Below are positions 1 to 46,720 of a DNA stretch of 46,720 bases, piece by piece. Below the pieces are notes generated by a model. The model was not told the origin of the DNA and made no database searches. It saw only the letters and a program-made list of their open reading frames with translations. Where the stretch lies: positions 46,830-93,549 of IMG/VR virus record IMGVR_UViG_3300029448_000005; one strand, given 5' to 3'. Position numbers and translations under genes: made by a program. Positions within the stretch are counted from its first letter, which is position 1, and each line of letters opens with the position of its first letter. This stretch comes from a virus.

Positions 1-1047
1 GAAGCAATTGCTGACGCAAAAGCTGTTCGTGAGACTGCTTTAGAAAACGCAAAGATGGCTTTAGAAGAGGCTTTTACTCCAAGATTACAGAACATGCTAT
101 CCCAGAAGATTCAGACAGAAATGGAAGATGAAGATGAGAAAGATGTTGATGAAATCTCATACAAAGAAGATGATGAAGATCCTTCCGATGAAGATTCACA
201 AGAAGAAATGGCGATGGCGATGAAAGATGCTGACGAAGATCCTTCTGACGAAGATTCTGAAGATGTTGATGAATCTAAAATCATAGAAATTGATGGTGTG
301 AAGTACGCACCTGTCGTTTCTGAGGAAGAAGAGGAAGATGAGGACATGGATGAGATGAAAGATGAAGATGATGAAGATATGGAAGAAGATCTTGATTTGG
401 AATCTGTAATTAAAGAGTTAGAGTCTGAGCTTGATGAAATTGAAGATAAAGATGATGAAAAAGAAGAAATGGACGAAAATGATGTTTCCTCTGATATTGG
501 CAAATCTGACAATAAAGTCAATAAAAAAGCCAATGATACATCTGCAGTCGGAAGTGACGGAAAAGCGAAGTTAAAAGAAACTGCTAAAAAAGATGGCGAT
601 GAGGTTGATGAAGATATTGATCTTGACGAAGTACTTAAAGCACTTTCTGAAGAAGAAGAGGAAGATGAAGAAAAGAATGAAGTCGCAGAACTAAAATCTG
701 ATCTTGAAGAACATCGTTCCGTAATCGAAACACTTCGTGGAAAGCTTAATGAAGTTAACTTGCTAAATGCTAAACTGTTGTTCACAAACAAACTATTCAG
801 AAAGCATGGTTTGAATAACGAACAGAAGATGAAAGTCGTTGAGCAATTCGACAGAGCTAGTAACTTACGTGAAGTCAAGTTAGTGTATTCTACACTTGGT
901 GAATCATTTGGTGCTAGAAAAAATGAAATTAATGAATCTAAGGGAAGCGCTTCCAAACCAGTAGCGTCTACTAAACCTGAAAAAGAAGTAATAACTGAAA
1001 GTTCAGATTTAAGAGACAGGTTTAAGAAGTTAGCTAACCTTATTTAA
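1..1047 (+). CDS. gp22: Prohead core (scaffold) protein, gp22-like, 5' end missing
   Basis: The frame is open from the first base of the window; the ATG at 55 is internal, since the 18 codons before it continue the same Ala/Glu-rich helical sequence. What is visible is 348 residues. The first third carries AFTPRLQNMLSQK followed by long Asp/Glu runs, including a tandem DEDPSDEDS element (around 172-204 and 232-262). The last 100 residues form a mixed-charge helical region (NAKLLFTNKLFRKHG, then a REVKLVYSTLGESF stretch) and a basic tail, LRDRFKKLANLI. T4-like scaffold proteins have this composition: they fill the prohead and are cut up by the prohead protease. Its position directly before the capsid gene fits. 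The N-terminal part lies outside the window, so a fusion to the protease or another core protein cannot be excluded. The role is inferred from composition, C-terminal sequence and context. Confidence 0.75.
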   Translation, partial: EAIADAKAVRETALENAKMALEEAFTPRLQNMLSQKIQTEMEDEDEKDVDEISYKEDDEDPSDEDSQEEMAMAMKDADEDPSDEDSEDVDESKIIEIDGVKYAPVVSEEEEEDEDMDEMKDEDDEDMEEDLDLESVIKELESELDEIEDKDDEKEEMDENDVSSDIGKSDNKVNKKANDTSAVGSDGKAKLKETAKKDGDEVDEDIDLDEVLKALSEEEEEDEEKNEVAELKSDLEEHRSVIETLRGKLNEVNLLNAKLLFTNKLFRKHGLNNEQKMKVVEQFDRASNLREVKLVYSTLGESFGARKNEINESKGSASKPVASTKPEKEVITESSDLRDRFKKLANLI

Positions 1048-1062
1048 TTGGGAGACAAAATA

Positions 1063-2700
1063 ATGTCAAACTTTGATAATATAACAGACGTGATGGGTGG
1101 TCATAACCCTCATCAAGAGCTTCTGAAGCAGACTCGTAAGTTAGTCGGCAAATGGGAGCCAACCGGATTGTTAGATGATATCAATGATTCCACTAAGAAA
1201 CAGGGAATGGCTGTTCTTTTAGAAAACCAGGCAACGCAGCTTATTAAAGAAGCTTCAGCGACAGGCACTGGTGGAGATAAAGAAGAGTGGTCAGGTGTTG
1301 CTTTACCATTGGTTCGTAGAATCTTTGGTGAATTAGCTGCACAAGAGTTTGTTAGTGTTCAGCCGATGAATCTACCTTCTGGTCTTATTTTCTTTTTGGA
1401 TTTCAAATATGGCTCCACAGGCCAAGCTCAGCACACAGCTGATACTGATGTATTTGGTAATACTTCAGGCTCAGGCGATGCTAGTGGTGGTTTGTATGGT
1501 GCTGGTAAATTTGGATATTCAATTAACGATAAATCTGTATCTGATTTAGCTACAATAGCGGCAAGTAACGCATCAACTGGTTCTGCTACATGGAAAGATG
1601 TAGAGTTTGAACCAGATTTAAGTGCTTCTGTTGCTGATGGAACACTTAAAAAGCTACAGGTTGGTGCTGGTTTATTTACCCGTGCTGATTTTAATGGTGT
1701 TCGTGCATTTGAACTTACCGGTTCTGCAGTTTCTGCTGTTTATCCAGCATACACCGTAGTTGATGATGTAAACAATGTAACTACTGCTAGTTTCTTTTTC
1801 AAAGACGATGGAACTGGTGCACATGGACAACTTTTTGGTATTAAATACCATGAAGCTCCAATTGCTACAGCTCGTGGTGACTTTGAAGCTACTACAACTC
1901 AGATTGATGCAAATCCTGAAACTGATATTGATATACCAGAAGTTGATATTGCATTAAAGAGTGAAGCTATCGTTGCTAAGACTCGTAAGTTGAAAGCTGT
2001 TTGGACTCCAGAGCTTGCTCAGGATTTAAACGCTTATCACAGTGTTGATGCTGAAGCTGAATTAACTGCTATGCTTAGTGAATATATCGCTATGGAAATC
2101 GATTTAGAAATCCTTGATATGTTGAAAGCTAATGCTTCTGCTAAGACAGCATACTGGTCAGCTAAAGTTGGATATGAATACGATGGTTCCGGAACAGGCG
2201 CATCTGCTTTTACACAAATAAGTGGTGCTTCTAATGCTTATACGAAATCTCAATGGTTTCAAACATTAGGTATTAAGATACAATCTGTTTCTAATGCTAT
2301 TCATCAGAAAACACTACGTGGTGGTGCTAATTTTGCTGTTGTTTCTCCTGAAACTGCAACAATCTTAGAATCTGTAAGCGGATATGTTGCTAATACTGGT
2401 GACGCTTCCGGCAAACAGTACGCTATGGGTGTTGAAGCTGTTGGTTCAATAAATAACAGATATACTGTTTATAAGAATCCTTACATGTTGGATAATTCTA
2501 TACTTATTGGTTTCCGTGGAAGTAACTTCCTAGAAACTGGTGCTGTATATGCTCCATATGTACCGATGATTATGACTCCGTTAGTATACGATCCTAAGAA
2601 CTTTACTCCACGTAAAGGTGTTATGACTCGTTACGCTAAAAAGATGGTTCGTCCTGAATTTTACGGAAAAGTTATCGTTGCTGATATCGACCAAGTTTAA
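1063..2700 (+). CDS. gp23: Major capsid protein gp23
   Basis: 545 residues, close to T4 gp23 (521). The start is ATG 1063, because GGGAG at 1050-1054 sits 8 nt upstream; an in-frame TTG at 1048 has no such site. Recognisable gp23 stretches are LLENQATQLIKEA, VQPMNLPSG near residue 100, the KSRQLKA-like KTRKLKAVWTPELAQDL, DAEAELTAMLSEYIAMEI, and the C-terminal YAPYVPMIMTPLVYDPKNF and RKGVMTRYAKK. The prohead protease consensus (L/I)xxE is met by LIKE, predicting cleavage after Glu63 (T4: Glu65) and removal of the N-terminal peptide during capsid maturation. It follows the scaffold gene by 15 nt and is closed by a strong terminator, so scaffold and capsid probably share a transcript. Forms the hexameric capsid shell. 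No separate vertex (gp24) gene is seen in this window. Confidence 0.95.
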   Translation: MSNFDNITDVMGGHNPHQELLKQTRKLVGKWEPTGLLDDINDSTKKQGMAVLLENQATQLIKEASATGTGGDKEEWSGVALPLVRRIFGELAAQEFVSVQPMNLPSGLIFFLDFKYGSTGQAQHTADTDVFGNTSGSGDASGGLYGAGKFGYSINDKSVSDLATIAASNASTGSATWKDVEFEPDLSASVADGTLKKLQVGAGLFTRADFNGVRAFELTGSAVSAVYPAYTVVDDVNNVTTASFFFKDDGTGAHGQLFGIKYHEAPIATARGDFEATTTQIDANPETDIDIPEVDIALKSEAIVAKTRKLKAVWTPELAQDLNAYHSVDAEAELTAMLSEYIAMEIDLEILDMLKANASAKTAYWSAKVGYEYDGSGTGASAFTQISGASNAYTKSQWFQTLGIKIQSVSNAIHQKTLRGGANFAVVSPETATILESVSGYVANTGDASGKQYAMGVEAVGSINNRYTVYKNPYMLDNSILIGFRGSNFLETGAVYAPYVPMIMTPLVYDPKNFTPRKGVMTRYAKKMVRPEFYGKVIVADIDQV

Positions 2701-2722
2701 TTGTATAACAATTAATCTACTT

Positions 2723-2752
2723 AAAAAGGGAAGAGAAATCTTCCCTTTTTTT
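2723..2752 (+). terminator. Intrinsic terminator after gp23
   Basis: A perfect 12-bp stem (2723-2734 pairing with 2739-2750) is capped by a GAAA tetraloop (2735-2738). The core is GGGAAGA/TCTTCCC and the T-run continues to 2752. It lies 23 nt after the capsid stop codon and just before a promoter-like motif. Confidence 0.9.
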
Positions 2753-2760
2753 GTGCCTTG

Positions 2761-2777
2761 TATATTTATTATTGAAT
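2761..2777 (+). promoter_or_regulatory. Late-promoter-like motif upstream of gp13
   Basis: TATATTTATTATTGAAT lies between the gp23 terminator and gp13, 26 nt before the ATG. The 16 nt from 2762 recur exactly at 38715-38730, upstream of another transcription unit. The core ATATTTAT is shared with most other intergenic gaps in the window. Confidence 0.5.
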
Positions 2778-2802
2778 TAATACACCTTTTTAGGAGAATA
2801 AA

Positions 2803-3969
2803 ATGGAAGCGATTTGGGCAGGTAGTAGTTCCTTTTCATCAGGAAATACACCATATGGATTTTATGATAGTGATTCAGAGTTTTCTGGTTCAGGAAACCA
2901 CTCTGTAGATAAGTTTGCTGATTGGTCTGCTAAAAGATTAGGATATCCAATAGTTGAAATAGAATTACAAGATGTACAATTTTATGCTTGTTATGAAGAA
3001 GCTATAACAGAATATAGTGCGCAAGTTAATCAATTTAATATCAGAGATAATATGTTGGCTTTACAAGGTCAAGAAACAGGTTCTGGTGAAACAAAAACAG
3101 ATTTAACACATAGAAAACTAACGCCTACGATTGGTAGAAATATACAACTAGCAGAACAATATGGTTCAGAGGCTGGTGTTGGTGGTACAGTAGATTTTAA
3201 AAGTGGTTCTATTGATATAGTTAGCGGCTCACAAGTATATGATTTAGATTCTTTGTGGGCTCAAGTATCAGAAAGTGGTGATGCGATTGAAATTAGAAAA
3301 GTATTCTATGAAGCTTCTCCTGCTATAACTAGATATTTCGATCCTTATGCTGGTACGGGTGATGGTTCTTATAATATGTTAGATTCGTTTGGTTGGGGAA
3401 ATTATTCTCCAGGTGTTTCATTTATGATGATGCCTATGTATGCTGATATGTTAAAGATACAAGCTATAGAATTTAACGACCAAATCAGAAAATCAGCATT
3501 TTCATTTGAACTGAGAAATAATAAAATAAGAATTTTTCCAAATCCTACTGAAAATTACAAACTTCATTTTGATTATATAGTAAAGAAAGATAGAAACAAT
3601 ACATTACAAGGAACATCAGATGGTGTAATAACAGATTTTTCAAATGCTCCTTTCAATAATATGACATTTGCTAATATCAATGAAGTTGGAAAACAATGGA
3701 TAAAAAAGTATGGGCTAGCTCTTTGTAAAGAATTATTGGGAACAATAAGAAGTAAATACGCTTCGTTACCTATACCTGGCGCAGAAACAACATTAGATGG
3801 TGATACTTTAAGAACAGAAGCATCTACCGAAAAGGAAGTATTAGTAACTCAACTTAGAGAGATGTTAGAACAGATGAGTAGAAAAGCTCTTTTAGAAGCA
3901 GATAAAGATGAAGCTGAATTTCTAAATGAGAAATTAAATAAAGTTCCAATTCCAATATTTATAGGATAA
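2803..3969 (+). CDS. gp13: Neck protein gp13-like (head completion)
   Basis: 388 residues (T4 gp13 is 309). ATG 2803 is preceded by AGGAG at 2791-2795. The N-terminus is Gly/Ser-rich, followed by a helical segment (DVQFYACYEEAITEYSAQVNQF) typical of neck and connector proteins. The middle has KIQAIEFNDQIRKSAFSFELRNNKIRIFPNP and a beta-strand pair (YKLHFDYIVKKDR). The C-terminus is an amphipathic helix with a Lys/Glu-rich end. In T4, gp13 and gp14 close the head after packaging and form the site where the tail docks. Position right after gp23 and before gp14- and gp15-like genes supports this. Assigned from pattern and gene order rather than alignment; alternatively a generic connector/adaptor. 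Confidence 0.7.
   Translation: MEAIWAGSSSFSSGNTPYGFYDSDSEFSGSGNHSVDKFADWSAKRLGYPIVEIELQDVQFYACYEEAITEYSAQVNQFNIRDNMLALQGQETGSGETKTDLTHRKLTPTIGRNIQLAEQYGSEAGVGGTVDFKSGSIDIVSGSQVYDLDSLWAQVSESGDAIEIRKVFYEASPAITRYFDPYAGTGDGSYNMLDSFGWGNYSPGVSFMMMPMYADMLKIQAIEFNDQIRKSAFSFELRNNKIRIFPNPTENYKLHFDYIVKKDRNNTLQGTSDGVITDFSNAPFNNMTFANINEVGKQWIKKYGLALCKELLGTIRSKYASLPIPGAETTLDGDTLRTEASTEKEVLVTQLREMLEQMSRKALLEADKDEAEFLNEKLNKVPIPIFIG
3954..3963 (+). promoter_or_regulatory. ATATTTATA motif overlapping the end of gp13
   Basis: AATATTTATA matches the intergenic motif but lies inside the last codons of gp13, 10 nt before the gp14 ATG. The spacing is shorter than at the other sites and the bases also encode protein, so it may be a chance match. 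Confidence 0.2.
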
Positions 3970-3973
3970 TAAT

Positions 3974-4462
3974 ATGGCTGGTAGATTTTTACCCCAAAGA
4001 GATGTTAACTTAGTAACCCGTGTTACTAAGGAACTTGTCGGGGATAAACAAAATAATAAAGATGGTATAATTAACCAAGAGTGTGTTATATACAAACCAT
4101 CACTCCAAGAGTCTGTAACCAATATGTATGGTGAAGCAGCTGGTGGTAAAAAAGTATATAAGAATGGGGTTCAAATGAATGCATTAATAGATGCTGAGGA
4201 TTTTGACTTTAATACAGATGAATTTGGACCTGATGCTGGACAAACTGCAACATTCTCATTCTTACGACAATCTTTTATAGATGCTTCAATGGTATTAGAG
4301 ATAGGCGATTTGATAGATTGGAATTATGGATACTTTGAAGTTGGTACTATAAATGAAAATCAGTTAATAGGTGGACAATTTGACCAAAACTATTCGGTTA
4401 TAGCAAACACTTTCTTAGTTAGAAAGAGTTCTATACAGATAGAAAGAATCAGGAGTAATTAA
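3974..4462 (+). CDS. gp14: Neck protein gp14-like
   Basis: 162 residues, shorter than T4 gp14 (256). ATG 3974 is 4 nt after the gp13 stop. The order of elements resembles gp14: an N-terminal helix, CVIYKPSLQES, a YGEAAGGKKVYKNG segment, a FDFNTDEFGPD loop, a core strand ATFSFLRQSFID, then EIGDLIDWNYGYFEVGTINENQLIGGQ and a final strand pair FLVRKSSIQIERI. This beta-rich region is of the kind that sits on the neck and accepts the tail. The last base of the stop codon is the first base of the next ATG (TAATG at 4460-4464), so the two genes are translationally coupled. If gp14 is right, it lacks part of the T4 protein; a different small neck protein is possible. Confidence 0.6.
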   Translation: MAGRFLPQRDVNLVTRVTKELVGDKQNNKDGIINQECVIYKPSLQESVTNMYGEAAGGKKVYKNGVQMNALIDAEDFDFNTDEFGPDAGQTATFSFLRQSFIDASMVLEIGDLIDWNYGYFEVGTINENQLIGGQFDQNYSVIANTFLVRKSSIQIERIRSN

Positions 4463-6018
4463 TGGCTCGTAAAAAACCAATACCTCGTTCTGCGAGAAAA
4501 GAAATTAATCGTGGAACATTGAGGTCTAGAGGATCGGATGAAACAAAGAACCTATCAGTTGGGTTAATGGATATTGATGGCGCTATTATGTTTTACTTTA
4601 ATAATGTCATAAAGCCTGTCGTACAAGAAAATGATGAAAGTGTAAAAGTTCCTATTATGTATTCTAATCCTGAAAGATGGAATACGATACAGAAGAATGG
4701 TTATCTGATAGATAATAAAAAGCAGCTTATAACACCTCTGATAGTCTTTAAAAGAACTTCTATAGAAAAAGATAGTGATTTGGGTGTGGATAAATTAGAT
4801 CCAAAAGACCCAAAACTATTTTACACTTTTCAAAAAAAATATTCTAAAGAAAATAGATACGATAATTTTGCTGTACAACAAGGTTTAAATAAAACTAAAG
4901 AATTATATACAGTGGCTGTTCCTGATTATGTCACATTACAGTATGAATTTATTATTTGGACATCATATACAGAACAAATGAATAAGATAATTGAAAAAAT
5001 TATTTTTAGTGAAGGTTCTTATTGGGGAGAGGATGGTAAGTTTAAATTCAGAACATCTATAGATAATTATACAGATGCGAGCGAATTTTCTGTAAATTCT
5101 GAAAGAATTATAAAAACAAATTTTACAGTAACACTAAAGGGTTATTTAATACCTGAAGAATTTAATAATGTAGTTACAACACAAAAACATTTAACTCCAA
5201 AAAGAATATTAGTCGGTGATGATGTTAGTGTAAATCTAACGGACTTGGTTGGGGATAAAGGTACAAGCGATGTCAAAATTTCAGTTAGTAATGTTGCAGC
5301 TGGTGGAGGTGGTTCATTAGAAAATCCTTTTAATATTGTAAGTGGACTTGGTGTTACGGTAGATGGTGCTGGTCAGTTCGATGGTAGCGCTCAACAAACA
5401 TTTACTTTTAATATAGGTCAGGATGTAGGAACCGACCAAACAGTTCAATTTGCTAATATTAGTTCTTCAAATGCTCTTCATATAGGTCCTACTTCATTTG
5501 AAATATCTCAAAGGGATGATGGTAAGGCACAAGTAAATACAGACTGGGTTGTTTTGGGAGATATAATAGCACAAAATTTCATAGTATCTTCATCCACAAC
5601 TCACATGACAACTTCTTTTAGCGAAGGTAATACAGCATTTGGTGATACTATTGACGATACTCATATATTTTCAGGTTCAGTAAATATTACAGGTTCATTA
5701 ACATTGAATGGTAGTGTAATCGCAGCTGCTAGTGACTCTGATTTGTATTTAAGAAAACAATTTGTAAAGAAGGCTTCTTCTATAACTGTTCCGTCTACTG
5801 CTAGCTTTACAGCGGTAACTGCCTCATCACCTCCTGGTATTTTAAATACAACTGAAAACGATTTTGTATTTTTTATAAATGGTCAATATATGGAACACGA
5901 TGCTTTAACCATACAACAAGCAGGTTCTAATCTTTTGTTAATAGTTGACACAGATAGTATAGGTTATGATTTAGAGGCTGATGATGAGATTATTGCTTCT
6001 GGTAAGTTCGATTCTTAA
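4462..6018 (+). CDS. gp15: gp15-like tail terminator fused to a fibre-type C-terminal half
   Basis: 518 residues, about twice T4 gp15 (272). ATG 4462 overlaps the gp14 stop by one base; AGGAG is at 4451-4455. Residues 30-240 follow gp15: an N-terminal helix plus KVPIMYSNPERW, a YTVAVPDYVTLQYEFIIWTS strand with a helix (EQMNKIIEKIIF), and a closing TNFTVTLKGYLIPEE strand. gp15 caps the tail and joins it to the neck. From about residue 270 the protein changes to Gly/Ser/Thr-rich beta sequence. Residues 367-414 hold GDIIAQNFIVSSS, FGDTIDDTHIFSGS and NITGSL, the module seen near the N-termini of three long fibres downstream (15924, 20441 and 25342). A compact beta domain with FFINGQYMEHDAL ends the protein. 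The fusion suggests a fibre-like appendage at the neck, which is inference. Confidence 0.65.
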   Translation: MARKKPIPRSARKEINRGTLRSRGSDETKNLSVGLMDIDGAIMFYFNNVIKPVVQENDESVKVPIMYSNPERWNTIQKNGYLIDNKKQLITPLIVFKRTSIEKDSDLGVDKLDPKDPKLFYTFQKKYSKENRYDNFAVQQGLNKTKELYTVAVPDYVTLQYEFIIWTSYTEQMNKIIEKIIFSEGSYWGEDGKFKFRTSIDNYTDASEFSVNSERIIKTNFTVTLKGYLIPEEFNNVVTTQKHLTPKRILVGDDVSVNLTDLVGDKGTSDVKISVSNVAAGGGGSLENPFNIVSGLGVTVDGAGQFDGSAQQTFTFNIGQDVGTDQTVQFANISSSNALHIGPTSFEISQRDDGKAQVNTDWVVLGDIIAQNFIVSSSTTHMTTSFSEGNTAFGDTIDDTHIFSGSVNITGSLTLNGSVIAAASDSDLYLRKQFVKKASSITVPSTASFTAVTASSPPGILNTTENDFVFFINGQYMEHDALTIQQAGSNLLLIVDTDSIGYDLEADDEIIASGKFDS

Positions 6019-6057
6019 AAATAAATCCCAACTTCCACCTTTCTTTTACTATTTCTT

Positions 6058-6068
6058 GATATTTATAA
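6058..6068 (+). promoter_or_regulatory. ATATTTATA motif in the gap before the fibre cluster
   Basis: GATATTTATAA lies in the 52-nt gap after the gp15-like gene and only 2 nt before the ATG of the zinc-ribbon orphan. If it is a promoter, transcription would start within or at that ATG, so it more plausibly serves the first fibre gene at 6327. Confidence 0.4.
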
Positions 6069-6070
6069 GT

Positions 6071-6346
6071 ATGAGAAAACGTCATTGGAAAGATAGAAAA
6101 AATAGAAAATGTCCTGATTGTAGTAAAGTAATTTACTATTCCAGAAAAGATTCCTTTGATAGAGCAGTTGGTAATAATACAGTATGTAAATCTTGTGCAC
6201 AGACGGATAGAAAATTAGCTTTGGCTACGATTGAAAAGATGAAACAACCTAAGACTGTAGAACATAAAAAGAAAATTTCCAAATCTATGAAGGTGAGATG
6301 GGAAACTTTGAAGAGAGAGAAGAAGCATGGCTTTATTAGACAGTAA
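6071..6346 (+). CDS. Small zinc-ribbon/NUMOD3-like protein, homing-endonuclease relative or remnant
   Basis: 91 residues from ATG 6071. The frame stays open upstream to 5981 inside the previous gene, but that extension is hydrophobic noise. Visible are four cysteines in two CxxC pairs (Cys14/Cys17 in CPDC and Cys39/Cys42 in CKSC), a zinc-ribbon pattern. A basic segment KTVEHKKKISKSMKVRW (residues 61-77) resembles the NUMOD3 DNA-binding motif of phage HNH and GIY-YIG homing endonucleases. No HNH or GIY-YIG nuclease residues are present. No ribosome site precedes the ATG, and the 3' end overlaps the next gene by 20 nt. It could be a truncated homing endonuclease or a small DNA-binding protein. 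It is strongly basic and unlike its structural neighbours, which suggests a mobile origin. Confidence 0.6.
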   Translation: MRKRHWKDRKNRKCPDCSKVIYYSRKDSFDRAVGNNTVCKSCAQTDRKLALATIEKMKQPKTVEHKKKISKSMKVRWETLKREKKHGFIRQ

Positions 6347-6794
6347 ACAATTAAATCCTAGACTCACAGGTTCATTTACCCTATCGGGTAGCTTAACCAC
6401 GGATTCAGTTTCAACCGGCTCATTTGGTAGACTGGATGTATCGGGCAATTCAAGTATTCTTGGTGACTTGACATTGGGCGGAAATATACAAATAGGAGAT
6501 TCTTCTGGCGACTCTATAACCATAACTGCTGATTTAACTTCTAATCTAACTCCAAATACAGATAGTACATTTGATTTAGGAACAACTTCTAAAAATTGGA
6601 GATTTGGTTACATAGAACAAATAGTCGGCGAAACAGTAACCACTACAGGTAATGTAAGTGGTTCTGTTACATCTACAGGCTCATTTGGAACATTAGAAAC
6701 CGCTGGTGATATTAATGCTAGTGGAAGAATTTTTGAAAGTGGTACATCGGTAATAGACCACGCAACAGCTATGGCTATAGTCTTTGGAGGATAA
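6327..6794 (+). CDS. Short fibre-like structural protein
   Basis: 155 residues. ATG 6327 has a purine-rich GAAGAGAGAGAAGAAG leader inside the end of the preceding small gene. It contains two copies of the recurrent connector: STGSFGRL near residue 33 and GNVSGSVTSTGSFGTL near residue 110. Between them is TPNTDSTFDLGTTSKNWRFG, a phrase common in phage fibre proteins (DLG...WR/RW). No receptor-type or chaperone C-terminal domain is present. It opens the fibre cluster and may be an adaptor or proximal fibre segment. Gly, Ser and Thr dominate, as in the large fibres. Function is inferred from composition and context only. Confidence 0.6.
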   Translation: MALLDSKQLNPRLTGSFTLSGSLTTDSVSTGSFGRLDVSGNSSILGDLTLGGNIQIGDSSGDSITITADLTSNLTPNTDSTFDLGTTSKNWRFGYIEQIVGETVTTTGNVSGSVTSTGSFGTLETAGDINASGRIFESGTSVIDHATAMAIVFGG

Positions 6795-6796
6795 TA

Positions 6797-7123
6797 ATGG
6801 CTAATACATTTAAAAGTGCAGCTAGTGGTTCGACAACAACAATTCAAACATTGTATACTTGTCCAGCTGCCACTTCGGGAGTAGTACACGCAATTTATTT
6901 AAGTAATGTTGATGGTACAAATGATGCTACTATTGATGTATCTATTAGTGGTAGTGCTAATTTTGATGATAGAAGATACATATTAAAAACAGTGGATGTA
7001 CCAGCAGACTCGACAGTAGTACTTGAGAAACCAATCAATTTGGGTGCTGGAGATAAACTAGAAACCAAAGCTTCTGCTGATGGTGATATAGATGTCTTTG
7101 CAAGTATTTTAGAGATAACCTAA
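6797..7123 (+). CDS. Small beta-rich virion protein
   Basis: 108 residues; ATG 6797 sits 2 nt after the previous stop, with GGAGG at 6786-6790. The sequence alternates short strands and turns: TIQTLYTCPAATSGVVHAIYLSNVDG, then ATIDVSISGS, VDVPADSTVVLEKPINLGAGDKLETKAS and a final DVFASILEIT. I recognise this as a small family often seen near fibre genes of marine T4-like phages, probably a beta-sandwich and probably in the virion, but I know no assigned role. It lacks the SGSxxSTGSFG connector of its neighbours. A fibre-associated cap or trimerisation partner is possible. Confidence 0.6.
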   Translation: MANTFKSAASGSTTTIQTLYTCPAATSGVVHAIYLSNVDGTNDATIDVSISGSANFDDRRYILKTVDVPADSTVVLEKPINLGAGDKLETKASADGDIDVFASILEIT

Positions 7124-7124
7124 A

Positions 7125-8432
7125 ATGTCTAATTTAAAATATATTGGTAAGAATATTTTAAATCATACCCTTGAGTCAAAAAGAGGTAATATAAGTGGTT
7201 CTGCTACTTCAACCGGTTCATTTGGACTAGTAGAAATAAGTGGAACAGACATAAATCCATCCGGAGTTTCTCGTGACCAAGTTTTAAAATTTAATGGAAC
7301 TAACTTTGTTCCTGCAGCTTTTGATGATACTTTTGTATTTACCATAGCAGATTTTGATATGAACGACTCAACATCACCACAACTAATTGGTTCAGGTTCT
7401 TGGAAAGCAGCTGATGAACTTCAATTTACTGCGTCATATAATAATGGTCCGCCTGATGGTTTTGAGGGAAGTTCTGCAGGAGCTCCAAAAATTCAAGGTT
7501 ATGTAAACAGTTCGATAAGTAGTTCATATGATATGTTTCCATTAAGCTCTAGTTTTACAATGGGAACAAATCCTATGGATATAACTTTTCCATTAACTAC
7601 CGGTCATGATATAAGATTTAGATTGTTCGCTTCAGCTGGAAGCGATACTGATAATGAGTACACAGATCAAAGGATATATTTTAGAAATCAATTTGTTTAT
7701 GGTGATATAAGCAAGAACAATGGATTCAATCAGGCAGATATAAGAACATTAGCAGCTGCCAATACAGTTACTACTAATGATACAACAAGAACACTATCGG
7801 TATCGGTTGGTGGTTCTAATTATTTAGCATTTGCACATAGAACTGGTGATACTAATGTAGCACAAGTAAGGGCTGGTAGTGGAACTAATATATTAACAGT
7901 TGCTATGGATAGAACTGATGTTACTGCATTAACACCATTAAAAGAAACAGTAAGTTATTTAAATACTGCTGGGTTTACAGAAAACTTTTTTGTGTATGCT
8001 AGTGCTATAGCTAATGTAGATGCACACTCAACAACATTTACCACAGTAACATCTACACAAAAGAAAAATTATATTATTTGGGGATTCGATGCACAAGCAG
8101 ATAGTTATGATGAAAGTTTCTTAGAAACTTCAGGTGATTGGGATTCCTACAATGCGAACTCTTCGCTCGATGACGGAACAATTACAGGACAAACACTAAG
8201 TGTTGGTTCATTTACATCTAAATATGTTATAATAGCTTTTCCAGATAGATACGGAGATAATGATTCAGAATTTGTATTTAAGGATAATGGTACAGGTTTA
8301 CCATTTGATGTAACAAAACAAAGTGATGTAACAGTAACAAACGCGGTTGGATTTCAAGAAACATATCATGTTTGGAGATCGACTAATTTACTAACAATGT
8401 CAAACTTAACAGTTTTGATATCTACGGTATAG
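7125..8432 (+). CDS. Fibre-associated structural protein with one connector repeat
   Basis: 435 residues. ATG 7125 begins one base after the previous stop; only a weak GAGAT site precedes it. One GNISGSATSTGSFGLV connector lies at residues 21-36, followed by DQVLKFNGTNFVPA, a phrase common in phage fibre and baseplate appendage proteins. The rest is beta-rich with two or three apparent domains: FTIADFDMNDSTSPQLIG near residue 70, a middle domain around VSVGGSNYLAFAH, and a C-terminal domain KYVIIAFPDRYGD...VGFQETYHVWRSTN. No enzymatic motif is seen. It probably forms part of a fibre or its attachment and is co-transcribed with the genes on both sides. Confidence 0.6.
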   Translation: MSNLKYIGKNILNHTLESKRGNISGSATSTGSFGLVEISGTDINPSGVSRDQVLKFNGTNFVPAAFDDTFVFTIADFDMNDSTSPQLIGSGSWKAADELQFTASYNNGPPDGFEGSSAGAPKIQGYVNSSISSSYDMFPLSSSFTMGTNPMDITFPLTTGHDIRFRLFASAGSDTDNEYTDQRIYFRNQFVYGDISKNNGFNQADIRTLAAANTVTTNDTTRTLSVSVGGSNYLAFAHRTGDTNVAQVRAGSGTNILTVAMDRTDVTALTPLKETVSYLNTAGFTENFFVYASAIANVDAHSTTFTTVTSTQKKNYIIWGFDAQADSYDESFLETSGDWDSYNANSSLDDGTITGQTLSVGSFTSKYVIIAFPDRYGDNDSEFVFKDNGTGLPFDVTKQSDVTVTNAVGFQETYHVWRSTNLLTMSNLTVLISTV

Positions 8433-8441
8433 GAAAATAAA

Positions 8442-11400
8442 ATGGCAGTAAAAGTAACAGGACAATTTGAACCCGCTGGTGACTTTTCGATAGTAGATGG
8501 CTCAGATGTATCAGGAAATATTACTGGTAGTAATGTAAGTGCGAGTGGTACTGGTACATTTAATACTATAGAAGCTAGTAATGTAGGAACTACTTTGGGA
8601 ACTATGATTAGTGGTTCTACACCATTTAATGCTTCCGATGTAAGTGGTTCTTGGAGAGGAGAATTTTCCTCAAGTAATATGACAGTTGTTGGTGGTGGTA
8701 TAAGTGGCTCTGCTGAATCAACAGGTTCTTTTGGTAGGATTGAATCCTCAACCGTAAATATTGGTTCGGCTGATATAACCGGTAACCTAACAGTAGCTGG
8801 TAACTATACAGTAAATGGAACAACCACATTCATATCAAGTTCTCAGTTAGATATCGGTGATAACATAATTCAAGTAAATTCTGTAAATCCCCTTAGATAT
8901 GGTGGTATTCATGTAAAGGATGTAACTGCTGAAGAAACTGGTTCTTTAGTATGGGATAGCACGAATGATTATTGGTTAGCTGGTCAATCAGGTTCGGAAT
9001 ATAGAATACCATTACAAGATTCAACATCCGATTTAACGGACAATAAAACTATAATCGCTGGTTCTAGCGGTAGATTAGAATCAGGTGATATTACGGATAC
9101 TGGTGATAGCATCAGTATGACTTTGCCAGTAACCGCTTCTTCTAATTTAGAAGTTGCTGGAAACATAAGTGGTTCAGCAACCTCAACTGGTTCGTTTGGA
9201 CATATTACAACTCCTGCTGGAATAAATGCTGTAGGACCTTTTACATTTCAGACAACAGCAGCTGCCAACGATACAATATTTAGAACTGCGGGAACTTCTG
9301 GTTACCCACTTACATTAAGAAATAGTAATAATTCAGCAAGAATGTATTTTCAAACCAATGCTGGTGTTACTAATATTATAATGGATGGTAACAGTAAAAG
9401 TAATTTACTGAAATTATCAGCTGATGGTCTTACTGAAACAAGAGGTCAAGTTGGAAGTGCTCATGCTGATGGTAATTTAGAATTATATAGTAACAATGGT
9501 CTTAATAATTTAATTCTAAGTGCTTCAATGACTACAATAAGTGGTTCTGGAGATACAACATTAGATGTTAAAGGTAATATTCTTAGTGAAGGAAACATAA
9601 GTGGTTCGGTTGCTTCAACTGGTTCGTTTGGTGTATTAGAATTGGTTTCAACCGATGGGATGGCTAAATTTGATTTCACAAAAGGTACTAATAATTTTTC
9701 AATTGGATACGGAGGCACAGGACAGACTCTCACAACTGGAGCTGTTGGTAATGTATTTCTTGGATATGGAGTCGGCAGTCAAGTAACGACAGGAGACCAG
9801 AATGTAGGACTTGGATATCAAGTTATTACTGGTGGAAATGCAACAGGAAATACTGCTGTTGGATATAGAGCGTTAAAAGCCATGAATTCAGGAATCGGAA
9901 ATGTTGCGATTGGAAGACTAGCAGGAGATGCAGTACAAACAGGTAATTATAACATCGCAATAGGTCAAGGTACAGGTTTTACTGGCACAGGTGCAACAAA
10001 CCAAATTGGAATCGGATATGATGTAACTGTACCAGGAGATAATCAAACTGTAATTGGTGCATCACCTCAAACTCATGTAATATTTGGTGGAAGTAACACA
10101 TTGATAAGTGGTTCGGCTGCTTCAACTGGTTCGTTTGGTGATGGTAGATTTGCCTCTAAGGTAGGTATCGGTTTAGGTATTGCTACTGCATTATCAACTC
10201 CTCATAGTTATCTTGATGTCAGAGGTAATAATGTTACTCCGAGTAATGGTAATGGTAGTTATCACACAATGCAACTTATTGACACAACAGCGATGGCTGA
10301 AGGAGTTGGTGGTGGTATTGGATTTGGTGGAAAGTTTGTTGGAAACACAGATACTCTTTTTGGTGAAATCAGAGGACTCAAAGAAAATGGAACTTCAAAT
10401 AATTATGCTGGAGCTCTAACATTTCAAACACGTGCTCATGGAGCTAATCTGATTGAACAAGTTCGTATTGATAGTTCAGGTAATTTGGAGGCAGTTAGAG
10501 GAAACATAAGTGGCTCATCAACCTCAACCGGTTCGTTTGGAAGGGTTGAATCAAATACATTTGATGTTACAACTTTAACAAGCACAACAGTTACATCAAC
10601 AAATCTTAATGTAACAGGTGAAATAACCGGATCTTCATTGGATATTAGTGGAAATATGACTGGTAGTGCTAATTTAGAAGTAGCTGGAAACATAAGTGGT
10701 TCAGCAACCTCAACCGGTTCGTTTGGTGCTGTTTATGTGGATAATGCGATTGGATTGGGTATAACTAATCCAGGCTCTTATGTGGCAGATAATACACCCT
10801 TAGTTCTTGGAACTGGTGCTAATAACTCAACAGGCACTGGAGTAGCGATGATATCCGCTACAAATGGATATGGTAATCTGTATTTTGGAGACGGAACTGG
10901 AGTTAATACATACAGAGGTGCAATTCAATATTTTCATACTAGTGATAGTATGAAAATATGGACAAGTGGAAATTTTAACTCTCCATCTCTTCTTTTAGAT
11001 AATTCAAAAAATATAGAAATAGGTGGAAACATAAGTGGTTCAGCAACCTCAACCGGTTCGTTTGGACATTTAGAACTTGCAAATAGAGATACGGATGCTA
11101 GTTTTGAATTTGGAAGAGCTCATATAGGATTTGTAGGATATTCCGATATGGCTGGATTCAGTCATGTTGATAATGATTCTACCTCAAATTTCGCTTTAGC
11201 TCAAAGTGCCGCTGGTAAAACAATTGTACAAGCTAAAAGTGGTCAACCTATTGCCTTTAAAATAGGTGGTTCTGATAAGGTTCAAATAAATTCAAGCGGT
11301 GATCTAGGTATAGGTATAGAAACAGCATTACATAAACTTCATGTTGTCGGAGATGGATTTTTTACTGGTAATGTAAGTGGTTCAGCAACCTCAACAGGTT

Positions 11401-14400
11401 CGTTTGGTTATTTAGAGATTGCAGATAGTGGTGGTTCACCAACAATTCATTTAAATGAACCTGCCGGTGGTGGTGGAGATAGTGCAGTCAGAATGACAGA
11501 GGATGGTGGATTCAGAGGTGGTTTTATAAAGTATGACGGTGGCAATAATCTTCTAAAAATTGGTACACATGCAAACAACAACAGAACAGTTAGTGATGAT
11601 ATTACGGCAATAGAAATTACACGAAATGATGGGTATCCATATTTTAAAACAGCATATGCATACCTCAATCAATACTTAGCTCACGAAGGAGATGACGATA
11701 CCTACCTAAGATACCAAACAAATCAAATAGACTTATCTGCAGGTGGTAATATATTTGAAATAAATACTACATCTTTGAGTGGTTCATCAACCTCAACAGG
11801 TTCGTTTGCTAAAATCACAGCAGCTGATAGGATTGAGGTAAACGGGTCTGGTACAGGACAAGTTTATATTGGGACTACTTCTGGTCAAGTTGCATTACAT
11901 GCTGCAAATGATAGTATCATTCAGGCAAATCATTTTCAATCTACACAAAATAGTAACTCAGCAGTATTTTTATATGATGATAATGGTGTAGCTACGAGAA
12001 TTCATGGTCAGAATCATGTAAGATTTACATTTGGATCTGCAGCATCTGGTTATGACGACAGAACATTTTTTAAAGTAGCTAGTAGAAATTCCAATACTTA
12101 TGCAGATACTTTATTGTCAGGAAGTTTACATATAACAGGATCTGGTGGAGACTTAGGAAGTGTAGTTTTAACAGGAAACGTAAGTGGCTCATCAACTTCA
12201 ACCGGTTCATTCGGAACACTTCGTATTGATGGTGGTGTTATTGATTTTGATAATGCTAATAATACATTTATAGGAAAAAATTCTAAAAGTAGTGTAATAG
12301 ATGGTGCAGATAGTAATACAGTTGTGGGAACAAATGCCGGCTCCGCTTTAACCAGCGGTGATGATAACACCCTAATCGGCTACAATGCGGGTAATGATTT
12401 AACCTCGGGTCATCAGAATACCTTGATAGGCTATACTGCAGGTGATAACATAACAACTCAGCAGGGTAATGTCCTTATAGGAAAAAATACTGGTGGTACT
12501 GGTCAACAACTTAGTATATTAATAGGAAATGATACTGGTAGATTAATAGCTTCGGGAAATGGGACTGTTGGTATTGGACATAATACGCTATATTCTTTAA
12601 GCACTGGACAATTTAATACTGTAGTTGGGTATGACTCTATGCGTTTTGAAGTTGATGGAGATCGTTCAACTGCTTTTGGGTATCAAACATTAAGGAGTCA
12701 AACAGGAACAGACGGAACTGTTGGGACAACTGCTCTTGGATATAAAGCTGGATATAATGCAACAAGTGGTATACACAACATATTTGTAGGAGCTGACACG
12801 AACCCATCATCCGGTTCTAGTAATAATGAAATTGTAATTGGTTATGGTGTAACAGGACTAGGAGACAATCAAACTGTTATTGGTAATTCATCACAAACCC
12901 ATGTTGTATTCGGTGGAGATGCTCTAATAAGTGGTTCAGCATCCTCAACTGGTTCGTTTGGTGATGGTAGATTTGTCGGTAAGTTAGGTATCGGTGAAGA
13001 AACTGCACCTGATGAATTATTACACCTAAAACAAACAGGTAATGATTTTACAACAATACAATTAGAAAGTACAAATGGTGGTACTGGTGCTGGTTCTCAG
13101 ATTGATATGAATTTCAATGGTGCTCACTTTTACTTTATTAATCATGGTACTGGTAGAACTGCAACAAGATACGGAACAACTGTAGCCGGATTTGGAGAAA
13201 TATTAGCACAAGATTCTAACTATGGTTTATTAATTGGAACTGGAACTAAGAACAAACCGATAATTTTTGGTACTAATAATGCTGAAGTTATGAGAATTGA
13301 AGATGGAAAAGTAAGTGGTTCATCAACCTCAACTGGTTCGTTTGGACATTTAGAACTTGCAAATAGAGACACAGATGCTAGTTTTGAATTTGGAAGAGCT
13401 CATATAGGTTTCATAGGATTTTCGGACATGGCTGGATTCAGTCATGTTGACCACAATGGTACAGGTACTTTTGCATTAGCTCAATCAAGTGCTGGTAAAA
13501 CAATTGTTCAAGCCGCTAGTGGTCAACCAATTGCTTTTAAAATAGGCGGTACTGATAAAGTTCAAATAAATTCAAGTGGTGATTTGGGTATAGGTATAGA
13601 AACTGCATTACATAAACTTCATGTTGTTGGAGATGGTTTTTTTACTGGTAATGTAAGTGGTTCATCAACCTCAACCGGTTCTTTTGGTAGATTAGCAGTA
13701 GGAACTGCTACAATACAAATACCTTCAAATGGATTCATAACAATGGGTTCGTTGGAAGGTATGGTTATGAACACCCGATTTGGAAATAATGCAGGACAAA
13801 ACTTACAAGCTGGTGGGACACAGAATGTAATCGTAGGAGAAGATGCCGGAGCTGCCCTAACAACGGGTGATACTAATGTGGCTGTAGGTTCAGAAGCACT
13901 AAAGGCTGCTACTGGAGATAGTAATAATGTTGCTATTGGTAGGAGGGCGCTTCATGATTTAAATGCTACAAATGCGAGAAATGTTGCTGTGGGAACAGGA
14001 GCCGGCGATGGTATAACATCAGGAACTGAAAATGTTCTTTTAGGACATAGCACTAATGCATCTGCTGTTGGTGGAGATAATCAGATAGCAATAGGTTCAG
14101 GTGTAACTGGAACAGGAGACAATCAAACTGTTATTGGTAATTCATCACAAACCCATGTTGTATTCGGTGGAGATGCCCTAATAAGTGGTTCAGCAAAATC
14201 AACCGGCTCATTCGGTAGATTAGATGTAAGTTCATTTTCTTCTGCTACTGCTACGATAATTAGTGGCTCAACCAACCCAACAAGCGTAAGTGGCTCTTGG
14301 AGAGGAGAACTTTCTTCGAGTACTATGGCTGTTGTGGGTGGTGGTGTAAGTGGCTCATCAATATCAACTGGCTCATTTGGTTCGGTAATGCAAAATGGAA

Positions 14401-15923
14401 AACACTTTCCACAAACCAATGCACCTGGTGAAAATATTGCTTTTGGAACAGATGCTGGTAGTGCTTTTGTTGGTGGAAATGTCAATAAAATAAATGTTGC
14501 GATTGGTCTAAGTGCGGGTAGTGCTATGGCTGATTATGGTGGAAATGTTTTTATAGGTAAAAATGCGGCTAAATTAAGAACTCGTGGTGATGATAATGTT
14601 GCTATAGGAACAAGTGCCGGTGGAACAGATGGTGATGATTTCGGTGATAAGAATGTTTTTATCGGATTGAGTACCGGACTTGCTATAAACAGCACAAATT
14701 CAGATGCGAATGTTTTTATTGGTAGCCTTGCAGGAACTGCTGGTCAACAGAGTATAGCCAATGTTCTTATTGGTTCTGATGCAGGAAAGACACTTACTAA
14801 TAGTAGCCGTAATGTTGCAATCGGTGCTTTTGCTGGAACAGGATTTGGTGTAACAAACACCACAACTGAAAATAGTATCTATATAGGACAATATGCTAGA
14901 ACTTCTGTTACAAATGCTAATAATGAAATAGTAATAGGTTCAGAAGCAGTTGGTCATGGAACGGATACAATAACCTTTGGTGATAATCAAATAACAGATG
15001 TTTACTTTGCTTCAGGTTCTTCTACAGGCGCTACATTTCATGGTGTAAAAGATTTTAGTGGAAACATAAGCGGCTCATCAACCTCAACCGGTTCTTTTGG
15101 TAGGGTAGAAGCAACAACTGTATCTGCTAGTCATTATGTTGGTCAAATAGGTTCTCGTTATGTACACTCTCAAACCTCAGATTCTACAACTTGGGCAATT
15201 ACCCATAATATAGGACATAAGTATCCTGTTGTTACTGTTTATGATACAGACGACCAAATAATGTTACCTGAAACAGGTACTGCTACCGATTCTGATACAT
15301 TTACTTTAACTTTTAATGAGGCTATACAAGGAACAGCGATTTTATCTGTTGGTGGAGTTGGTACAAATGCTGGTAATAATTACATACACACCCAATCAGA
15401 AACATCTACAAATTGGAGAGTTACACATAGTTTAAGCCAACAATATCCTAACATTACGGTATTTGATGAAAATGATGAGGTTATAATACCAGAGTCGATT
15501 ACTGCTACAAGCGATAATAATGCAGACATAGTTTTTTCATCCGACCAAATCGGTTATGCTAACTTTTCCATAGGTAGTGGTATACCGAATATCAGCAGTG
15601 AAAATTCAGGTAAGTTTTTAAAGGTAAGGCATGATGGAGAGGGTGTTGAGTGGGTGCCAACCACAGCTAATGTGTCAGGTTCAATGTCGGTATCAGGAAG
15701 TATATTACCCGATGCTGATAATCATCATGATTTGGGTTCAGCTGAAAAAAGATGGGCTAATTTATTTACCGGTGATATAGAACTATCCAACGAAGGCTCG
15801 GAAGGTAATGAGGTTGATGGAACAACAGGTTCTTGGACGATACAGGAAGGTGAGGATGACCTATATTTATTAAACAGAAAGAATGGAAAAAAATATAAAT
15901 TTAAATTACAGGAGATAGAGTAA
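8442..15923 (+). CDS. Giant mosaic tail fibre protein (2493 aa)
   Basis: ATG 8442 has AGGAAAAT just upstream. Residues 124-195 hold a fibre module (FISSSQLDIGDNIIQVN, GGIHVKD, TGSLVWDSTNDYWLAG). Sixteen SGSxxSTGSFG connectors then divide the protein into modules of roughly 60-250 residues. Four blocks are YadA-like beta-roll repeats (N-x-A-I-G about every 17 residues): near residues 420-548, 1270-1490, 1782-1912 and 2000-2190. The first three end in a cap, GDNQTVIG...QTHVVFGG. A 344-bp module is present twice (11064 and 13344). Residues 2240-2306 and 2315-2382 are tandem copies of a YxHxQ...HNIGHKYPVVTVYD domain. The C-terminus has DLGSAEKRWANLF and GSWTIQEGEDDL, an ending I associate with fibres of marine T4-like phages. 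No S74 chaperone is present. Probably a long trimeric fibre; the role is inferred. Confidence 0.8.
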   Translation: MAVKVTGQFEPAGDFSIVDGSDVSGNITGSNVSASGTGTFNTIEASNVGTTLGTMISGSTPFNASDVSGSWRGEFSSSNMTVVGGGISGSAESTGSFGRIESSTVNIGSADITGNLTVAGNYTVNGTTTFISSSQLDIGDNIIQVNSVNPLRYGGIHVKDVTAEETGSLVWDSTNDYWLAGQSGSEYRIPLQDSTSDLTDNKTIIAGSSGRLESGDITDTGDSISMTLPVTASSNLEVAGNISGSATSTGSFGHITTPAGINAVGPFTFQTTAAANDTIFRTAGTSGYPLTLRNSNNSARMYFQTNAGVTNIIMDGNSKSNLLKLSADGLTETRGQVGSAHADGNLELYSNNGLNNLILSASMTTISGSGDTTLDVKGNILSEGNISGSVASTGSFGVLELVSTDGMAKFDFTKGTNNFSIGYGGTGQTLTTGAVGNVFLGYGVGSQVTTGDQNVGLGYQVITGGNATGNTAVGYRALKAMNSGIGNVAIGRLAGDAVQTGNYNIAIGQGTGFTGTGATNQIGIGYDVTVPGDNQTVIGASPQTHVIFGGSNTLISGSAASTGSFGDGRFASKVGIGLGIATALSTPHSYLDVRGNNVTPSNGNGSYHTMQLIDTTAMAEGVGGGIGFGGKFVGNTDTLFGEIRGLKENGTSNNYAGALTFQTRAHGANLIEQVRIDSSGNLEAVRGNISGSSTSTGSFGRVESNTFDVTTLTSTTVTSTNLNVTGEITGSSLDISGNMTGSANLEVAGNISGSATSTGSFGAVYVDNAIGLGITNPGSYVADNTPLVLGTGANNSTGTGVAMISATNGYGNLYFGDGTGVNTYRGAIQYFHTSDSMKIWTSGNFNSPSLLLDNSKNIEIGGNISGSATSTGSFGHLELANRDTDASFEFGRAHIGFVGYSDMAGFSHVDNDSTSNFALAQSAAGKTIVQAKSGQPIAFKIGGSDKVQINSSGDLGIGIETALHKLHVVGDGFFTGNVSGSATSTGSFGYLEIADSGGSPTIHLNEPAGGGGDSAVRMTEDGGFRGGFIKYDGGNNLLKIGTHANNNRTVSDDITAIEITRNDGYPYFKTAYAYLNQYLAHEGDDDTYLRYQTNQIDLSAGGNIFEINTTSLSGSSTSTGSFAKITAADRIEVNGSGTGQVYIGTTSGQVALHAANDSIIQANHFQSTQNSNSAVFLYDDNGVATRIHGQNHVRFTFGSAASGYDDRTFFKVASRNSNTYADTLLSGSLHITGSGGDLGSVVLTGNVSGSSTSTGSFGTLRIDGGVIDFDNANNTFIGKNSKSSVIDGADSNTVVGTNAGSALTSGDDNTLIGYNAGNDLTSGHQNTLIGYTAGDNITTQQGNVLIGKNTGGTGQQLSILIGNDTGRLIASGNGTVGIGHNTLYSLSTGQFNTVVGYDSMRFEVDGDRSTAFGYQTLRSQTGTDGTVGTTALGYKAGYNATSGIHNIFVGADTNPSSGSSNNEIVIGYGVTGLGDNQTVIGNSSQTHVVFGGDALISGSASSTGSFGDGRFVGKLGIGEETAPDELLHLKQTGNDFTTIQLESTNGGTGAGSQIDMNFNGAHFYFINHGTGRTATRYGTTVAGFGEILAQDSNYGLLIGTGTKNKPIIFGTNNAEVMRIEDGKVSGSSTSTGSFGHLELANRDTDASFEFGRAHIGFIGFSDMAGFSHVDHNGTGTFALAQSSAGKTIVQAASGQPIAFKIGGTDKVQINSSGDLGIGIETALHKLHVVGDGFFTGNVSGSSTSTGSFGRLAVGTATIQIPSNGFITMGSLEGMVMNTRFGNNAGQNLQAGGTQNVIVGEDAGAALTTGDTNVAVGSEALKAATGDSNNVAIGRRALHDLNATNARNVAVGTGAGDGITSGTENVLLGHSTNASAVGGDNQIAIGSGVTGTGDNQTVIGNSSQTHVVFGGDALISGSAKSTGSFGRLDVSSFSSATATIISGSTNPTSVSGSWRGELSSSTMAVVGGGVSGSSISTGSFGSVMQNGKHFPQTNAPGENIAFGTDAGSAFVGGNVNKINVAIGLSAGSAMADYGGNVFIGKNAAKLRTRGDDNVAIGTSAGGTDGDDFGDKNVFIGLSTGLAINSTNSDANVFIGSLAGTAGQQSIANVLIGSDAGKTLTNSSRNVAIGAFAGTGFGVTNTTTENSIYIGQYARTSVTNANNEIVIGSEAVGHGTDTITFGDNQITDVYFASGSSTGATFHGVKDFSGNISGSSTSTGSFGRVEATTVSASHYVGQIGSRYVHSQTSDSTTWAITHNIGHKYPVVTVYDTDDQIMLPETGTATDSDTFTLTFNEAIQGTAILSVGGVGTNAGNNYIHTQSETSTNWRVTHSLSQQYPNITVFDENDEVIIPESITATSDNNADIVFSSDQIGYANFSIGSGIPNISSENSGKFLKVRHDGEGVEWVPTTANVSGSMSVSGSILPDADNHHDLGSAEKRWANLFTGDIELSNEGSEGNEVDGTTGSWTIQEGEDDLYLLNRKNGKKYKFKLQEIE
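9700..10130 (+). repeat. YadA-like beta-roll block A with cap module
   Basis: About eight repeats of the type NVGLGYQ / NTAVGYRAL / NVAIGRLAG / NIAIGQGTG, spaced about 17 residues apart. The block ends with NQIGIGYDVTVPGDNQTVIG and the cap QTHVIFGG, then a STGSFG connector. Proteins with such repeats form trimeric left-handed beta-rolls in bacterial adhesins; the fold here is inferred. Confidence 0.7.
11064..11407 (+). repeat. Duplicated 344-bp fibre module, copy 1
   Basis: Runs from GGACATTTAGAACTTGC to the next STGSFG connector. It encodes HLELANRDTDASFEFGRAH and, near the end, LHKLHVVGDGFFTGNVSGS. Copy 2 lies 2280 bp downstream, has the same length, and differs mainly at scattered third positions and in a short central patch. 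Confidence 0.85.
12250..12955 (+). repeat. YadA-like beta-roll block B with cap module
   Basis: About eleven repeats (NTVVGTNAG, NTLIGYNAG, NTLIGYTAG, NVLIGKNTG and so on), including a DGDRSTAFGYQTLRSQTG unit like the super-repeat of the 2639-residue fibre. Ends in GDNQTVIGNSSQTHVVFGG. The 62 nt at 12861-12922 recur identically at 14115-14176. Codons near 12336-12430 are richer in GGC, GCC and CTC than those around them. Confidence 0.7.
13344..13687 (+). repeat. Duplicated 344-bp fibre module, copy 2
   Basis: Second copy of the module at 11064-11407, bounded by STGSFG connectors on both sides. The modules before and after it differ from those around copy 1, so the unit moved as a connector-to-connector cassette. 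Confidence 0.85.
13785..14215 (+). repeat. YadA-like beta-roll block C with cap module
   Basis: About six repeats (NVIVGEDAG, NVAVGSEAL, NVAIGRRAL, NVAVGTGAG, NVLLGHSTN), ending in a NQIAIGSGVTGTGDNQTVIG cap and QTHVVFGG. The cap DNA is shared with block B. Confidence 0.7.
14430..15010 (+). repeat. YadA-like beta-roll block D
   Basis: About nine repeats (NVAIGLSAG, NVFIGKNAA, NVAIGTSAG, NVFIGLSTG, NVFIGSLAG, NVLIGSDAG, NVAIGAFAG). The cap differs from blocks A-C: NEIVIGSEAVGHGTDTITFG, then DNQITDVYFASG. Confidence 0.7.
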
Positions 15924-18900
15924 ATGGCTATACATACCGGCGATATTTTCGCAGAACAATATACAGTATCATCCTCTGTAACTAATATAGTTATAGCATC
16001 AACTTCAGGTTCTATGGCATTTGGTGATAGTTCTGATGACACACATCAGTTTACTGGTTCGTTAATGGTATCTGCTTCTGGTCAGATAGGTATTGGCACA
16101 ACAAATCCTGACGGAGAACTTCATGTTCATGCAGCAAGTGCGGGTTCTGTAACTGCACCAGGTGAAGGAAATAATTTAATAATTGAAGATTCGGCTACTC
16201 CAGGAATGTCATTTCTTTTTCCAAACAATAGTAAAGGAAGTATTTACTTTGGAACTCCAAGTGACAATGACCAAATGTCAATTATTGGTGATACAAATAA
16301 CAACCGCTTTGATTTCGCTGCTCGAAATGCCTCCGATGTTATTAGATTTAGACCTGCAGGTGGGGTTTTAAATTTAACATTAAAAGGTGCAGCTGGTTCT
16401 GAAATGGCTCAATTTGAAGGTGATGTAAGTGGCTCATCAACCTCAACTGGTTCGTTTGGTAGAGTTAATGTAAATGGTAGTGGCACAAGAATGGTTTTTG
16501 ATACAAAAACAACAGATGGAACTATTGATTTTCTGGCTATTGATGATGGTTCAACCATTTCTAAAATGGAATTATTTTCAGCTGATGTTGGTGGAAGTGG
16601 TGGAAGTGGTATCAACATGATGACTGATGGTAACTTTGCTGTATCTAAACTTAATAACACTCCCTTTTTCAAAATTACAGAAAATAGTGGTATTGTAGAA
16701 TTTCCTGCTGCTAATCAAAAAATAAGTGGCTCATCAACCTCAACTGGTTCGTTTGGTGCTGGTTATATTGATAATAAATTGGGCATTGGACAAACAAGTC
16801 CAGAAGCTAAATTGCATATTACACAAACATCTTCTGATTATGCTTTGCACATAGAACATAGCAGTAATACAACAAATCACTATAACGGAATTTTTATATC
16901 TGGTTATGATGAAAATAATACATCTTATCCTTTGTTTATCAAGGGAAATTCTATAGACTTAGATGAAAGCACTGGTAATGTAAAATTTGTAGTTCGTGCA
17001 GATGGCAAAGTCGGCATCGGCACCACAGTTCCTTCACAAAAATTAGAAATAAGTGCTGGAAATATAATGATTTCTGGTAGTGGTGGAGCTGGTGTTATCT
17101 TTAAAGGAACTGGTGATGGTTCAAATAAAAATGCCCTATACTTTAAAAATGCCTCAAATACTGAAAAGTTTAGAATAATACATGATCCAAGTGCTAATGG
17201 AACTGATGATTTACAATTTAAAGCAAATGCAAATAGTGTAACTGTAATGACAATGTTACAGAATGGAAATGTCGGCATCGGCACCACAAGTCCTGGAGAA
17301 GCTTTAGAAATAAATAAAAGTGGAGCAAACCTAAAGGTGGTATCTGATAATAATGTTTATCTATCTCTTGATACAACACAAACAAATGGTGACGAATGGC
17401 ATATATTTAATGCCAATAGTGGTGCGACATCTACATTACAATTTAAAAATGTAGACCAATCAAAAGTTGTGATGTTGATGGATGAAACAGGTAAAGTCGG
17501 CATCGGCACCACAAGTCCTTCTACTGCTTTAGAGGTAGTTACTAATGATGGTATCAATGTAATAACCGATGGGAGTAGTGATACACCAGCAAGATTAAAC
17601 TTATGGTCAAAAGATACTTCAATAGCAGCTGGTGATACAATAGCAGCTATATATGCTTTAGGAACTGATAGTACTTCCACTGCAAACACAGGTTCAAAAA
17701 TAGAATTTAATGCCGATGCAGTTTGGGATGCTGGTAGTGCTAATTATCAAGCAACAAGAATTGATTTCTTTGCTCAAAACAATAGTGGAACAAATACTTT
17801 AACTGCTCCAGTATTACAAGTAGCTCATAATAAAATAAGTGGTTCATCAACCTCAACTGGTTCGTTTGCAAAATTAATACTAGCAGAAAACTTACATATA
17901 GCAGATGGTAAATTTGTTAATGTTGGAAATGATAATGATTTTACCATTCAACACAGTTCTCATACATTTCTTACAAATAATACTGGTAACCTATATTATA
18001 GACAAAAAGCCTCAGGTGCAAGTCATCTTTTCCAACAGACAAGTGGTAACACAACTGTTGTTGAAATTTCAGATGGTGGTGGTTTCTTTGTACAAGGTGG
18101 TTCATCACCATTAATACAAACCACTGGTAATATAGTATCTACAGGTGCAAATAAAGTCATAAGTGGCTCATCAACCTCAACCGGTTCGTTTGGTGCTTTA
18201 CATACTGCTGGGCGAGTTGGCATAGGAACAACGACTCAAAATTCTAACTTAACAATTCAAACAACTGCTGGTTCAGTAGATACATCAGCTGCTACTGGTA
18301 CATTACAATTTGGTTCTGTAAGCTCTACTCTAACTCCTTCTATTACTGGAAGGCAAACTGCTGGTACTCACGGTCTCTTTTTAATGGCTATGGGATTAGA
18401 TGGAACTACAACCGGTGATATGATTTTTAATACAAGGGAAAATAATAACTCTACCTTTGCATCAACTGATCATGCGGGATTTAAGTTTCAACATTTTTCT
18501 ACTGATTTAGTTACTATTTTAAGAAACGGAAAGGTCGGCATCGGCACCACAGGTCCTGACCACAATCTTCACGTAAGTAGTTCTGGTACTGTTGATATAG
18601 TTGCAGAATCTCAAAATTTCGGAATAAAATTATCAGCTGACAATACCAACAGTAGATCTATAATAATACTAGATAGAGATAGTACAGATGGTGTTGGTGC
18701 TGGTAGTGATTATGCTTATATTAGATACGACTCCGCTGGTTTAGATATAGGTACTGGTGAAAATTTACCAATAGTATTTGAGCCAAACGGTGCTGAAAGA
18801 GTAAGAATTACTACGGCTGGTATAATTTTAAATAGTTCGTCAGCTCATGTAAGTGGTTCTCAATACTCAACTGGTTCGTTTGGTGTAGGTCATATTGCAC

Positions 18901-20387
18901 ATAAAATTGGAGTCGGTACACAATCACCACAACTTCAATCTGGTATAAACGGAAGTGGTATTGATATTTACAATGCAAATTTTCCACATTTATTTTTTCA
19001 CAATTCTACAACAGGCACCTCAAATTCAGACGGAACAAGAATTTTATTAGAAGGCAATACATTATTTTTTCAAAGTTTTGAAGCAGCTGGTGGATTTAGG
19101 TTTTTAAATAATGACAGTAACACCGTTATGACAATAACGGGTTCAAATGTCGGCATTGGACAAACAAGTCCAGTTGGAACACTTGATGTTGTTGGTACAA
19201 AAACATTACATTTAACACATACAACTAGTGACGATACAAATAAAAATGCTGTAATAACATCATACCAATATGATTCTGGTACAGAGACAGAAGGTTTTAT
19301 GATGATGCAGTCATTTAGTAATTCATCTACAAATAGAATTGATTTGGGTGGTGGTAATTCCCAACATAATGCGGTTGAAGAAATAAGATTTCATACAGCT
19401 GCAAATCATACCACAAGAACTGGTACACAGAGGATGGTTATTGATGCTTCAGGCAATGTCGGCATCGGCACCGCAAATCCACCACATCCTCTAACTGTTG
19501 AGGGTGTGATAAGTGGAAGTGGAACTGGTTATTTTGGTAATATAATACTTGGTGGAACAGAACAGATTGCTGTCAATAATGGAAACCTATATTATACAGG
19601 TGGAAATTTAGGCATCGGCACCACAAGTCCTGAAGGTTTATTACACATCTTTACCGCGGATGCCTCAATCGCACCAAATGCTGATGCGGATGAATTAATC
19701 GTAGAGAATAGCGGTAATGCTGGTATTTCGATATTAAGTGGAAACACTTCTAATGGTGCTATATACTTTGGTGATGCTCAAGACAATAATATAGGTATGA
19801 TTGATTATGACCACGCAACTAATAAAATTTCTCTTACGGCTGGTGCTACAACTCTTCCTGTATTTTCAGTTACAAGTAACACTGCAGAGTTCGGCCCTAC
19901 TGTAGCAAAGATAAGTGGTTCAGCAACCTCAACGGGTTCGTTTGGTAATATTCAACTTGCAGATTCAACTCAAGCAGGTAATTTTTACGAGGAGGGAGGT
20001 TGGACGCCTGTGATAACGGATGGTAGTAATAATGCTACAATGAATGGAACTTATAATGCAGGTAAATTTGTAAGAGTGGGTAAAATGGTTACTCTTAATG
20101 CTTATGTTGTTACATCTGCACTTGGTAGTGTAAGTGGAGACATAAAAATAAGCGGAATACCTTACAATGTTTCAAATGGTTTCGGATCACTATCTGCAGG
20201 AGCAACTTCTACAGCTGGTGGTTTAGCTATAACTGCTGGTCATACTGTTACTGTGGGAACTCAAATTAATAGTGGATTCATAACACTACACGTTTCTGAT
20301 GCCACAACAGGTAACACCAACATGCAACATAGTGAATGGACAGATGATGGTAATGTTGCATTTTCAATAACATACTTTACGAACTAA
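15924..20387 (+). CDS. Tail fibre with receptor-type C-terminus (1487 aa)
   Basis: ATG 15924 follows the previous stop directly; GGAG is 10-13 nt upstream. The N-terminus carries the shared module GDIFAEQYTVSSSVT...FGDSSDDTHQFTGSL found in the gp15-like protein and two other fibres, so it is a likely attachment element. Six SGSxxSTGSFG connectors follow (near 16425, 16725, 17837, 18162, 18850 and 19911). Repeated VGIGTTSP-type turns at 17010, 17271, 17496, 18534, 19458 and 19611 are each followed by a short LxI/LxV strand. The last 134 residues (from about 1354) begin EEGGWTPVITDGSNNATMNG and KFVRVGKMVTLNAYVV, a C-terminal domain common in phage fibre tips and often linked with receptor contact. 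There is no S74 chaperone. Probably a distal or side tail fibre; the exact place in the virion is unknown. Confidence 0.75.
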   Translation: MAIHTGDIFAEQYTVSSSVTNIVIASTSGSMAFGDSSDDTHQFTGSLMVSASGQIGIGTTNPDGELHVHAASAGSVTAPGEGNNLIIEDSATPGMSFLFPNNSKGSIYFGTPSDNDQMSIIGDTNNNRFDFAARNASDVIRFRPAGGVLNLTLKGAAGSEMAQFEGDVSGSSTSTGSFGRVNVNGSGTRMVFDTKTTDGTIDFLAIDDGSTISKMELFSADVGGSGGSGINMMTDGNFAVSKLNNTPFFKITENSGIVEFPAANQKISGSSTSTGSFGAGYIDNKLGIGQTSPEAKLHITQTSSDYALHIEHSSNTTNHYNGIFISGYDENNTSYPLFIKGNSIDLDESTGNVKFVVRADGKVGIGTTVPSQKLEISAGNIMISGSGGAGVIFKGTGDGSNKNALYFKNASNTEKFRIIHDPSANGTDDLQFKANANSVTVMTMLQNGNVGIGTTSPGEALEINKSGANLKVVSDNNVYLSLDTTQTNGDEWHIFNANSGATSTLQFKNVDQSKVVMLMDETGKVGIGTTSPSTALEVVTNDGINVITDGSSDTPARLNLWSKDTSIAAGDTIAAIYALGTDSTSTANTGSKIEFNADAVWDAGSANYQATRIDFFAQNNSGTNTLTAPVLQVAHNKISGSSTSTGSFAKLILAENLHIADGKFVNVGNDNDFTIQHSSHTFLTNNTGNLYYRQKASGASHLFQQTSGNTTVVEISDGGGFFVQGGSSPLIQTTGNIVSTGANKVISGSSTSTGSFGALHTAGRVGIGTTTQNSNLTIQTTAGSVDTSAATGTLQFGSVSSTLTPSITGRQTAGTHGLFLMAMGLDGTTTGDMIFNTRENNNSTFASTDHAGFKFQHFSTDLVTILRNGKVGIGTTGPDHNLHVSSSGTVDIVAESQNFGIKLSADNTNSRSIIILDRDSTDGVGAGSDYAYIRYDSAGLDIGTGENLPIVFEPNGAERVRITTAGIILNSSSAHVSGSQYSTGSFGVGHIAHKIGVGTQSPQLQSGINGSGIDIYNANFPHLFFHNSTTGTSNSDGTRILLEGNTLFFQSFEAAGGFRFLNNDSNTVMTITGSNVGIGQTSPVGTLDVVGTKTLHLTHTTSDDTNKNAVITSYQYDSGTETEGFMMMQSFSNSSTNRIDLGGGNSQHNAVEEIRFHTAANHTTRTGTQRMVIDASGNVGIGTANPPHPLTVEGVISGSGTGYFGNIILGGTEQIAVNNGNLYYTGGNLGIGTTSPEGLLHIFTADASIAPNADADELIVENSGNAGISILSGNTSNGAIYFGDAQDNNIGMIDYDHATNKISLTAGATTLPVFSVTSNTAEFGPTVAKISGSATSTGSFGNIQLADSTQAGNFYEEGGWTPVITDGSNNATMNGTYNAGKFVRVGKMVTLNAYVVTSALGSVSGDIKISGIPYNVSNGFGSLSAGATSTAGGLAITAGHTVTVGTQINSGFITLHVSDATTGNTNMQHSEWTDDGNVAFSITYFTN

Positions 20388-20405
20388 AATGAATAAAATA
20401 ATTAT

Positions 20406-20426
20406 ATGAAAATATTTATAGTAAAT
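20406..20426 (+). repeat. 21-bp direct repeat, left copy, including a promoter-like motif
   Basis: Twenty-one bases beginning ATGAAAATATTTATAG match 25279-25299 exactly. The two copies bracket the fibre gene 20441-25282 in direct orientation. Confidence 0.9.
20411..20426 (+). promoter_or_regulatory. Late-promoter-like motif upstream of fibre gene 20441
   Basis: AATATTTATAGTAAAT lies in the 53-nt gap between fibre genes, 14 nt before the ATG at 20441. It is part of a 21-bp direct repeat also found before the next fibre gene. Confidence 0.5.
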
Positions 20427-20440
20427 AAGAGAGAAAACAA

Positions 20441-23400
20441 ATGAGAATTGATTCCCCAACATTTTTAACTGAAACGAAGTTTATAAGTTCTTCTGTTTCA
20501 TTTTCTAGTGGCTCACAAAAATTTGGTGATACCGATGATGATGTCCATATCTTTATAGGAAACGTAAGTGGTTCAGCAGCTACTACCGGTTCGTTTGGTT
20601 CGTTGGTTATCTCTGATAAAGTTCAAAGTGATTTAACTGTTAAAAATACTATTAAGTTTGCAGATAATGCAGTTTTTGTAGGAAGTAATGGAGAGGATTA
20701 TATAAAATTTGAAGCTAATAATAAAGTCGAGATTGGAGATCCAAGTGGAGCTGCTAATAGTTTAAATTTAATAATAGATGATAGCGTTCCCTTAGCGACT
20801 TTGGAAAATGGTTCTTTTAGAATTAAAGATGGTGATATATATACGGATGAAGTAAATGCAAAAATAAGTGGTTCAGCAACCTCAACCGGTTCGTTTGGTG
20901 CATTAACTTTAAATAATAGTGTTAATGTTCATGGTAATCAAACTGGTATAGGCATTGGCACCTCAACACCTAACAGATTATTAACTTTAGTGGGTAGCAC
21001 CGCTGCAATGAACATAAATTCCGCTGGTAATGCTTTCATCACAATAGATAGAGGTGCTGCAAATGATGTAGGACAAATAGAATTCAAAACTGCTGGTTCT
21101 GCTAAATGGTATGTGGGAATGGGTGATTCCGGTAACTTCGGAGATGGTTCTGAATTTTTCATAGGTGAAGGTAGTGGTGGTGCCAGTGATATTCATTTTT
21201 TAATAGATGGTAGTGGGAATGTAACATTGGGGAGTGGTGTTGCTCTTGAGTTTGGTGATTCAAATACAAAAATATTAGGAAGTAGTGTTGGTAATTATTT
21301 ATCTTTTACACCAAATGGAACTGAACTTTTAAGATTGGTTGGGACATCAATAAGTGGTTCAGCAATCTCAACCGGTTCGTTTGGTGAATTACATCTTGCT
21401 GATGATGCTCATATATCTGGTAGAATAGGAATCAATACCGATCCCGATGCTTTCTTAACTATGAAAACCACAACAGATGGTTCAAATGTAGTGGTTGCGT
21501 TGGATCACGATGGCAATACATTATATAGATTAAGAGATAGTAGTGCTGCCGCCCTAATGAATCTATATGATGGTGGTGTAGAGAAAATTACTCTTGATGC
21601 TGATTTAGATGGTGGTAGTATTTTAACAGAAGGTAATGTAAGTGGTTCATCAACCTCAACCGGTTCGTTTGGTTATTTACATACAGATCACGAATTACAT
21701 ATTGGTGGCGTAGATAATGATGCTAGAGTAGGATTTTTAGATGCAGATGGTTTTGGATTCGATACACAACATAATCAATTAACCTTTATTACAAATGATC
21801 AAGGAGATACTAATCAAGTAATTGTATTGGGAGATACAAATCCTGATTCAGCCGGTGATGATTACACTTTCTTTGGAATTGCTGGTTCAACAAATGCTGG
21901 TAGTGCTTGGACATCATTATTAAATCTTGATGGTGTAGGTAATTTGGATTTAAGTGGTGGTGTAAGTGGTTCAGCAACTTCAACAGGTTCGTTTGGTCAA
22001 GGTTTCTTTGGTGGAAATGTAAATATAGGTGCGGACGGTGATAAATTTTTAAATGTCGGTGGTACAGTTAGTAAAAATAGTAATGTAGGTTCAACTTCAC
22101 ATGGAATAACTATTCAAGATGCAACTGCTCCAGCTCTATCATTATGGGATACGACAAATGCTGGGTATCATTCTCACTTATTTCAAGTTGAAGCAAATTT
22201 AACATTAAGGTCTAGTGGAACTCTTACACTCCAAACGAATGCTGCAAATACTGCTCTTACTATAGATGCAAGTCAAAATGTCGGCATCGGAGATTCAACC
22301 CCAAGCAACAAGCTAGAAATCAATGATGCAGATTCTAATTCAACTTGGGAAAGTGTTAAGATAACTAATTCTAATTCTGTTGGTGCTGGATTAACATTAG
22401 CTGGTGGAACAAAAAATTGGTCAATTATATCTAATGGTTCTGGTGGTGGTGCTGGTAATGGTAATTTAGGTTTTCACCAAACAACAGACGGTGGATATAA
22501 ATTTATAATAGATAGTGATGCGGCTACTGAATTATTAACTTTAGATGGTAATATAATAAGCGGTTCAGCAACCTCAACGGGTTCGTTTGGTAGGTTAGAA
22601 ATAGCAGACAATGCTAAATTTGGAACTGCAGACGGTGATATTCAAATAGGTGGTGGCGCCGGATTAAATATTACACATGATAATTCTGGTTTAACAGTTG
22701 TAAATTTAAATCATGTATATGCTACTACAAATGCTGGTGCTCAGATGAAATTACAATCAGGTTTCCTAACATTTCATACTGGCACATCAAATACTGAAAG
22801 AGTTAGAATAGATGCTTCAGGAAATGTCGGAATCGGCGCTACACCTAATGCAGGCGCAAAATTAGATGTAAGTGCTGGACATATTTCATTAGATTTTGCT
22901 TATAATTTAAAGTTTGAAGGACCAACTGGTGATACATCAATTACAGCAAACGCTGCTAATACATTAGCATTTTTGACTGGTGGTTCTACCAGAGCAAAAA
23001 TAAATAATGATGGATTTGAAGTTGTTAGTGGAAACATAAGTGGTTCATCAACCTCAACTGGTTCGTTTGGATTGGTTGATAGTGATCATGGTATACGATT
23101 TGGTAGTGCTGGTGCATATAAATCTCCAGCATCAATAAGATCAAATAGTAATTTATTGGTTCTTCAAGGTGGAACAAGTGGATATCAATTCAAGGATGAT
23201 AATAATTCTGCTACACATATTGCTATTGATAGTTCAGGTAATGTCGGCATCGGTGGTGATGGTGTTAGTGGTGCTTCATTAACAACATATTCAGACATTA
23301 CAATAGATGAGACTGGTGGAACGAGTAATTCTGCTGTATTGAATTTAAAAGCTGATAGAGGAAGTGATGGTCAAGACTCTGGTGAAATTAGGTTTTTTAA

Positions 23401-25282
23401 CAATAATTCTGATTTCTATGCTGCTATACAAGGTGAAAGAGGAAGTGCAGATACAAAAGGTGATTTAGTATTTACAAATCGTGGTGCTTCTCTACATGAA
23501 ACAATGCGACTTGACGAAGATGGAAATGTGTTATTTGGAGCTGCGAATGCAAAAATAAGTGGTTCATCAACCTCAACAGGTTCGTTTGGTAAAGTATTTG
23601 TTGGTGCTGGTTCAATACAAACCCAACAAAATCAAGTAGGTCATTATCCTGGTCTTTTACAAATAGAATCGGATATTGAATATGGCGCTGTCATGACGAT
23701 GATTCAGAATTCAAATGACGCTGCTCCATCATTGATTTCATTGGGAAAAACAAGAGGAACTGCACCTGGATCAAACACGATTGTACAAGCAAATGATTTA
23801 GTAGGTAGACTCGTATTTAGTTCTGCCGATGGAACGGATTTAAGGTCTAATACAGCTGAGATCAGAGCGAAAGTAACAGGATTACCACAAGTAGATTCTG
23901 TACCAGGTGAGTTAATTTTTATGACCGCTGGTTCTGGATCAGCTAATTCGATTCAAAGAATGGTAATTAATAGTTCAGGAAGCGTCGGCATCGGAGACAC
24001 CGATCCTACTGCAGCTCAATTATCTGTAAAAAATGCTACTAGTGCAATATCTGGAATAAAAATTGAACAGGATCAAGGTTATTATGGATTGGAAATAGAT
24101 CAAGATGGTAATAATGCTGCACTTTATATAGATTCAGAAGCAACTACAAACTCAAGCATTTACATACCTCAACCAACTAATACTGCTGGTTCTGTTTTAA
24201 TGGTAGATGGAGCGGATAGCTTAACAACTGGAAGAATTTTGTATTTAGGTTCAAATAGTTCAGACACAAATACAAGGAATCTGGTTGAAATAGTAAACGA
24301 CCATGCAAGTGCAACTGGAGCAACAGCATTAAAAATAAAACAAGATGCTGCCCAAAGAGGTATGTTGATTGAACAAAACGCTGCAGCGTCTGCATTAAAA
24401 ATTGATCAGAATGCAAATGATTATGCTTTAGAAATCGTTACAGATGCAACAAGTGGACAAGGTATAAATGTAAATGCAAGTTCATTACAAGCGAATGGAA
24501 TGATTGCAAGATTTTATTCTAATTCTTCAAATAGTGGAACTAGAAAACTAATAGACATCACGAATGACCATGCAAGTGCAACTGGTACAACATTATTAAA
24601 TCTTCAACAAGATTCCACAGGTGATGGTATTCATTATACTGGTGGTGGACACGCAATAAGTGGTTCAGCAACCTCAACTGGTTCGTTTGGAAAAATAAAT
24701 GCTGCAGACCACCTATCAGTTGGATTTCACAAACAACCAACTTTTGGAGGTGATTCTGCTGTATTCCCATTACACGTTTTACAAACAGACGGAACTGACA
24801 CGGCTGGAATATTAGTTCAGACTAATAATGCTGGTGATGCCGGTATAATGTTCAATATCTCTGGTCAAAACTTCATAATGGGTATTGATAATAGTGCTAC
24901 AGGCGATCCATTCGTAATAGCTGATAGTAGTGATTTAAGTACAACCGCTAGAATGTCAATAGCAAGTGATGGTGTGATTAGTGGAGATTTCAACGATACC
25001 TCTGATATTGCTCTAAAGGAAAATATTTTTGAAATATCAAGTAGTTATGAAAAAGTCAAACAATTAAATCCAGTTACATTTAATTGGAAAGAAGAGGAAG
25101 AAAAGGGAACTGATGAACAAATAGGATTTATAGCACAAGAAGTCGAAAAGGTTTATCCACAATTAGTTGAAGGTGAAGAAGGTAATAAATCAGTAAATGT
25201 CGTAGGTTTGGTTTCGGTATTAACAAAGACAGTACAAGAATTAACTCAAAAAGTAGAAGAATTAGAGAAGAAATTACAATGA
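20441..25282 (+). CDS. Tail fibre with S74 self-cleaving chaperone C-terminus (1613 aa)
   Basis: ATG 20441 has a weak GAGAG site. The first 35 residues are a variant of the shared anchor module (FISSSVSFSSGSQKFGDTDDDVHIF). Nine SGSxxSTGSFG connectors split the shaft. VGIG turns occur at 22280, 23243 and 23984. Residues 1200-1400 are a repetitive helix-like region (GLEIDQ, ALKIKQ, MLIEQN, ALKIDQ) with a doubled NDHASATG phrase. From about 1510 the protein is a peptidase S74 (endosialidase-type) chaperone: GDFNDTSDIALKENI, QLNPVTFNWKEEEE, GFIAQEVEKVYPQLV and a closing coiled coil. In that family the chaperone folds the trimer and cuts itself off; here Ser1521 and Lys1526 are spaced as in the known Ser-Lys pair. 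The mature fibre would then end near residue 1520. Confidence 0.8.
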   Translation: MRIDSPTFLTETKFISSSVSFSSGSQKFGDTDDDVHIFIGNVSGSAATTGSFGSLVISDKVQSDLTVKNTIKFADNAVFVGSNGEDYIKFEANNKVEIGDPSGAANSLNLIIDDSVPLATLENGSFRIKDGDIYTDEVNAKISGSATSTGSFGALTLNNSVNVHGNQTGIGIGTSTPNRLLTLVGSTAAMNINSAGNAFITIDRGAANDVGQIEFKTAGSAKWYVGMGDSGNFGDGSEFFIGEGSGGASDIHFLIDGSGNVTLGSGVALEFGDSNTKILGSSVGNYLSFTPNGTELLRLVGTSISGSAISTGSFGELHLADDAHISGRIGINTDPDAFLTMKTTTDGSNVVVALDHDGNTLYRLRDSSAAALMNLYDGGVEKITLDADLDGGSILTEGNVSGSSTSTGSFGYLHTDHELHIGGVDNDARVGFLDADGFGFDTQHNQLTFITNDQGDTNQVIVLGDTNPDSAGDDYTFFGIAGSTNAGSAWTSLLNLDGVGNLDLSGGVSGSATSTGSFGQGFFGGNVNIGADGDKFLNVGGTVSKNSNVGSTSHGITIQDATAPALSLWDTTNAGYHSHLFQVEANLTLRSSGTLTLQTNAANTALTIDASQNVGIGDSTPSNKLEINDADSNSTWESVKITNSNSVGAGLTLAGGTKNWSIISNGSGGGAGNGNLGFHQTTDGGYKFIIDSDAATELLTLDGNIISGSATSTGSFGRLEIADNAKFGTADGDIQIGGGAGLNITHDNSGLTVVNLNHVYATTNAGAQMKLQSGFLTFHTGTSNTERVRIDASGNVGIGATPNAGAKLDVSAGHISLDFAYNLKFEGPTGDTSITANAANTLAFLTGGSTRAKINNDGFEVVSGNISGSSTSTGSFGLVDSDHGIRFGSAGAYKSPASIRSNSNLLVLQGGTSGYQFKDDNNSATHIAIDSSGNVGIGGDGVSGASLTTYSDITIDETGGTSNSAVLNLKADRGSDGQDSGEIRFFNNNSDFYAAIQGERGSADTKGDLVFTNRGASLHETMRLDEDGNVLFGAANAKISGSSTSTGSFGKVFVGAGSIQTQQNQVGHYPGLLQIESDIEYGAVMTMIQNSNDAAPSLISLGKTRGTAPGSNTIVQANDLVGRLVFSSADGTDLRSNTAEIRAKVTGLPQVDSVPGELIFMTAGSGSANSIQRMVINSSGSVGIGDTDPTAAQLSVKNATSAISGIKIEQDQGYYGLEIDQDGNNAALYIDSEATTNSSIYIPQPTNTAGSVLMVDGADSLTTGRILYLGSNSSDTNTRNLVEIVNDHASATGATALKIKQDAAQRGMLIEQNAAASALKIDQNANDYALEIVTDATSGQGINVNASSLQANGMIARFYSNSSNSGTRKLIDITNDHASATGTTLLNLQQDSTGDGIHYTGGGHAISGSATSTGSFGKINAADHLSVGFHKQPTFGGDSAVFPLHVLQTDGTDTAGILVQTNNAGDAGIMFNISGQNFIMGIDNSATGDPFVIADSSDLSTTARMSIASDGVISGDFNDTSDIALKENIFEISSSYEKVKQLNPVTFNWKEEEEKGTDEQIGFIAQEVEKVYPQLVEGEEGNKSVNVVGLVSVLTKTVQELTQKVEELEKKLQ

Positions 25283-25299
25283 AAATATTTATAGTAAAT
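25279..25299 (+). repeat. 21-bp direct repeat, right copy, including a promoter-like motif
   Basis: Identical to 20406-20426. It begins within the TGA stop codon of the fibre gene, so the distance between copies (4873 bp) equals one gene plus its promoter. Confidence 0.9.
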
Positions 25300-25320
25300 T
25301 TAAGTTTGATATTTATTAAA
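25284..25320 (+). promoter_or_regulatory. Tandem late-promoter-like motifs upstream of fibre gene 25342
   Basis: Two copies of the motif: AATATTTATAGTAAAT at 25284-25299 and GATATTTATTAA at 25309-25320. They fill the 59-nt gap before the GTG start at 25342. Confidence 0.5.
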
Positions 25321-25341
25321 GACTAATAAGGGAGAATATAA

Positions 25342-28300
25342 GTGAAAATATATAGTTCAGCGATTACAGGATCTTTAAAGGTTAAGGGGGATATTCACGC
25401 AGAAAACTATATAGTTCAGTCAACTGTAACACAATTAACCCAGTCGTTTAGTAGCGGCTCTACAATATTTGGTGATAGTGATGATGACACACATCAGTTT
25501 ACTGGTTCTTTAAGTGGGAATACAGACTTTAGTTTCGGTGGTGGAAATGTTCCAAAATTTCTTAGTGACTTTGGTGATAATAGAATTAATATATTAGAGG
25601 CTGATAGCACCACAGCTGGCATTGGTATCGTAGATTTAGATGGTGGAGTAAAAGTAGGTATAGGCACACTTTCACCAAATACATCTTTAGAAGTCATCGG
25701 AAACATAAGTGGTTCATCAACCTCAACTGGTTCGTTTGGTATGGTTTTTGCTGGTATACCAAGTGCAGGTTTACAATTAGGTTCTACAACTAATGGTCAT
25801 GCTTTAATACAATCCAGAACCATTGGTGATTACATACAATACAATGCTAACGGTGGTCATTTTTTCACTACCAATGGTTTAAATTACAATTACATAAATT
25901 CTGATAATATTTTTTATAACGCTTCTAGTATTATACAAACTTCAGCAAATGGAGTCATAAGTGGTTCATCAACCTCAACTGGTTCGTTTGGTATGGTTCA
26001 TGCTGCAACCAAATTAGGATTAGGCACACAAAGTCCTGGTGCTGAGTTAGAGATAAAGGCAACAGCAAGAGACGCCGAGTTATTTGTCATTGAAAGATTT
26101 AATGATTCACAAAACTTCTTAGAATTTAAGGATGTGAGTAATGATCCGACTTTAGAAATATTCAAAGGGGATGGACAAACCTTTTTCAAAATTAATGAAA
26201 CAGGAGACATTTTTAGTAATATTGCGAATGCAAAAATAAGTGGTTCATCAACCTCAACCGGTTCGTTTGGTTCAGTTCAAACTGATGGAAATGTTGGTGT
26301 AAATACTCTTGGCTCAAACGCAGTTAGAGCTACATTACATGTCGCAGATGACAATAGCTTTGGTGGTGCTGATGGTCAAATAGTATTTGCTTTAACACCT
26401 TCGGTAAGTAATAATGAAAGTGCGGGTATGGTTTTTGGAACATTCAATGATGACGACTACTGGAAACAAGGTATCTTTTGGAAACGTAATGCTTCATATG
26501 GTAGAGGTGAATTACATTTTGCTGTTAGAGCAGCAACAGACGCAACAACAGTATCAATATCAGATTCCAAGATGATGATAGATAATTCAGGTAATGTCGG
26601 CATCGGCACAGATAATCCTGATGGGCAACTTCATGTTTATGCTCAATCTGCTGGTACTGTTACTGCTCATGGAGATGCAGACGATTTAGTTGTCGAAGCT
26701 CAAAATTCAGGAATTTCAATATTAGCACTTGATGCTGGAGATTCATCAATAATTTGGGGTAGTCCATCTGATAATGTCGGTGTTCAAGCAAAATGGAATC
26801 ATGATGCGAATGCTTTTAGGTTTAGAACATCTAAATCTGGAGCCAAAATGGTTTTGGGTGGTGGTGATAGTGCAAACACCTTAGAAATCACAGCTACAGA
26901 AATAAGTGGTTCATCAACCTCAACCGGTTCGTTTGGTGTATTAAAATTAGCTTATTATAATCAAGGTTATGGTGGACAAGATAACTTAATTCTTGGAAAA
27001 GGAGGAACAGGAGCTTCTTTAACAACAGGTAATGAAAATGTATTAATCGGTACAACGACAGGTGATGATTTGAGCACTGGTAGGAATAATGTAATGATTG
27101 GACAGCAGGTTGGTGGCTCGGATGTGGATGTAGATTGGACAGTTCAGATTGGTTCTGCAGCTGGTAATGGTGCTAATAAAACTTCCGCTGCTGATGGTTC
27201 AATTTTCGTTGGATATGCTTCAGGATTTGCAATTGCAACTGGTGAAAGAAATCTCGCACTTGGTTATGAAGCTTTGAGACAAGATGATGATTGTGATGAT
27301 TCAATTGCAATCGGATGGCGTGCATTATATGGTACAGGTACTGGAACAAATACTAAAAACATAGCTATTGGAAATTATGCCTTAGGTGCCAATATGACTC
27401 ACAATGACAGCAATATTGCTATTGGTCATCAAGCCCTAACTAATCTTGCTGGAAGTGGAGCTATTTCTAATGTATTTATAGGTACGCAAGCAGGGCAGAG
27501 TGTAACCAACGCAGATTATAATACTGGTGTTGGTTCAGGAGTAATGGGAGAGGCTTCTGGTAATGCAATTACTGGAAATTACAATGTTGCTATGGGTGCT
27601 TTAGCGATGTATAATGCTGAAGGTGTGGTTAATACAAATACAGCAATCGGCTATAGGGCTGGATTTGGAATGACAACTGCAAGTGGTTCGGTATTAATAG
27701 GACATCAAGCTGGTGATAATATAACAACCGCAAGTGGTTCAGTTTTCATAGGTGTGGATGCAGGTGGTAATGTAAATACTGGAAATATGAACATAGCTAT
27801 TGGTTACAATGCTTTTCATAATGCTGCGACTGGTGACAACAACATCGCCATCGGAGTAAATGCAGGCGATGCAGTCACGAGTGGAACGTTAAATATTTTC
27901 ATGGGTAAAAATGCTGGTGGTGCTATTACGGATGCAAACGGAATAATAGCAATAGGTCATAATGCTGTAACTGGTGATGCTGATTATGATACGGTTGCTA
28001 TTGGAAATCATGCTTTACAAAATGCAGCTGCTGGTGCTAATAGTAATACTGCTGTAGGACACCAGGTGGGCACCGATTTAACAACGGGTGATGATAATGT
28101 CTTTATGGGAACTAATGCTGCTAGAGAAAACCGAACTGGTGGTCAGAATGTATATCTTGGTTCAGCAGCAGGACAAGGTACAGATGCTTATAGCAATAGT
28201 AATAATGTCGGAATTGGATATAGGGCTCTATACCTAAATAGAACAGGAACAGAGAATGTAGCAATCGGTAAAGAATCCATGAGAGATGCCACGACCTCTG

Positions 28301-31300
28301 ATGGTACTGTTGCTATCGGAGTTGAATCTTTATACGATTTAACAACTGGTAATAATAATGTGGGTGTGGGTAAACAAGCGCTTTATAGTATCACAAGTGG
28401 AGCACAAAATGTTGCCGTAGGTTTTAAAGCGTTAAGAGACAATAGTGCTAGTAATAATGTTGCTGTAGGTACATCAGCTTTAGAAAATAATACGACAGGT
28501 GAACAGAATGTCGCTTTGGGATATGAGGCTCTTCTTAATGCAACTGAAATAGACCAAAACACCGCTATTGGTTTTGAAACTTTAAAAGCTGCATCTGGTT
28601 CTGCTGGTGCTCTTCGTGGAACGGCAGTTGGTTTCAGAGCGTTACTCGCAAATACATCAGGATATGCTAATACTGCAGTGGGTGCTCAAGCCGGTTTAGT
28701 ATTAACGACAGGCGGTAACAATACTTTAGTGGGTATGAATGCAGGCGACGCACTTACAACCGCTAGTGGTTCAGTTTACATTGGTAGTGGAGCAGGTCTG
28801 AGTAACACAACTGGAAATCAAAATATCGCAATCGGTTTAGATGCTATGGGCGGTCCTGCAACCACAGGTGACAGAAACATCGCCATCGGAGTAAATGCAG
28901 GCGATGCCCTCACGAGTGGATATTCTAATCAATTGATAGGTGAGGATGCAGGAGGAGCTTTAACCACAGGAACATTTAACGTAGCACTTGGTAGAAATGC
29001 TTTAGCAACTGCAACCGATACAAGCCAAACGGTATCAATCGGTATTGGAGCTGGGGATGCGATAAATTCTACTGATGCAAACGGAACGGTTTCAATCGGA
29101 TATTTTGCTGCATCGGAATTAACATCTGGTCAAGGTAATGTTGCAATTGGAAGTTCAGCGTTACTCTATGAAAATGACGGAGATTACAACACCGCTATAG
29201 GGTATGAAGCATTAAAAGACCAAACAGGAGTAAGTGGAGAGACTGCCAATACCGCAATCGGATGGAAAGCAGGCACGGAAATAACCACGGGAATTAGAAA
29301 TACTATGGTGGGAGTGGTTGCAGGAGGTAGTAGTTTATTGGTGGATAGTATTGTTGCTGTTGGATACGGAGCTGCAAATGGAGTCATGACAGCAGATGCC
29401 GATGGTACGGTTGCTGTTGGAAAAGCAGCTTTAAATAATATTTCATCAGGAATCGGTAATACCGCTTTAGGAATGGAGGCTTTAAAACTAGAAGATGACG
29501 GAGACAGAAATACCGCTATTGGATACCAAGCCCTAACTGACCAAACAGGAGTAAGTGGAACTGTTTCCAATACCGCCGTTGGTTATAGAGCGGGAGCAGC
29601 AATCACCACAGGAATTAGAAATGTAATTATCGGAGCAGACGCCGCTGTTGCTACAACAAATATAGATGAAGCAGTTATCATTGGTAATTTTGCTGGTGGT
29701 GGTGGAAACATGACATCAGATGCTGACGGCACGGTTTTAATCGGAAGAAGTGCTGGAGCATCACTCACATCAGGACAACAAAATGTTGCAATTGGGTATG
29801 GTGCGTTAGATGCTGAAGATGATGGAGACAGAAATGTTGCTATCGGATATAATGCCTTAACTGCTCAAACAGGTACAAGTGGAGCTGTAATAAATACCGC
29901 CGTTGGTTATAACGCGGGTGCTGCTGTAACTACGGGATTTTATAATACGCTTATAGGTGGAGAGGTAGCTCAAAACTTGACCACGGGTATTGAGAATGTC
30001 GTGGTTGGAACTGGTGCTCTAAATGATTCACAAACAGCCTCGGGTTCTGTTATACTTGGACAAAATGCAGGTAGAAACATATCGACTGGAAATCAGAATA
30101 TTGCTGTCGGACTTGATGCTATGAATGGTGGAACTACGACTGGTGATAATAATATTGCCATCGGAGTAAAAGCAGGCGATGCTCTCACGAGTGGATATAA
30201 TAATATTTTAATCGGTAAGGCTGCGGGTGGTGCCATCACAACCGCTTTACAAAATACGGTAATCGGAATAAATGCACTCGATGCTGCAACAACTGGTATC
30301 CACTCGAATGTTGTAATCGGTGATAATGCCATGGGTGTTACTACGGGTGCGGATATGTGTACTGTTGTCGGTTCTAATGCTGGTGGTGAAGGAAACATGA
30401 CATCAGATGCTGACGGCACGGTTTTAATCGGAAGAAGTGCTGGTTCATCGCTCACATCAGGAATCGCCAATACCGCAGTTGGTTATCAAGCTTTATTGGT
30501 TGAAGATGACGGAGATTACAATACTGCTATCGGATATCAAGCTCTAACCGACCAAACAGGAACAAGTGGAACTGCTGCGAACACCGCCGTGGGATATCGT
30601 GCTGGTTACGAGATAAATACAGGAACTGCGAATAATTTGTTTGGTATGCAAGCGGGATTGAATTTAACAACTGCAAGTGGTTCGGTTGCCATTGGAACTT
30701 CTGCTTTAGCAGTCTCAACAACTGGTAATAGTAACATCGCTATTGGTAATATAGCCATGAACGGTGGAAACACAACTGGTGATAACAATATCGGGATAGG
30801 TCAAGTAACAGGCGATGCGCTCACGAGTGGTACTGACAATATTATGATGGGCAACTCAGCAGGTACGGATTTGACAACAGGAGACCATAATATCTTTCTT
30901 GGACGAGGAGCAGGTTCAACAACAACTGGAGGAACTAACATAGTTGCAATCGGTAGAAATGCCGCTGCGGCAAACATAACCACGGATGGTTCTTATAGTG
31001 TTTTCATCGGAGGATTGGCAGGAAACCAAATAACATCAGGACAAGCTAATGTTGCAATTGGATATGCTGCATTGGATGCTGAAGATGACGGAGATTACAA
31101 TACTGCCATAGGTTATGAAGCCCTAACCGACCAAACAGGAGTAAGTGGAGAGGTCGCTAATGTTGCTGTTGGATATCGAGCAGGCACAAACATAACCACA
31201 GGAATCAGAAATACCATCGTGGGAATGTCCGCAGCGGCTAGTACTTTATTGGTGGATAATATTGTTGCTATTGGATACGGAGCTGGGAATGGAGTCATGA

Positions 31301-33261
31301 CAGCAGATGCCGATGGTACGGTTGCTGTTGGAATGTCATCCATGAATAGTTTGACATCAGGTCAAAGAAATATGGGAATCGGCTACCATGCATTAAAATC
31401 CTTGACTGTCGGTGATGATAATATTGCTATCGGATATCAAGCATTAACAAATCTTGGAACTTCAACATTTGCCAACAGAAACATCGCAATCGGTACTTAT
31501 GCGTTGTTATCAGCTGCCAACAATAACATCAATGATAATGTCGCCATAGGATATGGTGCTCTATCACAATCTGTTCATTCCGATGGAGACAATAATGTTG
31601 CTATCGGTTCATATGCTATGTCAGACTTAACCGCCGGTTCTTGGGCTATGGTTGCGGTTGGACAGAATGCACTAAGAAAAACAAATCACGCAGATTCTCA
31701 AGGAAGTGTCGCTGTTGGATTTGGTGCATTAACAGCAAATGTATCGGGAATCGGTAATGTAGCAATTGGATTTGACGCCTTAAAAAGTGAAGATGACGGA
31801 GATTACAACACCGCAGTTGGATACGAAGCATTAGAAGATCAAACAGGAACAAGTGGAACTGTTGGAAATACTGCAATTGGATATCAAGCAGGTCAATCGG
31901 TATTAACAGGAATCCGTAATACTTATGTCGGTACATCAGCTGGTAATAAAGGTAGTGGTTCATCAGCCGATGACAATACGGCTATTGGATTTAGATCACT
32001 TATGGTAAATACCTCTGGTTCTCGAAATACTTCATTAGGTGCTTATTCGGTACAGCAGATGGTTAATGCTAGAGATACTGTAGCCATTGGTTATTATACT
32101 TTAGCTAATGCTCTTACGAGTACAGACATAGATGGTTCTGTAGCAATCGGTTCATTTTCTCAAGCTGAAAATAAAACAGGAATTGGTAATACATCGGTTG
32201 GATTTCAATCTTTAAAATCCGATGTAAACGGAGATTTCAATACTGCAGTTGGATACCAAGCTTTAAAAACTCAAAATGGAGTAAATGGAACTGTTGGAAG
32301 TACAGCAGTTGGTTATCAGGCTGGTTTAGCTATCACGACAGGTGTTCACAATGTAGCAATTGGATACTTATCGCTAGATGAAATAACCACAGGTGGATAT
32401 AATGTTGCTATTGGAAGAGAAGCATTGGGTAATTGTGATGGTGCTGAATCCGAAAATACTGCTATTGGAGATCGTGCTGGTTTAACTATCGATAATGGTT
32501 CAAATAATATATTAATAGGTGCTAATGCTCAACCATCTACAGCAGCTGCTAGTAATCAAATAGTACTCGGTAAGGATGCTACGGGTGTAGCCAATAACTC
32601 AGTAACTCTTGGTAATGCTTCTGTAACTGCTGTTTATGCGGCACAAGATGGTATGGCGACCTTTTACGCTGGAGAAGTGAAACTCGATAATCAACTTGGA
32701 GGACCATCAGGTGGTGATGGTAGTGGTACGGGTGCAACCGTAGGGATGCATATCAGTTCAAGCGGAGTTCCATATATTAGATTTACCGAAACAAATACAT
32801 CACTTGGAACAGCAGATTTTGAAATATACGCTGGGAATGGAGGATATGTTCTCTATGATTTAGATGATTCAGCAACCGTATATTCAGTAAATACCTCACA
32901 GGTAATATCTGGTGATTTCAACGATACTTCTGATATTGGATTTAAAGAAAACATAGTCAGCATATCAGAGGGATTATCAATAATAAATCAATTAAATCCC
33001 GTAACCTTTGATTGGAAAAATAAATCAAAGGGAACTAATAGTGGTTTCATAGCACAAGAGGTGGAAAAGATACTACCAAATGACGTTAGTGGAACGGATT
33101 ATGATGAATCATTAAAAGATTTACCACCTACCGAAGTTGATAATTTAGGTAAATCGATAAATATGGGTGGTATAGTCGCACACTTGACGAAAGCGGTTCA
33201 AGAACTATCAGAAAAGGTGGAGTCTCAACAGAAAGAGATAGAAGAATTAAAAAATAAATAG
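25342..33261 (+). CDS. Giant YadA-repeat tail fibre with S74 chaperone (2639 aa)
   Basis: Starts at GTG 25342 with GGGAG about 7 nt upstream. Residues 10-60 carry the shared anchor module (GDIHAENYIVQSTVT and SFSSGSTIFGDSDDDTHQF). Four SGSxxSTGSFG connectors and VGIG turns fill residues 60-540. Residues 548-2433 are about 107 consecutive YadA-like repeats, averaging 17.6 residues, of the form N-(V/T/I)-A-(I/V)-G-x-x-A-(L/G)-x(4)-T-(T/S)-G. They end in a neck-like NSVTLGNASVTAVYAAQDG. The C-terminus is a second S74 chaperone: GDFNDTSDIGFKENI with Ser2530 and Lys2535, QLNPVTFDWKN, GFIAQEVEKILPND and a coiled coil. Expected to be a trimeric beta-roll fibre, released from its chaperone by self-cleavage. 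The repeats resemble those of bacterial trimeric autotransporters, but there is no signal peptide or membrane anchor. Confidence 0.85.
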   Translation: MKIYSSAITGSLKVKGDIHAENYIVQSTVTQLTQSFSSGSTIFGDSDDDTHQFTGSLSGNTDFSFGGGNVPKFLSDFGDNRINILEADSTTAGIGIVDLDGGVKVGIGTLSPNTSLEVIGNISGSSTSTGSFGMVFAGIPSAGLQLGSTTNGHALIQSRTIGDYIQYNANGGHFFTTNGLNYNYINSDNIFYNASSIIQTSANGVISGSSTSTGSFGMVHAATKLGLGTQSPGAELEIKATARDAELFVIERFNDSQNFLEFKDVSNDPTLEIFKGDGQTFFKINETGDIFSNIANAKISGSSTSTGSFGSVQTDGNVGVNTLGSNAVRATLHVADDNSFGGADGQIVFALTPSVSNNESAGMVFGTFNDDDYWKQGIFWKRNASYGRGELHFAVRAATDATTVSISDSKMMIDNSGNVGIGTDNPDGQLHVYAQSAGTVTAHGDADDLVVEAQNSGISILALDAGDSSIIWGSPSDNVGVQAKWNHDANAFRFRTSKSGAKMVLGGGDSANTLEITATEISGSSTSTGSFGVLKLAYYNQGYGGQDNLILGKGGTGASLTTGNENVLIGTTTGDDLSTGRNNVMIGQQVGGSDVDVDWTVQIGSAAGNGANKTSAADGSIFVGYASGFAIATGERNLALGYEALRQDDDCDDSIAIGWRALYGTGTGTNTKNIAIGNYALGANMTHNDSNIAIGHQALTNLAGSGAISNVFIGTQAGQSVTNADYNTGVGSGVMGEASGNAITGNYNVAMGALAMYNAEGVVNTNTAIGYRAGFGMTTASGSVLIGHQAGDNITTASGSVFIGVDAGGNVNTGNMNIAIGYNAFHNAATGDNNIAIGVNAGDAVTSGTLNIFMGKNAGGAITDANGIIAIGHNAVTGDADYDTVAIGNHALQNAAAGANSNTAVGHQVGTDLTTGDDNVFMGTNAARENRTGGQNVYLGSAAGQGTDAYSNSNNVGIGYRALYLNRTGTENVAIGKESMRDATTSDGTVAIGVESLYDLTTGNNNVGVGKQALYSITSGAQNVAVGFKALRDNSASNNVAVGTSALENNTTGEQNVALGYEALLNATEIDQNTAIGFETLKAASGSAGALRGTAVGFRALLANTSGYANTAVGAQAGLVLTTGGNNTLVGMNAGDALTTASGSVYIGSGAGLSNTTGNQNIAIGLDAMGGPATTGDRNIAIGVNAGDALTSGYSNQLIGEDAGGALTTGTFNVALGRNALATATDTSQTVSIGIGAGDAINSTDANGTVSIGYFAASELTSGQGNVAIGSSALLYENDGDYNTAIGYEALKDQTGVSGETANTAIGWKAGTEITTGIRNTMVGVVAGGSSLLVDSIVAVGYGAANGVMTADADGTVAVGKAALNNISSGIGNTALGMEALKLEDDGDRNTAIGYQALTDQTGVSGTVSNTAVGYRAGAAITTGIRNVIIGADAAVATTNIDEAVIIGNFAGGGGNMTSDADGTVLIGRSAGASLTSGQQNVAIGYGALDAEDDGDRNVAIGYNALTAQTGTSGAVINTAVGYNAGAAVTTGFYNTLIGGEVAQNLTTGIENVVVGTGALNDSQTASGSVILGQNAGRNISTGNQNIAVGLDAMNGGTTTGDNNIAIGVKAGDALTSGYNNILIGKAAGGAITTALQNTVIGINALDAATTGIHSNVVIGDNAMGVTTGADMCTVVGSNAGGEGNMTSDADGTVLIGRSAGSSLTSGIANTAVGYQALLVEDDGDYNTAIGYQALTDQTGTSGTAANTAVGYRAGYEINTGTANNLFGMQAGLNLTTASGSVAIGTSALAVSTTGNSNIAIGNIAMNGGNTTGDNNIGIGQVTGDALTSGTDNIMMGNSAGTDLTTGDHNIFLGRGAGSTTTGGTNIVAIGRNAAAANITTDGSYSVFIGGLAGNQITSGQANVAIGYAALDAEDDGDYNTAIGYEALTDQTGVSGEVANVAVGYRAGTNITTGIRNTIVGMSAAASTLLVDNIVAIGYGAGNGVMTADADGTVAVGMSSMNSLTSGQRNMGIGYHALKSLTVGDDNIAIGYQALTNLGTSTFANRNIAIGTYALLSAANNNINDNVAIGYGALSQSVHSDGDNNVAIGSYAMSDLTAGSWAMVAVGQNALRKTNHADSQGSVAVGFGALTANVSGIGNVAIGFDALKSEDDGDYNTAVGYEALEDQTGTSGTVGNTAIGYQAGQSVLTGIRNTYVGTSAGNKGSGSSADDNTAIGFRSLMVNTSGSRNTSLGAYSVQQMVNARDTVAIGYYTLANALTSTDIDGSVAIGSFSQAENKTGIGNTSVGFQSLKSDVNGDFNTAVGYQALKTQNGVNGTVGSTAVGYQAGLAITTGVHNVAIGYLSLDEITTGGYNVAIGREALGNCDGAESENTAIGDRAGLTIDNGSNNILIGANAQPSTAAASNQIVLGKDATGVANNSVTLGNASVTAVYAAQDGMATFYAGEVKLDNQLGGPSGGDGSGTGATVGMHISSSGVPYIRFTETNTSLGTADFEIYAGNGGYVLYDLDDSATVYSVNTSQVISGDFNDTSDIGFKENIVSISEGLSIINQLNPVTFDWKNKSKGTNSGFIAQEVEKILPNDVSGTDYDESLKDLPPTEVDNLGKSINMGGIVAHLTKAVQELSEKVESQQKEIEELKNK
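26983..32640 (+). repeat. Array of about 107 YadA-like beta-roll repeats
   Basis: A 5658-bp uninterrupted array in the 2639-residue fibre, counted by hand. Most units are 17 residues; some are 18-21. A higher-order unit, EDDGDYNTAIGYEALTDQTG followed by an NTAVGYRAG unit and TTGIRN, recurs with its EDDGD element near 29170, 29491, 29816, 30502, 31081, 31789 and 32218. Exact DNA copies are visible, for example 53 nt at 29704-29756 and 30391-30443. This shows growth by duplication inside the array. Confidence 0.85.
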
Positions 33262-33288
33262 AAAAAATTGTATTTCATATACTTATAT

Positions 33289-33302
33289 GATATATATTAT
33301 TG
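33289..33302 (+). promoter_or_regulatory. Weak late-promoter-like motif upstream of 33331
   Basis: GATATATATTATTG resembles the motif (GATATTTATTATTG at 38714) with two changes. It lies in the 69-nt gap after the giant fibre, 28 nt before the next start. Confidence 0.3.
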
Positions 33303-33330
33303 TTAAACATTAAATTAAGGAGTTATGAAA

Positions 33331-33639
33331 ATGGCTGAAGAAATTAAATTTACAGATGAAGAGTTAAAATCTCTTAGTGAATTAAGTCAAGGTTATCAAA
33401 ATATTCAAAACGCTTTTGGACAACTAAGGGTTCAAAAGATTTTACTTGAACAACAGAAAGATGGTCTTGAAGAAGCTGAAGTTAAAATGGAAGCTGATTA
33501 TGCTGAAAATCAACAAAAAGAGCGTGATTTGGTAAAACAACTGAATGAGAAATATGGTCCAGGTCAACTAGACCCTCAATCAGGTGTGTTTACACCAACT
33601 CCACAAGAAAAGCCGGTCGTTGAAGTAGAAGAATCTTAA
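33331..33639 (+). CDS. Small coiled-coil protein of unknown function
   Basis: 102 residues. ATG 33331 is chosen because AAGGAG (33317-33322) is 8 nt upstream; the in-frame ATG at 33325 would leave only 2 nt. Residues 8-72 form one long amphipathic coiled coil (LKSLSELSQGYQNIQNAF, LRVQKILLEQQ, LEEAEVKMEADYAENQ), followed by DLVKQLNEKYGPGQLDP and an acidic, Pro-rich tail. The NEKYGPG...L.P..G.F ending recurs in small proteins of marine T4-like phages, as I recall, without a known role. Located between the fibre cluster and the sheath gene, with its own promoter-like motif. It could be a tail assembly factor. Confidence 0.7.
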   Translation: MAEEIKFTDEELKSLSELSQGYQNIQNAFGQLRVQKILLEQQKDGLEEAEVKMEADYAENQQKERDLVKQLNEKYGPGQLDPQSGVFTPTPQEKPVVEVEES

Positions 33640-33675
33640 AAAAATCCTTAATCGGTTGTATTTTGAAAATTTTTG

Positions 33676-33690
33676 TTATATTTATATATA
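33676..33690 (+). promoter_or_regulatory. Late-promoter-like motif upstream of the sheath gene
   Basis: TTATATTTATATATA in the 95-nt gap before gp18, with the core ATATTTATA at 33678-33686. It is 45 nt from the ATG at 33735. Similar to the motif before the tail tube gene (36971). Confidence 0.5.
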
Positions 33691-33734
33691 ATGAAAATTT
33701 ATTGTAATTTTTTAACCTTTAAAGGAGAAAACAC

Positions 33735-36230
33735 ATGGCAGAGAGAATAGTCAGTCCAGGTGTATTTACTCGTGAGAAAGATTTATCCTTTCTTCCACAA
33801 GGAATTTCTGATATAGGAGCAGCAATTGTTGGACCAACTAAAAAAGGTCCTTCTTTTGTACCTACAGCAGTTACAAGCTTTGAGGAATTTAAAAGTATAT
33901 TTGGTTCTTATGATGTAAATTACTACACACCTTATGCTGTACAAGAATATTTACGTTCCGCTGGAACTGTAACAATAGTAAGAGTAGGGTATCTTGGTGG
34001 ATATAAGGTTGCTGGAGTTAATATTTTAGTAAGTGGTTCATCAGCTACTTTAGGAGAAGATGGTAAATTGGTTGTTGCAACAATTATGCCTACAGTAGAA
34101 AATAACGAGGGTGGTAGTGGATTAAGTGGTTCTCTTGGTGGAACGGCTAACTTTGGTTCTTTTAATTTAAGTATAATCGGAGATTCAACAAATACAATAA
34201 CAGGATTAACTTTGATAGAAAAGGGTAGTGCTGGTGGTGGATTGGATGCTGCTGATTCATCTTACTTTGGAAAATCAGTTCCTTCAGATGCGCAAGCTAG
34301 ATTAATTGGTTCAACTGCAGCTGCAGGATATATTTATAAATCATTTAGAACTAGTATTAGCGCTTCTTATGCTGCTGGTGATAATTTTATATCAAGTTCT
34401 TCTACATTATCATTAGAAATTGTATCACAATCATTTTCAGAGGGTACGGAAACAGTAGATACATCGGATGGTAATTACATATTAACGAATACGGGTAACA
34501 AAGACGCCTCTGCTGCTAGAACACCTTTCATACAATCACAATCTCCTGCTACAAACTTGTTTAGGATTTACACAAGAGCTGATGGTAATGATACTAATGG
34601 TCACTATGTGGTAATACGAGATGTTAAGAGACCACAGAACTCTAACTCAAGTCCTGATTACGCTCAGTTTAGTTTATTCTTATATGAGGTTGGTAATCCA
34701 TCTTCTGTAGAAAGCTATAGTGGTTTAAATATGGATCCAGAATCATCTAACTATATTGTAAAGGTAATTGGTGATCAGTTCAGTACTGTATCAGATGATG
34801 GTGAAGTTACTACATATGGTGATTATCCTAATCTATCTAGACTTATTAGGGTAGGTGATTACAAAGAGGATGTCTTTAGGGGCAACAAAAACCTACAGCC
34901 TATGGGATTTGCAGCTATAAATAATCCTATTACTGCTAATTCTGCTACTCACGTTCCAAGCGCTTCAATGAATCTAAGACAGACTTATGACGGAGGATTT
35001 AATGATGATTCTACATATGTAGTTGATTTACCTTATGGGTTTAGGATAGATGCCGGATTTAGTGAGACTGAACTTGCTACAAATAAAGAATATTTATCAC
35101 CAATTCCTAATCCAGTTGAGACAGGTAATAACGTTGCTTTTAATTTGGAGAATGAGTTTGGGTATGGTAAAATTAGTTCAGCTGAGTTTACTAAATACAC
35201 TAATTTTGCAATCAGTAGTCAAACATTAACCATATCTTCTTCACTACAACAGTTGAAGTTCGCTGTTCCTTTTCAGTTTGGATTTGATGGTATAAATCCA
35301 GCAGCTGCTAAGAAAACAGGAACATCCATATCCTCAACCAATACGAGTGGATTTGATTGTTCAACTTCTACTGCTAGTGGTTCGGTTGCTTATAAGAAAG
35401 CAATTAACGCAGTTTCTAATCCTGATGAGGTGGATATTAATATGCTGGTAACTCCAGGTATTATACATAAACATCATTCAGTTGTTAGTAATCACGCAAT
35501 CGATAAGGTAGAGTCTAGAGCTGATGCTTTTTACATAATGGATGGTAATGATATAGATGATAATGTTGCTACTGCTGTAGATAATGTTGTTACTTTAGAT
35601 ACTAATTATGTAGCTACATATTATCCTTGGGTTAAGATGGATAATCCTGCCGGTAATGGTCAGATATTCGTTCCACCATCGGTAGTAATTGCTGGTGTTA
35701 TATCCTTTACGGATAGTGTGGCACATGAATGGTTCGCTCCTGCTGGATTAAACAGAGGTGGATTGGATAATGTTAGAATGACTAAGAAGAAACTTACCCA
35801 TACTGATAGAGATACACTTTATGAGGGTAGAGTCAATCCGATTGCTTCATTTCCTGGACAAGGGGTTGTGGTATTCGGACAAAAGACATTACAAGCTAAA
35901 CCATCTGCTCTTGATAGAATCAATGTTCGTAGATTATTAATCAGATTGAAGAAATTTATTGCTTCTTCAAGCAGATTCTTATTATTTGAACAAAATGATT
36001 CATCTACGAGAGCTAGATTCTTAAATATTGTGAATCCGTTCTTAGAATCAGTTCAAGCCAATAGTGGTTTGAGTGCATTCAAAGTTGTGATGGATGATTC
36101 CAACAATACACCTGATGTCATTGATAGAAATCAGTTGGTTGGACAGATATTCATACAACCTACCAGAACTGCTGAATTTATTATTTTGGATTTCTCAGTA
36201 CTCCCAACGGGTGCTGCTTTTCCTGAGTAA
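33735..36230 (+). CDS. gp18: Contractile tail sheath protein gp18
   Basis: 831 residues (T4 gp18: 659). ATG 33735 is preceded by AAAGGAG. Hallmarks at the N-terminus are SPGVFTREKDLS, GPTKKGPSFVPTAVTSFEEF and FGSYDVNYYTPYAVQEYL. At the C-terminus are HEWFAPAGLNRGG, NPIASFPGQGVVVFGQKTLQ, DRINVRRLLIRLKKFI, FEQNDSSTRARFLNIVNPFLE and the closing VGQIFIQPTRTAEFIILDFSV. These C-terminal parts build the inner sheath that contracts along the tube. The extra length lies in the middle (about residues 90-560), rich in Ser/Gly, where sheath proteins of this group carry surface domains. It is followed by a terminator, so it is probably transcribed alone, as expected for a protein needed in many copies. 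Confidence 0.95.
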   Translation: MAERIVSPGVFTREKDLSFLPQGISDIGAAIVGPTKKGPSFVPTAVTSFEEFKSIFGSYDVNYYTPYAVQEYLRSAGTVTIVRVGYLGGYKVAGVNILVSGSSATLGEDGKLVVATIMPTVENNEGGSGLSGSLGGTANFGSFNLSIIGDSTNTITGLTLIEKGSAGGGLDAADSSYFGKSVPSDAQARLIGSTAAAGYIYKSFRTSISASYAAGDNFISSSSTLSLEIVSQSFSEGTETVDTSDGNYILTNTGNKDASAARTPFIQSQSPATNLFRIYTRADGNDTNGHYVVIRDVKRPQNSNSSPDYAQFSLFLYEVGNPSSVESYSGLNMDPESSNYIVKVIGDQFSTVSDDGEVTTYGDYPNLSRLIRVGDYKEDVFRGNKNLQPMGFAAINNPITANSATHVPSASMNLRQTYDGGFNDDSTYVVDLPYGFRIDAGFSETELATNKEYLSPIPNPVETGNNVAFNLENEFGYGKISSAEFTKYTNFAISSQTLTISSSLQQLKFAVPFQFGFDGINPAAAKKTGTSISSTNTSGFDCSTSTASGSVAYKKAINAVSNPDEVDINMLVTPGIIHKHHSVVSNHAIDKVESRADAFYIMDGNDIDDNVATAVDNVVTLDTNYVATYYPWVKMDNPAGNGQIFVPPSVVIAGVISFTDSVAHEWFAPAGLNRGGLDNVRMTKKKLTHTDRDTLYEGRVNPIASFPGQGVVVFGQKTLQAKPSALDRINVRRLLIRLKKFIASSSRFLLFEQNDSSTRARFLNIVNPFLESVQANSGLSAFKVVMDDSNNTPDVIDRNQLVGQIFIQPTRTAEFIILDFSVLPTGAAFPE

Positions 36231-36254
36231 TCAGTAAAGTCACATATAAAGTAC

Positions 36255-36283
36255 AAAAGCCCCACTTTTTAGTGGGGTTTTTT
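36255..36283 (+). terminator. Intrinsic terminator after gp18
   Basis: CCCCACT (36260-36266) pairs with AGTGGGG (36271-36277) around a TTTT loop, extended by A:T pairs and followed by a T-run. The 19-nt 3' half (TTTAGTGGGGTTTTTTGTT, 36268-36286) recurs exactly at 36885-36903. Confidence 0.9.
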
Positions 36284-36291
36284 GTTTTTAT

Positions 36292-36305
36292 GATATTTAT
36301 AATAG
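36292..36305 (+). promoter_or_regulatory. Late-promoter-like motif after the gp18 terminator
   Basis: GATATTTATAATAG follows the terminator by 9 nt. It is 127 nt from the next ATG, the longest leader in the window; two other repeated boxes lie in between. Confidence 0.4.
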
Positions 36306-36336
36306 ATAAAAATAGTTTATTCGGATTGTTAATTAC

Positions 36337-36413
36337 AGTAGCGCATAAATATAATTAATAGTAGAAGGTCTGATTAACTTTTAACAATAACTTAATTTGA
36401 GTAGCGCATAAAT
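36337..36413 (+). repeat. Pair of 14-bp direct repeats AGTAGCGCATAAAT
   Basis: Exact copies at 36337-36350 and 36400-36413, 63 bp apart, in the 200-bp leader of the 36432 gene. Each contains CATAAAT(A/T), close to the T4-type late box TATAAATA in the sense direction. The second ends 18 nt before the ATG. They could be tandem promoters or operator sites. The rest of the leader shows nothing else. Confidence 0.8.
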
Positions 36414-36431
36414 TAAATAAGGAGAGTAATA

Positions 36432-36851
36432 ATGGGTGTAAGAAGTGATTTACAAACCAAAGCTAGACAGGAAGCTCCAGGCTTTACAAGTATATTTGCA
36501 AATGTATTGGTGGATGACAGTGCTATCTTAGGTACAGAAACTAAAACTGAGGATGGTGATGCTCTGAGCACAACTGTTCCTGTTTCAATTCTAGACCACG
36601 ATGGTGATGAAGCAGTAACATTAGCAGATGGTTCTACTGTAGGGCAGTTAAAGATAGTGGTATCTTCAACCAATAATACTGTAACATTAACTCCAGTCAC
36701 TACGGCTGGGGCTTATTCAACTATAGCCACAACAAACATAGGTGAGGCTTACATATGTATGTGGACAGCTGATGGTTGGCTTGTTATTTCAAGAAGTAGT
36801 GGAGCGACAGCAAACGCAAGTTCTGTAGCTGGATTACCGGTATTAGCTTAG
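36432..36851 (+). CDS. Small beta-rich virion-type protein, accessory cassette between gp18 and gp19
   Basis: 139 residues. ATG 36432 follows AAGGAG at 36419-36424. A short helical N-terminus (SDLQTKARQEAPGFTSIFAN) is followed by a beta domain: VTLADGSTVGQLKIVVSS, NNTVTLTPVTTAGAYSTIAT and GEAYICMWTADGWLVISRSSG. The ADGxxVGQ ... TVTP ... W..DGW pattern is common in small decoration or fibre-tip domains of marine phages; the role here is not known. It has its own leader with repeats and its own terminator, and separates two genes (sheath and tube) that are adjacent in T4. Its upstream boxes differ from those of its neighbours, which suggests a cassette acquired or moved separately. Confidence 0.65.
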   Translation: MGVRSDLQTKARQEAPGFTSIFANVLVDDSAILGTETKTEDGDALSTTVPVSILDHDGDEAVTLADGSTVGQLKIVVSSTNNTVTLTPVTTAGAYSTIATTNIGEAYICMWTADGWLVISRSSGATANASSVAGLPVLA

Positions 36852-36871
36852 TAACTGTTTAAGTATAAATG

Positions 36872-36901
36872 AAAAACCTCACTCTTTAGTGGGGTTTTTT
36901 G
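36872..36901 (+). terminator. Intrinsic terminator after 36432 gene
   Basis: AAAAACCTCACT (36872-36883), a CTTT loop, then AGTGGGGTTTTTT (36888-36900); one T-G wobble. The 3' arm and T-run match the gp18 terminator exactly over 19 nt, so one is probably a copy of the other. Confidence 0.9.
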
Positions 36902-36970
36902 TTACATCAAAAAACTATAAAAAAACTATGAAATAATAAGGTAATAACTTCTATCGATTTTTCAGTTTGT

Positions 36971-36985
36971 TTATATTTATATATG
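36971..36985 (+). promoter_or_regulatory. Late-promoter-like motif upstream of the tail tube gene
   Basis: TTATATTTATATATG lies between the 36872 terminator and gp19, 31 nt before the ATG. It is nearly identical to the motif before the sheath gene. Confidence 0.5.
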
Positions 36986-37016
36986 AAAGAATTAAACACT
37001 TATTAGGAGAACTGAA

Positions 37017-37505
37017 ATGCCAGACTTAATAGATCCTTCAGAAATTATGTTCACTCCGTTTGAACCTAAAGTTAAAAATAGGTTCATCATGTACATAGAG
37101 GGTGTGCCAGCGTATCTTATAAAAGCTACGAATAGACCAACTATTACATTTGAAGAAATTGAATTGGATCATATAAACACAAAAAGATATGTAAAAGGTA
37201 AGGGTGCGTGGGAACAATTAGAAGTTACTCTTTATGACCCGATTGTACCATCTGGTGCACAGGCAGTTATGGAATGGGTTAGATTACATAAAGAATCTGT
37301 AACCGGTAGGGATGGGTATTCAGATTTTTATAAAAAAGATATTACATTTAATGTATTAGGACCAGTTGGTGATAAGGTTGAAGAGTGGACACTTAAAGGA
37401 ACTATGATTCAATCTGCTAACTTTGGTGATATGGCTTGGGATTCAAATGAACCAGCTGATATTACATTAACGCTAAGATACGATTACGCTATCTTACAAT
37501 TCTAA
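37017..37505 (+). CDS. gp19: Tail tube protein gp19
   Basis: 162 residues, matching T4 gp19 (163). ATG 37017 with AGGAG upstream. Typical tube features: an N-terminal DPSEIMFTPFEPKVKNRFIMYIEGVPAYLIKA segment, a strand-turn with RPTITFEEIELDHINTKRYVKGKG, then WEQLEVTLYDPI and VMEWVRLHKE, and the C-terminal WTLKGTMIQSANFGDMAWDS with final strands DITLTLRYDYAIL. It polymerises in hexameric rings on the baseplate to form the tube inside the sheath, with length set by the tape measure. It follows a promoter motif and has no terminator after it, so the downstream chaperone, tape measure and baseplate genes may be read through from here. Confidence 0.95.
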   Translation: MPDLIDPSEIMFTPFEPKVKNRFIMYIEGVPAYLIKATNRPTITFEEIELDHINTKRYVKGKGAWEQLEVTLYDPIVPSGAQAVMEWVRLHKESVTGRDGYSDFYKKDITFNVLGPVGDKVEEWTLKGTMIQSANFGDMAWDSNEPADITLTLRYDYAILQF

Positions 37506-37516
37506 GAGGAGTAAAG

Positions 37517-37726
37517 ATGAGTTTTTTAACAGAAATGCTATCGAGTGATGCTAAGATATCTTCAAAGAGAACTGTCGGCTTTGCCGCTTTCTTTATGCTG
37601 ATTTGTAGTTGGGGTGCTGACACCTTTTCTGCATTCGAGGTAAAAGATAAGATATTGGAATGTTTTATGTACATATCCGTGGTAGGTTTAGGAGTTACAG
37701 CTGCAGAAAAGTTTGGTAAAAAATAG
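37517..37726 (+). CDS. Small two-helix membrane protein, holin-like
   Basis: 69 residues; ATG 37517 is 11 nt after gp19, with GAGGAG upstream. Two hydrophobic stretches are visible: residues 18-40 (TVGFAAFFMLICSWGADTF) and about 49-63 (ECFMYISVVGLGVTAAEKF), separated by a short charged loop, with a basic GKK end. Size, two membrane helices and the SKRTVGF...AAEKF frame resemble small phage holins, which open the inner membrane for lysis. No endolysin is in the window to support this. It sits among tail genes, where a membrane protein could also serve tail assembly or DNA entry. Confidence 0.65.
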   Translation: MSFLTEMLSSDAKISSKRTVGFAAFFMLICSWGADTFSAFEVKDKILECFMYISVVGLGVTAAEKFGKK

Positions 37727-37760
37727 TTATAGTTTCAAATTAAATCAATAGGAGTCAATT

Positions 37761-38507
37761 ATGGCAGAAGTTAAATTCCCTACGGAAGTAGTGGACCTGC
37801 CGTCACAGGGATTATTATATCCAAAAGAAAGTCCACTATCTGGTGGTACAATAGAAGTTAAATATATGACGGCAAGAGAAGAGGATATCCTCACATCGGC
37901 TAACCTCATAAGAAAGGGTATAGTTGTTGAAAAGTTATTAGAAGCACTAATAGTAGATAAATCTATAAAAGTAAATGATTTACTGATTGGTGATAAGAAT
38001 GCAGTTCTTATAGCTGCTCGTATTCTAGCATATGGTAAAGAATATAATGTAGAGTATAATGGACAACAGTTAGTGGTTGATTTAACCTCTTTAAAGGATA
38101 AGAACTTAGATGAGAGTAAAGTATCTGCTGGTGTAAATGAATTTGAGTTTGAACTACCTGCTACCAAAAGAAAACTAACATTTAAACTACTTACTTCAGG
38201 TGATGAGAAAGAGATTGATAAAGAAGTGAATGGTTATAAGAAAGTCGGTGATGGTATTGGATATGAGCTTACCACACGTCTAAAACATCAGATAATTTCC
38301 ATTGATGGTGATACCAAAAGAGCTAGTATTAATAGCTTCGTTGATAATGAATTTTTATCGAGAGATTCCATAGCATTCAGAAATCACGTGAGTGATATAA
38401 TGCCGGATGTAGATATGACATCTACCTTTACAGATTCAGAAGGAAACGAAAAGGAGTTTACGGTCCCTATGACCGTTACGTTTCTTTGGCCTTCCGCCGG
38501 AGTATAA
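37761..38507 (+). CDS. gp26: gp26-like baseplate/tail-assembly protein
   Basis: 248 residues (T4 gp26: 208). ATG 37761 with AGGAG at 37750-37754. The N-terminus VDLPSQGLLYPKESPLSGGTIEVKYMTAREEDIL is the signature of the T4 gp26 family, followed by NLIRKGIVVEKLLEALIVD, LLIGDKNAVLIAARILAYG and a C-terminal domain rich in Lys/Glu. In T4 the protein is needed for the central hub; in tails generally, the gene pair just before the tape measure encodes chaperones that hold the unassembled tape measure. The gene ends MTVTFLWPSAGV. Near its end (TTTCTTTGG, 38481-38489) a +1 shift would enter a second conserved-looking frame that has no start of its own. Confidence 0.85.
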   Translation: MAEVKFPTEVVDLPSQGLLYPKESPLSGGTIEVKYMTAREEDILTSANLIRKGIVVEKLLEALIVDKSIKVNDLLIGDKNAVLIAARILAYGKEYNVEYNGQQLVVDLTSLKDKNLDESKVSAGVNEFEFELPATKRKLTFKLLTSGDEKEIDKEVNGYKKVGDGIGYELTTRLKHQIISIDGDTKRASINSFVDNEFLSRDSIAFRNHVSDIMPDVDMTSTFTDSEGNEKEFTVPMTVTFLWPSAGV

Positions 38508-38706
38508 AACAGAACTACACGAACAAATATTCCAAATAAGTTTCAATTCACAGGGAATGCTATCATTCTCAGAATTGTATAACATGCCTATTTATCTTAG
38601 GAAATTTTACTTTAAAAGGTTACAAAAACATTATAAAGAACAAAATGAAGAGATAAAGAAGTCTCAGCAGAAAAACAAAAGCTCACATCCTTCATTTAAA
38701 AAATAA
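38473..38706 (+). CDS. gp51-like/tail-assembly chaperone extension, probably made by frameshifting from gp26
   Basis: This frame (+1 relative to gp26) opens after a TGA at 38470 and runs to TAA 38704-38706. It encodes FFGLPPEYKTELHEQIF, then FNSQGMLSFSELYNMPIY, LRKFYFKRLQKHYKEQNEE and a Lys-rich tail. There is no ATG, GTG or TTG before ATG 38557, yet protein-like sequence begins well upstream, overlapping the gp26 end by 35 nt. A slip at TTT (38481-38483) would join gp26 at ...VTF to FGLPPEYK. In many phages the gene before the tape measure makes such a frameshifted extension; in T4 the gene next to 26 is 51. Alternatively only a short protein of 49 residues starts at ATG 38557. The frameshift is inferred. 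Confidence 0.6.
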   Translation, partial: PLRFFGLPPEYKTELHEQIFQISFNSQGMLSFSELYNMPIYLRKFYFKRLQKHYKEQNEEIKKSQQKNKSSHPSFKK

Positions 38707-38713
38707 GAACTTT

Positions 38714-38730
38714 GATATTTATTATTGAAT
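38714..38730 (+). promoter_or_regulatory. Late-promoter-like motif upstream of 38765
   Basis: GATATTTATTATTGAAT; 16 nt from 38715 are identical to the motif before gp13 (2762-2777). It is 34 nt before the ATG at 38765 and 8 nt after the stop of the frameshift reading frame. Confidence 0.5.
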
Positions 38731-38764
38731 AATTCCACACAAAAATAATATATGGAGAGTATTG

Positions 38765-38953
38765 ATGGCTAGTAAAGAAGGTATGGTATTTAAGTTTTTT
38801 GAAAAATGGAAACAAAAAAGACTCAATAAATTTGCAAAGCAAGCGCTCAAAGATAATCCTAGCTTAGAAAAAACCCTAAGAAAAATGGATGATGATTATA
38901 AAGAATTAATAAAAAAATTAGAAAAACAACCAAAAAGAACACTTGATATTTAG
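38765..38953 (+). CDS. Small basic helical protein of unknown function
   Basis: 62 residues from ATG 38765; GGAG at 38754-38757 fits this start better than the TTG at 38762. The protein is almost all charged helix: VFKFFEKWKQKRLNKFAKQALKD, then SLEKTLRKMDDDYKELIKKLEKQ. No motif is recognised. It is the first gene of the unit leading into the tape measure, 10 nt before it. Basic helical proteins here may bind the tape measure or DNA; this is a guess. Confidence 0.6.
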   Translation: MASKEGMVFKFFEKWKQKRLNKFAKQALKDNPSLEKTLRKMDDDYKELIKKLEKQPKRTLDI

Positions 38954-38963
38954 GATATAAGTA

Positions 38964-40721
38964 ATGGCTTACAACAGTAAAGATTTAACTACTATAAGAG
39001 AAATGAACAAGGAGATGGACCGTCTTAAAGAGGTTATGGAATCTCATAATAAAACTACTAAAAGTTATAGGGATGCTTTAAAGGATGTAAGGAGTCTTTC
39101 AGCTGATATTAAAAATATAGAAGATAAACGAGCTAAAATCAACGCAGATTATCTAAGAAAATCTAACAATTTGAACATAGCTAAAAGTATAGAAAAATTA
39201 GAAAAACAGGGATTAGGAACTATTCAAAAAAGGCTCAATCTCACCTCAGACATAGAATATCTTAATAAATTAATAACAAACGGTACTGATAATCAGGTTA
39301 AAGATGCTGTAAAATATAATAAATTTTTGGATGATATCAATGATGGTTTAAGTTTAGCAGAAGTAAATCAAAGAATGGCTACAGAACATTTCGGTGATAT
39401 GCAAAGCTTTGCATCAGATTTAGTAAAGGAGTTAAATAAATCCGAAGATATATTAAAACAAATGGGAAAGGAAAAAAAGTTTGCAGATATGATAGACCAA
39501 GTAAAAGATACTCTTGGTATAATAGATTTAAAAAAGACATTTACATTTGCAGGATTATTGGCTGTAGCAGCTAAATTTGCTAGCAAAATATTTGAAGTAA
39601 GACAATCATTAGGAACATCTGCAGTTGAATCGGCTAGATTAGCTGGTAATATGTCAATAGCTGGAATGTCAGCTAAATTAGTTGGTGGTAGTTCACAAGA
39701 AGCTGAAAATGCAATAAGTGGTTTGGTAGAAGAGTTTGGTTCTCTTTCTGTAGTTTCTGCAGGCGTAGCTAAAGACTTAGGTTTGATGACAGGACAATTT
39801 GGTATAAGTGGTGCTAATGCTGCAAAATTACTTAAATCTATGGAGGCTATAAGTGGTGCTTCAATAGAAACAAATATAAATTTAATTTCATCAGTCGGTG
39901 AATTGGCTAGAGCAGAAGGGGTTGCTCCAGCACAGGTATTAAATGATATAGCTGAAAGTACGGAAATGTTTGCTGAATTTGCAAAGGATGGTGGACAAAA
40001 TATAGCTAAAGCTGCTATTGAAGCTAGGAAGTTGGGATTAAATTTAAGCACTGTTGCTGGTATAGCTGATAATTTATTAGACTTTGAATCTTCTATTGAA
40101 AAGGAAATGGAAGCCTCAATGTTATTGGGTAAACAGATGAGTCTTGATAAAGCTAGGGAACTAGCACTTACAGGTGATTTGGCTGGTTTGGCTGAAGAGA
40201 TTAAGAATCAAGTAGGTAGTCAAGCAGAGTTTGAGGCTATGAATGTAGTTCAGAGAAGAGCTTTGGCACAAGCTATCGGTGTTAGTGCTGCAGATTTAGG
40301 TAAGATAGTAGCTGGTGAAAAGACATCAGCTGAACTAGCAGAAGAACAGTCTAGACAAAAACAAAAGCAAATAGGTTTAGAAAAATTAGCAGCAAACGCA
40401 GCAATAATACAGGCTGTTGCTTCAATATCTGGTGGATTTGGTAAATTTGGTCCTTTGGGTATGGGTCTTGGAGCTGCAGCTATTATGGCTTTATACTCTG
40501 CTATCAAATCAGCTCCACAATTAGAAAAGGGTGGAGTTGTAAAACAAAGTGGTATGGCAGTAGTTCATAAAGGAGAAGCATTCTCAGGCACTAGAAATGA
40601 GATGGGTATGGGAATGGGACAAACAAATGGTTTACTAAAACAATTAATTAAACAGAATGAAATATTAATGAATAGATTAACTAACAAAGTAGGTGATATA
40701 GCACTTTCAAATGCTGTATAG
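38964..40721 (+). CDS. Tail tape measure protein (gp29 counterpart)
   Basis: 585 residues, close to T4 gp29 (590). ATG 38964 with AGGAT upstream. Residues 1-190 are coiled coil (KEMDRLKEVMESHNKTTKSY, KNIEDKRAKINADYLRK). Residues 193-211 (FTFAGLLAVAAKFASKIF) and 480-515 (AAIIQAVASISGG, then LGMGLGAAAIMALYSAI) are hydrophobic, as in tape measures that later enter the membrane. The middle is a long Ala/Gly/Ser helical region. Near the C-terminus EKGGVVKQSGMAVVHKGEAF is the typical tape-measure tail motif. It fixes tail length while the tube is built around it. Placement after gp26 and its frameshift partner supports this. By the usual rule of about 1.5 angstrom per residue, the tail would be near 88 nm, T4-sized. 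Confidence 0.8.
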   Translation: MAYNSKDLTTIREMNKEMDRLKEVMESHNKTTKSYRDALKDVRSLSADIKNIEDKRAKINADYLRKSNNLNIAKSIEKLEKQGLGTIQKRLNLTSDIEYLNKLITNGTDNQVKDAVKYNKFLDDINDGLSLAEVNQRMATEHFGDMQSFASDLVKELNKSEDILKQMGKEKKFADMIDQVKDTLGIIDLKKTFTFAGLLAVAAKFASKIFEVRQSLGTSAVESARLAGNMSIAGMSAKLVGGSSQEAENAISGLVEEFGSLSVVSAGVAKDLGLMTGQFGISGANAAKLLKSMEAISGASIETNINLISSVGELARAEGVAPAQVLNDIAESTEMFAEFAKDGGQNIAKAAIEARKLGLNLSTVAGIADNLLDFESSIEKEMEASMLLGKQMSLDKARELALTGDLAGLAEEIKNQVGSQAEFEAMNVVQRRALAQAIGVSAADLGKIVAGEKTSAELAEEQSRQKQKQIGLEKLAANAAIIQAVASISGGFGKFGPLGMGLGAAAIMALYSAIKSAPQLEKGGVVKQSGMAVVHKGEAFSGTRNEMGMGMGQTNGLLKQLIKQNEILMNRLTNKVGDIALSNAV

Positions 40722-40731
40722 GAGATAAGAG

Positions 40732-43299
40732 GTGGCTTTAAAAGATTTAGCATCAGATTTAGCAAATTTTAAATACGATCAGTCATCACCTGATAAGATT
40801 GACAATCAGATTGATAAGGGTGTTGATTTTTTTGATGATACAACCGGTGGTGCTGTAGGGTTTAAACCTAAAACTAATTTAGAATCTCTTTACAATAAGG
40901 TTGCAGAAGGAACTATCGCTTCAAAATGGCCACAGGCTGCTGTTAGTAATGTGAAAACACGGTCTGCTTATGGTACATTTGGTGAATATGGTCAGAATGT
41001 TACAGGAAATACAGGTTTATCAAATCCATTACATATTCTTAGTGGAGATACCATCTTAGGTGTTCAAAACCAACCACAATTTACCTCTGATTTTATGACG
41101 ACACCGATTGCTAATTATAACAGCACATATTCACCACCAGATACATTATCTCAGACATTTACATTAGCATCTCCGAACCTACAGCAGCCAGACTTTACTT
41201 CTTGGATGGCATTCTCTTCAATAGGTGGTGGTGTTAATCAATTTGCTAGTTTGATGCCGTTGGTTGATAGAACTTCACAATTTTCTACCCCAGAACAAAA
41301 TGGTGTAAATAATGTTTATACAACACCCTTAACGGACATACAGACTACCCTTAACTTACCAAATGTTGGTGGTGGGGTTGATACATTTGATGGTTTGTTT
41401 TCAACTTTAGGTCTTAATACCTCACAATTTACAGATAAAATAGATTTATTTAATTTATATGAGAGCGGTGATTTTACAAATGTGCCAGGTGGTTTGGATG
41501 CTAATAATTTATTTTCAACCACAACATTTAGGGATGTTGCGAATACAGGTCCTCATGCAGGTAATACCACCCATCCGATTATTGTAAGACCGATGGGTTC
41601 TAATTGGGATACATCAAATTCAGATTTACAGATTCCTGATATTCCTGGTACAATAGATATAGGTTTGAACTTTGGAAATACTTTGGATGTGGGTGGACTT
41701 AGCTTTTTAACCCAAGGTCAAAGAAATATTGCTGATAAGTATAGAATATCCAAGTTTATGACTTCACCAATAGGTGATAATTTTATTAGAAAGCAAGAGT
41801 CATTACAGCTTTTAAATCCAACGATAGAATCAAAGTTTTTTAAACCACAAGCTATGCTTGGTGTTGCTGGAGCTGATGATATAACCAATTTTGGATTAAT
41901 TACAAATAGTTTGAATAGGGCTCTGTCAATTGTACCTACTGCTCATCCTGAAAGACATACAGGTGATATTTTGGGAAGGTATGAGAGTGTATTGGCATTA
42001 ACGGCTGGTGTGGAAAATATTGTTGGTGCATTTAATCCAAACTTTCAAGAGGGAGCTGGGAGTAGATTGGCTTATCAGGCAAGAGCCTTTTCGATTGATA
42101 TCCCACCGATTTCTGATGTTACCGTAACGGCTTTTTCAAACCCTCTTCTAAATACACTTGCTACTTCAGCTGTAAATTTTGGGATAGGTATAGTAAATGA
42201 TGCGGTATCTGCTGCAGCTGCTTCCCCATTTCTAGCACTTTCTAACCCAAACAAATATTCACCATTTCCATCTTCTGCTCCTATATCGATAGAAAATGGT
42301 GTTCCATCATTTGGAATCGGAACTCCACAAGTATTTTCAGATGCGAGCAAAGCTCAGAATAAAATAGGTGGTACTTTTAATAAAGAAACAGCAGAAAGTT
42401 CACCTAATGTTCCTGATATAAAACGACATCAACAATCAGCATATGGAATGTTAGACATAAATACAAGTTATGAGAAAAGAACTGCTGGAAAAGAAATAGC
42501 TAATCAGATAGGAAATCCTGGAAAACTTGGAGTTGAGCCAAAAAATGGGATTAAGGGTGATTTAAAAACATCAAATGTCGATAAGATAAATGCATTACAT
42601 TATCCGTTTGATTATGACGGTTCTCCAGGAGGAGAAGTCAAAGATTTTATAAAATTTAGATTTAAGGATGTGGTTAACAATAGGTTCATAATTTTCAGAG
42701 CTATTCTTGATGGTATAACGGATTCTGTAACTCCTGAATATGGGGAGGAAAGGTATGTTGGAAGACCAGATAAGGTTTACATATATCAAGGTGCCGATAG
42801 AAATGTTAGTTTTAATTTTAGTATTTATCCAAAAACAAAGCAAGAGTTTCCTATATTAATGGGCAAATTAAATCACCTGATAGGACTTTGCTACCCTTCA
42901 TATACTGAACAAGATATGATGGTAACTCCGTTTATAGAGCTAACAATGGGAGATATGTTTGTAAATTCCTCTGGTATACTGATGGGTCTTAGTGTTACTG
43001 TAGAGGATAATAGTACTTGGGAACTTGATGAAGGATTACAATTTCCACATTATATGAAAGTAGCTTGTGAGTTTAGACATATAGGTAATGGTAAGCTATC
43101 TTCAACATCTACTCAAAATTATAATGGATTAGAGTACGATTTACCAAATTCTGGTGCCGGTTCTTCGCTAGCAATTAGAAGGAGCAATCCTCTTTCACCC
43201 ATAGATTTTGGTGCAAATATAGAGCCGGTAACTGTTCCTGTATTACCAAACCCGAATGAGGAATCTAACATAGGGTTAGATGATTTAGGATTCTTATAA
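40732..43299 (+). CDS. Baseplate tail-tube initiator-like protein (gp48/gp54 type)
   Basis: 855 residues. Starts at GTG 40732, with GGAG at 40721-40724. The first 630 residues are a low-complexity Asn/Thr/Pro/Gly-rich region with repeated phrases around TTPIANYNSTY, TTPLTDIQTTLNLP and LPNVGGGVDTFDGLFSTLGL, and no known domain. Residues 645-805 look like a tube- or baseplate-cap domain: RFIIFRAILDGITDSVTPEY, VSFNFSIYPKTKQEFPILMG, KLNHLIGLCYPSYTE, PFIELTMGDMF and a final MKVACEFRHIG strand. This pattern resembles gp48/gp54, which start the tube on the baseplate. The order tape measure, this gene, LysM protein, hub fits. The stop overlaps the next ATG (TAATG), so they are coupled. T4 proteins of this type are 320-364 residues, so the long N-terminus is unusual. 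Confidence 0.5.
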   Translation: MALKDLASDLANFKYDQSSPDKIDNQIDKGVDFFDDTTGGAVGFKPKTNLESLYNKVAEGTIASKWPQAAVSNVKTRSAYGTFGEYGQNVTGNTGLSNPLHILSGDTILGVQNQPQFTSDFMTTPIANYNSTYSPPDTLSQTFTLASPNLQQPDFTSWMAFSSIGGGVNQFASLMPLVDRTSQFSTPEQNGVNNVYTTPLTDIQTTLNLPNVGGGVDTFDGLFSTLGLNTSQFTDKIDLFNLYESGDFTNVPGGLDANNLFSTTTFRDVANTGPHAGNTTHPIIVRPMGSNWDTSNSDLQIPDIPGTIDIGLNFGNTLDVGGLSFLTQGQRNIADKYRISKFMTSPIGDNFIRKQESLQLLNPTIESKFFKPQAMLGVAGADDITNFGLITNSLNRALSIVPTAHPERHTGDILGRYESVLALTAGVENIVGAFNPNFQEGAGSRLAYQARAFSIDIPPISDVTVTAFSNPLLNTLATSAVNFGIGIVNDAVSAAAASPFLALSNPNKYSPFPSSAPISIENGVPSFGIGTPQVFSDASKAQNKIGGTFNKETAESSPNVPDIKRHQQSAYGMLDINTSYEKRTAGKEIANQIGNPGKLGVEPKNGIKGDLKTSNVDKINALHYPFDYDGSPGGEVKDFIKFRFKDVVNNRFIIFRAILDGITDSVTPEYGEERYVGRPDKVYIYQGADRNVSFNFSIYPKTKQEFPILMGKLNHLIGLCYPSYTEQDMMVTPFIELTMGDMFVNSSGILMGLSVTVEDNSTWELDEGLQFPHYMKVACEFRHIGNGKLSSTSTQNYNGLEYDLPNSGAGSSLAIRRSNPLSPIDFGANIEPVTVPVLPNPNEESNIGLDDLGFL

Positions 43300-43592
43300 T
43301 GAGATACACAAATTCAAAAATTAAAAAAGATAAGGATGGTAATAGGTATTATAAACCTACCATAGTTCCAAACATTCCAATTAAGGATTCAGATATATTC
43401 GCTTATCCAAGGTATGGTGATAGGTTTGATACTATGGCTCAGAGATACTATGGTGATTCTAACCTGTGGTGGATTATAGCAAAGGCTAACGAATTGAGCA
43501 GAGGGCAGCTTTCACCATCACCAGAAAAAAAATTGAGAATACCTACCCAGATAGATGATATATTAGAAGCAGTTAATTTAAGCAACAGTTAA
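43299..43592 (+). CDS. LysM-like baseplate wedge/tail-X protein (gp53-like)
   Basis: 97 residues. ATG 43299 shares its A with the previous stop codon. Residues 40-85 form a LysM-type fold: GDRFDTMAQRYYGDSNLWWIIAKANEL, then GQLSPSPEKKLRIPTQID. YYGDSNLWW is the hallmark of small tail-X proteins and of the LysM-like part of T4 gp53. These join the wedge or hub around the tube end. The N-terminal 38 residues are basic and extended (YTNSKIKKDKDGNRYYKPT). It is coupled to the initiator-like gene before it and lies 4 nt before the hub-like gene. Confidence 0.7.
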   Translation: MRYTNSKIKKDKDGNRYYKPTIVPNIPIKDSDIFAYPRYGDRFDTMAQRYYGDSNLWWIIAKANELSRGQLSPSPEKKLRIPTQIDDILEAVNLSNS

Positions 43593-43596
43593 AAAG

Positions 43597-46500
43597 ATGT
43601 ATACAAAGTTTATACCCAAGAATATTCAAGAAAAACTAAAGGCTAAGGAAAGAGCGTTAGCTTATAAAGAACCTAGTGCTAATGCATCAAATACTAATCC
43701 TATAAAACCACAAGACATACAAAGCAGAACCACGTTTGTAAGGATGTGTTCTAATAAGGTTGATGCGATAGATAACATACTTATTTCAGGTGGTAAAACC
43801 AATAACGTAGATGCTTCTATGAGGTTTGGATTAAAAAATTTCAGAGGAGAGGTTTATGAGGATAGAAAATCAGGAATAAGGCCAATCGCTGGTATAAAAA
43901 GTATAGAGGTAAACTATAAGGGCTCTTATAAAGCTATAAGAGAAGCTACTGTTAATTGGATAGTCGGTTCTATTGAGGAGTTGGATGAGTTAGTACCATA
44001 TTTTTTAACGGTAGGAAAAACTGTAGCATTGGACTGGGGTTGGGTTAATTCAAATGTAAAAAACTTTGCTCAAATGTACGATGATACGCCATTTATTACT
44101 TGGCAAGAGGATGTTGATGGTCGTGGAAGATACAATGTAGACCAACGTATATTTACGGATGCTCAAGGAAGAGTTCAAAGGATGGGTGGTGATTATGATG
44201 CATTGGGTGGTAAAATATCTAACTTTGAGATGACGATGAGACCCGATGGTGGATTTGATTGTGTTACTAAGATTACTGCTGTCGGTTCAACCCTTTTTTC
44301 TAAACCGATAGATAGACCAACAAATCAAATATCACTAGTTCCTAAACCTATGACAGACGAAGAAAAGGAATTGTTAAAAAAAGGCACATCAAAGAATCCG
44401 GATGAGCAGCAAAGAATAGATGAATTACAAGAAAGAATTACAACTGATAAGAAAGGTGATAACCTGATAAATGCTATAATAAATCTTCCAGATATAATAA
44501 AACATACAATACTTGGTTGGCCAGAAGAAGGTGGTGAATTAACAGAAGTTGTTAAAAAAGAGGGAATTATTGGTTTTAGAGAAAGTATATCAACAGGAAA
44601 AACAAAATATAAATCATTTCAAAATAAATTATATCACATAGATGTTGATCATGGTATCGCTGTGGATAATCATAAAAACTCTCAAGTTTGTTGGATGAAT
44701 ATAAAAAATCAAAACAAATTTTTCGTAAAATGGGGCTATATGGAAGACCAAATATTTAACAGATATTTGGCATATGATGCGGGTGAAGGTGAGGCTAATG
44801 ACTTAAAAATTACTTTTAGAAGTATAAAAACAAGGATAGACAAAGAAGGAAAGCCAATATCAAATGATTTGTATAAAGAAGATTTGGATAATATGCCTGA
44901 AGATGGAGAGGGTACAGTTTTATTAGGTAATGATACACCAAATACGGGTAAGTATACGGTGGTATCGGGTGATACTTTAAGCGGTATTGCCGGTAGATAT
45001 AAAACTACAGTAGATATTTTAGTAGATTTAAATTCAGACATACAAGATTCTAGTAGTATTATTAACGTAGGACAAGAAATCATTTTACCTCAATCAACAC
45101 AAGAACAAGAAGATTTTGAACTTTTAGAGGGTATGACAGAAAATGAGTTGTTTGGTCCTGGTAGTATGATACTACGTCCGGAAATTCAAGATGCAAGGGA
45201 TAGACCTAATAATGAATTTATGTCGTCCCTTTCAAGCGCTTGGAATTTGGGAGATGAAATAACACTCATAGATTACCCATTTTCAGATAAAATGCCATCA
45301 GCTGATGTTTATGAATTTAAAAAAGAATCAACTAAGATTAGGAGTTGTTATGGTGAAAATAACTTTTTTTATCCAATAGACGTATTTAAATTTTGGTCTC
45401 CTGAACTATTGCCCCCTATAGATAGAATTGGTTTACCTGGAGGGTTTTCAGCAGCTCAAGATAATGTTATTCCGGAATTTAAAAGACTATATAAAAAATT
45501 AAAAGAAGATCCTAAACAAGTCTTTAGCGTAAATAAATTTACATCCGATGATAATTCAAGTGTTGGTAGTTTAAGAAATATGTGGGTTAATGTAGAAGAG
45601 ATACAAAAAGCTTTCGGTGTAGATATCAGCAATAAAAAAGAACCAAAGGCTAATCCTCCTGGAACCTTTGAAAATGGTGTAAAGGCTCTGTTACAATCAC
45701 TTAATAGTAATTTTTATGGGGTTTGGGATTTCGAGTTAGCGGTTGATCCTTATGATAGCACTAACATGGGAGTAATTGATAAGAAGGTAAATGTATTGGG
45801 TAAAAATTCATTAAACTATACAACATTTATTTCTGATGTTGAGGGCTCTTCTGTTCCTGATAAGGAAGGAAATTTTAGCCATAGGGTAAATGATTTAGGA
45901 ATTTATAAGTTTCCTTCCTTCAAGGCTGGTAGCATCGTAAAGAATCAGAATTTATCCTTTAAGATACCTGATGCTATGGCTTTGACTATATTATACGGTT
46001 CAAACAAACCGGAGAAAACAGAGACAAGCAATGCTGCTTATAATAATCCGGAAATAATGAAACTCTTTAGTAGACAAGACAGTAAATTTGATGATAAATA
46101 TTTGATAGATATGATGCCTGCTCATTTATCCACCGGTGGTTCAATAATTGGACAAAAGGTTGGAAGCCATAAGACGAATCCCAATTCAAAAATAATAAGG
46201 GATAGTGAGCATGGTATTACTATAGACACAAACTTACCATGGTATAAACAATGGAGCGGAGATACACAGATAGTTCAAGAAAGTTCTGAAGAATTTATTC
46301 CACCAAAAATACAATTATCATTTGATACTGATAATAATATAGTTCAAATTATTGAGGCGTATAAAGAGGTGCCTGGTGAACCTTTAGGTGAAGAACTAGA
46401 ACCAACAACTAAAGTAGTTAGGGATGAATCAAGAAAAGGACAATTTGATATTAAAGATGAGAAACCACAGTTATTTGCTTACAGCCAAAACAAAGGAATT

Positions 46501-46720
46501 TTAAAGATAAGAAAAGATGCAGAAAAGTTAGTAAGAAGTAGATTGAATGGTTCTCTTAAAGTAGAAGAAAACGATTACTTAAAAGTAGACACCATAATAC
46601 CAGCAGAGCTAACCTTAGAAATAGATGGTATAGGCGGTGTGTCTCCAGGTGATTTGGTTCATACCAATTATATACAGAAAGAATATGGTGTTGAAATATT
46701 TGATGACAATACAAATTATG
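43597..46720 (+). CDS. Very large baseplate hub-like protein with internal LysM domain, 3' end missing
   Basis: The frame is open from ATG 43597 to the window end: 1041 codons without a stop. No clear ribosome site; the gene starts 4 nt after the previous stop and may rely on coupling. The N-terminus resembles hub proteins of marine T4-like phages: RPIAGIKSIEVNYKGSYKAI, REATVNWIVGSIEELDELVPYF and TVGKTVALDWGWV. Residues 452-499 are a LysM domain (KYTVVSGDTLSGIAGRY, then LNSD and VGQEIILPQ), as expected for peptidoglycan contact or hub packing. Later are YSQNKGILKIRKDAEKLVRS and LKVDTIIPAELTLEIDGIGG with VSPGDLVHTNYI, a phrase typical of hub C-terminal parts. At over 1000 residues it is far longer than T4 gp27 (391), so it may combine several hub parts. 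The end of the protein is not visible. Confidence 0.6.
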   Translation, partial: MYTKFIPKNIQEKLKAKERALAYKEPSANASNTNPIKPQDIQSRTTFVRMCSNKVDAIDNILISGGKTNNVDASMRFGLKNFRGEVYEDRKSGIRPIAGIKSIEVNYKGSYKAIREATVNWIVGSIEELDELVPYFLTVGKTVALDWGWVNSNVKNFAQMYDDTPFITWQEDVDGRGRYNVDQRIFTDAQGRVQRMGGDYDALGGKISNFEMTMRPDGGFDCVTKITAVGSTLFSKPIDRPTNQISLVPKPMTDEEKELLKKGTSKNPDEQQRIDELQERITTDKKGDNLINAIINLPDIIKHTILGWPEEGGELTEVVKKEGIIGFRESISTGKTKYKSFQNKLYHIDVDHGIAVDNHKNSQVCWMNIKNQNKFFVKWGYMEDQIFNRYLAYDAGEGEANDLKITFRSIKTRIDKEGKPISNDLYKEDLDNMPEDGEGTVLLGNDTPNTGKYTVVSGDTLSGIAGRYKTTVDILVDLNSDIQDSSSIINVGQEIILPQSTQEQEDFELLEGMTENELFGPGSMILRPEIQDARDRPNNEFMSSLSSAWNLGDEITLIDYPFSDKMPSADVYEFKKESTKIRSCYGENNFFYPIDVFKFWSPELLPPIDRIGLPGGFSAAQDNVIPEFKRLYKKLKEDPKQVFSVNKFTSDDNSSVGSLRNMWVNVEEIQKAFGVDISNKKEPKANPPGTFENGVKALLQSLNSNFYGVWDFELAVDPYDSTNMGVIDKKVNVLGKNSLNYTTFISDVEGSSVPDKEGNFSHRVNDLGIYKFPSFKAGSIVKNQNLSFKIPDAMALTILYGSNKPEKTETSNAAYNNPEIMKLFSRQDSKFDDKYLIDMMPAHLSTGGSIIGQKVGSHKTNPNSKIIRDSEHGITIDTNLPWYKQWSGDTQIVQESSEEFIPPKIQLSFDTDNNIVQIIEAYKEVPGEPLGEELEPTTKVVRDESRKGQFDIKDEKPQLFAYSQNKGILKIRKDAEKLVRSRLNGSLKVEENDYLKVDTIIPAELTLEIDGIGGVSPGDLVHTNYIQKEYGVEIFDDNTNY

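Follow-up and report, generated by a model that had tools for sequence, protein, structure and literature searches.

Frameshifting tail assembly chaperones (TACs), such as lambda gpG/gpGT, are made as a short and a long form by a shift near the 3′ end of a gene that precedes the tape measure, and the long form bears a C-terminal extension encoded in an overlapping frame without a start codon. Tail genes shift by -1, -2, or +1, and shifting of the G-T type has been described as conserved "except T4" (PMC5009743). T4-like TACs do exist, however, and Vladimirov et al. (2022), as relayed in PMC10885494 and PMC12846349, describe a -1 shift for some groups with a poly-T site and a short gene plus a longer fused gene, with no shift, for some other T4-like phages. 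On that secondhand account, TAC frameshifting in T4-like phages is already published and its kind is thus known. The first-pass annotation of the locus reported here held that no shift was established in T4; this is right for T4 itself, with its separate genes 26 and 51, but outdated for the wider T4-like group. A +1 shift is suspected for a tail gene pair of the haloarchaeal virus HSTV-2 (PMC5009743), also a myovirus pair of the G-T type, although in an archaeal virus; it is compared with our case here by its proposed direction. Finally, in a 70S system in vitro, hairpins juxtaposed to the E site stimulate +1 frameshifting and mimic an internal Shine-Dalgarno (SD) duplex, as Huang, Cho and Chang (2018) showed with designed constructs (PMC6321510). 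We found no case of a natural bacterial or phage +1 shift stimulated by an upstream hairpin in the literature searched.

The window, i.e., the whole 46,720-nt stretch of viral DNA analyzed, very probably contains a TAC gene of the T4 gp26 superfamily that is decoded by programmed +1 ribosomal frameshifting, with synthesis of the long chaperone form apparently aided by a small RNA hairpin just 5′ of the shift site. All features lie on the + strand. The gp26-like short form, TAC-N (37761 to 38507; 248 aa), has the C-terminus TVTFLWPSAGV and ends at the zero-frame stop TAA 38505 to 38507. The +1 frame opens at 38473, right after TGA 38470 to 38472, and runs to 38703, followed by TAA 38704 to 38706; its first ATG, GTG, or TTG is ATG 38557. 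TTT CTT TGG (38481 to 38489) lies where the two frames overlap, and TTT CTT T (38481 to 38487) is the putative shift site. From 38485 to 38706, the +1 frame encodes the predicted extension TAC-C (FGLPPEYKTELHEQIF...FKK-stop; 73 residues), and the predicted TAC-N/TAC-C fusion has 314 aa, with EFTVPMTVTFFGLPPEYK as its junction peptide. When the stops, TTT CTT TGG, and ATG 38557 were re-read, all coordinates of the first-pass annotation proved correct. The tape-measure gene expected downstream is located at 38964 to 40721, its product giving a local match (E = 2e-20 over 123 columns) to the protein annotated as tail tape measure in Flavobacterium phage immuto. Two overlapping frames just 5′ of a tape-measure gene, the second without a conserved start, constitute a G/GT-type arrangement. 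Unlike lambda gpG/gpGT, which shifts by -1 on a heptamer, this locus would shift by +1 at UUU-Y, has a candidate upstream hairpin, and belongs to the T4 gp26 (PF12322) protein family. Two small ORFs lie nearby. One, of 63 aa (38762 to 38953), separates TAC-C from the tape measure and has no convincing family match; similarly placed small ORFs occur in Microcystis phage Mel-JY01 (L082:4030-4245) and in LR756508. The other, of 69 aa (37517 to 37726), sits between the tube gene and gp26, contains two hydrophobic stretches that give it a holin-like look, and has no PHROG match.

Relatives were collected by scanning viral contigs with the window protein (80 loci), by a profile scan that returned another 80 rows with a few repeats, and by tblastn, which retrieved isolates of Flavobacterium, Microcystis, Streptococcus, and Listeria phages and two huge metagenomic phages. 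The window, IMG/VR relatives, and five phage records together provided 138 non-identical intact junctions, with identities to the window gp26 as low as 26 to 27%. An equivalent arrangement is found in Flavobacterium, Microcystis, Rhodothermus, Bacillus, Listeria, and Streptococcus phages. In all 138 junctions, the C-terminal frame lies at +1, not -1, of gp26, is open across the gp26 stop, and remains stop-free for 26 codons beyond the slip site. The site itself reads TTTTTTT in 71 junctions, TTTCTTT in 62, TTTCTAT in 2, and TTTTTAT, TTTCGTC, and TTTTTTA in 1 each, so that in every one of the 138 the in-frame TTT precedes a C or T. UUU followed by a pyrimidine is reported to be a +1-prone site (Fu and Parker 1994; Schwartz and Curran 1997). 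In the 93.5-kb contig containing the window, TTTYTWTGGCC occurs only once. Both the slip site and the overlap of the two frames, whose conservation the first-pass annotation had proposed to check at gp26/51 junctions of related phages, are conserved throughout (138/138). The Phe-tRNA slip from TTT to TTC that it had suggested also agrees with the rarer variants: a next codon CTA, TTA, or CGT cannot slip, so that TTTCTAT, TTTTTAT, and TTTCGT fit a slip on the first TTT only. At these same loci, a prfB-like alternative with CTT-to-TTT slippage at the second codon is ruled out.

Assignment of TAC-N to the T4 gp26/gp51 TAC superfamily (PF12322) is supported by the match of the window gp26 to phrog_150 (E = 2.8e-9) and by the relatives RM378, LIS04, and GXN1, which exceed the Pfam cut-off of 24.5 bits, although the window gp26 itself falls just short of it with a PF12322 score of 22.1 bits. 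A Pfam search of the window's own genome gave no match anywhere and carries no weight either way. The AlphaFold model of the short form has a pLDDT of 91, and its fold agrees with that of the Bacillus phage SP-15 baseplate hub subunit (TM 0.83), whereas a Foldseek search of the PDB returned no significant match, HK97 TAC appearing only at E = 3.3. The structure of the whole fusion predicted from the single sequence was unusable (pLDDT 35). Turning to the second frame, a profile of the +1 frame aligned with that of the -1-group C-terminal domains, T4 gp51 among them (hhalign probability 92%, E = 5.7e-7), which indicates homology to the -1-frame TAC-C of cyanophages and to gp51 in its C-terminal part. 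The first-pass description of this frame as a chaperone-type extension is supported, whereas its gp51 likeness applies to the C-terminal part and not to the whole protein. In T4, 26 and 51 are separate genes, both with a PF12322 domain, and TAC-C is fused in frame in gp51. Campylobacter phage CP81 likewise carries a tandem pair of this kind, with TAC-C fused in frame to a TAC-N copy.

The slip site had been recognized at first pass, but not the hairpin upstream of it. In the window, the arms ACGGTC (38460 to 38465) and GACCGT (38471 to 38476) enclose the loop CCTAT, and the 4-nt spacer TACG (38477 to 38480) separates the hairpin (38460 to 38476) from the predicted P-site codon; in relatives having the hairpin, the distance from the stem end to TTT is mostly 3 to 6 nt. 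Compared with synonymous shuffles, the 27 nt 5′ of the site fold better: across 78 diverse loci the mean z is -1.48, and 55% of the loci reach p ≤ 0.05, whereas z is near 0 in 13 windows elsewhere in the gene. Among the 35 loci with less than 65% identity, the peak does not move (z -1.38; 57%). With G+C-matched nulls the signal is weaker yet persists, with z values of -1.08 and -0.89 as against -0.24 to 0.25 in the controls. A 7-pair stem is 89.5% paired across 45 loci, with 22 two-sided pair changes observed versus 7.3 expected (0/500 shuffles), and pairing drops to 16 to 49% when the stem is slid out of register. A second clade has its stem in a different register (98.6% paired). These statistics show that an RNA hairpin adjoining the E site is under selection and covarying. 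The window hairpin by itself does not reach significance (p = 0.085), so the case for it is comparative. About one-fourth of the diverse loci, among them both Firmicutes phages that were tested, have a weak hairpin or none, so that it cannot be essential everywhere. As for other elements, an SD stimulator was rejected because the distance of the AAGGAG motif, about 25 nt 5′ of the site, exceeds that of the RF2 geometry; most downstream windows had a slightly negative z with no clear peak at matched codon usage, and an Rfam search returned no match above threshold.

Under the mechanism that we propose, the majority of ribosomes would read gp26 through to TAA 38505 and release the short form. 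In some of them, peptidyl-tRNA-Phe on UUU (38481 to 38483) would slip forward onto UUC (38482 to 38484), after which decoding would go on in the +1 frame with UUU 38485 and GGC 38488, adding the 73 residues of TAC-C. The probable function of the short and long forms, as of gpG/gpGT in lambda, is to coat the tape measure and to recruit tube subunits. The hairpin, lying 4 nt 5′ of the P-site codon, probably refolds against the E site behind the ribosome and would there favor the forward slip, at the place taken by the SD duplex in the RF2 mRNA. As in Escherichia coli prfB (RF2), the P-site tRNA would re-pair one base forward, with a stimulatory duplex beside the E site; the duplex here would be an mRNA hairpin and the A-site codon is a sense codon, whereas in prfB the SD pairs with 16S rRNA and the A-site codon is a stop. 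The prfB duplex sits 3 nt from the site, compared with the 4 nt of the window. The hairpins of Huang, Cho and Chang (PMC6321510) likewise stand beside the E site, and +1 stimulation was demonstrated with them, but on CUUUGA without RF2, whereas the element described here is natural, covarying, and located at UUU-Y.

Could the fusion arise during transcription instead? RNA polymerase, driven by the nascent hairpin, would lose a single U from the T-run, and the fusion would then be read by ordinary translation. We regard this as improbable, although the hairpin and T-run score as an intrinsic terminator, loss of one U from TTTTTTT would yield an identical fusion, and the geometry resembles that of the hairpin-driven slippage described for an IS element of Roseiflexus (Penno 2015, according to PMC5009743). 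What matters is how the RNA-DNA hybrid tolerates a one-base realignment. Only 1 mismatch results at the best TTTTTTT locus, but TTTCTTT, the site of the window and of about half of the junctions, does not tolerate it, with at least 3 mismatches, one of them rC:dA, and TTTCTAT incurs 5; a single rC:dA was already not viable in the Roseiflexus case (PMC5009743). Moreover, the hairpin is at least as common at TTTC loci (88%) as at TTTTTTT loci (67%). The mismatches at TTTCTTT and the frequency of the hairpin in TTTC loci favor translation for the window. Transcriptional slippage thus appears disfavored at TTTCTTT sites and stands as a rival for the TTTTTTT members.

Ribosomal frameshifting also has to be weighed against the second frame being a separate gene, with an internal start or restart at ATG 38557 or at a non-standard codon and no fusion, which we consider very unlikely. 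ATG 38557 is indeed present, 44 of the 138 loci have some nearer ATG, GTG, or TTG in the +1 frame upstream of slip+28, and Microcystis phage annotators gave the second frame its own CDS. However, the position of these codons is not conserved, and 94/138 loci have none of them upstream of slip+28, whereas the residues that precede ATG 38557 are kept: F-F-G-L straight after the slip site in 133 to 138 of the 138 junctions. From the gp26 stop to the first ATG, pN/pS over 35 ungapped sequences close to the window is 0.16 for the +1 frame, compared with 7.7 and 2.8 for the other two; this start-less stretch is under purifying selection. The in-frame fusions of the same domain to a TAC-N copy in T4 and CP81 point the same way. 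Among the 138 junctions, neither a conserved upstream start nor unconserved residues before the ATG, the observations named at first pass as speaking against a frameshift, was found. Three loci (L103, L114, and L131) have an ATG two or three codons 5′ of FFGL in the +1 frame, which makes independent initiation possible at those loci. A -2 shift as in Mu-type phages would end in the same frame, adding one extra residue to the TVTFFGLPP expected at the +1 junction, and would be permitted by TTTTTTT members, but it is scarcely credible because no -2 re-pairing at TTTCTTT or TTTCTAT, as read from the sequences, retains cognate contacts.

With a +1 shift as the preferred reading, the locus differs in direction from its -1 homologues. 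T4 26/51 and the -1 TACs of T4-like phages (Kyanoviridae, Emdodecavirus, and Ackermannviridae) share homologous TAC-N and TAC-C, but TAC-C is in the -1 frame in S-PM2, P-SSM2, HTVC008M, phiM12, and Vi01, and S-PM2-type junctions are -1 in 56/56 distinct cases, each with TTTTTTC at the site. No upstream hairpin is associated with this -1 group (0 to 3% of 29 loci), and T4 and CP81 use two genes. With TAC-C at +1 in every junction, our set falls outside the -1 TACs of T4-like phages; the +1 frame is also that of RM378, SP-15, and a relative of SP-15. In a tree of 63 TAC-N sequences, which includes some very long branches, a split with 100/99 support separates the -1 and T4 rows from the +1 rows. 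On the +1 side, the huge phage L274 (LR756511) seems to have TAC-C in the -1 frame near GGTTTTTTCTTCCC, at about 2195 to 2215; on this long branch, a second change of direction is possible. Two aspects look new to judge from these comparisons, namely, that homologous gene pairs would shift by -1 in cyano-, rhizobio-, and Ackermann-phages and by +1 here, and that a covarying RNA hairpin lies 3 to 6 nt 5′ of the +1 site and is missing from the -1 group. We somewhat favor the broader view that these loci represent a natural phage +1 class in which an mRNA hairpin refolding at the E site replaces the RF2-type SD duplex, and that they belong to a chaperone family with homologues shifting the opposite way.

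In the deposited annotations of immuto (L081:3839-3949) and Mel-JY01 (L082:3737-3973), TAC-C is truncated or split off, and the Flavobacterium and Microcystis phage records, which lack the fusion, would need correction accordingly. The junctions gathered here make up a deep natural alignment for phage +1 frameshifting, in which both the slip site and a candidate 5′ stimulator lend themselves to direct tests. Within this family, one homologous gene pair would be expressed by a -1 shift, by a +1 shift, or as separate genes depending on the branch, and, if the hairpin works as we propose, it would be a natural counterpart of a mechanism that we found only in designed constructs.
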